NCBI RefSeq assembly: GCF_024346715.1
Contig: NZ_AP024853.1
Span: forward strand, 1,426,001-1,490,000
Length of the DNA stretch: 64,000 bases
DNA from: Photobacterium swingsii
GTDB taxonomy: Bacteria > Pseudomonadota > Gammaproteobacteria > Enterobacterales > Vibrionaceae
Reading direction: 5' to 3'
The notes beneath the pieces are model-generated. The model made no database searches. It was not told the DNA's origin and was given only the letters and a program-made list of their open reading frames with translations. This document shows positions 1 through 64,000 of this stretch, in pieces. Position 1 is the first letter of the stretch; the number at the start of each line of letters is the position of its first letter. The position numbers and the translations under genes are program-made.

Positions 1-78
1 CGAGAGAATGGAGTTAGGCACTTATTTTCCTTAGCTTGATAATTATCAAGCAGTGAACGCGAGCAAGTTATGTATGGT

Positions 79-97
79 GAAAATAATAATCATTATT
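79..97. promoter_or_regulatory. Fur box candidate
   Basis: The 19-mer GAAAATAATAATCATTATT matches the classical Fur consensus GATAATGATAATCATTATC at 16 of 19 positions. It lies about 40 bp before the first start codon. A perfect 16-bp palindrome, CTTGATAATTATCAAG (35–50), lies just upstream and could be a second repressor site. Iron control of the two genes that follow is inferred from this match only. Confidence 0.65.
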
Positions 98-133
98 AAC
101 TAAATCGCAATATACATTGCGAGAGGAGTTAGC

Positions 134-217
134 ATGGGAAATATCAGCATTGGCTTTAGATGGATAACTCTTGTGGCTCTCATCGCCCTGTTTGTACCGG
201 TTGCCCTTTATGCTTAG
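134..217 (+). CDS. 27-residue single-pass membrane peptide
   Basis: This very short ORF starts with ATG after a strong ribosome binding site (GAGAGGAG, 121–128). It encodes 27 residues: a short polar start ending FRW, then a hydrophobic stretch from about residue 12 to the end that is long enough for one membrane helix. Its TAG stop overlaps the TAGGAG binding site of the methyltransferase, so the two are probably translationally coupled. I do not recognise the peptide. It could be a small membrane partner of the methyltransferase or simply a leader that positions ribosomes. The strong ribosome binding site and clean hydrophobic segment support translation. Confidence 0.5.
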   Translation: MGNISIGFRWITLVALIALFVPVALYA

Positions 218-225
218 GAGCTAAT

Positions 226-1032
226 ATGTCTGGAAAAGTCTTGATGCCAAATGAAAACCGCGAGATATCAAAAACACCGGGTCATTGGGTTCTCGCTCAA
301 TTGGGCAAAAAAGTGTTACGACCGGGTGGCAAAGAACTGACTCAAAAAATGCTGAAAGGATTGGGTATTAGACCGAGTGATAGGGTGGTGGAATTTGCTC
401 CAGGAATGGGCTATACCGCCCGTCTCTGTTTGCAGCAGTCTCCTGCTAACTATATCGCGATTGAGCAAAATGAGCAGGCTGCGGATATTGTTCGTTCTTA
501 TCTGGATGGAAAAACACAGGTATGTCGGGTGGGGAACGCGCAAGATACAGGGTTAGGTAATGCTGAAGCAACTGTCGTCTATGGTGAGGCAATGCTAACC
601 ATGCAATCTCATGCGCGTAAGAATGAAATCATAGCGGAGGCTGCGCGTATTTTAGCGACGAACGGCCGCTATGGTATTCACGAACTTTGCATCACCCCCG
701 ATGACATTGATGACGATAAGAAGCGTACGATTCAAAAAGAAATTACCGAGACAATTCAGCATCCGGCTAAACCAATAACCCCATTGGAATGGAAACAGCT
801 AATGGAAGACAATGGTTTTGAAATTGAATTTGAAGCCATCGCCCCTATGCATTTACTTGAGCCTAAAAGGATGTTGGATGATGAGGGGCTTGCTGGTTTA
901 TTAAATATCGCAAAGAACATTTTGACCAAACCCAGCGCAAGGAAGCGTGTACTGGGAATGCGAAAAGTTTTCCGTCAGCATGCGAATAACTTGTCTGCAA
1001 TCACATTGGTCGTAAGAAAAAAGCAAAGTTAA
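226..1032 (+). CDS. class I SAM-dependent methyltransferase
   Basis: A 268-residue methyltransferase of unknown substrate. The glycine-rich SAM loop is VVEFAPGMGYTARL at about residues 46–59, followed by an acidic strand end (IAIEQNEQAA) typical of motif II. ATG at 226 is chosen because TAGGAG sits 5 nt upstream; in-frame extension to 160 would run through the upstream peptide and has no binding site. The C-terminal third (LLNIAKNILTKPSARKRV) is unlike small-molecule O-methyltransferases I know well. The gene lies directly behind the 27-residue peptide and a Fur box, so iron-regulated expression is likely. The substrate cannot be read from sequence. Confidence 0.85.
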   Translation: MSGKVLMPNENREISKTPGHWVLAQLGKKVLRPGGKELTQKMLKGLGIRPSDRVVEFAPGMGYTARLCLQQSPANYIAIEQNEQAADIVRSYLDGKTQVCRVGNAQDTGLGNAEATVVYGEAMLTMQSHARKNEIIAEAARILATNGRYGIHELCITPDDIDDDKKRTIQKEITETIQHPAKPITPLEWKQLMEDNGFEIEFEAIAPMHLLEPKRMLDDEGLAGLLNIAKNILTKPSARKRVLGMRKVFRQHANNLSAITLVVRKKQS

Positions 1033-1104
1033 GAATATAAGCCTCACTATTTGCTTGGTGCTTTATTTAGCCTCGTTAGTGAGGTGTCTGTTCTTCGAAG
1101 ATTT

Positions 1105-1126
1105 AAAGGCCAGCGAACTGGCCTTT
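1105..1126. terminator. bidirectional terminator hairpin
   Basis: A perfect 9-bp stem, AAAGGCCAG / CTGGCCTTT with a CGAA loop, lies between the converging methyltransferase and hydrolase genes. The T tract is short, so termination efficiency is uncertain. Confidence 0.6.
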
Positions 1127-1144
1127 ACCCGCTAATTAGTCTGA

Positions 1145-2095
1145 TTAAATTACGTTATAACAATTCAAATTACCATCAAATTGCATGCCTGCTTTTACTG
1201 GGTTCTTACCATCGAACACACGGCTAAAGAAGTGCTTTATGGTCGGGTTTTCAACAGCGGGTTTATGCCATAAACGGTGGCTGTCGTTTGCACCAGCGGC
1301 ATCGGTGAAGTTGTAGTAAGTGGCGTACTGAGCCGTCATGTTTGCGGCAGTATTACCGATACGATCAGGGTTAATAAAGTCAGAGAAATCGAGCACATCA
1401 TCGGTTTCATTGACGGTCACCAGCACACGCCTGCTTTGCCCAAGTGTATCAAGCCACGTTGCATGGCCTGGGTTATCAGCATCTGCTTGATGAAGAAGAA
1501 TGTTTTTAAACATAGCGGCTTGGTGATCATAGTCTGGCACCTGCACCATAGACTGCATGAGGTAGTTGCCCAAGCTATGAATCGCAAGCGTCTGGATTTG
1601 TCCTTGCTTGCGGGTTTTACTTCGGTTGGTTTCAACAAAGCCGTTTAACTTATCGAGCAAGCGTTCAAACGCCATCGCAGAACGACGAGCATTCTTACGG
1701 GCGCGTTTGTATTCGCTGATCTTACGTAAGATAAAATTAGGCCCCGGATTTGACGGCCAAGAAAAGGCAATCACATTCACACCGTACGCTTCAATTTCTC
1801 GGCATTTTTTCAGGTTTTTCTTCATGTCTTGATTAAACCCATGAACAAACAACACGCATGGGCTATCAGCATTGTCACATCGTTCAAAAACAACTTCTAA
1901 AGGCGTCTGCACCTCATCGGCAATGTCGCCGTTATGCATGATTGGCGCTTCATCCATCAGCGCCAGTGAGAAGTTCCCCTCATTGTCTTGCACTGCTTTC
2001 GCCACCCGCAAAACTTCGGCACCTTGCGCATTGAAGTTATCGCCAAACAACAATGGGGAATCTGTGATGTTTCGGTTAGAGACAAAATAAATCAT
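1145..2095 (-). CDS. alpha/beta hydrolase, DUF900-like
   Basis: A 316-residue cytoplasmic protein with an alpha/beta-hydrolase core. The first strand ends in LFVHGFNQD (oxyanion-hole HG), followed by an arginine- and lysine-rich helix. The nucleophile elbow is IHSLGNYLMQ, with serine in an H-S-L-G context. A later DDVLDFSD stretch may carry the acid. The pattern matches the DUF900 group of esterase-like proteins of unknown substrate. No signal peptide is seen. A ribosome binding site (GAAGGA) precedes ATG at 2095. The gene stands alone, converging on the methyltransferase. The fold is secure; the substrate is not. Confidence 0.8.
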   Translation of the reverse strand: MIYFVSNRNITDSPLLFGDNFNAQGAEVLRVAKAVQDNEGNFSLALMDEAPIMHNGDIADEVQTPLEVVFERCDNADSPCVLFVHGFNQDMKKNLKKCREIEAYGVNVIAFSWPSNPGPNFILRKISEYKRARKNARRSAMAFERLLDKLNGFVETNRSKTRKQGQIQTLAIHSLGNYLMQSMVQVPDYDHQAAMFKNILLHQADADNPGHATWLDTLGQSRRVLVTVNETDDVLDFSDFINPDRIGNTAANMTAQYATYYNFTDAAGANDSHRLWHKPAVENPTIKHFFSRVFDGKNPVKAGMQFDGNLNCYNVI

Positions 2096-2650
2096 GGCAT
2101 TTTCCTTCGCTATTTATCGTGAATCAGTGAATAGCATCTGAATCTATACATACCTGTTGGTCTGATAGTGCTGGCCTGAAACTACATCAATTAATACCGA
2201 GGAAACGTGCTAAACCTTAAACCTGTCAATGCCCATAGGCTAGGGCTTGGAGGTACCTCAAAAGGAAGAAATCAGGACTTTCCTTGAACCGTCAGGCTGT
2301 TGTGACCAACGCCTTTTCTGCTGACAGCATCAGGGAAGTGAATGAAGCAGAAAATTGAATCGCATTAAGAGTAGTAGATATTTTGTTGTATGCAAGGTGT
2401 TGCTTTCTGGGATAGCGAAAAGCGTTTATGCCCCAAACCTTCTCAACCTCAACGAACTGGCCATCTAGCCAGCATTGCAATAGACCAAATTAATCTAATC
2501 CGTACTTTGGACTCCTATACGGAAACTTTCCGTAGTTCTACCCCGAAACTCTCTGTCGATTCACACAACAGGTTGATACCAGTTGAGTTTTATAATGAAT
2601 GGCAGCAACATAGACGGAGTCCAAACACGGAATAATTCCGTCTATAAAGC
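2096..2650. other. gene-poor region with nested inverted repeats
   Basis: No reading frame here is convincing. The right part is full of dyads: TTTGGACTCC (2506–2515) pairs with GGAGTCCAAA (2616–2625), TAGACGGA (2611–2618) pairs with TCCGTCTA (2637–2644), and CGGAATAATTCCG (2628–2640) is a palindrome. It ends at GTTATGC (2651–2657), an integron-type core. Short ORFs on both strands (2292–2480 minus, 2390–2635 plus) have no binding site or recognisable product; they may be remnants of mobile DNA. Confidence 0.4.
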
Positions 2651-2670
2651 GTTATGCAGTATGGATACAT

Positions 2671-3048
2671 ATGAGACAACAATATCACTTTAGAAACTCA
2701 GAGAAGGGCTTACTTGCTTGGGACGTATTTCGTCTAATTGAGTTTTCTTGTGAGTTACCTACCATCGAAATACAGCTATCCGATATTAAAGAACTCGAAG
2801 AAGAGTTTTGGTACGACTTGGGTGGAGCACGCCCAACGTGCAAAAATGTTTTAGAGCATGCATCGCTAATCCAAAATGCAGACCTGTCGTATCCCATTAT
2901 TTTATGTCACGAAGGGCGAGTGATGGATGGTATGCATAGGGTTTGCAAAGCAGTGATGCTCGGGCACATTACAATTAGTGCGGTTCAGTTTCCGACACAC
3001 TTAGAACCAGACTATGTAGGTATTGAAGCAGACGATCTACCTTATTAA
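2671..3048 (+). CDS. ParB/Srx-fold small protein of integron-cassette type
   Basis: A 125-residue protein that looks like a ParB-like nuclease-fold domain. The diagnostic segment is ILCHEGRVMDGMHRVCKAVMLG (about residues 73–94), corresponding to the D-G-x-H-R motif of ParB/sulfiredoxin folds. It has no DNA-binding domain and is far too short to be a partition protein. Similar one-domain proteins are common in Vibrionaceae integron cassettes. The gene is tightly flanked by GTTATGC (2651–2657) and GCATAAC (3055–3061), the inverted cores expected at cassette edges. No integrase gene is nearby. The ribosome binding site is weak. Fold likely; function unknown. Confidence 0.65.
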   Translation: MRQQYHFRNSEKGLLAWDVFRLIEFSCELPTIEIQLSDIKELEEEFWYDLGGARPTCKNVLEHASLIQNADLSYPIILCHEGRVMDGMHRVCKAVMLGHITISAVQFPTHLEPDYVGIEADDLPY

Positions 3049-3054
3049 CGCGCC

Positions 3055-3190
3055 GCATAACAAACGACTATGGCATGGGTTTGCCTTACTCAGAGTAATC
3101 CGCAAATAACTAAATTAGCAGATTCGCTGACACGGAAATGTCCACTTACCTTCTAAGCCACAAATTTTCTTTTTAGTGTTAGCAAAGCGA
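3055..3190 (+). repeat. attC-like cassette end (degenerate)
   Basis: GCATAACAAACG directly after the cassette gene matches the start of Vibrio attC repeats, and TTTTTAGTGTTAGC (near 3172–3185) resembles their far end. The middle diverges strongly from the Vibrio cholerae repeat. The length of about 130 bp fits. I read it as a decayed or divergent attC site. Confidence 0.4.
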
Positions 3191-3591
3191 TCAGAGTTAC
3201 CTCACTCTGCACCTCGTCTTAAACCATCTCCTCAATCCAACATTTAGCGTCTATTTAGATCGTATTTTGCGAGAAAGCGGTATTCGAACACGAAATTGCA
3301 CTACAAAGCTGTACTGATTGCGACATTGTTGAGTAACCGCTGAGTTTCAAAATACTGAAATTAGAGGCGTTAGCAACGTTGAGTTTGCTAGCGCTTTTTT
3401 GTTTTTGCCTTTCATTGCTCCCATCCCATAGTGACATATCTCACAGTAACTTAATCCAGATTAAGGTTTTTCCTCGATTTTCACGTCAGTATGGCGGCCA
3501 TTCATTGCACTCGGTGTTAGCACTCGCTTTTAAAACAACATAGCTAATACAAGGTCGATGATTCCCTACACACGATTTGAGAGGACTGGAC
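3191..3591. other. intergenic, no gene seen
   Basis: About 400 bp between the cassette-like segment and the flavin oxidoreductase. I see no supported gene. It presumably carries the promoter of the oxidoreductase. Confidence 0.5.
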
Positions 3592-4695
3592 TTGAGCATT
3601 TTGTTTTCACAAGGCCGTATTGGCAACATGACCCTAAAGAACCGCTTTGTACGCAGTGCGACATGGGAAAATATGGCAACAGATGATGGCCACATGACGG
3701 ATAAGTTGTACGCCATCTATGAAGAGCTTGCGCAAGGAGAAGTCGGTTTAATCGTGACAGGCTACGCGAACATTGTTGAAGAAGAAAAGCCTAACGCTGG
3801 CATGATGGGCATGTATAACGATTCTTTTATCGACGAGTACAAAAAGCTGACTGAGTTAGTACACACTAATGACTCTAAAATCGTGATGCAATTGGCGTAC
3901 GGTGGCACAAAAACGACCTATAACGTCGGTGAACGAATTATTTTTGCCCCAAGTGATGTACCTGAAATGGGGACGAAAACGCAGGGTAAAGTCATGACCA
4001 AAGACGAGATTGATTATATCGTTGAGGCATTTGCTCAGGCCAGCCGTCGTGCACAAGAATCAGGTTTTGATGGGGTAGAAATTCATGCTGCGCACACTTA
4101 CCTGATCAACCAGTTCTTAAGCCCTTATTACAACCGTCGAGAAGACCAATACGGTGGTAGCTTAGAGAACCGTATGCGTTTTCTGGTCGAAATCTACACG
4201 GCGATCCGCAAACTGGTGGGGGATGACTTCCCTATTTTAGTGAAGCTAACTGCAACTGAATTTTTTGAAGGTGGTTTAACCTTCGATGAAACACGCATTA
4301 TCTGTAAGCAGCTAGAAGCGATTGGCGTCGATGCGATCATCATCTCGGGCAACATTCACGGCAAAGCCAATGATATGATTGGCCAGCAGTTTGATGGCTA
4401 TACCTTGCAAGAAGAAGGCTATTTCCATCAATATGGCGACGTGATCAGTCAGGATGTCAGTGTGCCTGTGATCACTGTGGGTGGCTTAAGTGATGTTGAT
4501 GCGATTGAAGCCATTGCAGAGAACACCAATATTCAGTATTTCGCATTATCACGTCCATTACTGGCAGAGCCGCATTTGATCAAACGTTGGCTAAGTGGTG
4601 ATAAAGTCGAAGTTGATTGCGAACGCTGTTCTAAATGCCGTACCCGTCGCGGTAACTTCTGCGTGGTGTACAAAAAACGCAAAAAAGTAGCATAA
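3592..4695 (+). CDS. NADH:flavin oxidoreductase (old yellow enzyme family)
   Basis: A 367-residue TIM-barrel FMN enzyme of the OYE/2,4-dienoyl-CoA-reductase-like group. Signatures are LKNRFVRSATWE near the N terminus, GFDGVEIHAAHTYLINQFLSPYYNRR (the H-x-x-H-type active-site region), YGGSLENRMRF, and the phosphate-binding GGL near the C-terminal barrel end. It ends with a cysteine cluster, CERCSKCRTRRGNFC, possibly a remnant or site of an Fe–S cluster as in longer relatives. TTG at 3592 is the preferred start, with GAGAGGA (3579–3585) 6 nt before it; an in-frame TTG at 3577 lies upstream of that site. Substrate is probably an activated alkene; not defined. Confidence 0.85.
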   Translation: MSILFSQGRIGNMTLKNRFVRSATWENMATDDGHMTDKLYAIYEELAQGEVGLIVTGYANIVEEEKPNAGMMGMYNDSFIDEYKKLTELVHTNDSKIVMQLAYGGTKTTYNVGERIIFAPSDVPEMGTKTQGKVMTKDEIDYIVEAFAQASRRAQESGFDGVEIHAAHTYLINQFLSPYYNRREDQYGGSLENRMRFLVEIYTAIRKLVGDDFPILVKLTATEFFEGGLTFDETRIICKQLEAIGVDAIIISGNIHGKANDMIGQQFDGYTLQEEGYFHQYGDVISQDVSVPVITVGGLSDVDAIEAIAENTNIQYFALSRPLLAEPHLIKRWLSGDKVEVDCERCSKCRTRRGNFCVVYKKRKKVA

Positions 4696-4735
4696 AGCTC
4701 GCAAGCCTAGATTTTCACGGGTAGCGTGAATAAAG

Positions 4736-4759
4736 AAAGGTGCCAGCGGCACCTTTTTT
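4736..4759 (+). terminator. intrinsic terminator
   Basis: Stem AAAGGTGCC / GGCACCTTT, loop AGC, followed by a T run, directly behind the flavin oxidoreductase. Confidence 0.9.
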
Positions 4760-4867
4760 ATTGATTTACCCAGTGAGGTTTTAGTGAATGTTTTGTCCCT
4801 GGTGGTTGCATTACTATTTAGAGAGTTAACGTAAACACATAAAGTAATGTGACGATAGGGATGCGCA

Positions 4868-5077
4868 CTACAGCAATATGATAGTGAAGATAATCATTGC
4901 GAGACAAATAGCTAGCTTGACGTTAAAGATATTAGAGATATTGAAATGTAGAAAATCATCATTAACCACAAAATCTATTTTCGATATTGCATCGTCGATT
5001 TTTATTTTTGTATCTGCGTTTTTGTCATTGCAATAAGTATTTAATTCATCACAGTACGATTCGATTACTCTTTTCAA
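4868..5077 (-). CDS. small C-tail membrane protein, hypothetical
   Basis: A possible 69-residue protein starting with TTG at 5077 (start region MKRVIESYCDELN). The N-terminal 50 residues are polar, with several Asp/Lys pairs; the last 19 or so (VKLAICLAMIIFTIILL) form one strong membrane helix ending at the C terminus, a tail-anchor layout. The binding site (AAGGT) is weak. It lies alone between a terminator and the MarR gene and is AT-rich. I do not recognise the family, and it may not be expressed. Confidence 0.35.
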   Translation of the reverse strand: MKRVIESYCDELNTYCNDKNADTKIKIDDAISKIDFVVNDDFLHFNISNIFNVKLAICLAMIIFTIILL

Positions 5078-5167
5078 TGTAAATACCTTAGATGTTTGAT
5101 CTTAGTTATAAGTTGTTATTTATAAAGTATTTAGGTTTATATGAGAGTGTATAGCACTGGGTTTTAA

Positions 5168-5199
5168 GATGAATAATAAGCTCATCGCTTTTATTCATC
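5168..5199. terminator. hairpin behind the MarR gene
   Basis: GATGAATAATAAGC (5168–5181) pairs with GCTTTTATTCATC (5187–5199) apart from one bulge. It is followed by TTTTTATT on the plus strand and by AAAACCC on the minus strand. It probably ends the minus-strand MarR transcript. Confidence 0.5.
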
Positions 5200-5234
5200 T
5201 TTTTATTGCGTGACAGTCCTAGAAAACGTAAATA

Positions 5235-5732
5235 CTACCCTTCAAAGTGTTGTCCCCACTTTTTTAATAAAGCATTTAATTGTATTTGATCTTCATTTGT
5301 TAACGGCTCATATAGCGTGGACACTTTATCAAAATAGAGTGTGGCCCCTTTTTGGATTAATTTTAATCCAACGTCTGTTAAACCAACAACGACACATCGT
5401 CTATCTTCATCACTATTCGTACGCAGGATTAATCCTTTTTTCTCTAGTTTATCTAACCGATTGGTCATTGCACCTGATGTTAATAATGTCTGTTTTATCA
5501 GGTCGCTTGGCATGAGCTGGTATGGCGCACCATTTCGATAGAGAGTGGCTAAGACATCGAACTCACCAGCGTTAATATCCAGTGCGCTATAAACAGTTGA
5601 ACGCTGTGATTCTAAGTGTTTGTTTAACCGTGAAAAACGACCAATTATTTCAACTAAGCTGTGATCAAGTTCAGGATTATTTTTTTTCCACTGCTGCGAT
5701 ATTTGATCAATATGATCGGGTTGTTTACTCAT
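5235..5732 (-). CDS. MarR family transcriptional regulator
   Basis: A 165-residue winged-helix repressor. The recognition region is ALDINAGEFDVLATLYRNGAPYQLMPSDLIKQTLLTSGAMTNRLDKLEKKGLI, followed by the wing RTNSDEDRRCVVVGLTDVG, all in MarR order. It is divergent from a DMT exporter gene; MarR proteins often repress such neighbours, releasing DNA on binding a small aromatic ligand. ATG at 5732 follows GAGAGAGT; a GTG three bases earlier is possible. The ligand is unknown. Confidence 0.9.
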   Translation of the reverse strand: MSKQPDHIDQISQQWKKNNPELDHSLVEIIGRFSRLNKHLESQRSTVYSALDINAGEFDVLATLYRNGAPYQLMPSDLIKQTLLTSGAMTNRLDKLEKKGLILRTNSDEDRRCVVVGLTDVGLKLIQKGATLYFDKVSTLYEPLTNEDQIQLNALLKKWGQHFEG

Positions 5733-5945
5733 CACTCTCTCTCAAGGGTTGTCATTTACGTAATCTGTTGTTTGACGTTTTTACTCATTTTTTGTAACAG
5801 ATTACTTCTTTAATATCAGGATGATAAATCAAACCTGTAACCTTTATCTTAAAGTATATTTTGGTCTGACCCCATTCATTTCGCAACACCTTGATTAAAC
5901 ACTTTCACCTTATCAATTTTGTTGGTGGTACTTTACCGCTCATTT

Positions 5946-5975
5946 ATCTTTATGTAAAGTATCTTTATGTGAAGG
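5946..5975. promoter_or_regulatory. tandem repeat, candidate MarR operator
   Basis: ATCTTTATGT occurs twice exactly, at 5946–5955 and 5961–5970, 15 bp apart. The first copy sits in the dyad CTTTATGTAAAG (5948–5959). The repeats lie about 20–45 bp before the DMT transporter start in the shared divergent promoter, where a MarR operator would be expected. Confidence 0.45.
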
Positions 5976-5991
5976 TAAATGGGATTGTATT

Positions 5992-6885
5992 TTGAGAATT
6001 TTGATCGCGCTTTTAGGGCCGCTGCTTTGGGGAACAACTTATGCAACGGTATCTGCTTTTTTCACTGGTTGGTCGCCTTTTGCTTTAGCGGCATGGCGTG
6101 CCTTACCTGCTGGTATTTTATTGCTTGTTATTAAGCCAAGTTTTCCCAAACTGTCTGAACTTCCAGCTTTGATCTTGGTGGGCTTCATTAATATCACTCT
6201 ATTTTTCAGTTTGTTATTTGAAAGTGCGATGCAATTGCCAAGTGCCTTGGTTGGGGTTGGGATGATCACCTTGCCAGTCATTGGTTTAGTTGTTGTTATT
6301 GCCGTCCATAAGATGAAGCCGAGTTTAGTTCAGCTGTTATCTGCTGCTGTTTTGGTTGTCTGCGCATCCTTTCTATTTCTGTCGAGTAACAATGAGATCC
6401 ATGTTTCTGCCGTGCTTTTTTTAGTGGCGGCAATGTCAGTATTAATCGGAGGTAGCCTTGTGACCGAGCATGTAATGAAGAAAATTCATTGGTGGAAGTT
6501 GCTGACCTGGAAGCTGATTTTTGGTGGGATTATCTTGGTACCGATTGCCTATTGGCACCTTTATTTGAGTGGTGCTCATTATGCAGACCCGTTTCAATTA
6601 TCTTGGTCTCAATGGGGGGCGCTTGCATGGCTCATTGTTGGTGTAACCGCAGTGAGTTATTGCGCTTATGTTTTTTCTATACCTCGGATAAGCACGAGCG
6701 AGTTGAGTTTTTTCGGTACCTTTAATCCGATCCTTGCGATGGTGCTAGGGGCAACGGTCATGGGAGAAAGTTTCAGCTCGCTTCAGCTGGGTGTGATGGG
6801 TCTGATGATTGCTTGTAATTTAGTTGCCCAGCTATATGAAAGACGTCACCATCAGCGAACAGAACAAACGGTTATTGCTTATTAA
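5992..6885 (+). CDS. EamA/DMT family inner-membrane exporter
   Basis: A 297-residue protein with about ten hydrophobic helices in two EamA repeats. It begins with the usual WGTTYATV segment (residues 13–20), and the second repeat contains YCAYVFSIPRISTSELSFFGTFNPILAMVLG. Relatives export amino acids, metabolites or drugs by proton exchange. The start is TTG at 5992 with GGGA 7 nt upstream. It is divergent from the MarR gene and likely under its control through the repeats at 5946–5975. The substrate cannot be read from sequence. Confidence 0.88.
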   Translation: MRILIALLGPLLWGTTYATVSAFFTGWSPFALAAWRALPAGILLLVIKPSFPKLSELPALILVGFINITLFFSLLFESAMQLPSALVGVGMITLPVIGLVVVIAVHKMKPSLVQLLSAAVLVVCASFLFLSSNNEIHVSAVLFLVAAMSVLIGGSLVTEHVMKKIHWWKLLTWKLIFGGIILVPIAYWHLYLSGAHYADPFQLSWSQWGALAWLIVGVTAVSYCAYVFSIPRISTSELSFFGTFNPILAMVLGATVMGESFSSLQLGVMGLMIACNLVAQLYERRHHQRTEQTVIAY

Positions 6886-6954
6886 TAGGTACTGGTTAGC
6901 TTCGGTTTATGTTCTCGTACACCTATGCGGATAAAATTTGTTTCCCATCTGCTT

Positions 6955-6990
6955 GCCGCTGTTATAACAGCGGCTTGATTGATTTTCGTG
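6955..6990 (+). terminator. terminator-like perfect palindrome
   Basis: GCCGCTGTTATAACAGCGGC (6955–6974) is a perfect 20-bp palindrome between the converging DMT and NUDIX–PAP2 genes, followed by a T-rich tract (TTGATTGATTTT). Confidence 0.55.
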
Positions 6991-7014
6991 GGTAGCACTC
7001 AGTGTGATGGCTTG

Positions 7015-8547
7015 CTACGCGTCTTTTTTAGGGGGGCGCGATGGTGTAACAAGCTTTTGGCTTATGCGCGGCGCGCCGACCAAAATCCAGATCATACCGC
7101 ACAAGATAGCAAGGGAATTCACCACCAAAATTAAGATGCTAGTGGTTGCAGAGCTGATTAGCAGCATAGGCATACCAACGATAACAACTAGGCCAAGTAG
7201 TGCAATGACAAGGTGTTGCCATGAAGCGACCTTACTGCTGGTGCCCATCTGTTTGTGGTTATTGGTTAGCTGGGGTTTGACAAAGAATAACGAAATAAAA
7301 ATCCCTAGCGCAGCGAACCACGAGAATACATATAAGGGCTGAATCAGCTGCAAGGTGCCGTAAAAGTACATCGCTAATAATAACAACCATAAGCGTTTTG
7401 ATTCGATCAGTCGCTTGTTATTGGTATAGCGGTTATGACAAACAGCCAGTGACATTAGGGCAATTACACCACCTAAACCCACACCAGCCACGACATCTAT
7501 TGGATAATGTACGCCTAGCCAAACTCGTGCCGCACCCGCCAGCAATGACAACGCAAGCCAGCTTACAACAGCCGTTGGGATCGAAATTTTAATACGCTGT
7601 TTGCCTTCCGTGAATAGCCAACCGATCAGTACCCCAATCATGGCTGCGGCTTGCGTGGTATGCCCGCTTGGGAAACTAAACCCACTCGCTTGTGTTTGTT
7701 GCAGGCTCGGTAAGAAATAAAACGGTCGCGGCACTGCAAAACCAATTTTTAATAGGTTCACGGAATAGGCTGTCGCAAGCAGAGCAAATGCAATGGTCAG
7801 CCCATAACGTAGCGGAAATATCAGTAGGCAAACAAGTAACAAACCCACTGCCAATGCACCTTCGCCTAATCCATTAGAGAGGTTCAATAACTCACGTACA
7901 GGAGGGATGGATTTTATCCATGCTTGGAAAGATTCCATCAAAGTGAGTTGGGTTAACTGCAGGCTGTCTGCATGCTCGGTTAAATCTTGAAGGGGATAAA
8001 ACTGTGTTAGCTTGCTCGCGTTTATCCAAGCGTGTAGTGCTTCAGTATCGCTTGGATAGCGGTATTTAGCCGCCACCACTGGGGTTAATGCCGTGAGGTA
8101 AACTTGACGGATCTCTTTACCGAAATGCTCAGAATTGAGCGCTGGGATGATGTGTGCGTTAAAGCCATTCTCAACGGCAGGATCAATGTAGCCTGTTGGT
8201 GAACTTGGCTGGCAGCTAAATACAACACGGTTATTATTTATGGCAAGCTGTTGACCAACGGTAACCGTGATCCCGGTTTCTTCAAGGGTTTCACGCTTCG
8301 CTGCGGCTTGAAAGGTTTCGCTACTGTCAATGTAGCCGCCAGGTAGTGACAGGGTTCGGGTAAGATAATCTTGTACTAAGATGACTTGCCCTTTTGCATC
8401 TCGGATAACACATGTCGCCCCTTTTGGGTGAAATGCTTGGGCTGAATCGGTTTGGGGGGCTACTTGGGTTTTGGTCTGAGTCTCAGCAAAAGACAATGGG
8501 CTTAACAAAGAAATAAAAAGGCTGAATAAAATGAACTTGAATTGCAA
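7015..8547 (-). CDS. bifunctional NUDIX hydrolase / PAP2 phosphatase fusion
   Basis: A 510-residue two-domain membrane protein. A signal-like N terminus (to about residue 21, SFA) precedes a NUDIX domain with a complete Nudix box at residues 71–93 (G-x5-E-x7-RE-x2-EE-x-GI). A multi-helix membrane part then carries the PAP2 phosphatase motifs: K-x6-RP (KIGFAVPRP), PSGH in FSFPSGHTTQ, and R-x5-H-x3-D in RVWLGVHYPID. The first serine of the SR motif is replaced by alanine, which is tolerated in many homologues. Both active sites would face the periplasm. Further helices follow the PAP2 domain. It probably dephosphorylates lipid or isoprenoid pyrophosphates, with the NUDIX domain acting on a linked diphosphate; this is inference. 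Confidence 0.88.
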   Translation of the reverse strand: MQFKFILFSLFISLLSPLSFAETQTKTQVAPQTDSAQAFHPKGATCVIRDAKGQVILVQDYLTRTLSLPGGYIDSSETFQAAAKRETLEETGITVTVGQQLAINNNRVVFSCQPSSPTGYIDPAVENGFNAHIIPALNSEHFGKEIRQVYLTALTPVVAAKYRYPSDTEALHAWINASKLTQFYPLQDLTEHADSLQLTQLTLMESFQAWIKSIPPVRELLNLSNGLGEGALAVGLLLVCLLIFPLRYGLTIAFALLATAYSVNLLKIGFAVPRPFYFLPSLQQTQASGFSFPSGHTTQAAAMIGVLIGWLFTEGKQRIKISIPTAVVSWLALSLLAGAARVWLGVHYPIDVVAGVGLGGVIALMSLAVCHNRYTNNKRLIESKRLWLLLLAMYFYGTLQLIQPLYVFSWFAALGIFISLFFVKPQLTNNHKQMGTSSKVASWQHLVIALLGLVVIVGMPMLLISSATTSILILVVNSLAILCGMIWILVGAPRISQKLVTPSRPPKKDA

Positions 8548-8712
8548 AAGGGTGCTTCCTTTCCACTGACGGGTAAGGCGCTATTATCACTATTATGAAT
8601 GTTATTTCTATATTGTTAATAACCTATGGGTGAAATTAACAATAAGGCATCCGAATAGGATGGGGTTTCGCTTGTTTAGGTATTGTTTTAGCTACTGTTT
8701 TAGACTTTGTTT

Positions 8713-8749
8713 AAGGTGTGATCTTGATGGAGCAAGTTACACCTTTTAG
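8713..8749 (+). terminator. hairpin in the GST leader, possible attenuator
   Basis: AAGGTGTGATCTTG (8713–8726) pairs with CAAGTTACACCTT (8733–8745) around ATGGAG, followed by TTTT only partly. It lies just before the binding site of a 19-codon ORF upstream of the GST gene. Confidence 0.4.
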
Positions 8750-8764
8750 GCGTGGGAGGCTGAA

Positions 8765-8824
8765 ATGAATAATAAAAAAGATCGCCATGTCTGTCGTCTT
8801 TTTCCAGATCACTTCGTCTTATAG
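8765..8824 (+). CDS. 19-residue leader peptide candidate
   Basis: ATG at 8765 follows GGGAGG (8753–8758) at good spacing and opens a 19-codon ORF encoding MNNKKDRHVCRLFPDHFVL, ending TAG. It lies 38 bp before the GST start and just behind a hairpin. The strong binding site suggests translation. It is basic and has no membrane segment. It may be a regulatory leader; I know no family for it. Confidence 0.35.
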   Translation: MNNKKDRHVCRLFPDHFVL

Positions 8825-8862
8825 GTATAAACAAAATGAATTGACTGATTTTGGAGTGCCCA

Positions 8863-9573
8863 ATGATTAAACTGATTAGCTTTAAGAACTGCCCATTTGT
8901 ACAGCGTGTTATGGGCTCTCTAATAATGAAAAATATTCCATTTGAAATTGAGTATATTGAACTCAGTAATAAGCCTCAGTGGTTCTTGGATATTGCGCCA
9001 AACGGCCAAGTACCAGTACTCATTACCGAGGATGAAACGGTATTATTTGAATCTGATGCGATTGTGGAATACCTCGATGACAAATACACGCCGATAGAAG
9101 CATTAACACCAGAGCAAAAAGCGCTAGATCGCGCGTGGTCGTATCAAGCTAGCAAACACTACATGCCACAGTGCGGTACCATGGGCAGTAAAGACAAAGA
9201 GACTTTTGAAAGCCGTTTAACCAACTTAGCGAAAGCATTTGCAAAAGCAGAAAACAAACTTGGTGAGAGTCAATTTTTTAAAGGGGATTATATTTCGAAT
9301 GTGGATATCGCTTGGCTACCGCTATTACATCGTGCATTCGTAATTAAACAGAAATCGGGTCTGGATATGCTTGAGGGCTTCCCAAAAGTCCAACAATGGC
9401 AGGCCGCTTTGATAGCATCGGGTTTACCCGAAAAAACCGTTCCCCAAGATTTTGTCACTACTTTCAGCAATTTTTATCTAACAAACACCTATCTAGCAGA
9501 TGTGATGAATGGTGAGGATGAGAGGTGCGAGTTATCAAGCTGCTCAGCGGTATCGAGCGCTTGCTGTCAGTAA
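8863..9573 (+). CDS. glutathione S-transferase family protein
   Basis: A 236-residue protein. The N-terminal thioredoxin-like domain carries ISFKNCPFVQRV (a Cys-Pro-Phe active site as in omega-class and dehydroascorbate reductase-like GSTs), then NGQVPVL with the cis-proline, and ESDAIVEYLD for glutathione binding. The C-terminal helical domain follows. ATG at 8863 is preferred, with TTGGAG just upstream; a TTG at 8851 overlaps that site. The extreme C terminus, CELSSCSAVSSACCQ, is an unusual four-cysteine tail that could bind metal or form disulfides. A catalytic Cys suggests thiol transfer or reductase chemistry. Confidence 0.85.
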   Translation: MIKLISFKNCPFVQRVMGSLIMKNIPFEIEYIELSNKPQWFLDIAPNGQVPVLITEDETVLFESDAIVEYLDDKYTPIEALTPEQKALDRAWSYQASKHYMPQCGTMGSKDKETFESRLTNLAKAFAKAENKLGESQFFKGDYISNVDIAWLPLLHRAFVIKQKSGLDMLEGFPKVQQWQAALIASGLPEKTVPQDFVTTFSNFYLTNTYLADVMNGEDERCELSSCSAVSSACCQ

Positions 9574-9610
9574 TCGTGTAAAGATAAACGCTTAAAGTTG
9601 GAGTTTGAGT

Positions 9611-9672
9611 AAGGTTACGCACTTTATGTTAACCAAGTTTGCTAATTGATTTGGCTTAAGGTGCGTAACCTA
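9611..9672. repeat. inverted repeat between convergent genes
   Basis: AGGTTACGCAC (9612–9622) pairs perfectly with GTGCGTAACCT (9661–9671) across a 38-nt loop that itself holds a CCAA/TTGG pair. It lies between the convergent GST and DcuC-type genes and may act as a two-way terminator, or be a fragment of a small mobile repeat. Confidence 0.55.
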
Positions 9673-9693
9673 GGTGATTGTTGGCTTTATATG

Positions 9694-11058
9694 TTAATTG
9701 ACCAAAATCATCACCGCGATGAAGTGAACCACAAAGCCAACGAGCATTGGTACGCTGGTTCTTTTGACGACTTCAAAGGTTGATAACTTAGCGCCCCCCG
9801 CAGAGACAATCACACACGCAGCGACAGGTGAGGCTGCCCTGGCGAGTGCAGAGGCTTGCTGCATAGGTAGCATCATTGCCACAGGATTTGCACCCATGGA
9901 GTGAGCGACAGTCGGAACAATATCGACAAACGATAGGAAAGCCGCATTACCAGACCCCATCACCAAGGCTGCTAAACCAACTACAACAGCAAACACCAAT
10001 GTTAGCATTAAGGCTGGCATACCAGCGCCCTGTGCCGATTCAATCAGGTGATTAATGGCACCTGTTGATTGAATGCCGTAAGCAAACACGCCGGCAGCGA
10101 CGAGCAAGAACACCACGCCTGTTAATGCGTTACCACACCCTTTCATGAATGCCCCAAAGCAATCTAAACTTTCTTTGAGTGAGCGTGTTTTTATGCCTTC
10201 AAAAACCAATGAAATAAATACAGAGATCAGTACGATAGTCACGACATCTAAGTGGATAGTACTGATCACCAGTTTGCTAAATACGATCGCGGCAATGATA
10301 GGCAGCATAGGCAAAATGGCGTAAATGTTAGGGGCTGGATCAGGATCAGACGCTGTAGCCGCTTCAAGATCGGCATCAATCACATGGCCATCTTTTTTAT
10401 CTTGATAAGATTGCCACATTACATGGGCGATACCTACGGCCACAATTGCGACGGCACTGGTGGGCGCTTGGTAAGACAGGTAATCCATTAAGCCCATTCC
10501 AACCGATTCACTGGCTTTAATCGCATCAACCCCTAATGGTGTTAAGGTTAAGCCTAGCGTAGAGGCGATAACCCCAGATGCCGATGCGCGCGAGATCCCA
10601 AGTCCTGTTAGAATTGGATACAAAGTCACCATGAGTAACACGGCTAATGCGGTGGCACTTGGAATGGCTAGCTGTAACGATGCGCCTATGATGTAGCCGA
10701 AGAACAATAGAATATTTTTGTTTTTTACGACAGATAATGGTTTCACCGCCAGTCGCACAATAACGGCATCGGCTTTTATCCGTGTCATTAACTCGGCAAA
10801 CCCCATGAGTACCATGATCGTTAAACCCAACCCGCCAGCACGATAACCGAGCATGTAACTTACAAACTTAAACGGATCAAATGCTGCAAGGTTGGTAGAG
10901 GCTACCTTAGCCGGGAGTACATCTCCCCAACCAAAGAGGCCAGTACAAGCCATTAGAATAATACCGGCCATAAACAAGATGGCTTCGGTTTTGTAGCCTG
11001 TCAGGATCAATCGTGCAGCAGCAATGATAACCAGTAAAACAACGAGTATTTGGATCAT
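9694..11058 (-). CDS. DcuC-type C4-dicarboxylate transporter
   Basis: A 454-residue protein with a dozen or so hydrophobic helices and the re-entrant-like segments of the DcuC branch of the ion-transporter superfamily (PSATALAVLLMVTLYP; MGSGNAAFLSFVDIVP; QQASALARAASPVAACVIVSAGG). E. coli DcuC, an anaerobic succinate efflux carrier, is about the same length. The start overlaps the peptidase T stop as ATGA, so the two are co-transcribed and probably coupled. Pairing with a tripeptidase could also suggest export or uptake of amino-acid-derived acids. Family confident; substrate inferred. Confidence 0.85.
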   Translation of the reverse strand: MIQILVVLLVIIAAARLILTGYKTEAILFMAGIILMACTGLFGWGDVLPAKVASTNLAAFDPFKFVSYMLGYRAGGLGLTIMVLMGFAELMTRIKADAVIVRLAVKPLSVVKNKNILLFFGYIIGASLQLAIPSATALAVLLMVTLYPILTGLGISRASASGVIASTLGLTLTPLGVDAIKASESVGMGLMDYLSYQAPTSAVAIVAVGIAHVMWQSYQDKKDGHVIDADLEAATASDPDPAPNIYAILPMLPIIAAIVFSKLVISTIHLDVVTIVLISVFISLVFEGIKTRSLKESLDCFGAFMKGCGNALTGVVFLLVAAGVFAYGIQSTGAINHLIESAQGAGMPALMLTLVFAVVVGLAALVMGSGNAAFLSFVDIVPTVAHSMGANPVAMMLPMQQASALARAASPVAACVIVSAGGAKLSTFEVVKRTSVPMLVGFVVHFIAVMILVN

Positions 11059-12293
11059 TGGTCGTCACCTTGTGCTATCTGAGTAATGATGGTTTGTACA
11101 ACATTGGAAGCTGCGATCAACGAAGGCAGCGGGAGATACTCATTGATAGAGTGGAAGTTATGAGCGCCGGTGAAAATGTTCGGACATGGGATCCCATTGG
11201 CCGAGAATACTGCACCGTCGTAGCCACCACGCATTGGGATCACCTTCATTTTGATCCCATTACTTGCATATGCTTGCTCGGCAAGTTGAACGGCTTGTTG
11301 GCCGAGATCGTTTTCAAGGTAGTTAGAAACGTTCTCGTAGCGGTCGGCAATTTTATAGCTCAGGGATTGTTCACCGTAGAGGTTTAAAAATGACTGGCAC
11401 GCGTTCTCGACGAAGATTTTACGCTGGCTGTAACCTTCTTTAGTGAAGTCTCGAATATCAATGTTTAGTACCGTTTGGGCTGAGTTCCCTTCGAGTTTCT
11501 TCATCCAGTAGTAACCCTCTCGCCCTTCGGTGTTTTCTGGGGTTTCAAGACGAGGGAAAAGACTGATGAAATCGTGTGCCATTAGAAGCGAGTTCTTTAA
11601 GTTACCTTTGGAATTCATTGGGTGAGCGCTTTGGCCGTGGAAGGTGATCACGGCACCACCAGCATTCCAGTTTTCTTTTACGAACTCACCAATGCCACAG
11701 CAATCGAGCGTATAGCCAAAATCAGCGAAATCTGGGGTGTTGAATGCTGTCGCGCCAAGTAAGCCTTGCTCTTCATCGGGCACAAAGGCGACTTTGACTT
11801 CACCATGTCGAATTGTGGTATCTGTCGTGAGTACGTGTAACGCATGCATGATGGCTGCAATGGCGGCTTTATCATCGGCCCCCAGTAGGCTGGTGCCGTC
11901 AGTGACAAAGATTTCCTGACCTAGGTAGTCATTAAGATCTGGGTTGTCTTTTAATGTGAGCACAGCGCCGTTACCCAGTGCAATGTCGCCACCTTGGTAA
12001 TGAATTAAAGTTGCATGGGTGTCGCCCGTGTGCTCGCTGGAGGTATCAAGATGTCCAAAGAAAGCGACAGTTGGGTAGTTACCCGCGCAGTTTGCGGGTA
12101 GGGTGGCTGTTACAATGCCGTTGTCACGCTGCTCGATATCGACAAGTCCCTTCATGGCTTGGAGCTCGCCGACAATGCGTTTACCTAATTCGATTTGCCC
12201 CGGTGAGGAAGGCATGATCCCTGCTGCGCCCGCTTTTTGATTTGTGGTTGTGTTTATTGTTGTGTAGCCAAGAAAGCGTTGTTTAATATCCAT
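11055..12293 (-). CDS. pepT: peptidase T (tripeptide aminopeptidase)
   Basis: A 412-residue cytoplasmic M20B zinc peptidase releasing the N-terminal residue of tripeptides. Metal ligands and catalytic residues lie in FFGHLDTSSE (His and Asp), the GADDKAA segment, PDEEQGLLGA (Glu-Glu) and the C-terminal GAHNFHSINEYLP. The dimerisation-domain segment FHGQSAHPMNSKG is present. ATG at 12293 is chosen because MDIKQRFLGYTTINT aligns with the start of known PepT proteins; an in-frame ATG at 12338 would add 15 unlikely residues. Length agrees with E. coli PepT (408). It leads the pepT–dcuC-like pair. Confidence 0.93.
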   Translation of the reverse strand: MDIKQRFLGYTTINTTTNQKAGAAGIMPSSPGQIELGKRIVGELQAMKGLVDIEQRDNGIVTATLPANCAGNYPTVAFFGHLDTSSEHTGDTHATLIHYQGGDIALGNGAVLTLKDNPDLNDYLGQEIFVTDGTSLLGADDKAAIAAIMHALHVLTTDTTIRHGEVKVAFVPDEEQGLLGATAFNTPDFADFGYTLDCCGIGEFVKENWNAGGAVITFHGQSAHPMNSKGNLKNSLLMAHDFISLFPRLETPENTEGREGYYWMKKLEGNSAQTVLNIDIRDFTKEGYSQRKIFVENACQSFLNLYGEQSLSYKIADRYENVSNYLENDLGQQAVQLAEQAYASNGIKMKVIPMRGGYDGAVFSANGIPCPNIFTGAHNFHSINEYLPLPSLIAASNVVQTIITQIAQGDDQ

Positions 12294-12584
12294 AATACAT
12301 CTCGATTTATGTGGCAAAAAACCAATATATCCATACATAAAGTAAGATTATTAATGTGTGTTATTCATGCGTATTTACAGATGAATGAATAAAAATAATA
12401 CAGGCCTGCAAAGTGTGATTCAATCCGCATAAAAGCGCTAGGTAATTGTTATGATTCCAATTTCGGGTAATTAGTTCTTACTGACGATCTTGTTGGTACT
12501 AATGGGGGCAGCAGTATTTCACTTCGGATTGCTCGGTATTAACAGCAAGTGATGAATAAGCCTATTAATAAAAAGCTCACACCA
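12294..12584. other. pepT promoter region
   Basis: About 290 bp between the GGGtGRT terminator and pepT. TGTGATTCAATCCGCA near 12414 has one good CRP half-site. I find no convincing FNR box (TTGAT-N4-ATCAA), although pepT of E. coli is FNR-controlled. Confidence 0.35.
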
Positions 12585-12611
12585 TAAAAAGCCCAGCGAA
12601 TAAGCTGGGCT
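12585..12611 (-). terminator. terminator of the NifU-like/GGGtGRT operon
   Basis: Stem AGCCCAGC / GCTGGGCT with a 6-nt loop, followed on the minus strand by TTTTTAT, 26 bp behind the GGGtGRT gene. Confidence 0.85.
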
Positions 12612-12636
12612 AAAAGTATGACAGCGTTTAATGAAC

Positions 12637-13611
12637 TTAATGGTGCAGCTGCTGATCAACTGCCACCGCCAATGCAACGGTTGCACCCACCATAGGGTTA
12701 TTGCCCATGCCGATGAAACCCATCATAGCAACGTGGGCTGGCACGGATGAACTACCGGCAAATTGGGCATCGGCGTGCATGCGTCCCATGGTGTCAGTAA
12801 GGCCGTATGAAGCAGGGCCTGCGCCGACGTTATCTGGGTGTAACGTTCGGCCTGTACCACCGCCTGATGCGACAGAGAAATATGGTTTTTGTTGGGTGGT
12901 GCGTTCTGATTTGTAGATCCCTGCAACAGGGTGTTGGAAACGGGTTGGGTTAGTCGAGTTACCCGTAATGCTGACATCTACTTGTTCACGGTGCATGATA
13001 GCCACCCCTTCGCGGACATCGTCAGCACCGTAGCAAAGAATGTCACCACGTAATTCATTAGAGAAACGACGGCGGCTTACTTCGATTAATTCCCCCGTAT
13101 CGTAATTAAATTCGGTGCGCACATAGGTAAAGCCATTAATGCGTGAGATCAGGTAAGCGGCATCTTTACCTAAACCGTTTAAGATCACTTTCAGTGGTGT
13201 TGTTCTTGCGCGGTTAGCGTTCATTGCGATTTTTATCGCCCCTTCCGCCGCCGCGAAAGACTCATGACCGGCTAAGAAGGCAAAGCATTGAGTGTCTTCA
13301 TTTAATAGGCGTGCCGCAAGTGCGCCATGACCTAAGCCGACTTTTCTCTGTGCAGCCACGCTACCGGTTTTACAAAAGGCTTGTAGCCCTTCGCCAATGG
13401 CGTTAGCCGCCGCTTCTGCGTTAGCTGCTTGGCGATATAACGCCAAGGCAGTACCGAGAGTGTAAGCATCACAGGCGTTATCAAAAGCAATGGGTTGGGT
13501 GTCCAATACGGTATCTTGTGGCGCAATTCCAAACGTTAGACAGTATTGTTTTGCTTCTTCTAACGATGACATGTTCATTTCTTGTAGGTATTGGTTAACT
13601 TGTGAATTCAT
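12637..13611 (-). CDS. GGGtGRT family protein
   Basis: A 324-residue cytoplasmic protein of a family named after its signature, seen here as SGGGTGRTLHPDNVGAG (about residues 249–265). Other strongly patterned stretches are GLGHGALAARLLNEDTQCFAFLAGHESFAAAEGAIKIAM and the glycine-rich tail MMGFIGMGNNPMVGATVALAVAVD. The biochemical role is unknown to me; the glycine-rich signature suggests a nucleotide or phosphate site, which is inference. It starts 13 bp behind the NifU-like gene, and the pair recurs together in anaerobes and some proteobacteria, suggesting a shared Fe–S-related job. A terminator follows it. A crcB-type RNA lies upstream of the operon. Confidence 0.88.
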   Translation of the reverse strand: MNSQVNQYLQEMNMSSLEEAKQYCLTFGIAPQDTVLDTQPIAFDNACDAYTLGTALALYRQAANAEAAANAIGEGLQAFCKTGSVAAQRKVGLGHGALAARLLNEDTQCFAFLAGHESFAAAEGAIKIAMNANRARTTPLKVILNGLGKDAAYLISRINGFTYVRTEFNYDTGELIEVSRRRFSNELRGDILCYGADDVREGVAIMHREQVDVSITGNSTNPTRFQHPVAGIYKSERTTQQKPYFSVASGGGTGRTLHPDNVGAGPASYGLTDTMGRMHADAQFAGSSSVPAHVAMMGFIGMGNNPMVGATVALAVAVDQQLHH

Positions 13612-13624
13612 GATGCAGCCCTCG

Positions 13625-14317
13625 TTATGCGTTGCGTGGATTGATGGTGGTTACGGCGTCGTTGAAGCGTCCATAAACGCCTGTTGCGTCAGCCATGGCC
13701 TCTTCGGCTGGCACGCCTTTTTCAACACTTGCCATCATTTTTCCGAGGTTAAGATATTGGTAACCAATCACTTCATTATTGTCGTCGAGTGCCAGTTTCG
13801 TTACATAGCCTTCGGCGAGTTCCATATAACGCACCCCTTTAGCGGAAGTGGCGTAACTGGTGCCGACTTGGCTTCGTTGGGTTTTTCCTAAATCTTCCAG
13901 TGCTGCGCCAATTTCTAAGCCGTCTTCAGAGAAGGCAGATTGGCTGCGACCATAAACAAGCTGTAAGAAAATTTCGCGCATGGCAACATTGATAGCATCA
14001 CAGACAAGGTCGGTATTGAGCGCTTCAAGCAGGGTTTTGCCCGTCAGAATTTCTGCGGCCATTGAAGCAGAGTGGGTCATGCCCGAGCAGCCAATGGTCT
14101 CGATGAGTGCTTCTTCGATGATGCCCTTTTTGATATTAAGGGTGAGCTTAGCCGCACCTTGCTGCGGGGCGCATGTGCCCACGCCATGGCTTAAGCCTGA
14201 AATGGCAATAACGTCTGTTGGACGGATCATGCGGCCTTCAACAGGGATAGGCGCAGAGGGGTGTAAATCGCCACGCTGAACGGGGCACATAGATTGGATT
14301 TCAGTAGAGTATTGCAT
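13625..14317 (-). CDS. NifU/IscU-like Fe–S scaffold protein
   Basis: A 230-residue protein with an IscU-type core. ETIGCSGMTHSASMAAEILTGKTLLEAL corresponds to the second scaffold cysteine region of IscU (GC-x-x-x-x-AS, then GKTL-EA). The preceding GVGTCAPQQGAAKLTL fits the first cysteine strand in modified form. An extra N-terminal part has SMCPVQRGD, and an extended C-terminal part (residues 130–230) replaces the short IscU end. It therefore differs from the housekeeping IscU and belongs to the stand-alone scaffold type found beside GGGtGRT genes. A ribosome binding site (AAGGAAAA) precedes ATG at 14317. It is first gene of a two-gene operon with a 270-nt leader holding a likely riboswitch. 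Confidence 0.85.
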   Translation of the reverse strand: MQYSTEIQSMCPVQRGDLHPSAPIPVEGRMIRPTDVIAISGLSHGVGTCAPQQGAAKLTLNIKKGIIEEALIETIGCSGMTHSASMAAEILTGKTLLEALNTDLVCDAINVAMREIFLQLVYGRSQSAFSEDGLEIGAALEDLGKTQRSQVGTSYATSAKGVRYMELAEGYVTKLALDDNNEVIGYQYLNLGKMMASVEKGVPAEEAMADATGVYGRFNDAVTTINPRNA

Positions 14318-14585
14318 GGCGTTTTCCTTTAAATGTTAGGAAAACAAGTGTGTTGGCGTGTTATATCCCTACAGAAAAATAGTATCAATTTGAACAAGCC
14401 ACGGATCGAATACTAACGATAAAAGCAATATAAAATCGATTCAAAATAATTGTCATCAGTGGTGCTAATAACAATAATTTTGATTAAGCGATAAGTGCTT
14501 TAATCCGTTACATGGATCACATGTTTGTGCAGATTGATATGAGCCACATCCGTCGCTCACCAACAGTTACACCTGTTTTCTTTTC
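14318..14585. other. leader between riboswitch and NifU-like gene
   Basis: About 270 nt on the minus strand between the aptamer and the first codon. It holds an internal dyad (GATTAA…TTAATC at about 14482–14505 on the plus strand) and no convincing gene. No clear T-run terminator follows the aptamer directly, so the switching mechanism is not obvious. Confidence 0.4.
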
Positions 14586-14666
14586 TGTAGGAGTCATCAG
14601 CCACATGGCGGTTGTTACCAGCTCCGTCGTAACGGTATTGGTTGAGTAGGTGGAACCCCATCACCT
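14586..14666 (-). ncRNA. fluoride (crcB) riboswitch candidate
   Basis: On the minus strand the segment begins AGGTGATGGGGTTCCACCT, a 5-bp stem with the ATGG loop typical of crcB RNAs, and ends AACCGCC…GGCTGATGACTCCTACAG. The order GG-x-GATGG-x-x-TTCC-x-CC, AACCGC, GCTGATGACTCCTAC is the consensus I know for crcB aptamers. The expected pseudoknot is possible: GGGGT in the first loop pairs with ACTCC near the end. A 33-nt insertion with its own small hairpin separates the two halves. The next gene downstream on this strand is the NifU-like scaffold. I cannot run a covariance model. Confidence 0.72.
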
Positions 14667-14780
14667 TTGCTAAACATGCTACTGCCAAAACATGATGTGC
14701 TGCAATCGTCTTTTTAGACGCCTTTTCTCTATAAAACGGCTTCTTTAGTATGAAATGAGCATAAAAACGTGAGGAGTGTC

Positions 14781-14878
14781 ATGCGGTTGGTTAGGGGAAA
14801 GGGAAGATGAACAATCACGACGGTTCGTTTTGTTGTGTCACTAAACCATGGGCAGAGTATGGTTATTATTGGTTATAA
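14781..14878 (+). CDS. two overlapping leader ORFs (9 and 23 codons)
   Basis: ATG at 14781 follows GAGGAG (14771–14776) and encodes MRLVRGKGR; its TGA (14808–14810) overlaps ATG at 14807 as ATGA. The second ORF runs to 14878 and encodes 23 residues rich in aromatics and cysteine (…SFCCVTKPWAEYGYYWL). The good first binding site and the start/stop overlap suggest a translated leader of the peroxidase gene, perhaps a sensing peptide. Neither is recognised. Confidence 0.35.
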
Positions 14879-14905
14879 GACACAAGACAAGCAATGGCTT
14901 GCTAG

Positions 14906-14958
14906 CTTGATTAATGATACGGGGAAATATAAGCCCCGATTAATAAATAATAATCAAG
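14906..14958 (+). repeat. long stem-loop before the peroxidase gene
   Basis: CTTGATT (14906–14912) pairs with AATCAAG (14952–14958); inside it ATTAAT pairs with ATTAAT (14910–14915/14939–14944) and CGGGG with CCCCG (14920–14924/14934–14938). It ends 20 bp before the ATG at 14979 and could control ribosome access. Confidence 0.45.
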
Positions 14959-14978
14959 TTGGCTAGAGGGTAGTATTA

Positions 14979-16406
<1,428 letters not shown>

Positions 16407-16447
16407 TCTTACTCATCCTGCTGGCAATAAAAACAGTTTCCCTGCTT

Positions 16448-16477
16448 GCCGAGTCGATTACCGACTCGGCTTTTTTT
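16448..16477 (+). terminator. intrinsic terminator
   Basis: GCCGAGTCG / CGACTCGGC stem with an ATTAC loop and seven Ts, between the convergent peroxidase and amylase genes. Confidence 0.93.
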
Positions 16478-16527
16478 CGTGAGTTATGTTAAGACGCTTC
16501 GTACGTAGAATGTCATGCTCCACTTGA

Positions 16528-17952
16528 TTAGTGCGGGTTTACATCCTTAGGCTTTAGGTTAAGACATAGCAGCATGGCACAGCTGTGCTTCGCCAGTGTG
16601 AGGTGCTGGTGAGTTGCATCGAAGCTGACGCCTTCTTGTTGCAAGATTTCAGTTGTCATGTCGGTACTAACTTCTGCATTGAGACAAATTTCAACCGCTT
16701 GCTGCCCCTTGTTGATAGCCACCATGCCTTCGTTCGCACCACGGCTAAACACCAATACATCCTCTGTTTGATGCACCAAGGCCATTGGCTTGCCGTGCAT
16801 TAAATTGTGGAAACGGATCATTTGTTGAAGCGTTGGATTCTTCCAACAATCTAGCCAACGCGGTTTACCTGATTTATCTGTAATCCCACTGGTATCAAGA
16901 TCGGAATAAATCAAGGGTACGCCGCCATCACGACCGAGAATGTAACAATACGCCAAGCATTCAATATGCTCAGGCATGACTTGATCGAGAAAAACGTCGT
17001 TGTTAGGGATGTCATGGGTAATTGCAAAGGTAATGGCACGATCATGTGCTAATGCTGACCCTAGTGAATAGGGGTTTATCAAGCTGGCCATGGTGCTATC
17101 AGGTTCTGATAACGTATTTTTGAGGGTATGAAACAACGGGAAGTCGTACGCACCAAGGTAGGTATTGGCGAGATAGGGCTGCAAGAATAACTCGTATTCT
17201 TCCTTTGTTGCGCCACCATCAGTAATGATCTCACCAAACACATGGGTTTCACTGCTGATTTCATCGTCCCACACTTGGTGCAGGTGTTCGAGTGTCATGT
17301 GTTTGGCCGCATCAATACGGAAACCTTTTACACCTAATTGCTTTAGGGCTTTTAGGTACTGCTTTTGTGCTTCAACAACTTTGTCTGTGTATTTTAACGT
17401 CGGTAAACCAGGGTCTCGATCGCCATTACTGATGCGGCCATGTTGTACTTCCCATGGGTCAGTCCAGTCTTTGATAGGAAAAGCGAGCACAAAATCTTTG
17501 TCAGTAAATAACGGTTGGCCCAAGTCGCCAAACAGCATGAGATCTTGGTAGTGTGCTTTATTCTTTTTATAGTCAGCCAATACATCCGTATTTGGGTAGA
17601 TTAACGCCTCATTGATTTCTTCTTCGTTTGCCATATGGTTAAAAACGACATCAACGTAAACGTGAATATTTTCGGCCGAAAGGGCGTGGGTCATCGCTTT
17701 GAAATCGAGCGTATTACCCAGTTGATTATCAATGACACGGTAATCTTGTGGCTGGTAACGTTGCCACCACGGGGTACCATCTTCCGATTTAAGGGATTTC
17801 ATCGGTGGCGATATAAGTACGGCTTTGAAGCCTGCATCAGCAATCGACGCTGCTTGTTCTTTAATACGGCAATAAGGCCAGTCAAACGCATGCAAGATAA
17901 CGTTTGTTGCCTGCGAATAGGTCGCGTTGATTGGGTTTGAAATTGCTTTCAT
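16528..17952 (-). CDS. GH13 alpha-amylase, cytoplasmic type
   Basis: A 474-residue GH13 glycosidase without a signal peptide, so probably acting on imported maltodextrin or glycogen. Conserved regions are VDVVFNHMAN (region I), GFRIDAAKHM with the Asp nucleophile, HVFGEIIT with the Glu acid, and FAITHDIPNND with the third Asp. A C-terminal beta domain follows. It is clearly paralogous to the secreted amylase at 21384–22784 (shared WWxRYQPQDxRxID, GAYDFPLF and DRAITFxITHDIP). ATG at 17952 follows AAAGG. It is divergent from the sugar-sensor GGDEF–EAL gene. Confidence 0.92.
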   Translation of the reverse strand: MKAISNPINATYSQATNVILHAFDWPYCRIKEQAASIADAGFKAVLISPPMKSLKSEDGTPWWQRYQPQDYRVIDNQLGNTLDFKAMTHALSAENIHVYVDVVFNHMANEEEINEALIYPNTDVLADYKKNKAHYQDLMLFGDLGQPLFTDKDFVLAFPIKDWTDPWEVQHGRISNGDRDPGLPTLKYTDKVVEAQKQYLKALKQLGVKGFRIDAAKHMTLEHLHQVWDDEISSETHVFGEIITDGGATKEEYELFLQPYLANTYLGAYDFPLFHTLKNTLSEPDSTMASLINPYSLGSALAHDRAITFAITHDIPNNDVFLDQVMPEHIECLAYCYILGRDGGVPLIYSDLDTSGITDKSGKPRWLDCWKNPTLQQMIRFHNLMHGKPMALVHQTEDVLVFSRGANEGMVAINKGQQAVEICLNAEVSTDMTTEILQQEGVSFDATHQHLTLAKHSCAMLLCLNLKPKDVNPH

Positions 17953-18377
17953 TGTAAAACAACCTTTTTAAACATTGCCATGAATACTAATGGGAGTTTG
18001 TTTCAAAAGCCTCCTCTCTTTGATGAAATAAGAGGGTAGGAGTAGCAAGGATGAGACGCGATGAGCCTGTATTATCTAGCCGCAATGGCTTTATGATTCT
18101 TATATTACAAGCTGTTAGGAACACAATATTCGTTGTAAGTATGCGATGTTGTAGGAATCCTACTGGGGAAATCACGCCAATAAACAAAGAAATATGCTAA
18201 CAAGATAACATTATTATCAATTAGATGAACAAAATCGGTAAAGGAGGATGTTTTCGAGTGCACTAACTTCTTATTATGGCGATATAAGAGCGATAGCACC
18301 TTTTAATCATTTGTTATAAAGCCGTAGATTTAAAGTCAGTGGTAACGCGTGAGTGATCCTTACAACGAGAAGAAATC
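17953..18377. other. divergent promoter region
   Basis: About 425 bp serving the amylase (minus) and the sensor–GGDEF–EAL gene (plus). On the minus strand CTCTT…AAGAG with flanking GGAG forms a hairpin at about 18012–18043, in the amylase leader. GGATGA (18049–18054) and GGAGGATG (18243–18250) resemble MalT hexamers, but no proper pair is clear. Confidence 0.35.
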
Positions 18378-21086
18378 ATGCCCTTTTTAGCGGACGCTAA
18401 TGTTCCATTTCCTTCGCAACCTGCTCATACATCAATGACGATTGGTGTGATAGTGCCGCTATTGAGTGGTTTTTATTTGGGGGAGATCACCTCTAGCTTA
18501 CGATTAATTGCCCAGCAAAAAGGGGTGAATTTAGTGCTGATTAGAACAGGTGGTTTTGATGATTATCAACTACCACTTGCGTTTGATCATCTCGATGGGT
18601 TACTGACTATTTTAGATTCAGCATCGCCAGCACTTTTGGAATGTGCGATTGAGCGGGGCATTAAAGTCATGTCACTGGGTGAGTCATACCCCACATTGGA
18701 AGTGGAAACTATCCGCAGCGATCAACAGCAAGGTGTTGAAGCGGTTTTTGATCATCTTGTCAGACAGGGCCACCAAAAAATAGGTTTTTGTGGCAACTTG
18801 TCGGTTGAAGATATCCAAGTTCGCTTTAAAGCCTACCAATCTCGATTCGAACATTGGCAGATGCCATATCAAGCGCATTGGTTTTTTTCTATTAGTGAGT
18901 CGACTTTACCCGGTGGGCGTGATGCGGGGCGGCAGTTTATTGCTCGTAACTCTGAGTGCACCGCAATCATCTGTGCTACCGACTACAATGCGGTCGGGTT
19001 TATTGAACAATTAAAAACGGTGAATATTGCCGTTCCAGCGCAGTTAGCGGTGGCGAGTATCGATAATACGTTGCTTGGTGCACGGTTTGAACCGGCATTA
19101 ACCACTATAAATCAACAGCTTGAAAATTTGGTTGAACGAGCACTCGATCGTTTAATTGAGCGTATTAAAGGGGCGCCATATAGTTCAGGTGATATAGTGA
19201 TGCCCCAGCAGCTTATTGTACGTGATTCTTGTGGGGCACCAGAATCAAAGAAATGCGCCAGTGCAAACCTCAGTTATGTGCGACAACAATTATTGGATGA
19301 TTTGGCCCACCGACCAGAAGAAATACATGAATCATTTTTTAACTTGGCTCAGCATGGTTTTCATTCATTACTTAATTTACCGAGTGTTTATAACACATCG
19401 TTAAAATGGGCGTTTTTTGCGTTGAATTACCGTGATTATGATCAAGACAAGCTCTACGTCACGCAAGCGTGCGCAATGGGAGAAGAAGAGCAGCGCTGTA
19501 AAGATATTACGCAGCATGCATTTTTGCCATCTCAGTATCCCCCTGCTGAATTGTATAACTACCACTTACCAGACGCCTTCCTTATTACCTTGATCCCTAT
19601 ACCACAAGAATCTAATGGTTTATGTGGGGTTGTGGCTGTGGTTGATGACTTATATTCAGATTCAAGCGCGAGTGGCTACAGTATGTTTAATAACTATTTG
19701 GACATGCTATCACTGTTTATTGAGCGTGATGCCTTGATCGAATCGGTGAAGCTGCGGGAAGAAAAGTCCCAAAATATGGCGACTAAAATTCGTCATTTGG
19801 CGTACTACGATACCCTGACTGGTATTCCGAATCGTATCATGATGAAAGAGCAGCTAGATCGCCATATTCAACAGCGACCTCGAGTTCCCCATGCAGCTAT
19901 GTTGATGGATCTCGATCGATTTAAATTCGTGAATGATACCTATGGACATGATGTGGGTGATGCCCTTTTACAGCATGTATCAGCGGCTCTACGCCGAGTG
20001 ATCAGGCGCAATGATAAATTAGCGCGATTAGGCGGGGATGAATTTTTATTTTTTTGTGATGTCTCGACCAATGAAGCTGCTTTAATGCTGGCGAACCGTA
20101 TTCTGCAAGAAGTCGAAACGCCTTTTGTTTTTAATGGTTTAGAGTTAGCGACTCAAGGCAGTATTGGTATTGCTTTCTATCCTCATGATGGGGCGACTGC
20201 GGATGATTTGATCAAAAAAGCGGACATTGCTATGTACCGCGCAAAGCGCGATAGCTCAGTGAGTGCGATGTTATATGACTGCTCGATGGATTCTGATGTG
20301 CAGTTACAAGCAACACTAGAACAGCTATTACGTCAAGCCATTGAAAATGAAGACCTTAGTGTACATTTTCAACCACAATATAACCCATATACAGGCAAAC
20401 TTTATGGGGTGGAAAGCTTAGCGCGTTGGTATTCGCCTGCACTGGGACACATTAGCCCCACGACTTTTATTGCAGTAGCTGAAGAGAGCGGCTTAATTTA
20501 TAAGCTCGGCGAGTTGATGACACGTAAGTCCGTACGTGAGCATGTACGTTGGTCTGCCATGTACCCTGATGAAATACTCAAACTTTCAATCAATGTGAGT
20601 CCTGGTCAATTGGTGCGCCCGCACTTTGCTGATGACTATATTGCCGCTATTTTGGAAGAAGGCGGAAACCCAAATCACATTATTATCGAAATCACCGAAA
20701 CGGCGGCGATCACCGATCTTGAACACTGTGTCGCAATCTTAAATAAGTTTATTGATGTAGGTTTTGAGATTGCTCTTGATGATTTTGGTACTGGTTATTC
20801 ATCTTTGTCATTGCTTAAGCAACTTCCCCTGAAATACGTAAAAATAGACCGTTCATTTATTATGGACATCGACACCGATCAATCGAGTAAAGATATAGTG
20901 CGATCTATTGTGATGATGTGCCATTCCTTCGGGTATTGCACTTTAGCTGAAGGTGTTGAAACGCCAGCACAAATTGAACTGGTGAAAGAGTTGGGCTGTA
21001 ATCTGATTCAAGGGTATGTGTATAGTCGCCCTTTACCTGCAGAAGAGCTTGAACGGCTGTTACGATCTGAGTATCACCGACACTAA
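18378..21086 (+). CDS. LacI-type sugar-binding sensor fused to GGDEF–EAL
   Basis: A 902-residue c-di-GMP enzyme. Residues about 20–290 form a type I periplasmic-binding fold as in LacI/GalR regulators (TIGVIVPLLSGFYLGEI; IRSDQQQGVEAVFDHLVRQGHQKIGF; AVASIDNTLL), but the LacI DNA-binding helix-turn-helix and any signal peptide are absent. A middle region (290–470) is unassigned, perhaps GAF-like. GGDEF is intact at 552–556. The EAL motif reads ESL (679–681) but keeps the metal-binding Glu; the other EAL ligands are present (NVSP, IEITE, DDFGTGYSS, KIDRSF, AEGVET). Both activities are therefore possible. It lies between two amylase genes, so a maltodextrin-like cytoplasmic ligand is a reasonable inference. 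Confidence 0.9.
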   Translation: MPFLADANVPFPSQPAHTSMTIGVIVPLLSGFYLGEITSSLRLIAQQKGVNLVLIRTGGFDDYQLPLAFDHLDGLLTILDSASPALLECAIERGIKVMSLGESYPTLEVETIRSDQQQGVEAVFDHLVRQGHQKIGFCGNLSVEDIQVRFKAYQSRFEHWQMPYQAHWFFSISESTLPGGRDAGRQFIARNSECTAIICATDYNAVGFIEQLKTVNIAVPAQLAVASIDNTLLGARFEPALTTINQQLENLVERALDRLIERIKGAPYSSGDIVMPQQLIVRDSCGAPESKKCASANLSYVRQQLLDDLAHRPEEIHESFFNLAQHGFHSLLNLPSVYNTSLKWAFFALNYRDYDQDKLYVTQACAMGEEEQRCKDITQHAFLPSQYPPAELYNYHLPDAFLITLIPIPQESNGLCGVVAVVDDLYSDSSASGYSMFNNYLDMLSLFIERDALIESVKLREEKSQNMATKIRHLAYYDTLTGIPNRIMMKEQLDRHIQQRPRVPHAAMLMDLDRFKFVNDTYGHDVGDALLQHVSAALRRVIRRNDKLARLGGDEFLFFCDVSTNEAALMLANRILQEVETPFVFNGLELATQGSIGIAFYPHDGATADDLIKKADIAMYRAKRDSSVSAMLYDCSMDSDVQLQATLEQLLRQAIENEDLSVHFQPQYNPYTGKLYGVESLARWYSPALGHISPTTFIAVAEESGLIYKLGELMTRKSVREHVRWSAMYPDEILKLSINVSPGQLVRPHFADDYIAAILEEGGNPNHIIIEITETAAITDLEHCVAILNKFIDVGFEIALDDFGTGYSSLSLLKQLPLKYVKIDRSFIMDIDTDQSSKDIVRSIVMMCHSFGYCTLAEGVETPAQIELVKELGCNLIQGYVYSRPLPAEELERLLRSEYHRH

Positions 21087-21383
21087 CGTAACGCATGAAA
21101 TTCTAAACTTTAGCGAAACAATAGTGAACCCGCTTGGCGTGCTTGCGCCATATAGACTTGTTCATGTTATCTCTTCACATAATGAAAGCTTATTGTCCTA
21201 CCGAACCTGATATTACTCACAGCTTATGTGGTCGGGTGTCTTTTTTTGCTTCTAAAGTGTCTACATTTCAGTGCATCGCACTACCACATAGCAGCTTCTA
21301 ACCCTATATATAACAAGTGAAGATTGCTGGTGGCGTGGTATCCCCAATTTATCCTTGTTAATCATTGTATAGAGATACCCAAT

Positions 21384-22784
21384 ATGCCGAATAAACCGTT
21401 ATTGTTAGCTATGGCTGTTTCAGCAAGCTTATTTGCCACTTCTGCTCAGGCAGATGTCATTTTGCATGCTTTTAATTGGAAATACAGCGATATCACTGCA
21501 AATGCCGCTGAAATAGCAAAAGCGGGCTATAAGAAAGTCTTGATAGCACCTGCCATGAAATCATCAGGCAAAGAGTGGTGGGCACGTTACCAGCCTCAAG
21601 ATTTACGTTTAATTGATTCAGAGCTCGGTAACAAAGAAGATTTAGAAGCCTTAATTGCCGCAATGAAAGCACAAGGCATGGAAGTGTATGCTGATGTTGT
21701 TTTAAACCACATGGCCAATGAAAGTTGGAAGCGTAAAGATCTAAATTATCCAGGGAAAGAATTATTAGATACTTATAGCCAAAATAGCGCTTACTACACT
21801 CGTCAGACATTATTTGGTGATTTAGCTAAGGGGCTGTTTTCAGAGAATGATTTCCACCCAGCTGGCTGTATCAGTGATTGGGATAACCCCGGTAATGTAC
21901 AGTATTGGCGTTTGTGTGGTGCAGATGGCGATACGGGCCTGCCTGATTTAGATCCTAATCATTGGGTCGTTCAGCAGCAGAGAAACTATTTATCTGCATT
22001 GAAAAAAATGGGGATCAAAGGATTTCGTATCGATGCAGTTAAACACATGAGCCAGTATCAGATTAACCAGATTTTTACTCCTGAGATCACGCAAGGTATG
22101 CACGTTTTTGGTGAAGTGATCACCAGCGGCGGTAAAGGCAATAGTAGCTATGATAAATTCTTAGCGCCGTATTTGAACAATACTAATCACGGCGCGTATG
22201 ACTTTCCGCTTTTTGCTTCGATTCGCTCTGCGTTTTCGTTTAATGGTGGAATGAATTACCTGCAAGACCCACAGGCGTATGGTCAAGCTTTACCAGATAG
22301 CCGCGCTATTACGTTTACCATTACGCATGATATTCCAACAAATGACAGTTTTCGTTATCAAATCATGGATGCTGGTGATGAGAAGTTAGCCTATAGCTAT
22401 ATTTTAGGTAAGGATGGTGGCACACCTTTGGTTTACAGCGATGATTTGCCTGATAACGAGGACAAAGATAATGGACGCTGGGCGAATGTTTGGAACCGTT
22501 CAGACATGGTGAAGATGGTGGGTTTTCATAACGCCATGCAGGGTAAGACCATGGAAGTGATGTTCAGCGATAAATGCATGTTGATTTTTAAACGTGAAAA
22601 AGCAGGGATTGTTGGCATCAATAAATGCGGAGAAGCACGGTCATACACCGTCGATACCTCACGATATGAACTAAATTGGCACCAAGCGTACCGTGATGTT
22701 TTGAGTGGCCATTCTGAGACAATTACCTCACGTTATCATACTTTCACTATTCCAGCTCGAACGGCAAGAATGATGAAAATTTAG
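21384..22784 (+). CDS. secreted GH13 alpha-amylase
   Basis: A 466-residue exported amylase. The signal peptide (MPNKPLLLAMAVSASLFATSAQA, about 23 residues) is followed directly by DVILHAFNWKY. Catalytic regions are ADVVLNHMAN, GFRIDAVKHM (nucleophile), HVFGEVIT (acid/base) and FTITHDIPTND. Cysteines absent from the cytoplasmic paralogue (CISDW, RLCGADG, DKCML, NKCGE) suit periplasmic or extracellular disulfides. ATG at 21384 is preferred because the signal peptide begins there; an in-frame TTG at 21324 has no binding site. It degrades external starch or glycogen-like glucans. Confidence 0.93.
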   Translation: MPNKPLLLAMAVSASLFATSAQADVILHAFNWKYSDITANAAEIAKAGYKKVLIAPAMKSSGKEWWARYQPQDLRLIDSELGNKEDLEALIAAMKAQGMEVYADVVLNHMANESWKRKDLNYPGKELLDTYSQNSAYYTRQTLFGDLAKGLFSENDFHPAGCISDWDNPGNVQYWRLCGADGDTGLPDLDPNHWVVQQQRNYLSALKKMGIKGFRIDAVKHMSQYQINQIFTPEITQGMHVFGEVITSGGKGNSSYDKFLAPYLNNTNHGAYDFPLFASIRSAFSFNGGMNYLQDPQAYGQALPDSRAITFTITHDIPTNDSFRYQIMDAGDEKLAYSYILGKDGGTPLVYSDDLPDNEDKDNGRWANVWNRSDMVKMVGFHNAMQGKTMEVMFSDKCMLIFKREKAGIVGINKCGEARSYTVDTSRYELNWHQAYRDVLSGHSETITSRYHTFTIPARTARMMKI

Positions 22785-22826
22785 TCGATAGCGCTTTGCG
22801 TTACATTTTTTTTCGTTTTTTTTGAG

Positions 22827-22858
22827 AAAGCCTTGGCCCATAAGCTAAGGCTTTTTTT
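22827..22858 (+). terminator. intrinsic terminator
   Basis: AAAGCCTTGGC / GCTAAGGCTTT stem followed by a run of Ts, behind the secreted amylase. Confidence 0.92.
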
Positions 22859-23151
22859 GATCTATTCGTTCTACCAATAATGCAGTTATAAATGCTATGC
22901 CTAGCGGTGTAGGGCAAGGGGGCGTGCTTGAAAATATGGAAGCTAGCATTTTTTTAGAAGCATATATGACACCACAATTATTACAGCACTAAACATTTAT
23001 GAATTCAGTTGTGGCTGTAATTCATTGATAATCGCACTGGTTTTTCTCTTGAAATGTTCAATAATTATTTAGTGTGCAAAGTATGGTATCTTATTGTCAG
23101 CACGCATTGATGTGCTTGCATGGAATGGATAATAAATAAGGAATGTTTTAT

Positions 23152-24150
23152 ATGCGAAAGCTACTCGCAACTTCAATATTATTAGCATCTGCATCTTTTT
23201 CTGCCTCTGCTGATGAGTGTGGCAAAGTCACCATTGCTGATATGAATTGGAACTCAGCTACTCTCATCGCTCATATTGACCAATTTATCCTTGATAAAGG
23301 CTACGGCTGTGATGCCGAACTTGTACCTGGCGATACTATGCCAACAGGTACCTCCATGATTGAAAAAGGCGAGCCTGATATTGCGCCTGAAATGTGGAGT
23401 AACTCGATGAAGGAAGCCTTGGATCGTGGTGCCAAAGATGGCCGACTGCAATTTGCTGGCTCTACGCTCACCGATGGGGGTGAAGAAGGGTTTTGGGTTC
23501 CTGCCTATATGGTTGAGAAAGATCCTTCTTTGGCAACCATCGAAGGGGTTATCGCGAATGCGAAATTATTTGAACACCCTGAAGATAAATCGAAATCAGC
23601 ATTCATGAGCTGCCCTGCTGGCTGGAACTGCCAGATCACGGCGGGCAATCTTTTTAACGCAATGAAACTTGAAGATGCAGGGTTTGAATTGATCGATCCA
23701 GGTTCTGGCGCAGGTCTTTCAGGTTCGATTGCTAAAGCTTATGAGCGTAAAGAAGGCTGGTTTGGCTATTACTGGGCACCAACGGCCGTTTTAGGTAAAT
23801 ACAAAATGGTTAAAGTTGATTTTGGATCTGGTATTGATGCTGATCACTTCCGTTCTTGTATCACCAAGGAAGAGTGTCTTGATCCTAAAACGACCATGTA
23901 CCCACCTTCACCGGTTGATACCATTGTCACCACATCATTCTCTAAACGTGCTCCAGAAGCGATGGATTACCTCAGTGCACGAGCATTTGGTAATGCGCAA
24001 ATGAATGAAATTTTGGCATGGATGGAAGAGTATCAAGCCGATGGTGAGATTGCGATGGAGCACTTCCTGACAGAATACCCGCAAACATGGACACCATGGG
24101 TATCACCCGCTGCTGCGAAAAAGATCAAACAGGCTTTATCTGAGCTTTAA
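23152..24150 (+). CDS. glycine betaine/proline ABC transporter substrate-binding protein
   Basis: A 332-residue periplasmic protein of the ProX/OpuAC type. The signal peptide is about 20 residues (ending FSASA). The mature part begins DECGKVTIADMNWNSATLIAHI, and aromatic residues of the ligand cage are seen in APEMWSN, GWFGYYWAP and YPQTWTPW. ATG at 23152 is favoured over the ATG at 23143, because AAGGA (23138–23142) is 9 nt upstream. It binds quaternary amines for osmoprotection or carbon supply. It is followed by an internal terminator and then permease and ATPase genes. Confidence 0.9.
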   Translation: MRKLLATSILLASASFSASADECGKVTIADMNWNSATLIAHIDQFILDKGYGCDAELVPGDTMPTGTSMIEKGEPDIAPEMWSNSMKEALDRGAKDGRLQFAGSTLTDGGEEGFWVPAYMVEKDPSLATIEGVIANAKLFEHPEDKSKSAFMSCPAGWNCQITAGNLFNAMKLEDAGFELIDPGSGAGLSGSIAKAYERKEGWFGYYWAPTAVLGKYKMVKVDFGSGIDADHFRSCITKEECLDPKTTMYPPSPVDTIVTTSFSKRAPEAMDYLSARAFGNAQMNEILAWMEEYQADGEIAMEHFLTEYPQTWTPWVSPAAAKKIKQALSEL

Positions 24151-24160
24151 TTGCGTTATG

Positions 24161-24185
24161 GCCCGCCGCGATGGCGGGCTTTTTT
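24161..24185 (+). terminator. terminator inside the betaine operon
   Basis: GCCCGCC / GGCGGGC stem, loop GCGAT, and six Ts between the binding-protein and permease genes. It probably allows excess binding protein relative to the membrane components. Confidence 0.88.
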
Positions 24186-24216
24186 GTATAAATACATACT
24201 CAAGGATTGATGTTGT

Positions 24217-25116
24217 ATGTCTGAACAATCTTGGTTAAGTGAAATTCCGCAGTTGGATCGACACCAATTGCTAGAAATTAGAAAAACATTGGATGGCGCT
24301 TATCGCGCATTTTCACGTGAATATGGCGATGCTATTGAAGCTGTGTTTGATCCCCTGTTGTCCTTTCTTATTTGGTTTGAAAAGCTGTTACTGGGCACGC
24401 CTTGGTGGCTAGTCATTGCAGTGTTAGCAGGGCTTGCATATGCGGCAAGTCGTTCATGGAAATTAACTCTGGGCGTTGTTGTTGCCTTCTTCTTAATTGG
24501 CTTCTTCGGTATGTGGGATAACACCATGCGTACCATGAGCATCATCTTAGTCTCGACCTTTGTCGCAATAGGGCTTGGTATTCCGATTGGGATTGCGATG
24601 GCACGTTCTAACCGTGTGCAATCCTTTGTGACGCCTTTGCTTGATATTATGCAAACCATGCCAGCGTTTGTGTACCTGATCCCTGTGGTGATGCTGTTAG
24701 GTATCGGTAAAATCCCAGGTGTTATTGCTGTTGTAATTTACGCCATTCCACCGGTTATTCGTTTGACTAATTTAGGCATACGATTAGTTGATAAAGAAGT
24801 GTTAGAAGCGGCAACCGCTTATGGTGCAAGCCCAACCCAACGTCTATTTGGTGTACAGCTTCCCCTTGCAATGCCAAATATTATGGCTGGGATTAACCAG
24901 ACCATCATGATGGCACTGGCGATGGTGGTGATTGCCTCTATGATCGGCGTTAAAGGCTTAGGTCAGCCTGTACTGAAATCCATTACTAACCAATACTTCA
25001 CATTAGGTCTGCTCAATGGCCTTGCCATAGTGGCACTCGCGATTATTTTTGACCGCGTATCACAGAGCTACGCTAAACGTACTCAGCAGCACCTTGGAGG
25101 ACATGATCATGGATAA
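24217..25116 (+). CDS. glycine betaine/proline ABC transporter permease
   Basis: A 299-residue inner-membrane permease of the ProW/OpuAB type. An amphipathic N-terminal part is followed by about seven helices and the cytoplasmic coupling loop EAATAYGASPTQRLFGVQLPLAMPNIMAG, which has the EAA-x3-G pattern. The C terminus HLGGHDHG is histidine-rich. The stop overlaps the start of the ATPase gene by 8 bp. Confidence 0.92.
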   Translation: MSEQSWLSEIPQLDRHQLLEIRKTLDGAYRAFSREYGDAIEAVFDPLLSFLIWFEKLLLGTPWWLVIAVLAGLAYAASRSWKLTLGVVVAFFLIGFFGMWDNTMRTMSIILVSTFVAIGLGIPIGIAMARSNRVQSFVTPLLDIMQTMPAFVYLIPVVMLLGIGKIPGVIAVVIYAIPPVIRLTNLGIRLVDKEVLEAATAYGASPTQRLFGVQLPLAMPNIMAGINQTIMMALAMVVIASMIGVKGLGQPVLKSITNQYFTLGLLNGLAIVALAIIFDRVSQSYAKRTQQHLGGHDHG

Positions 25117-26359
25117 GGCTAAGCAAGAACCACTGATCAGTGTAAAAAACTTATATAAAGTCTTTGGCCCCAATGGCAAGAAGGTACTTGAGCAAGTTAA
25201 GGCAGGTAAATCAAAAGATGAGATTTTAGCTGAAACGGGTCATACCGTTGGTTTGAGTGACATCAATGTCGATGTTTACCCTGGTGAAATATTTGTGGTT
25301 ATGGGGCTATCTGGCTCGGGTAAATCGACACTGATCCGTCACTTTAATCGATTAATTGAACCAACAGCAGGTGAAATTATCGTACAGGGTAGTGATGTCA
25401 TGGCCCTTAACAGCAAGGATTTACAAACCTTCCGTCGCCATAAAATGTCTATGGTGTTCCAGCGTTTTGGCTTGATGCCTCATCATACCGTGTTGGATAA
25501 CATAGGGTATGGATTACAGATCCAAGGTGTCGCGAAAGATGAGCGTAAGCAGCGTGCGATGGAATGGCTTGAGACGGTTGGCTTAGGGGGCTATCAAAGC
25601 CAGTTTCCTGCCCAGCTTTCAGGGGGACAGCAGCAGCGCGTTGGGCTGGCACGCGCCTTGTGTACCGACGCAGATATCCTGCTGATGGATGAGGCGTTCT
25701 CAGCGCTTGATCCCTTGATTCGAAGCGAGATGCAAGATCAGCTGATTGAATTGCAAGAAAAGCTCCATAAAACGATCGTCTTTATTACTCATGATCTCGA
25801 TGAAGCGTTACGTCTTGGTGATCGCATTGCGATATTGCGTGACGGTGTACTGGTGCAGCAAGGGCGTCCGGTCGATATTCTGTTGAACCCTGCGGACGAC
25901 TACGTTGAAGCCTTTGTAAAAGATGTTAACCGTGCACGTGCCTTAACCGTCGAAACGGTCATGAAGCCACAAGTCGTGCGTATTTCCGCTGAAACAATAG
26001 GTGAAGCAGTTGCTGAAATGCGTAAAGCGAAAGACGATTACGGTTACTACGTCAATGACGATGGCTACCAAGGGGTTATTACCCAAGAAACGCTAGAGAA
26101 TGTTGAGAAGGAAGATTATAACAAGGCCATTGACGCCTCGTTACTGGAGGATGTACCTGCTATTCAAAGTGATGCCTTACTGGAAGCGGTTATTCCTGAA
26201 ACCTTAGACAGCGATCACCCGCTACCAGTACTTAATGCTGATGGGGATGTTGAGGGACATTTATCTCGTTCGACACTGGCAGAAGTGCTTAGTGAGCACA
26301 ATAGTGCTGAGGAGAGTGATGAAAAAAAGCCGACGACAAATAAATCACTAGCTGCCTAG
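25109..26359 (+). CDS. glycine betaine/proline ABC transporter ATP-binding protein
   Basis: A 416-residue ATPase of the quaternary amine (ProV/OpuAA) group. The Walker A motif is GLSGSGKST, the ABC signature LSGGQQQR, Walker B ILLMDEAF, and the switch His lies in FITHDLDE. A family-specific insertion (VLEQVKAGKSKDEILAETGHTVGL) precedes Walker A. The C-terminal part (from about residue 285) is a CBS-type sensor of ionic strength or nucleotide. ATG at 25109 is chosen because GGAGG (25096–25100) is 8 nt upstream. An acidic, Lys-rich tail ends the protein. Confidence 0.93.
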   Translation: MDKAKQEPLISVKNLYKVFGPNGKKVLEQVKAGKSKDEILAETGHTVGLSDINVDVYPGEIFVVMGLSGSGKSTLIRHFNRLIEPTAGEIIVQGSDVMALNSKDLQTFRRHKMSMVFQRFGLMPHHTVLDNIGYGLQIQGVAKDERKQRAMEWLETVGLGGYQSQFPAQLSGGQQQRVGLARALCTDADILLMDEAFSALDPLIRSEMQDQLIELQEKLHKTIVFITHDLDEALRLGDRIAILRDGVLVQQGRPVDILLNPADDYVEAFVKDVNRARALTVETVMKPQVVRISAETIGEAVAEMRKAKDDYGYYVNDDGYQGVITQETLENVEKEDYNKAIDASLLEDVPAIQSDALLEAVIPETLDSDHPLPVLNADGDVEGHLSRSTLAEVLSEHNSAEESDEKKPTTNKSLAA

Positions 26360-26411
26360 GTTAATTATTTATGGCTGATAACTTACAGCTTACCTAGTGA
26401 GCGACAATTAT

Positions 26412-26439
26412 AAAAAAGCACACGAAAGTGTGCTTTTTT
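26412..26439. terminator. bidirectional terminator
   Basis: AAAAAAGCACAC / GTGTGCTTTTTT stem with a GAAA loop, between the convergent ABC operon and GH114 gene. A and T runs on both sides suit both directions. Confidence 0.93.
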
Positions 26440-26467
26440 ATTCGCTGTGTTTAGTTATTAGGTGTAA

Positions 26468-27400
26468 CTATAAACAGCTGAACCGAAATGCATCGTTTAA
26501 TTCGAGCGGAAGCACTAAGGTACTAAACTGCATTTGCTTAGATTGACTGCACATGGCATTTCTAGCGGCTTCATCATCAACATATTTCTTTAAATACTCA
26601 GCATTTAGCACTGCCTTTCCATTTTGGATAAAGGGATTAAGTAAATGACATTCGTTATATTCTGTACACGACTCATTAATTGCAAAGTCATAATAATCAA
26701 CCAACTCAAGAATTTGGTCTAGGTCATTTTTAAGACCAATAGATAAATTGAGTTGGTGGGCAGTATTAGCCACTACTCGATTATAAGCAAGTTGATCGGT
26801 ATTGGTTAAATTGACCCCTGTGTTATTAGTATAACCGTCCATATTATCGAGCTCGACGCCATCACAACCTTTTTCTTTTGCTAGTTCTAATCGTTTAGTC
26901 ATTATTGAAAAAACATTAGTAGAACGAATATCTAACCAGCGCTCACCCGGCCAACCATCAAGATTGTTACCTAAATCACTTTCTTTAAATTCATTGGCGT
27001 CAGGGCGCCAGTTTTCATAAGATCCAGCAGAAAAGTAACAAATAACTTTTTTGCCTGATTGTTGTAAACCTTGAATAAGATCTGTTGATGAATCAAATAA
27101 ATCAATATTGTAAATATCGACATTATAAGACGTATTTACTGTACCGCTGAGCTGCCATTGCCAGGTAGTAAGTGGCCCCGGGCGATACCAACTACCATTG
27201 GTGATAGGGGCAACATTCGGATCGAGTTTAGGCACTTCAACGGGGGGGATTACCGGCGTTGTAGGCGTGGTTGGTCCATCAGTTGGCGGCGCTACAGGGG
27301 TATTCCCTGAGGACTTGTCGTTGTTTTCTGCTTGATCCGATCCTGAATTACAACCAGCAAGGAACAAGGATGAAACCAATACAGCAGATAATAATCGCAT
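26468..27400 (-). CDS. GH114 endo-alpha-1,4-polygalactosaminidase-like lipoprotein
   Basis: A 310-residue lipoprotein. The signal ends in the lipobox LAGC, followed by a Ser/Thr/Pro-rich linker to about residue 60. The catalytic TIM-barrel domain shows the GH114 pattern: TWQWQLSG, YNIDLFD, KVICYFSAGSYENWRPD, LDGWPGERWLDIRS, GCDGVELDNMDGY and IGLKND. Relatives cleave galactosaminogalactan-like polymers; in bacteria the role may be biofilm or self-polysaccharide processing. It stands alone, convergent to the ABC operon, with an AT-rich upstream region. Confidence 0.85.
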   Translation of the reverse strand: MRLLSAVLVSSLFLAGCNSGSDQAENNDKSSGNTPVAPPTDGPTTPTTPVIPPVEVPKLDPNVAPITNGSWYRPGPLTTWQWQLSGTVNTSYNVDIYNIDLFDSSTDLIQGLQQSGKKVICYFSAGSYENWRPDANEFKESDLGNNLDGWPGERWLDIRSTNVFSIMTKRLELAKEKGCDGVELDNMDGYTNNTGVNLTNTDQLAYNRVVANTAHQLNLSIGLKNDLDQILELVDYYDFAINESCTEYNECHLLNPFIQNGKAVLNAEYLKKYVDDEAARNAMCSQSKQMQFSTLVLPLELNDAFRFSCL

Positions 27401-27899
27401 AAGCTCTCATAATATTTCTTATCTATTAATAATAGATATGTAGATTTGAGTTCTCTATATACATCAAACCAAAATATAAAGTGACTTGTAATGAATGTAT
27501 ATTTGATAGCAGTAAAGTCTATAGTCTTTGCTACTAATGAACTGTCGGAAATACGCCATAGTAAAATAAATCAAGGATGTTGATTTATTTACATTGAAAA
27601 GTGCTAATTAATAAAATTATCACAATTTAAGATAATCAATGAGCGGTGTGATTTGTGATGCTGTTAATTTAATCAACTTTTACTCTGTATTTCAATATGC
27701 AATGGTTTTAATTAATGGTGATTTAACAAATTGATGACAATAAGGCGAGGGTTAAATTGAGGGGAAGTCACGTTTATTTTCTATGTGATAGTAATAAAAA
27801 TAAAAGTGAGTTGTTTATTATTTAGTGAGTGATAATAAGCAGTTGCTGTGAATATGTTTGTAGGCTTTGTCGCAAAGTGATGAAGATAAACAATGTTGA
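27401..27899. other. AT-rich intergenic region
   Basis: About 500 bp without a supported gene. It holds the promoter of the GH114 gene and is markedly more AT-rich than its surroundings. No repeat structure stands out. Confidence 0.45.
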
Positions 27900-27951
27900 T
27901 AAAAGCCCCAATACCGCCAACCTAGCATTACTATTGTGAGGCGGTATTGGG
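27900..27951 (-). terminator. terminator of the yjf-type operon
   Basis: A perfect 12-bp inverted repeat, CCCAATACCGCC (27907–27918) / GGCGGTATTGGG (27940–27951), with a 21-nt loop. On the minus strand it continues GCTTTTATC. Confidence 0.7.
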
Positions 27952-27980
27952 TGTGTGGTGCTGATACAAGTATAAGGTGA

Positions 27981-28598
27981 TTAGCCTCCCCAGCTCTTAC
28001 TGGATGATTTACTGCTGCTCCAGCCTGATTTAGCTGACACACTAGAACCAAAGCCACCTCGTGAAATAGTACGGCTGGTGGTTGCTTTCGGTTTCATTTG
28101 ATCTTTGCCGACTCGTACCGTTGTTTTGCGGTATGAGCTGCGGCCATAGTCATAGCCATCTGCTGTGGTCCAGCGATCATAGAAGACACTGCCAGGGTAG
28201 TAAGAGCGGAACATGGGCTGTGAGTAATAGCCGCGATTGTTATCCATCATGCGGGCAAACATAAAACCAGCCATAGCAGGCATAAACCAGTTATTGCCTG
28301 GTGATTGCATACAACCATTTGAGCCAAATTCGGCCACACAATCGTTCATTGACTGATACTTAGGTGCGGTCCGTGAGGCTTCTTGTAAGGCAAACTGATA
28401 CGCTGATTGACACTGCTCTGTATAGCTTGGGTTATCGCTAATACAATCGTCTAGCGAGTGGTAAATTTCAGCTTCTGTACTGTTATCGCTACAGCCTGTT
28501 AGTGCTACACCTGCAAATACTGCTGTTAGCGGTGTCACCATGTAGGGACGCCAGTTTTTACGCATGCTGGCGAGGACGACGCGTTCACTTCGTTTCAT
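27981..28598 (-). CDS. DUF1190 (YgiB/YjfM-like) lipoprotein
   Basis: A 205-residue protein with a positively charged start, a hydrophobic segment and a lipobox (ALTGC, Cys about residue 36). The middle has paired cysteine motifs (SLDDCISDNPSYTEQCQSAYQFAL; SMNDCVAEFGSNGCM) typical of DUF1190. The C terminus is a Ser/Lys/Gly-rich repeat (SGWSSSKSSSKSWGG). E. coli relatives are YgiB and YjfM. It is the last gene of a six-gene operon with PspA-like, DUF350, DUF2491, DUF2170 and potassium-channel genes. Function unknown. Confidence 0.85.
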   Translation of the reverse strand: MKRSERVVLASMRKNWRPYMVTPLTAVFAGVALTGCSDNSTEAEIYHSLDDCISDNPSYTEQCQSAYQFALQEASRTAPKYQSMNDCVAEFGSNGCMQSPGNNWFMPAMAGFMFARMMDNNRGYYSQPMFRSYYPGSVFYDRWTTADGYDYGRSSYRKTTVRVGKDQMKPKATTSRTISRGGFGSSVSAKSGWSSSKSSSKSWGG

Positions 28599-28608
28599 CG
28601 TCCGTCTC

Positions 28609-29025
28609 CTAGTATGTCATGCACGCAGCGTTTAAGAGGCCAACTGATACCGAGGTTGCAGCCATCAAAATACCTGCTGGAATTTCGCCAGCTTCAATGC
28701 GCTCTACGATTTTAGGCATAAAACCAAAGCGGACAATGACAAAGGCAACCAGCTGTGCTGCTAGTGCCACAAGGCCCCAGATCGCAAAGTCGATTAAGTT
28801 AACTGAGTTAGAAGCGGCGCCTGCAATCGCTAGGCTATAGCCTAACACTGAGCCCGATAATGCGATGGCTGCGGCTGTGTTTTGGTCTTCTTTTACCAAC
28901 TTCCATTCGTCATATGGTGTAAAGCGGACATAGACAAACTTGAATAGCATCAAGAAGACTAACGACAGCGAGAAATACAGCAGAAATGCGCCAAGGCCAG
29001 CAAGTGATTGACTAAAAACGTCCAT
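28609..29025 (-). CDS. DUF350 (YjfL-like) inner-membrane protein
   Basis: A 138-residue protein with about four hydrophobic helices. The DUF350 duplicated pattern is visible: ALSGSVLGYSLAIAGAASNSVNLIDFAIWGLVALAAQLVAF and GEIPAGILMAATSVSVGLLNAACM. E. coli counterpart is YjfL. It is separated from the YjfM-like gene by 10 bp. An envelope role in the yjf-type operon is likely but unproven. Confidence 0.87.
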   Translation of the reverse strand: MDVFSQSLAGLGAFLLYFSLSLVFLMLFKFVYVRFTPYDEWKLVKEDQNTAAAIALSGSVLGYSLAIAGAASNSVNLIDFAIWGLVALAAQLVAFVIVRFGFMPKIVERIEAGEIPAGILMAATSVSVGLLNAACMTY

Positions 29026-29053
29026 GATAAATCCTATAACTATCTAATGTAGA

Positions 29054-29689
29054 TTAACCGATTAAGGTGAAATCTGTTGGTGTGAGGTTAAAGCCAGTAC
29101 TTGTCACTAGGCTCCATTCAGCACGGTTATTAATGATTTTTTCTTCGCCCGATACCATCAGTGATTCGTACTGTTCAGTTGCGGCCTCACGTTCATAAAT
29201 CATTACAAACTGATCGGTTTCGCTGACTGTCCCATCTGCTAAGTAGGTTTTTTCTGTCATAGCAACAGGTCGTTCGTTTTCCCATACTTTTTCAAAATCG
29301 TACCCTTCAAGCTGTTTACTTGGTTGGACAATTTGATGATCTAGAGTGTCTTGCCACTGAGCTTGGGTATCAATGGGTCTAGTGTGGTAGAAGTAGTACA
29401 GCTTTACTTCGCTAACATCCGCTTCAGAGCGCCCATGTTGGAGCACTTGCACAAAGCCGTCATCGTCGGTGTAGTAACGCAGCAGGCGGGTTTGTTCATC
29501 TAAGTTAACTTCACCCACGGCTTGGATTAAATGGGTGTGTGCTGCGCCTTCAATGATCAAATCAGGTTCAATTAACTTGAGTTTTAAATCATCAAGTTCG
29601 AAGGCACCACCTAGGCGCAATCCTAGCACTTCTGGCGCTTCAATTTTGGGGGCTTCAGGGGCCATTTTCTTTTTCAGCCAATCAAACAT
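29054..29689 (-). CDS. DUF2491 (YjfK-like) protein
   Basis: A 211-residue soluble protein beginning MFDWLKKKMAPEAP. The body (LGLRLGGAFELDDL; DDDGFVQVLQHGRSEADVSEVKLYYFYHTRPID; ERWLD-free beta-rich C terminus) fits DUF2491/YjfK. No signal peptide or membrane segment. The start overlaps the channel gene by 8 bp after a strong AGGAGATCAGG binding region. Function unknown; linked to the membrane partners of this operon. Confidence 0.82.
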   Translation of the reverse strand: MFDWLKKKMAPEAPKIEAPEVLGLRLGGAFELDDLKLKLIEPDLIIEGAAHTHLIQAVGEVNLDEQTRLLRYYTDDDGFVQVLQHGRSEADVSEVKLYYFYHTRPIDTQAQWQDTLDHQIVQPSKQLEGYDFEKVWENERPVAMTEKTYLADGTVSETDQFVMIYEREAATEQYESLMVSGEEKIINNRAEWSLVTSTGFNLTPTDFTLIG

Positions 29690-30728
29690 CCTGATCTCCT
29701 AATTTATGCCATTCAAAAGAATCAACGCGCTCATCGGCGATATAAAACAGTTTAGTATTTGCGGTTACCGCTCTATCAAGTGGTGGATTTAATTCCACGC
29801 CTTTGCCTGCATCTAGTGCAATTAAAATTGCATCATGTTGTTTTTTGAACAGAGAAAAAAGTGGTGCGACGGTAGTTTCAGTTTTATCGCTTGGGAAGTT
29901 TACTGAATACTGGGTCATGCCTTTATTGGTACTAAGCAGTTCATGATGCAATTCACTTGAACCAGGATCGACCGCTGCTTTCGCTAGCATCTCAACAGAG
30001 ACAGATGGAATACACTCAGCATTAGGGCAATGCTGTTTGAGTAGATCGCTCAAGGCTTCATCGTTGAAGTAAGCGAGTAAGTGCGCTTCTGGGTTTTGAT
30101 TTGCACAATATAATGATGCTGACAAGGTGACATCATCTTCAGGGTTATCGATGATAATGCAATCGGCATCTGCGACACCTGCACGCGCCATGCCAGCATG
30201 ATCGGTAAAGCTGATAACACGAACAAATTCAATTTTGCCGGGTAGTGGGTTTTCCATTTCAGGACGCACACACAAAACGATATCACGACGACCTTGTTCT
30301 TCGTGCAGCAACATATTGATGAGGCTCAAGGTGCGTTGTTCATTCCAGCCGAGCACAAGAATGTGTTTATTCACTTTTAAACTCCGTTTTCCCATTAGCC
30401 CGCCTTTCCAGTAATGGATCAGCAAGCTAGCGATACGGCTAACTCCGATAGCAAAGAGACCAAGACCACCGGGAATGACGAATAGGGCAACAACCCATTT
30501 CCCGAGATCAGTCGTTGGCGACATGTCGCCATAGCCAACGGTTGAGGCAGTAACAAAGAGGTAGTAGATGAAATCAGTCAAAGAGTGAGTGAGCGCATGC
30601 TCACCTGCAAGGCTCAGTAAAAACCAGCTGATTGCTGCATACATTACTGATGACAATAGCAGGTTTCGCCCACTTAATTGACCAAATTGGGTTAACACCC
30701 AGCGACGCAAGAGTAACCACATCGACAT
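29682..30728 (-). CDS. potassium channel with RCK (TrkA-N) domain
   Basis: A 348-residue two-helix-type channel. The pore has a complete K+ selectivity filter in TASTVGYGDMSPTTDLGKWV, between a first helix (LLSSVMYAAISWFLLSL) and a second (WVVALFVIPGGLGLFAIGVSRIASLLIHYW). The cytoplasmic part begins KHILVLGWNEQRTLSLI, an RCK/TrkA-N fold whose glycine motif is altered (GWNEQ), followed by IIIDNPEDDVTLSASL. ATG at 30728 is preferred, with AAGGAGG 6 nt upstream. A K+ channel of this kind is a regular member of yjf-type operons. Confidence 0.88.
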   Translation of the reverse strand: MSMWLLLRRWVLTQFGQLSGRNLLLSSVMYAAISWFLLSLAGEHALTHSLTDFIYYLFVTASTVGYGDMSPTTDLGKWVVALFVIPGGLGLFAIGVSRIASLLIHYWKGGLMGKRSLKVNKHILVLGWNEQRTLSLINMLLHEEQGRRDIVLCVRPEMENPLPGKIEFVRVISFTDHAGMARAGVADADCIIIDNPEDDVTLSASLYCANQNPEAHLLAYFNDEALSDLLKQHCPNAECIPSVSVEMLAKAAVDPGSSELHHELLSTNKGMTQYSVNFPSDKTETTVAPLFSLFKKQHDAILIALDAGKGVELNPPLDRAVTANTKLFYIADERVDSFEWHKLGDQDV

Positions 30729-30760
30729 CCACAACCTCCTTTTTCACACTTGGTAAGTGG

Positions 30761-31447
30761 TTATTTACCTAGAATACGTGCTAGTTCGTCTTCTGCTGAT
30801 TGTGAACCGCCCGGAGTAATTCCAGCTTCTGCCAGTTTCTTATCAAGGCTGCTACCGGATTGCTCTTCAGCCATTTCTGCTGCAGCTTCAAGTTGTGCCG
30901 ATTTTTCAGCTTGGCGACGTTTAATGCGATCAAGTGATTCAACGGCAGTATGCATTTTTGCATTGGCACCCACATTGGTTGCTGATACTGCACTTTGCGC
31001 TTTTTGTACCGCTTCGTTCGCTTTTACCACATCGACTTGTTGCTCAAGTTGACGCAGTTTGTCTTTAGCTTGTGCGATATTCGTGCGCATGCTTTGCTCT
31101 GATTGCGTGAACTGATCTAGGTAAGTCTGTTCAGCTTGTTGCTCATTGCGAAGCGTTGCCACTTTTTGTGCACACTCAAGTGCTAGATCTTGCTGACCTT
31201 TTTCCATTGCAGCACGTGCATGGGTTTCATACTCATTAATGCCTTGATCGAAGCTTGCTACTTTTTGCGAGGACATTTTGCGTTTAGCTACAATCTTCAC
31301 AAGTGCTTCATCTGAGCGACGGAGTTCTGATTTAGCTTCACGGATTTCTTGATCAAGAATACGTAATGCTTGATTGTCTGCTACCGCTTCAGCCGCTTCG
31401 TTTGCACCGCCTTTAAGGGCTGTTACTAGTTTCTTCCAAACACTCAT
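30761..31447 (-). CDS. PspA/IM30 family protein (YjfJ-like)
   Basis: A 228-residue, almost wholly alpha-helical coiled-coil protein typical of PspA/IM30/ESCRT-III membrane-remodelling proteins. It starts MSVWKKLVTALKGGANEAAEA (membrane-binding helix), then long heptad helices (DQEIREAKSELRRSDEALVKIVAKRK; EQAEQTYLDQF-type), and ends with ELARILGK. The start overlaps the DUF2170 gene as ATGA. It may sense or repair membrane stress together with the operon's channel and DUF350 protein. Confidence 0.9.
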   Translation of the reverse strand: MSVWKKLVTALKGGANEAAEAVADNQALRILDQEIREAKSELRRSDEALVKIVAKRKMSSQKVASFDQGINEYETHARAAMEKGQQDLALECAQKVATLRNEQQAEQTYLDQFTQSEQSMRTNIAQAKDKLRQLEQQVDVVKANEAVQKAQSAVSATNVGANAKMHTAVESLDRIKRRQAEKSAQLEAAAEMAEEQSGSSLDKKLAEAGITPGGSQSAEDELARILGK

Positions 31448-31845
31448 GCTGCATTCTCCGCTAGGTGGTCTTGGTAAAGCTCAATGAAAGCTTCAACGTT
31501 TCGGTATAGGGTCGCCACTTCAATAACGACACTTTCTGCTTTTGATTGTGAAGATAAGGAGCCAAAGGCAACATAGTAACTTTCGCCGTCTAGGTCGCTT
31601 AAGCCAATGGTCGATAGTGGGAACATTTTATGGGTACGAAGTACAAATTCGTTCAGTGCACTAACGTCTTGAACTTGTTGTTGTGCAAACAATAGGACTT
31701 CAACCAAAATTTGTTCGCCAGCTACCGCAAGGTAAGCTTCGATTTGGTCTTCATTTTTGATGATCAGTGTGTCATCGGAAGCTTCAACTTCCCAGCCATC
31801 ATGTGCGCTAAGTAACGATTGAAGTTCAGGTAGTTGCCACGTCAT
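31444..31845 (-). CDS. DUF2170 (YjfI-like) protein
   Basis: A 133-residue soluble protein. The DUF2170 pattern is seen in FVLRTHKMFPLSTIGLSDLDGESYYVAFGSLSS, with a short acidic helical tail. ATG at 31845 is chosen because AAGGGG lies about 10 nt upstream; a start at 31875 would add ten residues. It is first gene of the yjfIJ–channel–yjfKLM operon and resembles secretion-chaperone-like proteins in shape. Function unknown. Confidence 0.8.
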   Translation of the reverse strand: MTWQLPELQSLLSAHDGWEVEASDDTLIIKNEDQIEAYLAVAGEQILVEVLLFAQQQVQDVSALNEFVLRTHKMFPLSTIGLSDLDGESYYVAFGSLSSQSKAESVVIEVATLYRNVEAFIELYQDHLAENAA

Positions 31846-32148
31846 TGTGAGCCCCTTTTTTAGTGTGTTTAACATAGTGAACGAATGTGGATGTCACGAT
31901 TCGTTGCAATGTGTATTAGATCCAACAAAATGGAAAAACGTTCAATTTACTTTGTATCAAACGGTATATAGATGAAGCTGAAAAGTGCTCATATATTATG
32001 ACGTTATATCCATGATATAGCTGCAAGTTTAAACAGATATCAGGCAAATTGTGAAGAGATTGGGCTTTTTTATGTAACGAGTCGTCAAAAAACAGGCACT
32101 CTACGCCTTCGTGGTGTCAAAGAGGATGGATGGCTGGGGCGAATAATG

Positions 32149-32163
32149 AGCACTTATGGTGCA
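32149..32163. promoter_or_regulatory. NtrC-like enhancer site
   Basis: AGCACTTATGGTGCA resembles NtrC sites of the glnA enhancer (AGCAC…TGGTGCA) but is 2 bp shorter. It lies 84 bp upstream of the GG of a sigma-54-like promoter. Confidence 0.45.
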
Positions 32164-32244
32164 ATGAAGCGCCAAATCAAAGCATTGAGTATCAGATAAA
32201 GATGCGGTTTGAATCTAATGAGTTGAAAGATAGATAAAAAAAGA

Positions 32245-32260
32245 TTGGCATGATGAATGC
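32245..32260 (+). promoter_or_regulatory. sigma-54 (-24/-12) promoter of nasA
   Basis: TTGGCATGATGAATGC has the required GG at 32247–32248 and GC at 32259–32260, 12 bp apart, close to the consensus TGGCAC-N5-TTGC. Transcription would begin near 32272 and read through the leader terminator at 32331–32363. Confidence 0.65.
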
Positions 32261-32330
32261 TTTCCTTAAATGGAATGGAGTAGTTTTCATTGTCTAGGCA
32301 AATACAGTTGGGTTTATTCATCGGCATTGG

Positions 32331-32363
32331 CGCCTGTCCTTTTTGTAGGGCAGGCGTTTTTTT
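32331..32363 (+). terminator. leader terminator of nasA
   Basis: CGCCTGTCCT / AGGGCAGGCG stem, loop TTTTGT, then seven Ts, 45 bp before the nasA start. Placed inside the leader, it is a candidate antitermination target of the NasT-like protein encoded at 36289. Confidence 0.85.
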
Positions 32364-32408
32364 ATGCCATATGGGCAAACAACCAGGCTTTCTGAGGTAG
32401 GGATAAAC

Positions 32409-35210
32409 ATGCAATCACTAAATATTCAATCGGCTTGCCCATATTGCGGGGTTGGGTGTGGGATCAAAATCTGTAATGGGAAAATTGAGGGCGACGTAAA
32501 CCACCCAGCCAATAAAGGTGCATTGTGCGTAAAAGGAACGGCTTTAACCGATAGCCTCAGCATGCCATCACGTTTGTTATACCCCAAGGTATCTCAGCAG
32601 GAAGTGAGTTGGGATACGGCCACCTCAGCGATCAGCGATAAAATTCAGCAAGTGTTAGCAGAGTCAGGTCCCGAAGCCATTGGTATGTATGTGTCAGGCC
32701 AGCTGCTGACAGAGGATTATTATGTCGCGAATAAGCTAATGAAAGGATTTATCGGTAGCGCCAATATCGATACCAATTCTCGGTTGTGCATGTCATCGGC
32801 GGTTACTGCGCATATACGCGCGTTTGGTGAAGATGTTGTTCCTGTGACTTATGATGACTTGGATGTAACCGACTTGATTGTGATTGTGGGTGCTAACACC
32901 GCTTGGACCCATCCCGTGGTATTTAGGCGTATTCAGCAAGCACGAGACAAGAACCCAAGCGTAAAGTTGGTGGTGATCGATCCTCGTAAAACAGTGACAG
33001 CTGAGCAAGCTGACTTGTTCTTACCGATTGCAAATGACGGTGATATTACGCTATTTAACGGCCTTATTCGCTACATGGCTGACAATGGAACGATTGACTC
33101 TCGTTTTGTTGAAGACCATACCAATGGCAGTGAAGAGCTGCTTGATGCTGTTAGTGGCAATGAATTTCAACTTGATGAAGTTGCTTGCCAGTTAGGTGTT
33201 GACGTGCAATCACTGACAACCTTTTATCGTTGGTTTTCAGTTAGCCCAACAGCGATCACTGTTTTTTGCCAAGGGGTAAATCAGGCCATAGATGGTACTG
33301 ATAAAGCTAACGCGATTATTAACTGTCATCTGCTCAGTGGAAAAATCGGCAAGCAAGGTTCGGGACCATTTTCTATCACAGGGCAACCTAATGCGATGGG
33401 AGGGCGAGAAGTTGGAGGGTTGGCTACTCAGTTGGCCGCGCATCGGGGCTTTGAACCTGATGCGTTAAATTTTGTGCGTGATGCATGGGATGCCCCTAAT
33501 CTCGTACAAACTGCAGGTTTGAAAGCCGTGGATTTATTTGATGCAGTGGCTCGTGGCGACATTCGTTTTTTATGGATCATCGCGACTAACCCTGCGGTGT
33601 CTTTGCCAAATAGTGCCAAGGTCAGGGAAGCACTCGCGCAATGTGAATGTCTGGTGGTATCGGATATTAGTGCTGACACTGATACTGCGTGCTATGCCGA
33701 TATTCTATTGCCAGCAGCGGGATGGGGTGAAAAGTCAGGCATGGTCACGAATTCTGAGCGGTGCATGACGCGGCAACGTGCTTTTATGCCAGCGCCAGGA
33801 TCGGCAAAACCAGATTGGAAAATTTTGGCAGATGTCGGGCGTAAGTTAGGTTATGACGAGGCTTTTTCCTTTAATTCTGAAGCGGATATCTTTCGTGAAT
33901 ATGCCGCGTTAACGGCGGTGAATACTAACACGCCATTTAAACTGGATTTATCGGTTTTAGCTGTGATGTCAGATGATGAGTATATCCACTGGCAGCCAAC
34001 ACGTTGGCCATTAACACATGGTGCTTCACAACCACTCTATCATGACGGGGCTTTTGCGACGTCCAACGGTAAAGCGAACCTAGTGGTACCAGCTCAATTG
34101 CACTCGCAGCAGCTCGATTCTGAGCAAAAAAAAGAACAGGGCTTACCTCTCTGGTCGCTGAACACTGGTCGGCTGCGTGATCAGTGGCATACGATGACAC
34201 GGACAGGGCATATCACTGCTTTGGCACAATCTGAACCCGAACCCACGGTTTATATGCATCCTGTAAGTATTCAACAGGCGGGTTTCACTGTCGGGCAATT
34301 AGTGGTTATGGATACTGCGTCCCCTTTTCTTTTAGCCTCCACTTTTTCAGATTTACATCATCCATTTGATCTGGCGGATTCACATGGAAGACTGCCTTCA
34401 ATTATCGTGCGATTACAGAGCAATGATGGCTTACGCCGTGATCAAGTTTTTATGTCTATACACTGGGCTGGCGTATTTGGTGGATCTAATACCGTGAATT
34501 ATATAGTGGCGGCAGCTGTAGATTGCCTATCGGGTCAACCGGCATTTAAGTCGAACCAAGTGACCATACGTCCTGCACCAGACATGTGGCATGGGTTGTA
34601 TCTTGGTGAGCAAACGCCTGTGTCCTTGCCAACAGACTGTTGCAGTTATCAAAAAGGCTGGCGCAGTGGCATTTGGCGTTTTGCTCAAAAAGTGCCAGTC
34701 ACTACTTGCTCGACACCGCGCAGTGATGACCAAGTATTAGCAATGTGGTTACAAAAGTTTTTTGTTAATGAAAAGCAGCTTGAAGTGGATTCTGTTGGCG
34801 TTTCATTACCTACGGTCAGTAAACGATTGGTGATCGAGCAAACGTGGGGCTATGCCGTTATTGAATTGAATGTGCAGGGTGAGCCTCTTGTTGTTACTGG
34901 GATCTTTGCGTTTAGTGAGCAGCCAATAGCACTGGATGTCGCTGTGCTTTCGGAATTGATGGGGCAACCATTTTCCTTGGTTTCGGTATTGATGGCGTTG
35001 AATGATGGCAGTCAGCCTAGTCGTTTGATTTGTAGCTGTTTTCGAGTCACGGATCAGCAGATCATTCATGCAGTGGAAAAGGAGGGAGTCGGTAGCCTTT
35101 GTCAATTACAAAAACAGCTAAAGTGTGGCACCAATTGTGGCTCTTGTTTACCTGAAGTCGAGCAGCAACTCGATCTCTTGATTGCTTCAGTGACGTCCAG
35201 AAGCCAGTAG
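32409..35210 (+). CDS. nasA: assimilatory nitrate reductase catalytic subunit
   Basis: A 933-residue cytoplasmic molybdoenzyme reducing nitrate to nitrite. The N terminus holds a [4Fe-4S] site (CPYCGVGCGIKI … GALCVKG). The Mo-bis-MGD binding core shows YVSGQLLTEDYYVANKLMKGFIGSANIDTNSRLCMSSA (with the Cys region typical of NasA) and ITGQPNAMGGREVGG. The C terminus carries a BFD-like [2Fe-2S] domain (ICSCFRVTDQQI … CGTNCGSC), as in Klebsiella-type NasA. ATG at 32409 is preferred after GAGGTAGGG. It heads a nasA–siroheme methyltransferase–nasT unit under the sigma-54-like promoter and leader terminator. Confidence 0.95.
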   Translation: MQSLNIQSACPYCGVGCGIKICNGKIEGDVNHPANKGALCVKGTALTDSLSMPSRLLYPKVSQQEVSWDTATSAISDKIQQVLAESGPEAIGMYVSGQLLTEDYYVANKLMKGFIGSANIDTNSRLCMSSAVTAHIRAFGEDVVPVTYDDLDVTDLIVIVGANTAWTHPVVFRRIQQARDKNPSVKLVVIDPRKTVTAEQADLFLPIANDGDITLFNGLIRYMADNGTIDSRFVEDHTNGSEELLDAVSGNEFQLDEVACQLGVDVQSLTTFYRWFSVSPTAITVFCQGVNQAIDGTDKANAIINCHLLSGKIGKQGSGPFSITGQPNAMGGREVGGLATQLAAHRGFEPDALNFVRDAWDAPNLVQTAGLKAVDLFDAVARGDIRFLWIIATNPAVSLPNSAKVREALAQCECLVVSDISADTDTACYADILLPAAGWGEKSGMVTNSERCMTRQRAFMPAPGSAKPDWKILADVGRKLGYDEAFSFNSEADIFREYAALTAVNTNTPFKLDLSVLAVMSDDEYIHWQPTRWPLTHGASQPLYHDGAFATSNGKANLVVPAQLHSQQLDSEQKKEQGLPLWSLNTGRLRDQWHTMTRTGHITALAQSEPEPTVYMHPVSIQQAGFTVGQLVVMDTASPFLLASTFSDLHHPFDLADSHGRLPSIIVRLQSNDGLRRDQVFMSIHWAGVFGGSNTVNYIVAAAVDCLSGQPAFKSNQVTIRPAPDMWHGLYLGEQTPVSLPTDCCSYQKGWRSGIWRFAQKVPVTTCSTPRSDDQVLAMWLQKFFVNEKQLEVDSVGVSLPTVSKRLVIEQTWGYAVIELNVQGEPLVVTGIFAFSEQPIALDVAVLSELMGQPFSLVSVLMALNDGSQPSRLICSCFRVTDQQIIHAVEKEGVGSLCQLQKQLKCGTNCGSCLPEVEQQLDLLIASVTSRSQ

Positions 35211-35230
35211 CAGACCCCCTGATTTTTATG

Positions 35231-35248
35231 CCTACCTTGATTGGTAGG
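35231..35248 (+). repeat. intercistronic hairpin
   Basis: CCTACC / GGTAGG with a 6-nt loop between nasA and the methyltransferase gene. There is no T run, so it is more likely an mRNA stability or processing element than a terminator. Confidence 0.4.
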
Positions 35249-35270
35249 TAGCACGAGGAGCGAGACTATT

Positions 35271-36203
35271 ATGGATAATCGAGTAAAAAACTCAGAACAA
35301 CGGACGGCTTTTCATGACCATTTAACACTGCATCGTGAGTACCGTTCAAATCGAAGTGGTAGCGTGCCAGTTACAACGAATGCCTGTAATTTGAATGAAA
35401 GTGCAAGCAAAAAAGGCTTTGTTAGTTTAGTCGGCGCTGGCCCGAGTGATCCTGAACTACTGACAGTGAAAGCATTGAAAGCCATCCAGCAAGCCGATGT
35501 TTTGGTTTTCGATCGCCTTGTTAGCCAAGATATTATTGCGCTGGCTAATCCCGATGCTGAGCATTTATATGTAGGGAAACGTTGCGGTTTTCCGAGTTTA
35601 AAGCAGCCTGATATTAACGAACTTTTGATCACTAAGGCGCAACAAGGTTTGTATGTCGTAAGACTAAAAGGGGGTGACCCGTTGATTTTTGGCCGTGGTG
35701 GCGAAGAAGGTTTAGCACTGGCTCAACACAAGATCCCTTTTGAATTTATTCCTGGTATTACAGCTGCTCTGGGCTGCGCTGCTTCATCATTTATCCCACT
35801 CACGCATCGCCAAGTCTCGCGTTCCGTTACTTTTATCACAGGTCATGTAGTCGCGGGTTCTTTACCTGCATGGTCGATGCTTGCCAATGAAGGGCAAACC
35901 TTGGTCTTTTATATGGGGTTGGAAAAAGCGATAGAGATTGAAACGGGACTATTACAAGCGGGTTTAGCGGCAACAACACCTGTGGCTGTCGTCACCCACG
36001 GTTGTTCGCCATTGCAGCTGGTTTATATTGCTCAGCTTGATGGTCTGCAGGTATTGGCACACACATTAAAAGGTGAATCGCCAGCATTATTGATAATAGG
36101 TGACGTTGTCACTTTGCGTGCGGAGCTAACCACCACAATAGCCGCGTTTCAGACTAAGAGTGAAGCCGTTATTAACAGCGGGCATGTGCCTGTAGTGCTA
36201 TGA
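35271..36203 (+). CDS. cobA: uroporphyrinogen-III C-methyltransferase (siroheme synthesis)
   Basis: A 310-residue SUMT. SAM-dependent methylation of uroporphyrinogen III gives precorrin-2, the siroheme precursor. Motifs are VGAGPSDPELLTVKALKAI, VVRLKGGDPLIFGRGGEE and PGITAALGCAASSFIPLTHR, then VTFITGH. The N-terminal 45 residues are polar and not part of the fold. ATG at 35271 follows GAGGAG. Its place between nasA and nirB fits supply of siroheme for nitrite reductase. It lacks the CysG dehydrogenase/ferrochelatase domain, so that activity must come from elsewhere. The symbol could equally be nasF or sumT. Confidence 0.92.
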   Translation: MDNRVKNSEQRTAFHDHLTLHREYRSNRSGSVPVTTNACNLNESASKKGFVSLVGAGPSDPELLTVKALKAIQQADVLVFDRLVSQDIIALANPDAEHLYVGKRCGFPSLKQPDINELLITKAQQGLYVVRLKGGDPLIFGRGGEEGLALAQHKIPFEFIPGITAALGCAASSFIPLTHRQVSRSVTFITGHVVAGSLPAWSMLANEGQTLVFYMGLEKAIEIETGLLQAGLAATTPVAVVTHGCSPLQLVYIAQLDGLQVLAHTLKGESPALLIIGDVVTLRAELTTTIAAFQTKSEAVINSGHVPVVL

Positions 36204-36288
36204 GCACTAAACTGGCAGACAACTTGCTTCCATATACTGATAGTTAGCGTGATAAGAATAATTAGTAGCCAAGGTAGAGGAAGACTAA

Positions 36289-36870
36289 ATGCAGGGGAAG
36301 CCGCTCATTGTGTGTAGTGATAACTTACAACAGCAAGCCGCCATTACCGGTCGACTGGCAGTCGATTACGATAAAATCATAGGTTGTACTCTTCATCAGC
36401 TTGAAGTTTTGGTTGAACGGTATGTCGATTGTATTTTAGTGGTCTCATGGCAGCGTCCTAGTGCTGAATTAAGCATGATTGTTGATCATGCTTCTTGCCA
36501 TAAAATCCCATTGTTGATTTTGCTTAGGCAGCTTAATCAAAATGATATCAATCGTTTACCAGAGCCAAATGGTTACGTCATGTTACCTGCTGACAGTCAA
36601 TTTGATTTGTCGGCGTGGGTGTTTCGAGCAGAGCAGGTTCGTCAGTGTCAGCGCCAACAAGAATCTGAAATTGAGCAGCTGACGCAGCAACTAGCGGATC
36701 GTAAATGGGTCGAGAAGGCCAAGGGGTTACTCATGCAGCATCATGGTTTGGATGAAGAGAGCGCGTTTAAAGCGTTGCGAACGGCATCGATGAATAACAG
36801 CCAATCTCTTGCGCAAGTAGCGAGAAATATTGTTCACACCTTGAGTGTCATAAGCGGCTCGCGAACCTAG
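36289..36870 (+). CDS. nasT: NasT-like ANTAR antiterminator
   Basis: A 193-residue protein with an N-terminal pseudo-receiver (LIVCSDNLQQQAAITGRLAV; no clear phospho-acceptor Asp) and a C-terminal ANTAR RNA-binding domain (LADRKWVEKAKGLLMQHHGLDEESAFKALRTASMNNSQSLAQVARNIV). NasT proteins bind paired hairpins in nitrate-operon leaders and prevent termination. The usual partner NasS, a cytoplasmic nitrate sensor, is not encoded here; the nearby SBP has a signal peptide. A GAGGAAG site precedes the ATG. Likely targets are the leaders before nasA and the transporter gene. Confidence 0.87.
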   Translation: MQGKPLIVCSDNLQQQAAITGRLAVDYDKIIGCTLHQLEVLVERYVDCILVVSWQRPSAELSMIVDHASCHKIPLLILLRQLNQNDINRLPEPNGYVMLPADSQFDLSAWVFRAEQVRQCQRQQESEIEQLTQQLADRKWVEKAKGLLMQHHGLDEESAFKALRTASMNNSQSLAQVARNIVHTLSVISGSRT

Positions 36871-36894
36871 TCTTTTTTATATCGAGAGTAAGTT

Positions 36895-36920
36895 TGGTGC
36901 AAGCTGCACCATTTGGAAGC
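36895..36920. promoter_or_regulatory. dyad, possible NtrC site
   Basis: TGGTGCA (36895–36901) and TGCACCA (36905–36911) form a 7-bp dyad. The second arm with the following TTTGGAAGC also gives a partial NtrC site. It lies about 83 bp before a sigma-54-like element, the same spacing as at nasA. It could alternatively be a hairpin ending the nasT transcript. Confidence 0.4.
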
Positions 36921-36991
36921 GATGTGAGGTCGTCAAAAATATTGTCTATAGTTAACTTGTTGATTATTTTTTATTAAAAATTAATCTCATC

Positions 36992-37007
36992 TTGGCATAG
37001 AAAATGG
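36992..37007 (+). promoter_or_regulatory. sigma-54-like promoter of the transporter operon
   Basis: TTGGCATAGAAAATGG shares TTGGCAT and the spacing of the nasA promoter, but the -12 GC is GG here. It is weaker than the nasA element. It precedes the 37208–37242 leader terminator. Confidence 0.4.
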
Positions 37008-37207
37008 ATTATCTAAGTAGGTAACAAAAGTAACGATGAAATAATGATCAGAGAAGCACTATACGCAATATAACGTTAGGTGCTTTCAATAAGGTTACTG
37101 TTATTACGGCATTAATACTTAAAGAAATTCAAAAAAATATAACGCGATGGTTTCCATTGCTCACCAAGTTTTCAAGCTCAACGGCGGGCAGGATAGCTTG
37201 GCAAAGA

Positions 37208-37242
37208 CGCCACTGTTTCTTTTAGAAGCAGTGGCGTTTTTT
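37208..37242 (+). terminator. leader terminator of the nitrate transporter operon
   Basis: CGCCACTGTTTCT / AGAAGCAGTGGCG stem, TTT loop, six Ts, 60 bp before the SBP start. Upstream hairpins (GATGG/CCAT at about 37146–37158 and CAAGCT/AGCTTG at about 37172–37201) are candidate NasT-binding structures. Confidence 0.85.
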
Positions 37243-37302
37243 GTTTGGTTTTAATCTCAGTATTTTTAAATCAAAACACTGTTAGACATAGAGGAGTAAG
37301 GC

Positions 37303-38685
37303 ATGAAGCAAACAAGGATGTGGTCGCCCCCAAGGCAAATCTCTCAGTGGCTGTGCTGTCTTAGTGCAGCATTGGCTTTACCTGTGTTCGCCGCTGTTGG
37401 CGAGCCTGAGCGCGAAGATCTGACGCTTGGATTCATTAAGCTAACGGATATGGCACCGCTAGCCGTCGCCTATGAAAAGGGCTTTTTCGAAGATGAGGGG
37501 CTGTATGTCACATTGGAAGCGCAAGCCAATTGGAAGGTACTGCTTGATAGGGTGATTGATGGCCAGCTAGATGGCGCACACATGTTGGCTGGGCAGCCAT
37601 TGGGCGCAACGATAGGGATTGGCACGCAGGCTGACATTATTACGGCGTATAGCATGGATTTAAACGGTAATGCCATCACAGTTTCTAACGATGTATGGCA
37701 AGAAATGAAGCCAAACTTAGCGGTAGATCCAGATGGAAAAATCATACACCCCATAGCTGCAACGGCATTAAAGCCTGTGGTGGAGTCTTACCTGGATAAA
37801 GGGAAGGCTTTTAACATGGGGATGGTCTTTCCTGTTTCCACTCATAACTATGAACTTCGCTATTGGTTAGCGGCTGGTGGATTACATCCTGGCTATTATG
37901 CTCCCCATAAAGGTGATAACAGCGGCCAGCTTGATGCAGACGTGCTGTTGAGCGTGACCCCGCCTCCTCAAATGCCTGCGACGATGGAAGCGGGCACCAT
38001 AAAAGGTTACTGCGTAGGTGAACCTTGGAACCAGCAAGCTGTGTTTAAAGGGATTGGCGTACCTGTCGTGACCGACTATGAGATCTGGAAAAATAATCCC
38101 GAAAAAGTGTTTGGCGTGTCGAAACGCTGGGCGGAAAAATACCCTAACACTCATATTCGGGTGATTAAAGCAATGATTCGAGCGGCGCATTGGTTAGACG
38201 AAAATAACAATGCTAACCGTGCTGAAGCCGTGAAAATACTGGCCAAAAGTGAGTATGTTGGTGCAGATGAAGAAGTGATTGCCAACAGCATGACGGGGAC
38301 CTTTGAGTATGAAAAAGAGGACAAACGCGCCGTGCCTGATTTCAACGTCTTCTTTCGCTATAACGCGACTTACCCTTATTACAGTGATGCCATTTGGTAC
38401 CTAACCCAAATGCGCCGTTGGGGACAAATTCCTCACCAACAAACAGACCAATGGTACATGGATATTGCGAAGCAAGTGTACCGTCCAGATATCTATCAAT
38501 TTGCTGTCAGTGAGTTACTTAAAGAAGGACGCATGAAAGCGACTAATTTTCCTGACTTTAAAACGGAAGATGGTTTCCGTTCGCCACAAACTCACTTTAT
38601 CGATGGCATTACCTATGACGGTAAGCTGCCTAATACGTACTTGAAGCAGTTTGCGATTGGGCTGAAAGATGATCAAGCGATCTAA
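37303..38685 (+). CDS. nrtA: nitrate ABC transporter substrate-binding protein
   Basis: A 460-residue protein of the NrtA/CmpA group. A signal peptide (about 30 residues, ending ALPVFA) targets it to the periplasm. Family landmarks are [79 protein letters not shown] and [21 protein letters not shown]. It delivers nitrate, possibly nitrite, to the NrtBC-type membrane complex downstream. It is related to cytoplasmic NasS but the signal peptide argues against a sensor role. AGGAG precedes the ATG. Confidence 0.92.
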
Positions 38686-38695
38686 GGGGGGAGTT

Positions 38696-39670
38696 ATGTC
38701 AAACAATATTGCACTCTTACGCCGGATACCGAATAGGAAAATGGTGCTACATCAATCGCGTACAGTCTTGTTGCCTGTGATTGGTATTTTAGTTTTTCTA
38801 TTGGTGTGGCACTTAACCGCAAAGCAAATACAAACTTCATTAGGCGCTTTGCCGGGTCCAACGCAAACTTATCAGCAATTTACTCGCTTGGTCGATGAGC
38901 ATTTTGCCGAAGCAGAGAAAGCTGAAGCCTTTATGTTGCGTCAAGAAAAGCGTAATGCGGAGAAGCTGGCTACCAATCCTGATGCGAAAGTGAAAATCCG
39001 TCCTTATACAGGAAAACCCACCTTCTTTGACCAAATAGGAATCAGCTTAGTGACTGTCGCCAGTGGTTTTGCGCTTGCCTCTATGATGGCAATTCCGCTC
39101 GGTATTTTATTGGGTATGAATAGCAGCTTATACATGGCGGTGAATCCAATTATTCAATTGCTCAAACCCGTTTCTCCTTTGGCATGGCTGCCCATAGTCA
39201 CCATGGTTGTTAGTGCGGTGTATGTCAGCAGTGAGCCCTTATTTCCTAAATCATTTGTTATTTCACTGTTTACTGTTGCCCTGTGCAGTGTGTGGCCGAC
39301 CTTGATCAATACCGCAGTTGGTGTTGCCAATATAGATAAAGACCTGATGAATGTGAGTCGTGTTTTACAGCTCTCGGGCTTGCAGCATGTTAGGTCTATC
39401 GTTTTACCTTCGGCGACGCCCATGATGTTTACAGGGTTACGTTTGTCATTGGGGATCGCCTGGATGGTGCTGATTGCCGCTGAAATGCTGGCGCAAAATC
39501 CAGGTTTAGGGAAGTTTGTATGGGATGAATTTCAAAATGGCAGTTCGGCCTCTTTGGGGCGGATCATGGTTGCGGTATTAACCATAGGTTTGATTGGGCT
39601 CTTGTTAGATCGCGGGATGCTCGCGCTACAAAAGAAAGTGTCATGGAACAAGCAACAGCTGCTGCGTTAG
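38696..39670 (+). CDS. nrtB: nitrate ABC transporter permease
   Basis: A 324-residue inner-membrane permease. About six helices surround the binding-protein-dependent signature region (MNVSRVLQLSGLQHVRSIVLPSATPMMFTGLRLSLGIAWMVLIAAEML). A charged 60-residue stretch after the first helix (EKAEAFMLRQEKRNAEKLATNP) is typical of NrtB-like proteins. ATG at 38696 is chosen after GGGGGGAG. It begins 10 bp behind nrtA. Confidence 0.92.
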   Translation: MSNNIALLRRIPNRKMVLHQSRTVLLPVIGILVFLLVWHLTAKQIQTSLGALPGPTQTYQQFTRLVDEHFAEAEKAEAFMLRQEKRNAEKLATNPDAKVKIRPYTGKPTFFDQIGISLVTVASGFALASMMAIPLGILLGMNSSLYMAVNPIIQLLKPVSPLAWLPIVTMVVSAVYVSSEPLFPKSFVISLFTVALCSVWPTLINTAVGVANIDKDLMNVSRVLQLSGLQHVRSIVLPSATPMMFTGLRLSLGIAWMVLIAAEMLAQNPGLGKFVWDEFQNGSSASLGRIMVAVLTIGLIGLLLDRGMLALQKKVSWNKQQLLR

Positions 39671-39703
39671 ATGCGGGTGATCAGAGCAAAGAAGGATAAA
39701 GCG

Positions 39704-40573
39704 ATGGCTAAAAATATGAGCAATGAGACAGCTCCAGAAGCGCGCACCACAGTGAGTAAAACGTTTTTAGAACTCACCCAGCTTGGTATGCGTTACCCCA
39801 CAGCAAAAGGTGAGTTTGTTGCACTACAAAATGTCAATTTCACCATTAAGCAAGGTGAGTTCATTTCGTTAATTGGGCATTCGGGGTGTGGTAAATCAAC
39901 GGTTTTGGATTTAATTGCAGGTCTACAGATACCCACTGATGGTGGCGTGATTGTGGGTAAGCGAGAGGTTTCAGGTCCCGGCCCCGACCGAGCTGTGGTG
40001 TTTCAAAACCATGCGCTACTACCTTGGTTAAGCGTTTACCAGAATGTGGAATTAGCCTTTAAACAGGTGAACCAAGGGGGAAGTAAACAAGCTCTTCGAT
40101 CTGGGGTGATGCATTACCTCGATTTAGTTCAAATGAGTCATGCCGCAGATAAACGACCTGATGAGATTTCAGGGGGGATGAAACAGCGCGTTGGGATAGC
40201 GCGGGCGTTAGCCATGAAACCCAAAGTGTTATTAATGGATGAGCCATTTGGTGCGCTTGATGCTTTGACTCGCGCTCATTTGCAAGATGCGCTAATGGCG
40301 ATTCAAGCAGAATTGAAAAACACCGTCATTATGATCACCCACGATGTTGATGAAGCAGTATTGCTGTCGGATCGTATTGTGATGATGACCAATGGCCCAG
40401 CCGCCACCATCGGTGAGGTAGTAGACGTTGAGCTTGCAAAGCCTCGTAATCGGATTGAATTGGCTAACGATGACACGTACCAGCTTCTTCGCCAGCAAGT
40501 GCTGCGCTTTTTGTATGAAAAGCAGCGCAAAGTTGCACCGATCACCTCGGCCGAAAATCAGAAAGTTGCTTAG
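39704..40573 (+). CDS. nitrate ABC transporter ATP-binding protein
   Basis: A 289-residue ATPase resembling NrtD/NasD rather than the longer NrtC, as no SBP-like C-terminal domain is fused. Walker A GHSGCGKST, signature ISGGMKQR, Walker B VLLMDEPFGALDALTR and switch His in MITHDVDE are all intact. ATG at 39704 is preferred, with AAGGA 9 nt upstream; an in-frame ATG at 39671 directly after the permease stop has no binding site. It energises nitrate import with the two preceding genes. Confidence 0.92.
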   Translation: MAKNMSNETAPEARTTVSKTFLELTQLGMRYPTAKGEFVALQNVNFTIKQGEFISLIGHSGCGKSTVLDLIAGLQIPTDGGVIVGKREVSGPGPDRAVVFQNHALLPWLSVYQNVELAFKQVNQGGSKQALRSGVMHYLDLVQMSHAADKRPDEISGGMKQRVGIARALAMKPKVLLMDEPFGALDALTRAHLQDALMAIQAELKNTVIMITHDVDEAVLLSDRIVMMTNGPAATIGEVVDVELAKPRNRIELANDDTYQLLRQQVLRFLYEKQRKVAPITSAENQKVA

Positions 40574-40581
40574 GAGGTTAC

Positions 40582-43080
40582 ATGGACAAGGAACATTTAA
40601 TTATCGTCGGAAACGGTATGGTGGGTCATCACTTAGTGCAGCAGTTGGTGGAGCAAGGTGCGACAGAGCAGTTTCATATCACTGTGATTGGTGAAGAACG
40701 CTACGCTGCTTATGATCGTGTGCAGTTGTCGTCATTGTTCTCGGGTAAAAATCATCGCGATCTCATGTTAGGTGATAGCCAATGGTATCAAGATAACAAG
40801 ATAGAGTTGATATTGGGCAGTTGTGTCACCCAGATTGATCGCATGCAACAGCGGGTTGAATTAGACAGTGAGGTGATCCTTGGGTATGACAAGTTGGTTT
40901 TGGCGACAGGGTCGGCCCCATTTGTACCGCCGATTAAAGGGCATGATCGTGACAATTGCTTTGTTTATCGTACTTTGGATGACTTGTGCGCCATTCGTAA
41001 AGCTTGTGATGGGGCTAGAACAGGGGCCGTTATTGGTGGTGGGTTACTCGGCTTAGAAGCTGCGAATGCATTACGTTTATTGGGCGTTAAAACCCATGTG
41101 GTTGAGTTTGCACCACGCTTGATGCCTGTGCAGTTAGATGAAGGAGCAGGGGCGTTACTGGCGGAAAAAGTGAGTGACCTTGGGGTGTCCGTGCACACTT
41201 CTATGATGACTGAATCTATCTGTGATGGTGAAACTGGCAAACATCGCCTGACCTTTAAAGACAGAGATCCGTTAGAAGTGGATGTATTGGTGTTTTCGGC
41301 GGGGATCCGACCACAAGATCAACTGGCAAGGTTGGCAGAGCTCGATGTGGGAGAGCGAGGCGGCATAGTGATCAATGATCATTGTCAAACGAGCGATCCT
41401 GCTATTTATGCCATTGGCGAGTGTGCTCTGTGGCAGCAACGTATCTTTGGTTTAGTCGCCCCAGGCTACACCATGGCCCGTATTGCGGCTGATAATTTAC
41501 TGGGGGGAAACAAAGCTTTTAGCGGTGCGGATATGAGCACCAAATTGAAATTACTCGGTGTGGATGTCGCTTCCATTGGTGATGCGCAAATGCAAACGAA
41601 AGGTGCACGAGAAGTCGTCCTGCAAGATAACCAAGCGGGCAGTTATAAAAAATTGATCACCGATGCTAAGGGTGAGCGCTTATTGGGTGCCATCTTAGTG
41701 GGTGATAATAGCGACTATGATGCGCTATTACAGTGTTACTTGAACCAAACGGCCTTACCTGACCATGCCGCGCATTTGTTATTTGATACCTCTATGTTAT
41801 TAGGGACTCAAAATGAGGCAGCCATCATTTGTTCGTGCCATAACGTTACCCGAGGAGAGCTGGTGGCGAAAGTGCAGGCGGGTTGTCATGATCTTGGTGA
41901 GCTAAAACAATGCACGAAAGCAGGTACAGGGTGTGGTGGATGTGGCACCATGGTTAAGACGATCCTTGATGATGAAATGGCCGCTATGGGCATGGAAGTG
42001 AATGATCATCTTTGTGAACACTTTGCTTATAGTCGGCAGGCTTTGTACCACCTGTGCCAAGTAGAAGGGCTTCGCACCTTTGAAGAGTTAGTAGATAAAT
42101 ATGGTACAGGCTTGGGGTGCGATATCTGTAAACCAACTGCCGCTTCTATTTTTGCCTCACTGTGGAATGAGCATGTGTTGGAATCTCACCATCAGCCGCT
42201 GCAAGATTCTAACGATGCTTTTCTTGCCAATATTCAAAAAGATGGCAGTTACTCCGTTGTTCCTCGTGTTCCTGGTGGCGAAATCACCCCCGATAAATTG
42301 ATTGTGTTAGGGCAGGTGGCACAAAAATTCGACCTCTATACCAAGATCACAGGTGGTCAACGGGTCGATTTATTTGGAGCTCAACTGTCTCAATTACCCG
42401 CTATTTGGGAGGCTCTGATCCACGCTGGGTTTGAAACTGGGCATGCCTATGGGAAATCATTGCGGACAGTTAAATCGTGCGTTGGATCGACTTGGTGTCG
42501 CTACGGCGTTGATGATTCTGTTAGCTTAGCGATAGAGCTAGAAAACCGTTATAAAGGGCTACGCTCTCCTCATAAGTTAAAGTTTGCGGTATCAGGATGT
42601 ACCCGAGAGTGCGCGGAAGCCCAAAGCAAAGATATCGGTATTATTGCGACCGAAAATGGTTGGAATCTTTACGTTGGCGGCAATGGTGGTATGCGACCAC
42701 GACATGCGAACTTGTTCGCATCGGATCTCGATAAAACCACTTTAATTCAGTATATCGATCGCTTCTTAATGTTCTATGTCAAAACCGCTGATCGACTACA
42801 ACGCACTTCAGTCTGGGTCGAAAGTGTTGATGGTGGATTGGCTTACCTGAAACAAGTGGTGATTGATGACGAACTGGGTATTGCCGATGAACTAGAAAGC
42901 CAGATGGCACATGTGATTAATACCTACCAGTGTGAGTGGCAAACCACATTAAACTCAGAAGAAAAGCTGGCGCGATTCACTCAATTTGTGAATACAAAAA
43001 CAGATCCTGCCATTGCGACACCTCAAGTAGGCTATCAACGTATTCGTGGTCAGCGTATTCCTTTGAAGGAGGTTCAATAA
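40582..43080 (+). CDS. nirB: NAD(P)H-dependent nitrite reductase large subunit
   Basis: An 832-residue siroheme enzyme reducing nitrite to ammonia. Domains in order: FAD/NAD reductase (LIIVGNGMVGHH; GAVIGGGLLGLEAANAL; DPAIYAIGECAL), BFD-like [2Fe-2S] (CSCHNVTRGELVAKVQ … CGGCG), and the siroheme/[4Fe-4S] core with VGSTWCRYG and AVSGCTRECAEAQSKDIGI, which carries the four ligand cysteines. TTAGGAGG stands just before the ATG. The stop overlaps the small subunit start by one base. The symbol nasB is equally usable in an assimilatory setting. Confidence 0.95.
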   Translation: MDKEHLIIVGNGMVGHHLVQQLVEQGATEQFHITVIGEERYAAYDRVQLSSLFSGKNHRDLMLGDSQWYQDNKIELILGSCVTQIDRMQQRVELDSEVILGYDKLVLATGSAPFVPPIKGHDRDNCFVYRTLDDLCAIRKACDGARTGAVIGGGLLGLEAANALRLLGVKTHVVEFAPRLMPVQLDEGAGALLAEKVSDLGVSVHTSMMTESICDGETGKHRLTFKDRDPLEVDVLVFSAGIRPQDQLARLAELDVGERGGIVINDHCQTSDPAIYAIGECALWQQRIFGLVAPGYTMARIAADNLLGGNKAFSGADMSTKLKLLGVDVASIGDAQMQTKGAREVVLQDNQAGSYKKLITDAKGERLLGAILVGDNSDYDALLQCYLNQTALPDHAAHLLFDTSMLLGTQNEAAIICSCHNVTRGELVAKVQAGCHDLGELKQCTKAGTGCGGCGTMVKTILDDEMAAMGMEVNDHLCEHFAYSRQALYHLCQVEGLRTFEELVDKYGTGLGCDICKPTAASIFASLWNEHVLESHHQPLQDSNDAFLANIQKDGSYSVVPRVPGGEITPDKLIVLGQVAQKFDLYTKITGGQRVDLFGAQLSQLPAIWEALIHAGFETGHAYGKSLRTVKSCVGSTWCRYGVDDSVSLAIELENRYKGLRSPHKLKFAVSGCTRECAEAQSKDIGIIATENGWNLYVGGNGGMRPRHANLFASDLDKTTLIQYIDRFLMFYVKTADRLQRTSVWVESVDGGLAYLKQVVIDDELGIADELESQMAHVINTYQCEWQTTLNSEEKLARFTQFVNTKTDPAIATPQVGYQRIRGQRIPLKEVQ

Positions 43081-43418
43081 TGTGGACGAAAGTATGCCAT
43101 CGTGAACACCTTATTCCAGAGTCGGGTAGAGCCGCATTAGTTGGACAGCAGCAACTCGCACTGTTTTATTTACCATCGATACAAGAGCAGGTATTTGCAA
43201 TAGGAAATTGGGACCCAATAGGAAAAGCCTTTGTGATCAGCCGTGGTATTGTCGGTGATATTGCAGGTCAATTGTGCGTAGCTTCGCCCTTGTACAAACA
43301 ACACTTTCAATTAGCGACAGGTGAGTGTATTGAGCAGAAAGATATCCAGTTACCAGTGTGGAAAACGCAGTGGCGTGGTGAAGAACTGTGGATCCGAATG
43401 ACCCCTAAACCAGGCTGA
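43080..43418 (+). CDS. nirD: nitrite reductase small subunit
   Basis: A 112-residue Rieske-fold protein of the NirD type. It has the beta-rich pattern (ALFYLPSIQEQVFAIGNWDPIGKAFVISRGIVGDIAGQLCVASPLYKQHF) but, as in other NirD proteins, lacks the full Rieske Cys/His set. ATG at 43080 follows AAGGAGG and overlaps the nirB stop as TAATG, so expression is coupled. It completes the nitrite reductase. Confidence 0.92.
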   Translation: MWTKVCHREHLIPESGRAALVGQQQLALFYLPSIQEQVFAIGNWDPIGKAFVISRGIVGDIAGQLCVASPLYKQHFQLATGECIEQKDIQLPVWKTQWRGEELWIRMTPKPG

Positions 43419-43462
43419 TCAGTATTGATCGTGATGGAGAGCAGTGATCTTACCTAATAATG

Positions 43463-43488
43463 AAACCGACTCTGATGAGTCGGTTTTT
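43463..43488 (+). terminator. terminator of the nitrate assimilation operon
   Basis: AAACCGACTC / GAGTCGGTTT stem, TGAT loop, then Ts, behind nirD. Confidence 0.93.
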
Positions 43489-43829
43489 ATTGGTGCTTAA
43501 ATTATAAGCAAATTTTGATGCGGCTTGTTTTTATTTTCTTTTCGTTTACTGCCTTTACTCTGTTTTTTGGTTGATGATTATGTTAATTAAAATTATCTAT
43601 TTAATTCATTATGTTGCGCTAGAGTAAAAAGTCTAATTTGATATAATGACAATATTATTTATCCATTAAAACAGTACGTTACAGCTTAAATTAGAATCAT
43701 CCACTTAACAGTTTTTCTCCCTGATATTTGATATATAGTACTTCATTCTGTAAGTTTGGCTCGATCTCGTGTTTTGCTATGTGGCAAAGCGCGATTGGTA
43801 GGACGAAGAATGAGTGAAGGCTAAAGCGG
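43489..43829. other. fadL-like promoter region
   Basis: About 340 AT-rich bp between the nirD terminator and the FadL-like gene. I see no gene and no confident operator. Confidence 0.4.
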
Positions 43830-45104
43830 ATGAAAATTGATCATACAAAAGTATTGTTGGGCGCGCTGGGCTTATGGAGCGGCATGACTTCTGCTGCGGG
43901 ATTTCAAATAGCAGAGCACTCCGCGTCAGGGCTGGGACGAGCATTTTCTGGTGAAGCCGTGATTGCAGATAACGCGGCGACATTGGCACGTAACCCCGCT
44001 TCAATGAGTATGTTACAAGGAACGAATGTTAGTTCAGGTATTGCTTATATTGACCCTGATATTCAGATTGAATTTAGCAAAGGCACAACGGTTGATGCTT
44101 TTGAAGATGAAGCTGCGCCCCCCGCTTTTGTGCCTAACTTCTTTATGACCCATGAACTCAACGACAAAATTACCCTTGGATTTGGCTCTTATTCTGATTT
44201 CGGCTTAGCGTCTGAATACAGTGAAGAAGTGAATGAAGAGTTTGGCGTGATCGCGGGAAATACTTCCGTTACCGTTATTAACTTAAACAGCAGCATCGCC
44301 TATGAAGTGAATGATCAATTAGCTCTAGGGGTGAGTGCGAGCTTACTGTTGGCACAGGCTGAACTAAATCGTTTTTCGCCTATTGCTGGCATGGTGACAG
44401 GTGGAGAAACCGATGTATTTGCCAGCCTTGAGGGAACAGGCATTGGATTTGGTTACAAAGTCGGTGCTGTTTACAAATTGAATGAAGATCACCGCTGGGG
44501 ATTAGCTTATACCGGTGCGTCAGACATCGATATGAGTGGCGAATTCAGTGGTGTTCAGATGAATACTGACAACGCGAAACTTGATTATGTCAAAAATGTT
44601 GATGGTGAACTGACGTTAAACTTACCATCAATCATTGAGTTATCTGGTTACCATCAATTAACCCATGAGTTTGCCGTTCACTATAGCTGGGTGCATATAG
44701 GCTGGAGTAGCTTCCAAGAAATAAAAGCGACCTCAAAAGGTAATGAATGTAGCAATGCGGGTGAGAGCGACAAAGTGTGTCTACAAAAGCCTGAAGAGTG
44801 GAAAGACTCTAACCGTTACTCATTAGGGGCAACTTATAAGATAACCCCTCACTGGACAGTACGATCAGGTGTTGCTTACGATGAAACACCAACCGATCAA
44901 CATGTTACCGCCAGTATTCCTGATTCAGATCGGATGTGGTACTCCGCAGGTCTTTCTTATTATCGTGGTGATCACCAGTTCGACTTTGGTTTGACTTACC
45001 TTGAGGGTGAGACTGGTGAAATTATTGAAGAAGAAGGGCTTTTCTTCAAAACCACCACCAGTAACGCCATGTTATACGCCATCCAATACTCCTACACCTT
45101 CTAG
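43830..45104 (+). CDS. fadL: FadL-family outer-membrane transport protein
   Basis: A 424-residue outer-membrane beta barrel. The signal peptide ends near residue 24 (SAAG), and the mature start is GFQIAEHSASGLGRAFSGEAVIADNAATLARNPASM, the hallmark hatch region (NPA) of FadL proteins. It ends with the aromatic barrel closure IQYSYTF. It takes up long-chain fatty acids. The next gene, 47 bp downstream, encodes a VolA-like surface lipase, so the pair would release and import fatty acids. Confidence 0.92.
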   Translation: MKIDHTKVLLGALGLWSGMTSAAGFQIAEHSASGLGRAFSGEAVIADNAATLARNPASMSMLQGTNVSSGIAYIDPDIQIEFSKGTTVDAFEDEAAPPAFVPNFFMTHELNDKITLGFGSYSDFGLASEYSEEVNEEFGVIAGNTSVTVINLNSSIAYEVNDQLALGVSASLLLAQAELNRFSPIAGMVTGGETDVFASLEGTGIGFGYKVGAVYKLNEDHRWGLAYTGASDIDMSGEFSGVQMNTDNAKLDYVKNVDGELTLNLPSIIELSGYHQLTHEFAVHYSWVHIGWSSFQEIKATSKGNECSNAGESDKVCLQKPEEWKDSNRYSLGATYKITPHWTVRSGVAYDETPTDQHVTASIPDSDRMWYSAGLSYYRGDHQFDFGLTYLEGETGEIIEEEGLFFKTTTSNAMLYAIQYSYTF

Positions 45105-45151
45105 TAATACTTTGCTCTGCCATCGGAGCAGAGTATGAAAGAGAGAATATT

Positions 45152-47770
45152 ATGAAAAAGAATTTACTGACTCAAGCCATGGTTGTGGCATTAGCTGCTG
45201 GTGCACTAACGGCTTGTAATTCATCTGATGATAATAATAGCGAAGAGAAGTTATTACCGGCGAATTTACAATTTTCATTTGGGCTAGAAAACAGTAAACA
45301 AATTGCTAATGATGCCAACCTGCCGATGCCAAATGACCTGTATTTTTGGGGTAAAGATGCCGTTCAAAGCGCGGACAAAAAATTAGTGATTTTTGGGTGT
45401 GGTGAGACCAATGATGGTGCCACGACAGAAACTAGGATTGAAAATGCGACTAAGTGTGCGTTAGAAGATCTCGATGGTTGGTCAACCACAGCGCCGTTTT
45501 CATTAGCGATGACAGGTGATGTATCACAGCTTGATGCCAACACCTTTAAAGACAATGTACGTTTGTTTGCGGAGCGCTCGTTTCCTTTGAGTGGTTATGG
45601 TGAGCTGAAATACGGTAAAGATTTTACAGTACAAGCGACTGAATTTAATCACCTCCAAGTTCTACCGCTACGTCCTTTTGCGGCGGCAACTCAGCATGTT
45701 TTAGTGGTATCAAATGGCCTGAAAAGCACCAATGGCGATGCGGTTAAACCATCCGTTGCATTTAATGATTTACTCAATAATGACCAAACTGATCCCGTGT
45801 TAGCAGCTTATAAGGCGCAGACAGAAGCCTTGTTTACCGAGTTGGCAGATGAATCGATAACAGCTGCGAATACTTTTTATATTGCAGGTATCTACACCCA
45901 ATCTATTGGTAAAGTATTAAAGTCATTAGCTAAACAACCAGAGGCGGACGCTAATGGCTTGGTGTCGAGTGATGTACCAGAAGAACACCTTGTCGGTGCA
46001 GGTTTACCGCCACAAGTGCTCGATACCATAGTGGGGCGAGTGGTTGGCGGTATCATTGGTAACCCAGACATTGATCCTAACTTCTGTGAAAGTAACTTTG
46101 GTGATGGTTTACTCGTTGAGTGCGTTCGTAAACTACAAGCGAGGGTTAAACTGCCTTATTACCTTGCTGATTCAACAGCGATGACAAGTGCTAATTGTTC
46201 AGTGGACAGTAACAATCAAGCTGATGCCCGTTTTTGGTTTAAAACGGATGGTATTAAGGTTGAGGAAGATGAAAGCTACTTTGAGAGCTACCGTTTCACC
46301 CGTGACAGCTGTCAGTCGCTTTACAGTACATGGAATGTGGTAGGGACAGGGACAATCCGAGATCCTTTACGACCTGAAAAGTCAGCCACCCAACAACTCA
46401 ATGTGCAAGTTGTGCTGCCTAACCCAGAGCGAACACCAATGCCGAATGATGGCTGGCCAGTCGTATTGTTTGCGCATGGTATTACGGCTGCTAAAGAGTT
46501 TGGTAACGGTGGCATGTTATTGTTAGATAGCTTTGTTCAAGCTGAACTGGCGAATCAAGGCTATGCCGTTATTGCGATTGATCACCCACTGCATAATACC
46601 CGTGCTGTCGATTTTGATGGTGACGGTAGTTATGACGTGAATGTTAGCCAATCTTTGCGTGGCCTATTTAGTGGGCATGAACAAGCGGATGTGAAGAACT
46701 TCTTGAAAGCAGATGCATTGCTGACTTCGCGCGATAATTTACGCCAAAGCATCGCAGATCTGATCAACCTACGTGCATCGCTGGAAAACGGCATCACGTT
46801 CGAGTATCCGACCATTCCTGCTACAGATAGCTTTGATAGCCAGAATGTGTATGTCATGGGCCACTCTATGGGCGCTATTGCAGGCGCAAGTTTTAGCGGC
46901 ATTGTTGCCGATAGCGATCTTGCGTTAAACGGTTCTATTCTTGCCAACCCTGGGGGCGGAATCGGTGGTATTTTGATGAATTCAGTGTGGCTTGGTCACA
47001 GTGAAGTACCGCCTGCAATCAAAGCCATGCCCGAGTTCCATCAGCGTATGGCGACAGAACTTGGTCTTGAAGGCATCGACGCAGTTCGACAGTACGCGGA
47101 GTTAAACCCTGTTGAATACAAAGCGAAGTCAGATGAGGTTGCGAAAGCTTATTTCAGTGAATTTCAGTACTTAATGCAAGCTGTCGTTGATACGGTAGAT
47201 CCGCTGAATTATGGTACTGAGCTACAAGACAAACCACTGCTATCGTTTTCGGTGACGGGGAGTATTTCGCAACAGCCTGAGTTACAGGATATTGCTGGTA
47301 ATTACCTTACAACAGCCGATCAAACTGTGCCGATCAAGGTAGAGTATGCTGAGCCGACTATGTATGAAGTGTGCAAACGTGCAACGGACTCTGAAGGGGC
47401 TGAATCGAGCCAAGATATGGGGTGTTTTAATGGCTCGGCATTTAAGCCCTATTACTCTTTGAATAACACTGAGTTTCCATTAGCAGGCGCAACGCCACTT
47501 GAAGAAGTCTACGGCCTTAAGAACACCTTAAATAGCACTGATCGTTCATTCACTCGTTTCCTAACGGGGACTCATAATATTGGAGCGGGGACGCTGACAA
47601 CATCAGAAACCGAAGGCAATAGTGACTATGGTTCTGTTGATTCTGCGGCAACTGAATTAGCCGTGCAGGCCGCTTCATTTGTTGAGTACTCATTGAGTAG
47701 TGGTCAGTATGTGGAAGGTTCACACCGCATTGCACCAGATAATTTAGAGATTATCGACGTGAGCAAATAG
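45152..47770 (+). CDS. volA: VolA/Pla-1-like surface lysophospholipase lipoprotein
   Basis: An 872-residue lipoprotein with the lipobox LTAC (Cys at about residue 22). The lipase core shows PVVLFAHGITAAKEF (oxyanion-hole HG) and the nucleophile elbow VMGHSMGAIAG with Ser at residue 572. The C-terminal part continues with the Pla-1/cef type pattern and ends near SSGQYVEGSHRI. In Vibrio cholerae VolA is surface-exposed, cleaves lysophosphatidylcholine, and works with a linked FadL. The same gene order is present here. GAGAGA precedes the ATG. Confidence 0.9.
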   Translation: MKKNLLTQAMVVALAAGALTACNSSDDNNSEEKLLPANLQFSFGLENSKQIANDANLPMPNDLYFWGKDAVQSADKKLVIFGCGETNDGATTETRIENATKCALEDLDGWSTTAPFSLAMTGDVSQLDANTFKDNVRLFAERSFPLSGYGELKYGKDFTVQATEFNHLQVLPLRPFAAATQHVLVVSNGLKSTNGDAVKPSVAFNDLLNNDQTDPVLAAYKAQTEALFTELADESITAANTFYIAGIYTQSIGKVLKSLAKQPEADANGLVSSDVPEEHLVGAGLPPQVLDTIVGRVVGGIIGNPDIDPNFCESNFGDGLLVECVRKLQARVKLPYYLADSTAMTSANCSVDSNNQADARFWFKTDGIKVEEDESYFESYRFTRDSCQSLYSTWNVVGTGTIRDPLRPEKSATQQLNVQVVLPNPERTPMPNDGWPVVLFAHGITAAKEFGNGGMLLLDSFVQAELANQGYAVIAIDHPLHNTRAVDFDGDGSYDVNVSQSLRGLFSGHEQADVKNFLKADALLTSRDNLRQSIADLINLRASLENGITFEYPTIPATDSFDSQNVYVMGHSMGAIAGASFSGIVADSDLALNGSILANPGGGIGGILMNSVWLGHSEVPPAIKAMPEFHQRMATELGLEGIDAVRQYAELNPVEYKAKSDEVAKAYFSEFQYLMQAVVDTVDPLNYGTELQDKPLLSFSVTGSISQQPELQDIAGNYLTTADQTVPIKVEYAEPTMYEVCKRATDSEGAESSQDMGCFNGSAFKPYYSLNNTEFPLAGATPLEEVYGLKNTLNSTDRSFTRFLTGTHNIGAGTLTTSETEGNSDYGSVDSAATELAVQAASFVEYSLSSGQYVEGSHRIAPDNLEIIDVSK

Positions 47771-47859
47771 TCGATATGGCGTTTCTGCATCTCTTCAGTA
47801 AATCATGCTCTTAAACTAGGGGCGTATACGAGAGAGCTTAAATCAGATATTGAACCCAT

Positions 47860-47885
47860 GCCTCAGCTGCTGCTGGGGCTTTTTG
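47860..47885 (+). terminator. terminator of fadL–volA
   Basis: GCCTCAGC / GCTGGGGC stem, loop TGCT, and a T run. Confidence 0.85.
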
Positions 47886-47906
47886 TTTGGAGCGGGTAAA
47901 TATAAG

Positions 47907-48039
47907 ATAAAAAAGCCGAACAAAAGTTCGGCAATATAAGAAGGGATTCCGTTCTAGCTATCTGAAGAAAGTTAGAACTTTTATTTTTAGTATTCGTATA
48001 GCGAAATAAACAGCGTTAAGTGATGTCACTTAACGCTGT
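47907..48039 (-). terminator. two terminators behind tkt
   Basis: On the minus strand, an inverted repeat ACAGCGTTAAGTGA / TCACTTAACGCTGT (48010–48039) comes first, followed by a textbook terminator, GCCGAAC-TTTT-GTTCGGC and six Ts (47907–47932). A double stop suits a highly expressed gene. Confidence 0.88.
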
Positions 48040-48047
48040 ATTGATTA

Positions 48048-50042
48048 TTACGCTAGTAGTTCTTTTGCTGTGTTCACAACGTTTTCAGTCGTGAAACCGA
48101 ACATTTTGAATAGCTCACCTGCTGGTGCAGACTCACCAAATGTTGTCATGCCGATGATCTTGCCACCGAAACCAACGTATTTGTACCAGAAGTCAGCAAT
48201 ACCTGCTTCAACAGCCACACGAGCTGTTACGTCTGCTGGTAGTACAGCTTCACGGTAAGCAGCATCTTGCTTATCGAACACGTCTGTTGCTGGCATAGAA
48301 ACAACGCGAACTTGACGGCCTTCAGCTGTGAGTTGCGCTGCTGCTTCTACTGCTAGTTCAACTTCAGAACCTGTCGCAATAAGAATTAGCTCAGGCTTGC
48401 CTTCACAATCTTTCAGGATGTAGCCACCCTTCGCGATGTTCGCTACTTGTTCAGCATCACGTGGTTGTTGTGCAAGGTTTTGACGCGAGAAGATTAGCGA
48501 TGTTGGGCCATCTTTACGTTCGATAGCCAGTTTCCAAGCCACTGCTGATTCAACTTGGTCACATGGACGCCATGTGCTCATATTTGGCGTTAGACGTAAA
48601 GAAGACACTTGCTCAACCGGTTGGTGAGTAGGACCATCTTCGCCTAGGCCGATTGAATCGTGAGTGTAAACTTGGATGTTTTGCACTTTCATTAGCGCAG
48701 CCATACGCATTGCGTTACGCGCGTATTCCATGAACATTAGGAAAGTTGCACCGTATGGTACAAAACCACCGTGCAGCGCAATACCGTTCATGATTGCTGT
48801 CATACCGAATTCACGTACACCGTAGTGGATGTAGTTACCCGAGAAATCAGCGGCTGTTAGTGATTTAGAACCCGACCACATAGTCAGGTTAGAAGGCGCA
48901 AGGTCAGCCGAGCCGCCCATGAATTCTGGTAGCATCGCACCAAACGCTTCTAGTGCGTTTTGTGAGGCTTTACGTGAAGCGATGTTCGCTGGGTTCGCTT
49001 GAAGATCGGCAATGATTGCTGATGCTTTTTCTTCCCACTGTGCAGGTAGCTCACCGTTTACACGACGTTTGTATTCTGCTGCTAGCTCAGGGTAAGCCGC
49101 TTCGTACGCTGCGAACTTCTCGTTCCAGCTTGCTTCTTTTGCTGCGCCTGCTTCTTTCGCATCCCACTCAGCTGCAATGTCAGCTGGGATTTCGAAAGGA
49201 CCGTGGTTCCAACCAAGGAATTCACGTGCTGCTGCGATTTCTTCAGCGCCTAGTGGTGCACCGTGACAATCGTGTGAACCCGCTTTGTTTGGCGAACCAA
49301 AACCGATGATGGTTTTCGTACAGATAAGCGTTGGACGACCTGTTTCTGCTTTAGCCGCTTCAATCGCAGCGTTGATTGCGTCAGCATCGTGACCATCAAC
49401 CGCAGGAATAACATGCCAGCCGTACGCTTCGAAACGCTTAGGCGTATCGTCAGAGAACCAACCTTCCACTTCACCATCGATAGAGATGCCGTTGTCATCC
49501 CAGAACGCGATCAGCTTGCCCAGACCTAGCGTGCCAGCAAGTGAACATGCTTCGTGAGAGATACCTTCCATTAGACAGCCATCGCCCATGAACACGTATG
49601 TGTTGTGGTCAACGATGTCGTGGCCTTCTTGGTTGAATTGTGCAGCAAGGGCTTTTTCAGCCATCGCCATGCCCACTGCGTTAGTAATGCCTTGGCCTAG
49701 AGGACCTGTTGTTGTTTCAACACCCGGTGCGTAACCGTATTCAGGGTGACCTGGTGTTTTAGAATGCAATTGACGGAAGTTCTTCAGATCGTCGATAGAA
49801 AGATCGTAACCCGTCAGGTGAAGTAGAGAGTAAATTAGCATTGAACCGTGACCGTTAGACAGCACGAAGCGGTCGCGATCAGCCCACTCAGGGTTTTGTG
49901 GGTTGTGGTTCATGTGGCCGCGCCACAATACTTCAGCGATATCAGCCATGCCCATAGGTGCGCCCGGGTGGCCAGAGTTTGCTTGTTGTACGCCGTCCAT
50001 GCTTAGGGCACGGATTGCATTTGCTAATACTTTACGTTCCAT
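48048..50042 (-). CDS. tkt: transketolase
   Basis: A 664-residue thiamine-diphosphate enzyme of the non-oxidative pentose phosphate pathway. Signatures are [19 protein letters not shown] near the start, [13 protein letters not shown] (TPP/Mg binding, GDG), and [21 protein letters not shown] with the catalytic His region. ATG at 50042 ([13 protein letters not shown]) is preferred over 50075, matching E. coli TktA (663 residues). It follows tal on the same strand with an internal hairpin, and codon usage looks like a highly expressed gene. Confidence 0.96.
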
Positions 50043-50086
50043 ATTGGTTTCCACTATAGAATTTGTTTGAAACAAAAAACGATAAA

Positions 50087-50116
50087 AATAAGAAAGCGGC
50101 TTTTAGGCCGCTTTCT
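50087..50116 (-). terminator. hairpin between tal and tkt
   Basis: AGAAAGCGGC / GCCGCTTTCT with a 6-nt loop; on the minus strand it is followed by TATTTTTATC. It may be a partial terminator giving more tal than tkt transcript. Confidence 0.7.
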
Positions 50117-50132
50117 GAAATAGGTTTTAGTC

Positions 50133-51083
50133 TTATAGACGGTCAGCAATCATTGTTTCTAGCTTACCTTGGTCAACCGCAAAGTTACGGATACCTTCAG
50201 CCAGTTTTTCTACTGCCATTGCGTCTTGGTTGTGATCCCATAGGAATTCAGCGTGTGTCATTGCTGCTGGGCGTTCTTTGGTACCGTTAGAGTCAATTAG
50301 TTTCTCTACTACTTCACCTTCAGCTGCTTCTAGTTCAGCAAGAAGTTGAGGGGCGATAGTTAGGCGATCACAGCCAGCTAGCTCAAGAATTTCACCGATG
50401 TTACGGAAGCTTGCGCCCATAACAACAGTTTTGTAACCGTGTTCTTTGTAGTAGTTGTAGATACTAGATACTGAAATAACCCCTGGATCTTCTTGTGCTT
50501 CGAAATCACGGCCTTCTTTCGCTTTGTACCAGTCCATAATACGGCCAACGAAAGGTGAGATAAGGAATACACCCGCTTCAGCACAAGCACGCGCTTGAGC
50601 AAATGAGAATAGAAGCGTTAGGTTACAGTTGATGCCTTCTTTTTCTAGAACTTCCGCTGCACGAATACCTTCCCAAGTAGAAGCTAGTTTGATCAGGATG
50701 CGGTCGTTAGTGATGCCAGCATCGTTGTACATTTTGATCAGTTGGCGTGCTTTAGCAATGCTGCCTTCTGTGTCGTATGAAAGGCGAGCGTCAACTTCTG
50801 TTGAGATGCGACCAGGTACAACGTTAAGAATTTCTTTACCAATGCTGACTGCTAGCATGTCACAAGTATCTTGTACTTGTTGTGCTTTATCGTTGCTTTG
50901 CTCTTTTGCATAAGCAATCGATGCATCAATAAGAGGTGCATATTCAGCGATTTGAGCGGCTTTCAGGATCAACGAAGGGTTCGTTGTTGCGTCTTCAGGC
51001 TTGTACTTGCTGATTGCTTCAATGTCACCTGTGTCAGCAACAACAGTAGTAAGCGCGCGCAATTGTTCTAGTTTAGTGCTCAT
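50133..51083 (-). CDS. tal: transaldolase
   Basis: A 316-residue TIM-barrel enzyme transferring dihydroxyacetone units in the pentose phosphate pathway. Landmarks are [14 protein letters not shown] near the N terminus and [37 protein letters not shown], which contains the Schiff-base Lys. ATG at 51083 ([11 protein letters not shown]) agrees with E. coli TalB (317 residues); a TTG at 51092 is less likely. The tal–tkt order is typical of Vibrionaceae. Confidence 0.96.
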
Positions 51084-51413
51084 ATCTATCAACCTTTTAC
51101 GTATTGGACTTGTCTCAATGCTAGTTCAGATATTGATTAACAAGATTATCTTTACAGCATCGCGACATTTTATGTTTGTACCAAAAAATCACTGTGTGAA
51201 CATTTGGTTTGCTCGAGAGCAATTGATGGAATGATAATTATCTTTTTGGCATATTCTGTCAATTATAAAGCATGGTAAACCGTGCTTTGATCTCATTTAT
51301 TCGCTGTTTTTTGTCATTTTATTCGTGTCCACCCTGTTTCGAACTTTTTCTTCGAGTTGACTCAAACAATTTTTATTGAGCATTTGATCTTGTTGGTGAT
51401 CATATGCGCATGG
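51084..51413. other. tal promoter region
   Basis: About 330 bp between the hybrid kinase and tal, both on the minus strand. No gene or clear operator is seen. There is no convincing terminator behind the kinase gene. Confidence 0.4.
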
Positions 51414-54263
51414 TTAAACGCTGTTTTCCATTTCATTTAGCGTGTGTTCATGGATTTCCTGGATCAGGATTGTGAGCTGTTTACGCAGCTCGATGAGATC
51501 GTCTTCCTGCGGCAGGGTATGGGTTTTTACCTGTTTCTCAACAATGATGGCAGCTTGGCGTACACCGTCTGCACAGATACTGCCTGAAGCTCCTTTTAAA
51601 GAGTGGCTAATGAGAATTGCCTGACTAAAATCTTGTTCAGCGAGTGCTTGCTCTAATTTATTAACATCGTTGGCATGTTCAGTTGCAAACATCATTAAGA
51701 AGGTTTGAACAATCTCGTGATCACCATCCATCATTGCAAGCAATTCAGATAGATCGACGTGTTGGTAGTTATCACTAAGAACTTGGTCCTGCTTCGCCGA
51801 TGTGTGTTTGGATGAAGAAGTATCGGGTGCGCTGATGATAGTTGGACTACTTTGTTTTGACTGTACTTGTAACGCTTGATTTTGAAAGCCAAGGTCTACG
51901 CTTGGTGCTTCATCTCGTAATTGTTTAGTCTCATTAGCAAGGCGCAGCTCAGCCATTGCCGATATTTTATGTTTAAAGCGTTGTAAGGCATCAAGCAGTT
52001 TGCGTTCATCAAGTGGTTTGGTGATCACGCAATCTACTCCCGCAGCCATCATGTTGCGTTGGGTTTCTTCAAAGACATCTGCGGTACAGGCAAAAATAGG
52101 TACTTTGCAGGTATCTGATGGTAAGCGTCTGATCCGTCTTGTTGCTTCAATACCGTCCATGACTGGCATGTGGTTATCCATCAAAATAACGTCGAATAAC
52201 TGATGCTGTAAAATATTCAGCGCCTCAGCACCATTCTCTACTGCGGTGGTGGTGAAACCTCGTTGTTTGAGGAAGGAATCAATGATCAGCGTATTTAAGT
52301 GATTATCTTCGACAATCAATACTTTTAGATGTTGAAACGCACTTTGATCAAAACTGACCTCTGGTGTTTGCTGAGGTTCATAATGGCCGGCTTGTAGCAT
52401 GAGGTTGACGGTAAACGTAGACCCTTTTCCTTCGGTACTATCAAGTTTGACTTCCCCATGCATGAGTTCAGCAAGTTGGCGAACGATACTTAATCCAAGC
52501 CCTGTGCCACCAAATCGACGGCTGGTTGAAATTTCAGCTTGTGCAAAGGGGTCGAAAATTTGGTTAACCCGATCGGGCGCGATACCGATCCCGCTATCTT
52601 GGGTGATAATGGTGAGTTGTTTGCCATTTTTCTCTTGGCTATCTTGAAGGCGTAAGGTGACATTAACTTCCCCTTCTTCAGTAAACTTAATCGCATTACT
52701 GATCAGGTTAAATAGAATCTGACGAATACGCGCTTTATCAGCATAAAACCATGCACTTTTGTCTAATTCACAATGAATGTGAAAGGCGATGCCTTTTTCT
52801 TTGGCTAATGAATGATAGGTACTTTCTATAGTGCCAACCAAGTCGGTAAAGCAGAAATGAGTGGGATCGAGTTTAAGCTGACCTTGCTCTATTTTAGAAA
52901 AATCCAAGATGTCGTTAAGTAAAGACATCATATGCTTACCAGAGTCGAGTAGTGTGTTGAGGTGATGCTCTTGCTCACGCGTTAGCTCGGTTTTTAATAG
53001 CAGTTGTGACAAGCCTAACATCCCATTCATTGGGGTGCGGATTTCATGAGATAAGTTGGCTAAAAAAGCGGATTTTGCTTGATCAGCAGACTTGGCTTTG
53101 TGTAACGCTTGATTAAGGCGATTGGTGTCGTAAGCAATACGTTCTGCACCTTGGTTTAGCGCATCGTGCAGTACTTGAAACTCATGGGGGCCTTTAAAAT
53201 TATCACTCCCTGAAAAGTTACCTAATTTAAATTGAGCAGCAAACCGTGACAATTTTGCCAGTGGTGCTGTGATGCGTTTAGTTAATACCACGGAAAGAAT
53301 GACGATCACTAATGCCGTAAACAATAACGCCAACATAAAATAGTGTTGCAGGGCATCAATAGAGCTGGTTACGGTTTTTTGTGGTGTGACAGTGACCAAA
53401 GACCAATTCGGTAAATCTGGGCCTTGTAATGAACCAATGGCGGTTACTGTGGCTGTAAAAGACTCTTGGTATCTGTCTTTGTACTGGATAATTTGTGGCT
53501 GAGCAGTACTAATGTTTTGCGCTTTTAGGTTGAACTTGAAATCGGCGAAAGTTTGCAGTGCTTGGCCTTGATAGTCACCTGCAAGCATTGTCTCCCCTTG
53601 ATCGTTAACAATAAAAGCAAAATCGGTATCGCTGATTTGTTTGCCTAAAAAACGTAGTCGATCATTGATTTCACTTAAGCGGTATTCCACCAAAAGATAA
53701 CGAGTCGTTGCACTATCTACGACGCGAGTGATTAAAAATAAGCAAGGTGCTTGTGCAATGTTAGGTGGCACAAACAAATAGACTTTTTTACCTGAACGTA
53801 AGTACTGCTGTTCTAACTGATCAAAGTTATCGATACTGAATTTAGCGACTTCTTGGCTAAGGTTAACCACACCCTGATGCGAAGAGTCGATAACTTGATA
53901 GCTAGGCGTTGAATAAAGCGTACTTTTTTCGATGAGATGAATAGCATTGTAAACGGATTCACCAGCTGTTAATTGCTGAAGGTAGGTGTTGATAATAGCT
54001 GGTGACGCTGAAATTAAGGGGGACGATGTGAGCAAGGGGGATTGCGCAATATCACTGAGCTCAGTGATATGGTGCTGAATAAGATCGTCAAGGTTTTGCG
54101 CTGCTATTGTGGTTCGGCTGATCATGCCTGTAGCGATTTGTTCCAATGCGACTGAAGACAGTTTTTCACTGCTGGTCCAGCTGTACATAAATGCAGGCAA
54201 TATGCCTACGCATAACATACTGGCTAATAAGATGGGTTTAATACGGTTTGGGAAAAACTGCAT
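51414..54263 (-). CDS. hybrid sensor histidine kinase with REC and Hpt domains
   Basis: A 949-residue membrane kinase. The first helix (about 11–29) is followed by a 270-residue periplasmic sensor, probably dCache, then a second helix ([21 protein letters not shown]) and a HAMP-like linker. The kinase core has [17 protein letters not shown] (phospho-His), N-box [13 protein letters not shown], and G-boxes DSGIGIAPD and GGTGLGLSI. The receiver holds [14 protein letters not shown] (phospho-Asp), and a C-terminal Hpt has [16 protein letters not shown]. The full phosphorelay suggests signalling to a response regulator elsewhere, as no regulator gene is adjacent. Architecture resembles BarA-like and Vibrio orphan kinases; the signal is unknown. 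Confidence 0.9.
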
Positions 54264-54496
54264 GTCCGACTATCCCTACTGCGAATGCTGATGAATTGAT
54301 ACGTGTTTTATTTAACATCTTGTAAACAAATATATCAGCATGAATATAGGCGGCGCGAGGTAATCGAGATAATTTTGCGGTCAGTTCAAAAATCTGTGAG
54401 CAATTCATCATTCTGCTGTTGTTACTGAGGGCGGCGTAACAGCAATCCTGCTCACTTTGTTGCTTATTCGCTTGGGGCCGCCCATATTTAGGGTGG

Positions 54497-54539
54497 GATT
54501 CTTATGCGTTATTTAAGCGCTCAGGCTGGCATAAGAATC
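54497..54539. repeat. 11-bp perfect inverted repeat
   Basis: GATTCTTATGC (54497–54507) and GCATAAGAATC (54529–54539) flank 21 nt containing AAGCGC. It lies just behind the SMR gene. There is no T tract, so it may be a non-terminator RNA hairpin or a small repeat. Confidence 0.5.
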
Positions 54540-54559
54540 TTGCTTCTGGTAGGCGAAAA

Positions 54560-54889
54560 TTAATGGCTATGAGGGGCGCCTGACAAATTAATAATCGCGA
54601 TACCTATGGCGACCACGACCATGCCAAGCCATACTTTCGCATCCAGATGTTGCTTGTAGATAATACTAGACATTGCTGTAACTAATACGATAGCCATACC
54701 AGCCCACATTGCGTGCACAATACCAACAGGTAGAGAACGCATTGCTTGCCCTAAAAAAAGGAAAGCCAGTAAGTGACCAAGTACGACTATGCTACTGGGT
54801 AATAAGTTGGTAAAGCCATTAGTTGCACGCAATGCTACATGTGACGTTGCTTCTGCCATCACACCTAAAAGAAGAAATAACCAACCCAT
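54560..54889 (-). CDS. small multidrug resistance (SMR) family transporter
   Basis: A 109-residue four-helix membrane protein. The essential membrane Glu is at residue 13 or 14 (GVMAEATSHVALRAT), corresponding to E14 of EmrE. The SMR segment PVGIVHAMWAGMAIVLVTAMSS follows, and the fourth helix ends VAIGIAIINLSG. It probably exports cationic compounds or guanidinium-type solutes in exchange for protons. The GAGG site precedes ATG at 54889. Without its own operator, regulation is not visible. Confidence 0.9.
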   Translation of the reverse strand: MGWLFLLLGVMAEATSHVALRATNGFTNLLPSSIVVLGHLLAFLFLGQAMRSLPVGIVHAMWAGMAIVLVTAMSSIIYKQHLDAKVWLGMVVVAIGIAIINLSGAPHSH

Positions 54890-55083
54890 AAAAGCCTCAA
54901 ATTCATACTTGTCGATAAAGAAGGGCTAGTTTAATTGTTTATTATAAAATGATAATCTGCGCTTTTTATAAATGACTTTTACAGGTTGGTAATAATGGTG
55001 AGGCTAGCCACCTTTTACAACAAGGTGGCAGTATGGATTTGAAGCTAGGCGTCAGTAATGATTCTTTCTACTAAGACTAGTGC

Positions 55084-56574
55084 TTAGTTAAGCAATTGCT
55101 CTAATGTTAATGGTGCAGAGGTGAGGCCCATTTGCTGTGCAGGCGTTTGACCTGTTCTATCTTGGCGACATAAGTTATGCCAAGCACGGTAAATGTCGAG
55201 TAATGGCAATAAACCCGCAGGGCGCAATTTACGGCGTGGCTCATTGACGAGTTGTGCGAATTGATCGTGAAAGCGTTGTTGATATTGCAGTACCGCGCGA
55301 TCTGTTGCGGTGTTTAGCCAGTAACGTTCGTTTTCTTTTTCGCCAGCTAAGTGACAAATTCCCTTGCTGATATCTTTGTTACGGGTGAATGCCCAGCGGT
55401 CACGCCACCAACCTAGTAAGACGATATCAATGCGATCAGCTTCCATGTCAGAGTGCCACTGTTCATCCTGTTCGACGTAGATAGGGTGAATGGTTTTTGC
55501 CTTGATGCGATCCAAAAAGATAGACACCACTGCCGAGCGCATCAAAGGTTCTTGTGGCATGAAAATCGCCAGTTGTTGGTTGTATTCCAGTTGGCTAGCA
55601 AGCTGAAGATAGTGTGCATACACAGTGTATTGTGGGCGAATTAAACAGCCTTTCGTTGGGTAGTTAATACGCGCTTGATTGCTAAGAGGATCTTCGAGTT
55701 GCGGACGTGATAATACTTCACGATATTTATTATCAACGCGTGCCAGAATACCCTGTGAAGGTGGGGTGGTATTGGTTTCGAGTAATGCTGATGGCGGTGC
55801 CATAAAGCGTGTTCCCACTTGGAATGGGTCATGCTCTAAGTGTTTCTCATCGTGATCGCTTGCTTGATAGTTTAAATGCTGCCCAACCACGTAGCCCGAA
55901 GTGGCTTCACAGGTGGAAATCCACAAAACCCCATTACTACTTTTAGGCTGCAAGGTGGTCAGATTAGACGCAAGCGAGAGGTTTTGCGCATGTTTGAAGA
56001 GGCGCGCATCAAACATCGCAAGCTGGCGACGACAACGACTGGCGATATGAGACAGTTGATCGTAAAAGGTTTTAGGGTTCATGCTGAGGCGGCGACAGAT
56101 ATCGCGAATAGCATAACCAGTAAAAAGCATCGCCAACAGTTTTTGTTGCACTAAATGCTTGTTATTAAAGCCAGACCAACGATCAACAAAGGTGCCTTGG
56201 CAGCATTTACAGCGATAGCGTTGGCGATCACCACTGTAACCAAAGGCATGGTAAAGGTGACGATGCGTTAATACCGCAAGGCCTAAGTTCTCACATTTCG
56301 GGTTACTGCAAGCGGGTAAGCCACTACTTTGCGTGACTTTTACACGGGTTAGCTCATCCACAACATCTTGATTACTTAGCACTGGCGGAAATGCACCACA
56401 CTCCCGACATACTAATGTTGGACGTTCAGGGTTAGTTCGCTGAATCACATAATCATCGATATTTTTAGAACCATAGTTACAGCAGCCGACTGTTTTACAG
56501 TGATTAAGCTGCAAATGTTCGACGGCCTTAGGTAATAAAGGCTGAATGGGTTGGAGAGGTTGTGATGTCATCAT
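55084..56574 (-). CDS. zinc-ribbon, transposase-like protein (probably domesticated)
   Basis: A 496-residue protein with two N-terminal zinc-ribbon-like cysteine sets (GCCNYGS … CRECG; CSNPKCENLG … YRCKCCQGTF), then a helix-turn-helix (GYAIRDICRRLSMNPKTFYDQLSHIA). A central and C-terminal part begins LWISTCEATSGYVVGQHLNY, which recalls the first strands of the RNase-H fold of IS1/IS1595-type transposases. The expected first catalytic Asp is not evident there. No terminal inverted repeats or target duplication are seen. I infer a domesticated transposase or DNA-binding protein, but no function is known to me. The start could be 56574 or 56571. Confidence 0.6.
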   Translation of the reverse strand: MMTSQPLQPIQPLLPKAVEHLQLNHCKTVGCCNYGSKNIDDYVIQRTNPERPTLVCRECGAFPPVLSNQDVVDELTRVKVTQSSGLPACSNPKCENLGLAVLTHRHLYHAFGYSGDRQRYRCKCCQGTFVDRWSGFNNKHLVQQKLLAMLFTGYAIRDICRRLSMNPKTFYDQLSHIASRCRRQLAMFDARLFKHAQNLSLASNLTTLQPKSSNGVLWISTCEATSGYVVGQHLNYQASDHDEKHLEHDPFQVGTRFMAPPSALLETNTTPPSQGILARVDNKYREVLSRPQLEDPLSNQARINYPTKGCLIRPQYTVYAHYLQLASQLEYNQQLAIFMPQEPLMRSAVVSIFLDRIKAKTIHPIYVEQDEQWHSDMEADRIDIVLLGWWRDRWAFTRNKDISKGICHLAGEKENERYWLNTATDRAVLQYQQRFHDQFAQLVNEPRRKLRPAGLLPLLDIYRAWHNLCRQDRTGQTPAQQMGLTSAPLTLEQLLN

Positions 56575-56998
56575 GTCAGCTTATTACCATCTAGATTCAA
56601 AGTATAGAATAACAGTGTGGAGTGAGTGTTACTGCTGATAGACCAAGGTTTTTACTATTGGTCGTAAGTGAACTTGGGGATATTAGCCGCCCAAAAAGAA
56701 GCAAAGGAGAAGGTTACCTGACAGAATCCGCATACTGATTAATAAACAAAATCAGAGTTTGCTTACTCTATTCATCAAATTGTGTAAGACGCCACATTTT
56801 ACAAAATATTGAGCAGCAACCTTGCTAATACCTTGTTTGCACAAGGTACGGCCTTAGCTTCCTTATGGGCACTAATAACAAACTGCACTGAAACTGTGCC
56901 AATAGCAGTTTGGTATTAGCTATGTATTCATTGTTTTTGGCTGTAAGGGGTAGCGATGTCTCGGGGAAAACACCGCCACCTAAATTATTGTATCTTGC
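56575..56998. other. intergenic with hairpins, no gene seen
   Basis: About 425 bp between deoD and the transposase-like gene. TACCTTG (56829–56835) pairs with CAAGGTA (56842–56848). There is no T run long enough for a clear terminator. No supported gene. Confidence 0.45.
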
Positions 56999-57709
56999 TT
57001 AGATGCTGATTGCCGTTTCTAGGGCAACTTTCATCATATCGTTGAACGACTTAAGACGATCATCAGAGCTTAGTTTTTCACCACGTTTGATGTGGTCAGA
57101 TACAGTTAGAATTGTTAGTGCTTTAGCACCCAATTCAGCAGCAACACCATAGATACCAGCGGCTTCCATATCAACACCTAGGATGCCTAGCTTTTCCATT
57201 TTAGCGAATAGCTCAGTTTCTGGGGTGTAGAACAGATCTGCAGTAAATACGTTACCAACGCGTACTGGTACTTTTTGCTCACGTGCATGATGAACGGCTG
57301 TTTCAAGAATACCGTAATCAGCAATGGCAGCAAAATCGTGGTTGCTTAGACGGATACGGTTCACTTTCGAATCTGTCGATGCACCCATAGCAACGATCAC
57401 ATCCATTAGTTTAACGTCGTCGTGTACAGCACCACAGCTACCGATACGGATGATGTTTTTAACACCAAAGTCTTTGATTAGCTCATGTGCGTAGATAGAG
57501 CAAGACGGGATACCCATACCGTGGCCCATTACAGAGATACGCTTACCTTTGTAAGTACCTGTGTAGCCGAACATATTGCGTACATCACAGACTTGCTTAA
57601 CATCTTCTAAGAAAGTGTCAGCAATCAGTTTTGCACGTAGCGGATCGCCTGGCATTAGGACTGTTTCAGCGAAATCACCAAGTTCTGCATTAATATGTGG
57701 GGTAGCCAT
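56999..57709 (-). CDS. deoD: purine nucleoside phosphorylase
   Basis: A 236-residue hexameric-type PNP cleaving purine nucleosides to base and (deoxy)ribose-1-phosphate. It opens [27 protein letters not shown], and shows [36 protein letters not shown] and the substrate-binding [28 protein letters not shown]. Length equals E. coli DeoD (239) closely. AGGAGTGAGCT precedes the ATG. It is 41 bp behind the XapX gene, so they are probably co-transcribed. Confidence 0.95.
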
Positions 57710-57750
57710 AGCTCACTCCTGGAATATTTGAATTGAATTAAAAGACCAAA

Positions 57751-57921
57751 TTAAGAGAAGAAACGTTCAACAATGGATTGATACGCCACACCGCCTAGGT
57801 AAACACCGACAATCCCCATGATACCTGGCAGCACGGGTGGCGCCGGAAGAGGAAGCTTAATTGCCGTAAAAAATATGCCTACGATGAAACCTGCAAAGGT
57901 CGCAAGTAGAATCTCGCTCAT
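57751..57921 (-). CDS. XapX domain small membrane protein
   Basis: A 56-residue protein with two membrane helices: MSEILLATFAGFIVGIFFTAI, then KLPLPAPPVLPGIMGIVGVYLGG. The proline-rich turn PLPAPPVLPG is the XapX (DUF1427) signature. GAGGG precedes ATG at 57921. It lies directly upstream of deoD on the same strand. XapX proteins have been linked to nucleoside metabolism by gene neighbourhood; their action is unknown. Confidence 0.88.
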   Translation of the reverse strand: MSEILLATFAGFIVGIFFTAIKLPLPAPPVLPGIMGIVGVYLGGVAYQSIVERFFS

Positions 57922-58044
57922 GTGTTTACCCTCGTTGTGTGTCGCATAACAAAATACAAATGTTGACGGCTTTTTAGCTCTAATGGCCTTTTGTTTATTG
58001 CCGTTCGATATAGGGCTAGTTTAGAGAGCTAAGCACTAATGTCT

Positions 58045-58065
58045 CGCGATCACGATCACATTTTG
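58045..58065 (-). promoter_or_regulatory. CRP-like site upstream of xapX–deoD
   Basis: On the minus strand AAAATGTGATCGTGATCGCGA has a perfect left CRP half (AAATGTGA) and a weak right half. It is about 125 bp before the XapX start, as expected for a catabolite-controlled deo operon. Confidence 0.4.
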
Positions 58066-58382
58066 CCTCACCACGAAGCGAAAAACACCTATTGATTACT
58101 ATTGGTGTTGAAATCGGGAGCGTAATCGTTTGCTAAGTATTCTATTATTAAGCCACTTTGTAACGGTATGAGTGACCGTATATTCCATATAACTATGATA
58201 ATTAAGGACTAATAACCATTGCTGTGTAATGTAATGACAAATGTAAGGTTTTTCAGTGAAATGTGACTTTGTAATGGATTGCATGCCGGTTGACGCTTTT
58301 TTTAACAGCTAATTGCATTTTCTATCATGATTTTCAGGTTTTCTTTCAGCGAGTGAATCCTTGCAGAATCCTCAAGGAGGTT
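58066..58382. other. intergenic, no gene seen
   Basis: AACACC…GGTGTT forms a weak dyad near 58085–58110. Otherwise no supported gene; promoters for the divergent xapX–deoD and the small beta-barrel gene are presumably here. Confidence 0.4.
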
Positions 58383-58484
58383 GTGTTATCGCGAAAACGA
58401 AATTGTTTGAACTGTGATCCAAATTGCCAGAGAGACTGGCGCAGTGTTCGAATTGGACTAATGATTGAAGGCAGGGATACGTAA
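58383..58484 (+). CDS. 33-residue cysteine-rich peptide candidate
   Basis: GTG at 58383 lies immediately behind a perfect AAGGAGG (58374–58380), with spacing of only 2 nt, which is short. The ORF encodes 33 residues with three close cysteines (RNCLNCDPNCQRDW) and a basic, Arg-rich composition. The cysteine spacing could bind a metal. It precedes the beta-barrel gene by 49 bp. Unrecognised; translation doubtful because of the spacing. Confidence 0.25.
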   Translation: MLSRKRNCLNCDPNCQRDWRSVRIGLMIEGRDT

Positions 58485-58533
58485 AGTTGTACCGTCACAT
58501 CCCATCATCAAGAATCAATAAGGAGTGAATGGC

Positions 58534-59049
58534 ATGAAAAGGAATGGCATCATAGGTTTGTTAGTACTGTTACCTTTTACTGCATCTGCGGATTTATTAG
58601 GGGTGTCGGTGGGAGCGAGTGCAGGGGCTTCGCGTATCTCATACGACGGTAATAGCGATTATGGCTACGAATACGGCATTAATGCAACCTACCATATTAA
58701 TGATATTTTCAGTGTTAATGCCGGCTTTGTTCAAGGTAGCGCAGAAGTGGATTCGAAATTAGCGTCGGTAAAAAACGACATTGATTATACCTCTTTCCCA
58801 ATCACGCTTCGTGGCGATTTACCGTTCGTAATAGGCTCGCTTTACGCGAAAGCAGGCACAAACTATTACAATGCTGATAGGGAACTTGCTGGGCAAAAAA
58901 ATACGGAAAAAGGTTGGGGTTTCACTGGTGGGGCGGGCGTTGTTCTGACTTTTATTCCTGTTGTTGATTTAACCTTAGGCTATGAATACCGTGATATGGG
59001 AGGGATCAGCAATGATGCCTTTATCCTTTCAGTCGGCGTCGGTATTTAA
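58534..59049 (+). CDS. small outer-membrane beta-barrel protein
   Basis: A 171-residue exported protein. The signal peptide ends near ASA (about residue 20), and the mature part is made of alternating beta strands with Gly, Tyr and Phe (VSVGASAGASRISYDG; YEYGINATYHI; LYAKAGTNYYNAD; GWGFTGGAGVVLTF; LTLGYEYRDMGG), closing with FILSVGVGI. This suits an eight-strand OmpA/OmpX-type barrel. ATG at 58534 is chosen because AAGGAG (58520–58525) is 8 nt upstream. Role unknown; perhaps surface or stress related. Confidence 0.85.
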   Translation: MKRNGIIGLLVLLPFTASADLLGVSVGASAGASRISYDGNSDYGYEYGINATYHINDIFSVNAGFVQGSAEVDSKLASVKNDIDYTSFPITLRGDLPFVIGSLYAKAGTNYYNADRELAGQKNTEKGWGFTGGAGVVLTFIPVVDLTLGYEYRDMGGISNDAFILSVGVGI

Positions 59050-59237
59050 TCGCTGTAAATTGTGCTTATCTGTTTTTAACGACAAACTTCCGCTGTAATT
59101 ACGGGTTCATTGACTAGTTAAAATTGAACCCTATCTCCATTTCTTTCGTACCTTCTCTTGTTCATGTCATTCAATAATGCGATGTTTCTACAACACCTTT
59201 TCCCCGAAAACTAAGAGCGCTCAGAAATCGAGATACT

Positions 59238-60578
59238 ATGAAAAATACTGATAAATCTTATGCCAAAGTACCGCGTAGTCGTTTATCTCGAATGAGTAAA
59301 TTGGGATCATTGGCTTCGCGTGTTGCTGGTGGCATGGTTGCCGAAGGCGTGCGTCAAATAGCGAAAGGACAAAAGCCTAAAGCCAGCGACTTGTTATTAA
59401 CACCCGCTAATGCCAAACGGGTGGCCGATCAATTGGCGCAATTACGTGGTGCGGCCATGAAAGTGGGGCAGTTGTTATCGATGGATGCGGGGGATTTATT
59501 GCCACCAGAATTAACAGATTTGCTCGCGCGTTTACGATCTGATGCTAAGCCAATGCCAATTAGCCAGCTCAACCATGTACTGGAAAGTGAATGGCAGCCT
59601 GAATGGCAAAATGCCTTTGAGCAATTTACCTTTTACCCGATAGCTGCGGCCTCTATTGGACAGGTGCATTCAGCCCATACCAAAGATGGACGGTATTTAG
59701 CGCTTAAGATCCAATACCCAGGGGTTAGAGAGAGCATTGAAAGTGATGTTGATAACGTAGCGACGCTGTTAAGAGTATCGGGCTTGATTCCGAAAGAAGT
59801 GGATTACCAAGGATTATTGGAAGAGGCTAAAAAGCAATTACATGACGAAGCCGATTATTTATTAGAGGCTAAGCTATTGCGCCAATACGCTAGCTTACTG
59901 GCGGACGATAGCAACTTTTTGATCCCTGATGTGTTCGATGATCTGACCACCCCCAATATTCTGGCGATGAGCTTTGTTGAGGGGGAAGCTATAGAGAACT
60001 TGGTTCACGCGCCACAAGCAGTAAGAGATCGTGTCATTGAATTAGCCTTTACCTTGCTGTTTCGGGAGATTTTTGAATTTCGATTGGTCCAAACGGATCC
60101 CAATTTTGCCAACTTTCAATATAACCGTGATACCAAGCAATTAGTCTTATTAGATTTTGGCGCGACTCGCACCTATCCTGCGTATATCAGTGAAGGATAC
60201 CTGCAGTTAATGAATGGTGCGGTGGAAAATGATCGGCAGCGGATGGATGCAGCACTTGCCAGTATTGGCTTTTTTAGTCAGCCGATTCGTGACGAGCAAC
60301 GCCAAGCTGTTATTAACCTGTGTGAGCAAGCATGTGAGCCATTAATGCATCAAGGGTGCTATGACTTTGGTGATACTGATCTCGCTAAGCGGATTAAAGA
60401 AGAAGGTACGTCACTCAGTATGGACAAAGGTTATTGGCATACACCTCCTGCGGATGCGATATTTTTTCATCGTAAATTAGGTGGCTTGTATTTATTAGCA
60501 GCCAAGCTTAATGCAAAAGTCGATGTCAGCGTGCTGTTTGCACCATACCGACAAGCAAAAAAGACAAAACTGTCTTAA
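59238..60578 (+). CDS. ABC1/UbiB-like atypical kinase
   Basis: A 446-residue protein of the ABC1/COQ8/UbiB family. The family-specific KxGQ motif is at residues 75–78 (AMKVGQLLSMD) and the alanine-rich loop at 136–142 (AAASIGQVH). The ATP-binding Lys is in LALKIQYPGV, and the catalytic part reads QTDPNFANFQYN and LLDFGATR (metal-binding DFG). Unlike UbiB it lacks the two C-terminal membrane helices, so it is a soluble paralogue. Relatives support ubiquinone synthesis or lipid metabolism; target here unknown. The next gene encodes a GNAT enzyme. Confidence 0.9.
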   Translation: MKNTDKSYAKVPRSRLSRMSKLGSLASRVAGGMVAEGVRQIAKGQKPKASDLLLTPANAKRVADQLAQLRGAAMKVGQLLSMDAGDLLPPELTDLLARLRSDAKPMPISQLNHVLESEWQPEWQNAFEQFTFYPIAAASIGQVHSAHTKDGRYLALKIQYPGVRESIESDVDNVATLLRVSGLIPKEVDYQGLLEEAKKQLHDEADYLLEAKLLRQYASLLADDSNFLIPDVFDDLTTPNILAMSFVEGEAIENLVHAPQAVRDRVIELAFTLLFREIFEFRLVQTDPNFANFQYNRDTKQLVLLDFGATRTYPAYISEGYLQLMNGAVENDRQRMDAALASIGFFSQPIRDEQRQAVINLCEQACEPLMHQGCYDFGDTDLAKRIKEEGTSLSMDKGYWHTPPADAIFFHRKLGGLYLLAAKLNAKVDVSVLFAPYRQAKKTKLS

Positions 60579-60666
60579 TCGCTTGTGGCTTTTGATTAGA
60601 GCAGGGCTGCGCCAGTCGAGTGACTTGCGGATAGATACATTTCATCAATGGTATACAAGGATGTTT

Positions 60667-61140
60667 ATGATAGAAGCGGTTCAGCGTGATGATTTATCTG
60701 CTGTTATTCATGTTATTGAGCAAGCCATTCATCAGACTCTTGCGGTTTCTAAAGATGAAGCAGATAGCTTAGTGGCTGGCTGTGTGGATGAAGGGCTAAA
60801 GAGCTTGTTAATCCCTAGCGGCTACATCTATTTGTTATACCGTCACAAACAGCGGGTTGTTGGCGTCGTTTTACTCAAACCAGATAATCGTTTGAGCTGT
60901 TTATTTGTCGATCCCGCTTATCATCGACAAGGTATTGCATCATCACTTTTACAGTCGGCACTGATACAACGCTATAAAGACGACCCTGCCGCAGTTATTC
61001 GCCTTAATGCATCGACCTATGCTGAACCGTTTTATCTGCATCATGGTTTTCAACAAAATGGTGAAAAGAAAGAGTTACCGGGAGGCTGTATTCCTTTCTC
61101 TGCTCCAATAGAACAATTAATCGTTAATAAATGTGATTAA
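60667..61140 (+). CDS. GNAT family N-acetyltransferase
   Basis: A 157-residue acyl-CoA transferase. The GNAT core shows VVGVVLLKPDNRLSCLFVDPAYHRQGIASSLLQSAL, with the acetyl-CoA pyrophosphate loop (HRQGIASSLL), followed by IRLNASTYAEPFYLHHGFQQ. ATG at 60667 is preferred, as AAGG (60657–60660) is at proper spacing; ATG at 60661 is possible. It lies 88 bp behind the ABC1-like kinase. The substrate is unknown. Confidence 0.88.
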   Translation: MIEAVQRDDLSAVIHVIEQAIHQTLAVSKDEADSLVAGCVDEGLKSLLIPSGYIYLLYRHKQRVVGVVLLKPDNRLSCLFVDPAYHRQGIASSLLQSALIQRYKDDPAAVIRLNASTYAEPFYLHHGFQQNGEKKELPGGCIPFSAPIEQLIVNKCD

Positions 61141-61265
61141 TACAAATCAGCGCGACCACTGATTTTGCATTGTAATTTAATAAGTTCCGTTTGAATTCTG
61201 CTAGTTTTAATGAAGGCGAGATATAACAGAATAATAAATAGGTTGTCATCTTTTAGGGAGGAAAG

Positions 61266-61682
61266 ATGTTTTTAGATTACTTTGCACTTGGATTATTGGT
61301 GTTTGTCGCATTAGTGTTGTTTTACGGCATTATTGTCATTCACGATATCCCTTATGAAATATCTAAAGAGCGGGATCATCCGCATCAAGATGCTATCCAT
61401 TATGCGGGTTGGGTAAGCCTGTTTACCCTGCATGCGCTTTGGCCGTTTTTATGGATATGGGCCACCTTATGGCGTAAAGATCGTGGGTGGGGTTTTCAAA
61501 AAATTCAGGCAGAGCAGAACGAGCTGCATCATCAAATCAATACGTTATCTGCTCAGGTAGAATTACTCAGTCACAAAATTGCTACGCTTGAAGGCACACC
61601 TAAGCCGGTGTCGAGCTCGGAACCGCCTGAGCATACCCAAGAGAATCAGACTGGCTCTGACCAAACAGGGGAGGAGAAGTAA
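61266..61682 (+). CDS. DUF3302 (YiaW-like) inner-membrane protein
   Basis: A 138-residue protein with two membrane helices (FALGLLVFVALVLFYGIIVI and WVSLFTLHALWPFLWIWATLW), a conserved HDIPYEISKERDHPHQDAIHYAGW between them, and a coiled-coil C terminus (AEQNELHHQINTLSAQVELLSHKI). E. coli YiaW is the counterpart. It is translationally coupled (TAATG) to the HlyD-family gene, as yiaW is to yiaV. GGGAGG precedes the ATG. Confidence 0.88.
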   Translation: MFLDYFALGLLVFVALVLFYGIIVIHDIPYEISKERDHPHQDAIHYAGWVSLFTLHALWPFLWIWATLWRKDRGWGFQKIQAEQNELHHQINTLSAQVELLSHKIATLEGTPKPVSSSEPPEHTQENQTGSDQTGEEK

Positions 61683-62812
61683 TGGATTTACTCTTAATCC
61701 TCACATACGCCGCATTGTGTGTGTTTCTTTTTAAGACTTTTAATATTCCATTGAATAAGTGGACGGTGCCGACGGCCGTACTCGGTGGGGTTATCTTAAT
61801 CGGTACGTTAATTCTTTTGATGAATTACAATCATCCTCATACCAATCAAGGAACGCAGTTCTTTGTTAGCACACCGATTATTCCGGGAGTACGTGGGCGC
61901 GTAACGGAAGTGCCTGTTGAAGCAAATGTCTTACTTAAAAAAGGGGATGTTTTATTTAAAATTGATCCTACGCCATACCAAGCCGAAGTGAACCGCTTAA
62001 GAGCCATGTTGGCGGAAGCAGAGCAAGATGTGTTAGAACTTGAAGCGGGTTATAAAGCCAGCCAAGCCAGTGTTGCAAAAGCGAAAGCTGAACGTGACCG
62101 TACCTTGGCACAATTTAAACGGTATGAAAAAGGCTACAAACGTGGCGCGTTTACAAAATCAGATGTTGATAATCGTCGTCAGTTTTACTTAAGTGCTGAA
62201 GCAACATTAGAGGCGGCCAACGCTGAAGAGCGTCGAGCGAAATTGGCGTTTGAATCTGAGATTTTGGGCGAGAATACCACCACAGCGCAAGTCCAAGCTA
62301 TGCTGCGTAAAGCGGAGTTTGATTTGGATGAAACTGTGGTTTATGCGCCAACAGCGGGTTATGTAACGCAAGTCACATTGCGCCCCGGAATGATGGCACT
62401 ACCTATGCCACTGCGAACTGTGATGACCTTTGTGCATCAAGAAGAACAGTTTTTCGTGGGTGCCTTTAGGCAAAACTCGTTACTGCGTTTAAAGCCGGGG
62501 TTTAAGGCTGACATGATTTTCCGTGCGATACCGGGGAAAACCTTTCGAGCTGAAGTGGTGGAGGTGTTACCTGCAATCGGTGAAAGCCAAGTACAAGCGC
62601 AAGGGACGCTATACAGTTCTGACATGTTAAATCGCCAAGGCCGGCCACTGGTGAAGCTGCGTATGCTCGATGACATTACCCATTATGCATTACCGCAAGG
62701 AACCAATGTTGAAATCGCAGTTTACTCAGACAGTTTTGAGCATGTTTCGATTATGCGTAAAGTGTTAATACGGATGAAGAGCTGGCAGAACTACTTGTAT
62801 CTCGATCACTAA
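61682..62812 (+). CDS. HlyD-family periplasmic adaptor (YiaV-like)
   Basis: A 376-residue membrane-fusion protein. Two N-terminal helices (LLILTYAALCVFLFKTF; AVLGGVILIGTLILLMNY) anchor it, followed by a lipoyl half (VSTPIIPGVRGRVTEVPVEANVLLKKGDVLFKIDPTPYQAEV), a coiled-coil hairpin (RAMLAEAEQDVLELEAGYKASQASVAKAKAERDRTLAQ) and a second lipoyl half plus beta barrel (VYAPTAGYVTQVTLRPGMM). Length and arrangement match YiaV. The exporter partner is unknown; no outer-membrane channel gene is nearby. Confidence 0.9.
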   Translation: MDLLLILTYAALCVFLFKTFNIPLNKWTVPTAVLGGVILIGTLILLMNYNHPHTNQGTQFFVSTPIIPGVRGRVTEVPVEANVLLKKGDVLFKIDPTPYQAEVNRLRAMLAEAEQDVLELEAGYKASQASVAKAKAERDRTLAQFKRYEKGYKRGAFTKSDVDNRRQFYLSAEATLEAANAEERRAKLAFESEILGENTTTAQVQAMLRKAEFDLDETVVYAPTAGYVTQVTLRPGMMALPMPLRTVMTFVHQEEQFFVGAFRQNSLLRLKPGFKADMIFRAIPGKTFRAEVVEVLPAIGESQVQAQGTLYSSDMLNRQGRPLVKLRMLDDITHYALPQGTNVEIAVYSDSFEHVSIMRKVLIRMKSWQNYLYLDH

Positions 62813-62902
62813 ATTGTACTCACTGCGTTTATTGGGTGCAGTTGTGTTTAGTGACGTGCTTTTCTAGTGTGTTTTAGCGCGCAGGTGTTGTCATCAAAAG
62901 AA

Positions 62903-62935
62903 AAGGCAGTGAGGATTAATCGTCACTGCCTTTTT
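62903..62935. terminator. bidirectional terminator
   Basis: AAGGCAGTGA / TCACTGCCTT stem with T runs on both strands, between the convergent HlyD-family and M14-like genes. Confidence 0.92.
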
Positions 62936-62959
62936 GTTCTTATAGAGAAAGTTATAAGG

Positions 62960-63877
62960 CTAGATACGTGTTTTTACGTAATCAAGTGCACCTGTAATCG
63001 CAGCAACTTGGGCGTTATTACAATCTTGATCTGTTACCAGTGCGCTGTCTGGGTAGACTTCGGTAGTTGTACCGTAAGTACAGTCAGTAATGCCATTACA
63101 CAGGCTCAGTGCCTTCATTGGGTAGTTGATCACGCCCTCTTGCTCAATCTTTTCACCAATGATCTTGCCTTCACTGTCTGGTGGCGCGATGTGTGTAACA
63201 CGGCGAACAGAATCAATTACGGCTTTTTGGAAGTCGGCTTGTGGGTTTTCAGTGTCGCCCACCGTGTAGAAGCCATCTGGTACGCTGTCTTCGATGTATT
63301 CTTTACCATCACGTGCAGACAGTGCTGGGCGGAATTCTTCTTCGTCAGTGTCTGTGGTTTCGTGAAGGTCGATATGTACTAGCACATCACCTAAAGAGTC
63401 CGCTAATTGCATTAGCGCGGCTGATTCTTCTGCTGGGCTATCGGCGAAGAAAGAGCGGTTAGGATCGATAGCGAGTGGATTCCAGCGGTTGATGGTTTCG
63501 TAACCCCAAGGGCTGACACAAGGTGCCACTACAATATTAAATGTATCGCTGTATTGCTCCGCATGTGTGTCTAGGAACTGAAGCGCGCCATGAACACCAC
63601 TGGTTTCGTAGCCGTGAACACCACCAGAGATCAAAACAGTTGGCTTTGAGGTATCCCAGTTTTTCGTTTTCAGTGAAAGCAGGGGAAAGCGTTCAGCATC
63701 GTAAGACAGTGCGCCATATTGGGTCAGATCAAAGCGGTCTTCGAGTGCGTTAATTTTTGTCACAACATCATCTTGGTAAGAGCGCTTAACCGTCACTTGT
63801 GCTCGCCATTGTGCTTTTTCTTCATCACCCCATTTTTGGCCTGGAGTACCAATTGGGTATGTATGCGAACTTTTCAT
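62960..63877 (-). CDS. M14-type zinc carboxypeptidase / aspartoacylase-like enzyme
   Basis: A 305-residue soluble protein. The zinc site is visible as GGVHGYETSG (H-x-x-E) and HIDLHETTD (third ligand His). NRWNPLAIDPNRSF provides an Arg for substrate carboxylate, and YGTTTEVYPDS has the likely catalytic Glu. This is the M14 succinylglutamate desuccinylase/aspartoacylase-like branch. No signal peptide is seen. ATG at 63877 follows GAAGGGAAATT and is preferred over 63898. It may cleave an acyl-amino acid or peptide end; substrate unknown. Confidence 0.87.
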   Translation of the reverse strand: MKSSHTYPIGTPGQKWGDEEKAQWRAQVTVKRSYQDDVVTKINALEDRFDLTQYGALSYDAERFPLLSLKTKNWDTSKPTVLISGGVHGYETSGVHGALQFLDTHAEQYSDTFNIVVAPCVSPWGYETINRWNPLAIDPNRSFFADSPAEESAALMQLADSLGDVLVHIDLHETTDTDEEEFRPALSARDGKEYIEDSVPDGFYTVGDTENPQADFQKAVIDSVRRVTHIAPPDSEGKIIGEKIEQEGVINYPMKALSLCNGITDCTYGTTTEVYPDSALVTDQDCNNAQVAAITGALDYVKTRI

Positions 63878-63942
63878 AATTTCCCTTCGTTTTTCCACTG
63901 AATGTAACTGTGTCTTGAGGATAAATCACCAGCAGGAATGAA

Positions 63943-63968
63943 ACAAGCACCGCATAGGGTGCTTGTTT
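63943..63968. terminator. terminator-like hairpin at window edge
   Basis: ACAAGCACC / GGTGCTTGT stem with a 6-nt loop and a short T tract. It probably ends a minus-strand gene lying beyond the right edge. Confidence 0.6.
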
Positions 63969-64000
63969 GTATAGGGAAATGCATTTGTCTTACGAATTCT

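Follow-up and report, generated by a model that had tools for sequence, protein, structure and literature searches.

Two genes lie 13 bp apart on the minus strand of the window, by which we mean the whole 64-kb stretch of DNA that was analysed, and a fluoride riboswitch aptamer precedes them on the same strand (Table 1). The first gene encodes a protein with a NifU_N domain, and the second encodes a GGGtGRT protein. In the earlier note they had been taken for an Fe-S scaffold and a protein of unknown function. The NifU_N domain of the first bears this out in part, but the protein is neither a canonical NifU nor a canonical IscU; the second has a Pfam family of its own. Genes of the PepT and DcuC types follow the pair on the same strand, with the GGGtGRT gene ending about 300 bp short of the PepT gene.

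Table 1. Features of the riboswitch-linked gene pair, with positions in the window
Feature	Position	Strand	Evidence or remark
Fluoride riboswitch aptamer, RF01734	14581..14674	-	Covariance model, 54.1 bits
Pseudoknot 5' strand, loop GGGGU	14655..14659	-	Pairs with 14594-14590; paired in 24/24 leaders
Pseudoknot 3' strand, ACUCC	14590..14594	-	Rfam match and leader alignment
Strand A, aptamer 3' end, CCUACAGAA	14583..14591	-	Common to the aptamer and the predicted anti-aptamer stem
Strand B, GAAAACAGGUG	14570..14580	-	Predicted partner of B'; helix 87.5% paired in 24 leaders; both-side changes in 2/11 pairs
Strand A', UUCUGUAGG	14368..14376	-	Predicted partner of A; helix 82.9% paired in 24 leaders; both-side changes in 4/9 pairs
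Strand B', CACUUGUUUUC	14340..14350	-	Predicted to pair with B or, partly, with the ribosome-binding-site strand
Hairpin hiding the Shine-Dalgarno sequence, 14345-14338/14328-14321	14321..14345	-	96.3% paired in 24 leaders; both-side changes in 3/9 pairs
NifU_N-domain protein, 230 aa	13625..14317	-	PF01592, 25.3 bits (cut-off 22)
GGGtGRT protein, 324 aa	12637..13611	-	PF14057, 555.7 bits (cut-off 27), residues 3-320

The divergent neighbour (14979-16406, plus strand) is a di-haem cytochrome c peroxidase or MauG-like protein with a long N-terminal stretch rich in Gly, Ser, Pro and Glu. Elsewhere in the window, a 510-aa reading frame (7015-8547, minus strand) appears by eye to join a NUDIX-like N-terminus to a PAP2-like membrane phosphatase, and a 902-aa reading frame (18378-21086, plus strand) appears to combine a LacI-type sugar-sensor domain with GGDEF and EAL domains.

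A fluoride riboswitch of the RF01734 family

The whole window was searched with cmscan against the covariance models of all 4227 Rfam families. The only match above its gathering score (34 bits) was to RF01734, at 14674-14581 on the minus strand, with 54.1 bits and an E-value of 3.2e-12. The crcB segment proposed in the earlier note (14586-14666, minus strand) lies within this match, and the motifs named there can be read directly: P1 AGGTG/CACCT, the ATGG loop, AACCGCC, GGCTGATGACTCCTAC and the GGGGT/ACTCC pseudoknot. The RNA has the family's core blocks, and P1 is separated from the AACCGCC strand by an insert of about 30 nt which can itself pair, by eye, as a stem of ACCA/TGGT and CCGT/ACGG. 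The pseudoknot between the loop and the 3' strand has five pairs, with 100% of cells paired in 24 aligned leaders, and the aptamer ends 263 nt before the ATG of the nifU-like gene on the same strand. In its aptamer core, pseudoknot and 5'-leader position the RNA is like other RF01734 (crcB motif) RNAs. It is unlike the usual ones in its targets, the NifU_N-domain/GGGtGRT pair. When a 132-nt piece of the leader was compared with its own genome only the piece itself was found, so that it is not a repeat there.

The absence of a crcB or eriC exporter gene nearby, also claimed from the window, agrees with a whole-genome search, which gave no match to the CRCB family and CLC matches at two genes, both on the other replicon, C1, of this two-contig genome. 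One of these CLC genes has a fluoride riboswitch of its own. This second RF01734 of the genome (L001; C1:3734564-3734628, minus strand, 56.7 bits) lies 84 nt before the gene, which matched the CLC family and carries a GREGT motif. The RNA of the window belongs to the same class.

The two proteins

In the NifU-like protein the match to PF01592 spans residues 55-102 only. Its N-terminal half found an IscU-type match among PDB sequences (E 3e-4), and a weak structural model (pLDDT 65.8) gave ten Foldseek matches under E 0.001, all of them to IscU chains, the best at 1.7e-4. The bit scores fell short of the NCBIfam equivalog cut-offs for NifU (28.5 of 187.9), IscU (23.9 of 192.4) and SufU (21.5 of 92.5). 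Three cysteines, C49, C77 and C106, are invariant in 26 rows of the protein. When these were compared, in two alignments, with the cysteine motifs of IscU, C77 alone was in register, at the second cluster cysteine; C49 does not line up with the first IscU cysteine, and C106 lies in another motif. The protein also has an extra C-terminal region of about 90 residues. What it shares with the IscU/NifU scaffolds is the NifU_N domain, the IscU-like fold of its N-terminal half and that second cysteine. Since only one of the three invariant cysteines is in the IscU register, we do not identify it as IscU.

The GGGtGRT protein of the window is 67-83% identical to 30 others. Its identity to the Photobacterium sanguinicancri protein is 96%, which makes a Photobacterium the probable host. 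The window protein has no relative by sequence in the PDB, and its model (pLDDT 81.8) is an alpha/beta fold that gave no clear structural match.

Both genes occur together in all 83 loci, which belong to several phyla, and the nifU-like gene is the upstream one in the 38 loci whose coordinates were compared. No third partner gene emerged: with the pair and overlapping reading frames excluded, the most widespread neighbour cluster is present at 8 of the 83 loci. Enolase is a classical target of fluoride, and enolase-like genes lie near the pair at 2 of the 83 loci, L075 (Clostridium) and L086 (Draconibacterium). This may be chance, and we treat it as such.

A possible role in iron or Fe-S supply

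In anaerobes the same two genes form a pair, for example BT0173-BT0174, and non-gammaproteobacterial proteins are about 60-72% identical to those of the window. This pair differs in that no fluoride riboswitch was found beside it at the 74 named loci outside the riboswitch group, and in that its expression tracks iron in both species whose published data we consulted. In Bacteroides thetaiotaomicron the pair stands at -12.8 to -11 in an iron-deficiency table, and NifU is termed downregulated (PMC10434189). In Clostridium pasteurianum, by our own reading of the columns of a table, GGGtGRT is up 7.1-fold and 2.2-fold with iron excess (PMC5395762). A third paper reports that NaF induced suf and iron-uptake genes in anaerobic E. 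coli; according to its authors, fluoride complexes metals including iron (PMC10100675).

From the IscU-like fold, the iron-linked expression in two species and the response of E. coli to NaF, our best guess is that the pair serves the supply of iron or Fe-S clusters in the presence of fluoride. The guess is a tentative one, somewhat short of an even bet. If correct, the IscU-like protein and GGGtGRT would act as one module that sustains this supply to some metal enzyme while metal ions are bound by fluoride. The earlier suggestion, in which the pair repairs metal clusters damaged by fluoride or substitutes for them, draws indirect support from the same three observations, and we regard a repair function as plausible. 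A different proposal would be that the pair provides a fluoride-tolerant metabolic bypass. GGGtGRT would then be an enzyme, possibly with a phosphosugar as its substrate, which takes the place of one poisoned by fluoride, and the NifU-like protein would supply a cluster. We consider such a bypass unlikely, and keep iron or Fe-S supply as our guess.

The predicted expression platform

Of 31 window-type leaders 24 were aligned, seven near-copies having been omitted beforehand; the leaders of Motilimonas, G386 and G427 stand outside the alignment and were read by eye and folded. In the 24 aligned leaders the strands that follow the aptamer come in the order A-B-A'-B'-Shine-Dalgarno, the Shine-Dalgarno sequence of the window being AGGAA at 14328-14324 (minus strand). 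The helices A:A' and B:B' cross and are mutually exclusive. One set of helices (OFF) would therefore consist of A:A' and the hairpin that hides the Shine-Dalgarno sequence, and the other (ON) of P1, the pseudoknot and B:B'.

The OFF set is 89.7% paired in the 24 leaders, with both-side changes in 7 of its 18 pairs. Cells with both-side changes number 21 against 7.5 in shuffles, none of 500 shuffles being as high, and the covariation score is 0.211 against 0.141, with slid versions at or below 0.073; the shuffles are uncorrected for the relatedness of the leaders, for which the slid versions correct partly. The ON set is 92.9% paired and shows little variation. Both-side changes occur in 3 of its 21 pairs, which is equalled by 323 of 500 shuffles, and further pair types are below the shuffles; its covariation score was reached by 1 of 500.

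Predicted folding of the window leader yields both states: AGGAA is unpaired at 0.01 when the leader is free and at 0.50 when 11 nt of the aptamer 3' strand (A) are blocked. Blocks of the same length were also placed elsewhere, every 6 nt up to 45 nt from the end of the leader, and none of these 48 reaches 0.50. In the same scan of five further chosen leaders, A came first in three and was matched by one or two other blocks in two. Over 33 window-type and related leaders, blocking A raised the accessibility of the Shine-Dalgarno sequence, as picked by a script with a crude rule, by more than 0.05 in 13, lowered it in 3 and left it level in the rest.

It could be suggested that the switch acts by transcription, through termination or Rho, and not by translation. 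Many crcB RNAs overlap predicted terminators, according to Weinberg 2010 (PMC2864571). However, a search of the minus strand from the aptamer to the start codon showed no terminator-like site, and the Shine-Dalgarno hairpin is conserved and covarying, so that transcriptional control seems to us quite unlikely. With the conserved and covarying A:A' stem and hairpin, the B:B' alternative, the folding of the window leader and the lack of a terminator, the best reading is a translational switch that is turned on by fluoride. With fluoride, A would be held in the aptamer pseudoknot, A' would be left free, B would pair with B' and ribosomes would start. Without fluoride, A would pair with A', B' would pair instead with the Shine-Dalgarno strand, and the two genes would remain off. 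That the RNA works here as a riboswitch is, we think, highly probable; control at translation is probable.

The leaders of the other Photobacterium clade (18 rows) keep the aptamer, with the pseudoknot changed, by eye, to GAUGU/ACGUC (GAUGA in two rows). In many of them short helices follow one another in a comparable order, AACAAC/GUUGUU and then GAGGAC/GUCCUC or, in G008, GGAUAGAUCUAU/AUAGAUCUAUCC. A:A' beats shuffles in 6 of the 18 rows (p 0.003 or less), four of the six being near-copies, and B:B' does so in one, G008; in the remaining rows neither helix does so alone. When A is blocked, the mean accessibility of the Shine-Dalgarno sequence is nearly constant, going from 0.27 to 0.29 in 19 leaders. 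For this clade we propose no firm mechanism. Immediately 5' of the aptamer, a hairpin is clear in 14 of the clade's 18 rows (at most 4 of 200 shuffles) and in 1 of 20 window-type and related rows. L021, L026 and L036 are examples of such leaders, and the sequence of the hairpin differs by species (GCCATAAA/TTTATGGC, GTTAAGAT/ATCTTAAC, GCCAAGCG/CGCTTGGC).

Conservation of the link between riboswitch and gene pair

The earlier note had proposed a survey of related genomes for the aptamer in front of the same genes, and the aptamer is indeed found there across genera. Among 36 genomes of the same genus, 21 have GGGtGRT, and in all 21 an RF01734 match over the cut-off lies upstream of the nifU-like gene. 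The 15 genomes without GGGtGRT comprise eight with RF01734 over the cut-off, one under it and six with none; in the eight it precedes a CLC-like reading frame (seen by eye, and by Pfam for L007). A second RF01734 is present in four of the 21 GGGtGRT genomes (G000, G014, G015, G018), three of the four standing before CLC-like frames. By raw counts within this genus, riboswitch-linked GGGtGRT and riboswitch-linked CLC seldom co-occur (4 of 21, against 8 of 15 without GGGtGRT).

In a sample of 394 genomes from the order, where only over-cut-off matches in a search with Infernal's stricter filters were counted, GGGtGRT is present in 57 and the aptamer lies upstream on the same strand in 29 of these, 787-976 bp before GGGtGRT. 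The same 29 are part of 62 over-cut-off RF01734 matches in all. By family code, the aptamer is at GGGtGRT in f1 (19/19), f2 (6/6), f6 (2/2), f13 (1/1) and f12 (1/2), and it is absent there in f3 (0/20), f10 (0/6) and f21 (0/1). The miss in f12 (G332:C13:342738-343105), scored as such, is a GGGtGRT match in two pieces and different frames with no over-cut-off riboswitch upstream; it is perhaps a decaying copy. In the sister genus g26, all 18 GGGtGRT genomes are devoid of over-cut-off RF01734 except at the pair, and hence the pair may be the chief riboswitch-controlled fluoride response there.

Among the profile-scan matches listed, the best 80 named loci include six at which the aptamer precedes the pair, those of Aliivibrio sifiae, Vibrio fluminensis, two Shewanella, Photobacterium aquae and Motilimonas pumila. 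Three of the six are not independent of the counts above, since their coordinates identify P. aquae, one Shewanella and Motilimonas with G034, G257 and G152. Vibrio sp. THAF191d has the aptamer at the pair too. At the other 74 of the best 80 no fluoride riboswitch is next to the pair. In 66 of those genomes there is no RF01734 at E 0.001; in the remaining eight, searched at the locus only, there is none up to E 1 (L070, L075, L089, L096, L118, L122, L124) or none over the gathering score (L137). Since 28 of the 57 GGGtGRT genomes of the order and these 74 loci are without the aptamer, the basic job of the two proteins would need no fluoride control.

The genes that follow other aptamers served as a control. 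Of the 33 non-GGGtGRT aptamers in the order sample, the downstream frames were viewed for 19 (15 on L166-L179, plus L001, L015, L017 and L019), and Pfam was applied to 11 of these together with L007 and L013 from the genus survey. All 13 matched: five CLC, five CrcB, two of the DHH/DHHA2 pyrophosphatase type and one Na/H exchanger. These gene types are named for fluoride riboswitches in a 2024 review (PMC11139923).

In a tree of 63 GGGtGRT proteins picked from 136 (midpoint root, quick method), all 21 riboswitch-linked rows fall within one group of 26 (SH-aLRT 99), and the five other rows of that group, from f10 and f21, have no aptamer; the f10 rows may be Aeromonas. Two changes are enough to account for the tree, such as a gain of the aptamer followed by a loss, and it is consistent with a conserved fluoride-riboswitch target of single origin. 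It is very unlikely that fluoride is of little import for the pair, with the aptamer kept by descent or hitch-hiking or with transcription from a leader promoter bypassing it. In favour of this view, a promoter-like site does lie at 14456-14427 (minus strand) between the aptamer and the gene, although chance alone would give 4.2 of them in the region, and the aptamer-less clade nested among carriers suggests that loss is possible. Against it, the aptamer is present in five families whose leaders have diverged, and for the compensatory changes in their expression platforms neutral descent would hardly be enough.

Discussion

Comparison of the leaders shows a canonical aptamer, a predicted A:A' stem and ribosome-binding-site hairpin that are conserved and covarying, and a conserved B:B' alternative. 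We consider it likely that a fluoride-ON riboswitch governs the nifU-like/GGGtGRT pair, most likely at translation, both steps taken together. The proposal in the earlier note that the pair is induced by fluoride is strengthened on two sides, in that an RF01734 member precedes the pair in several genera and that the logic of the predicted platform reads as fluoride-ON.

Weinberg 2010 (PMC2864571), a 2020 review (PMC7266159) and the 2024 review (PMC11139923) mention neither 'nifU' nor 'GGGtGRT'. Among publications that mention GGGtGRT none is about fluoride by its title or the start of its abstract. The accessible part of PMC9495176, which concerns the fluoride riboswitch and Vibrio, has no nifU target, and the word fluoride is absent from PMC3766115, which belongs to the regulon literature. 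A search for the fluoride riboswitch with nifU or Fe-S clusters found no relevant literature, the iron-sulfur matches concerning PFAS. As far as these papers show, the link between the riboswitch and nifU/GGGtGRT is unreported, an earlier mention in Baker 2012, Stockbridge 2012 or supplements being possible, and what is new is the target, the riboswitch itself being of a known class.

A bolder suggestion can be made. Gammaproteobacteria of the vibrio- and shewanella-like kinds might have in this pair a dedicated module of fluoride defence that is independent of exporters, with iron or Fe-S supply as a main target of fluoride in their cells. We put this forward as a possibility that is more doubtful than not. 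Seawater contains about 70 micromolar fluoride, and this level might explain the link in groups that are largely marine.

The targets of riboswitches can show what a toxic ion harms. If an Fe-S-scaffold-like pair is truly induced by fluoride in many vibrios and shewanellas, then iron or Fe-S chemistry would be a target of fluoride beyond enolase and pyrophosphatase, and the widespread GGGtGRT family would gain a testable role. These bacteria may meet fluoride with an iron-related gene pair besides the usual fluoride pumps.
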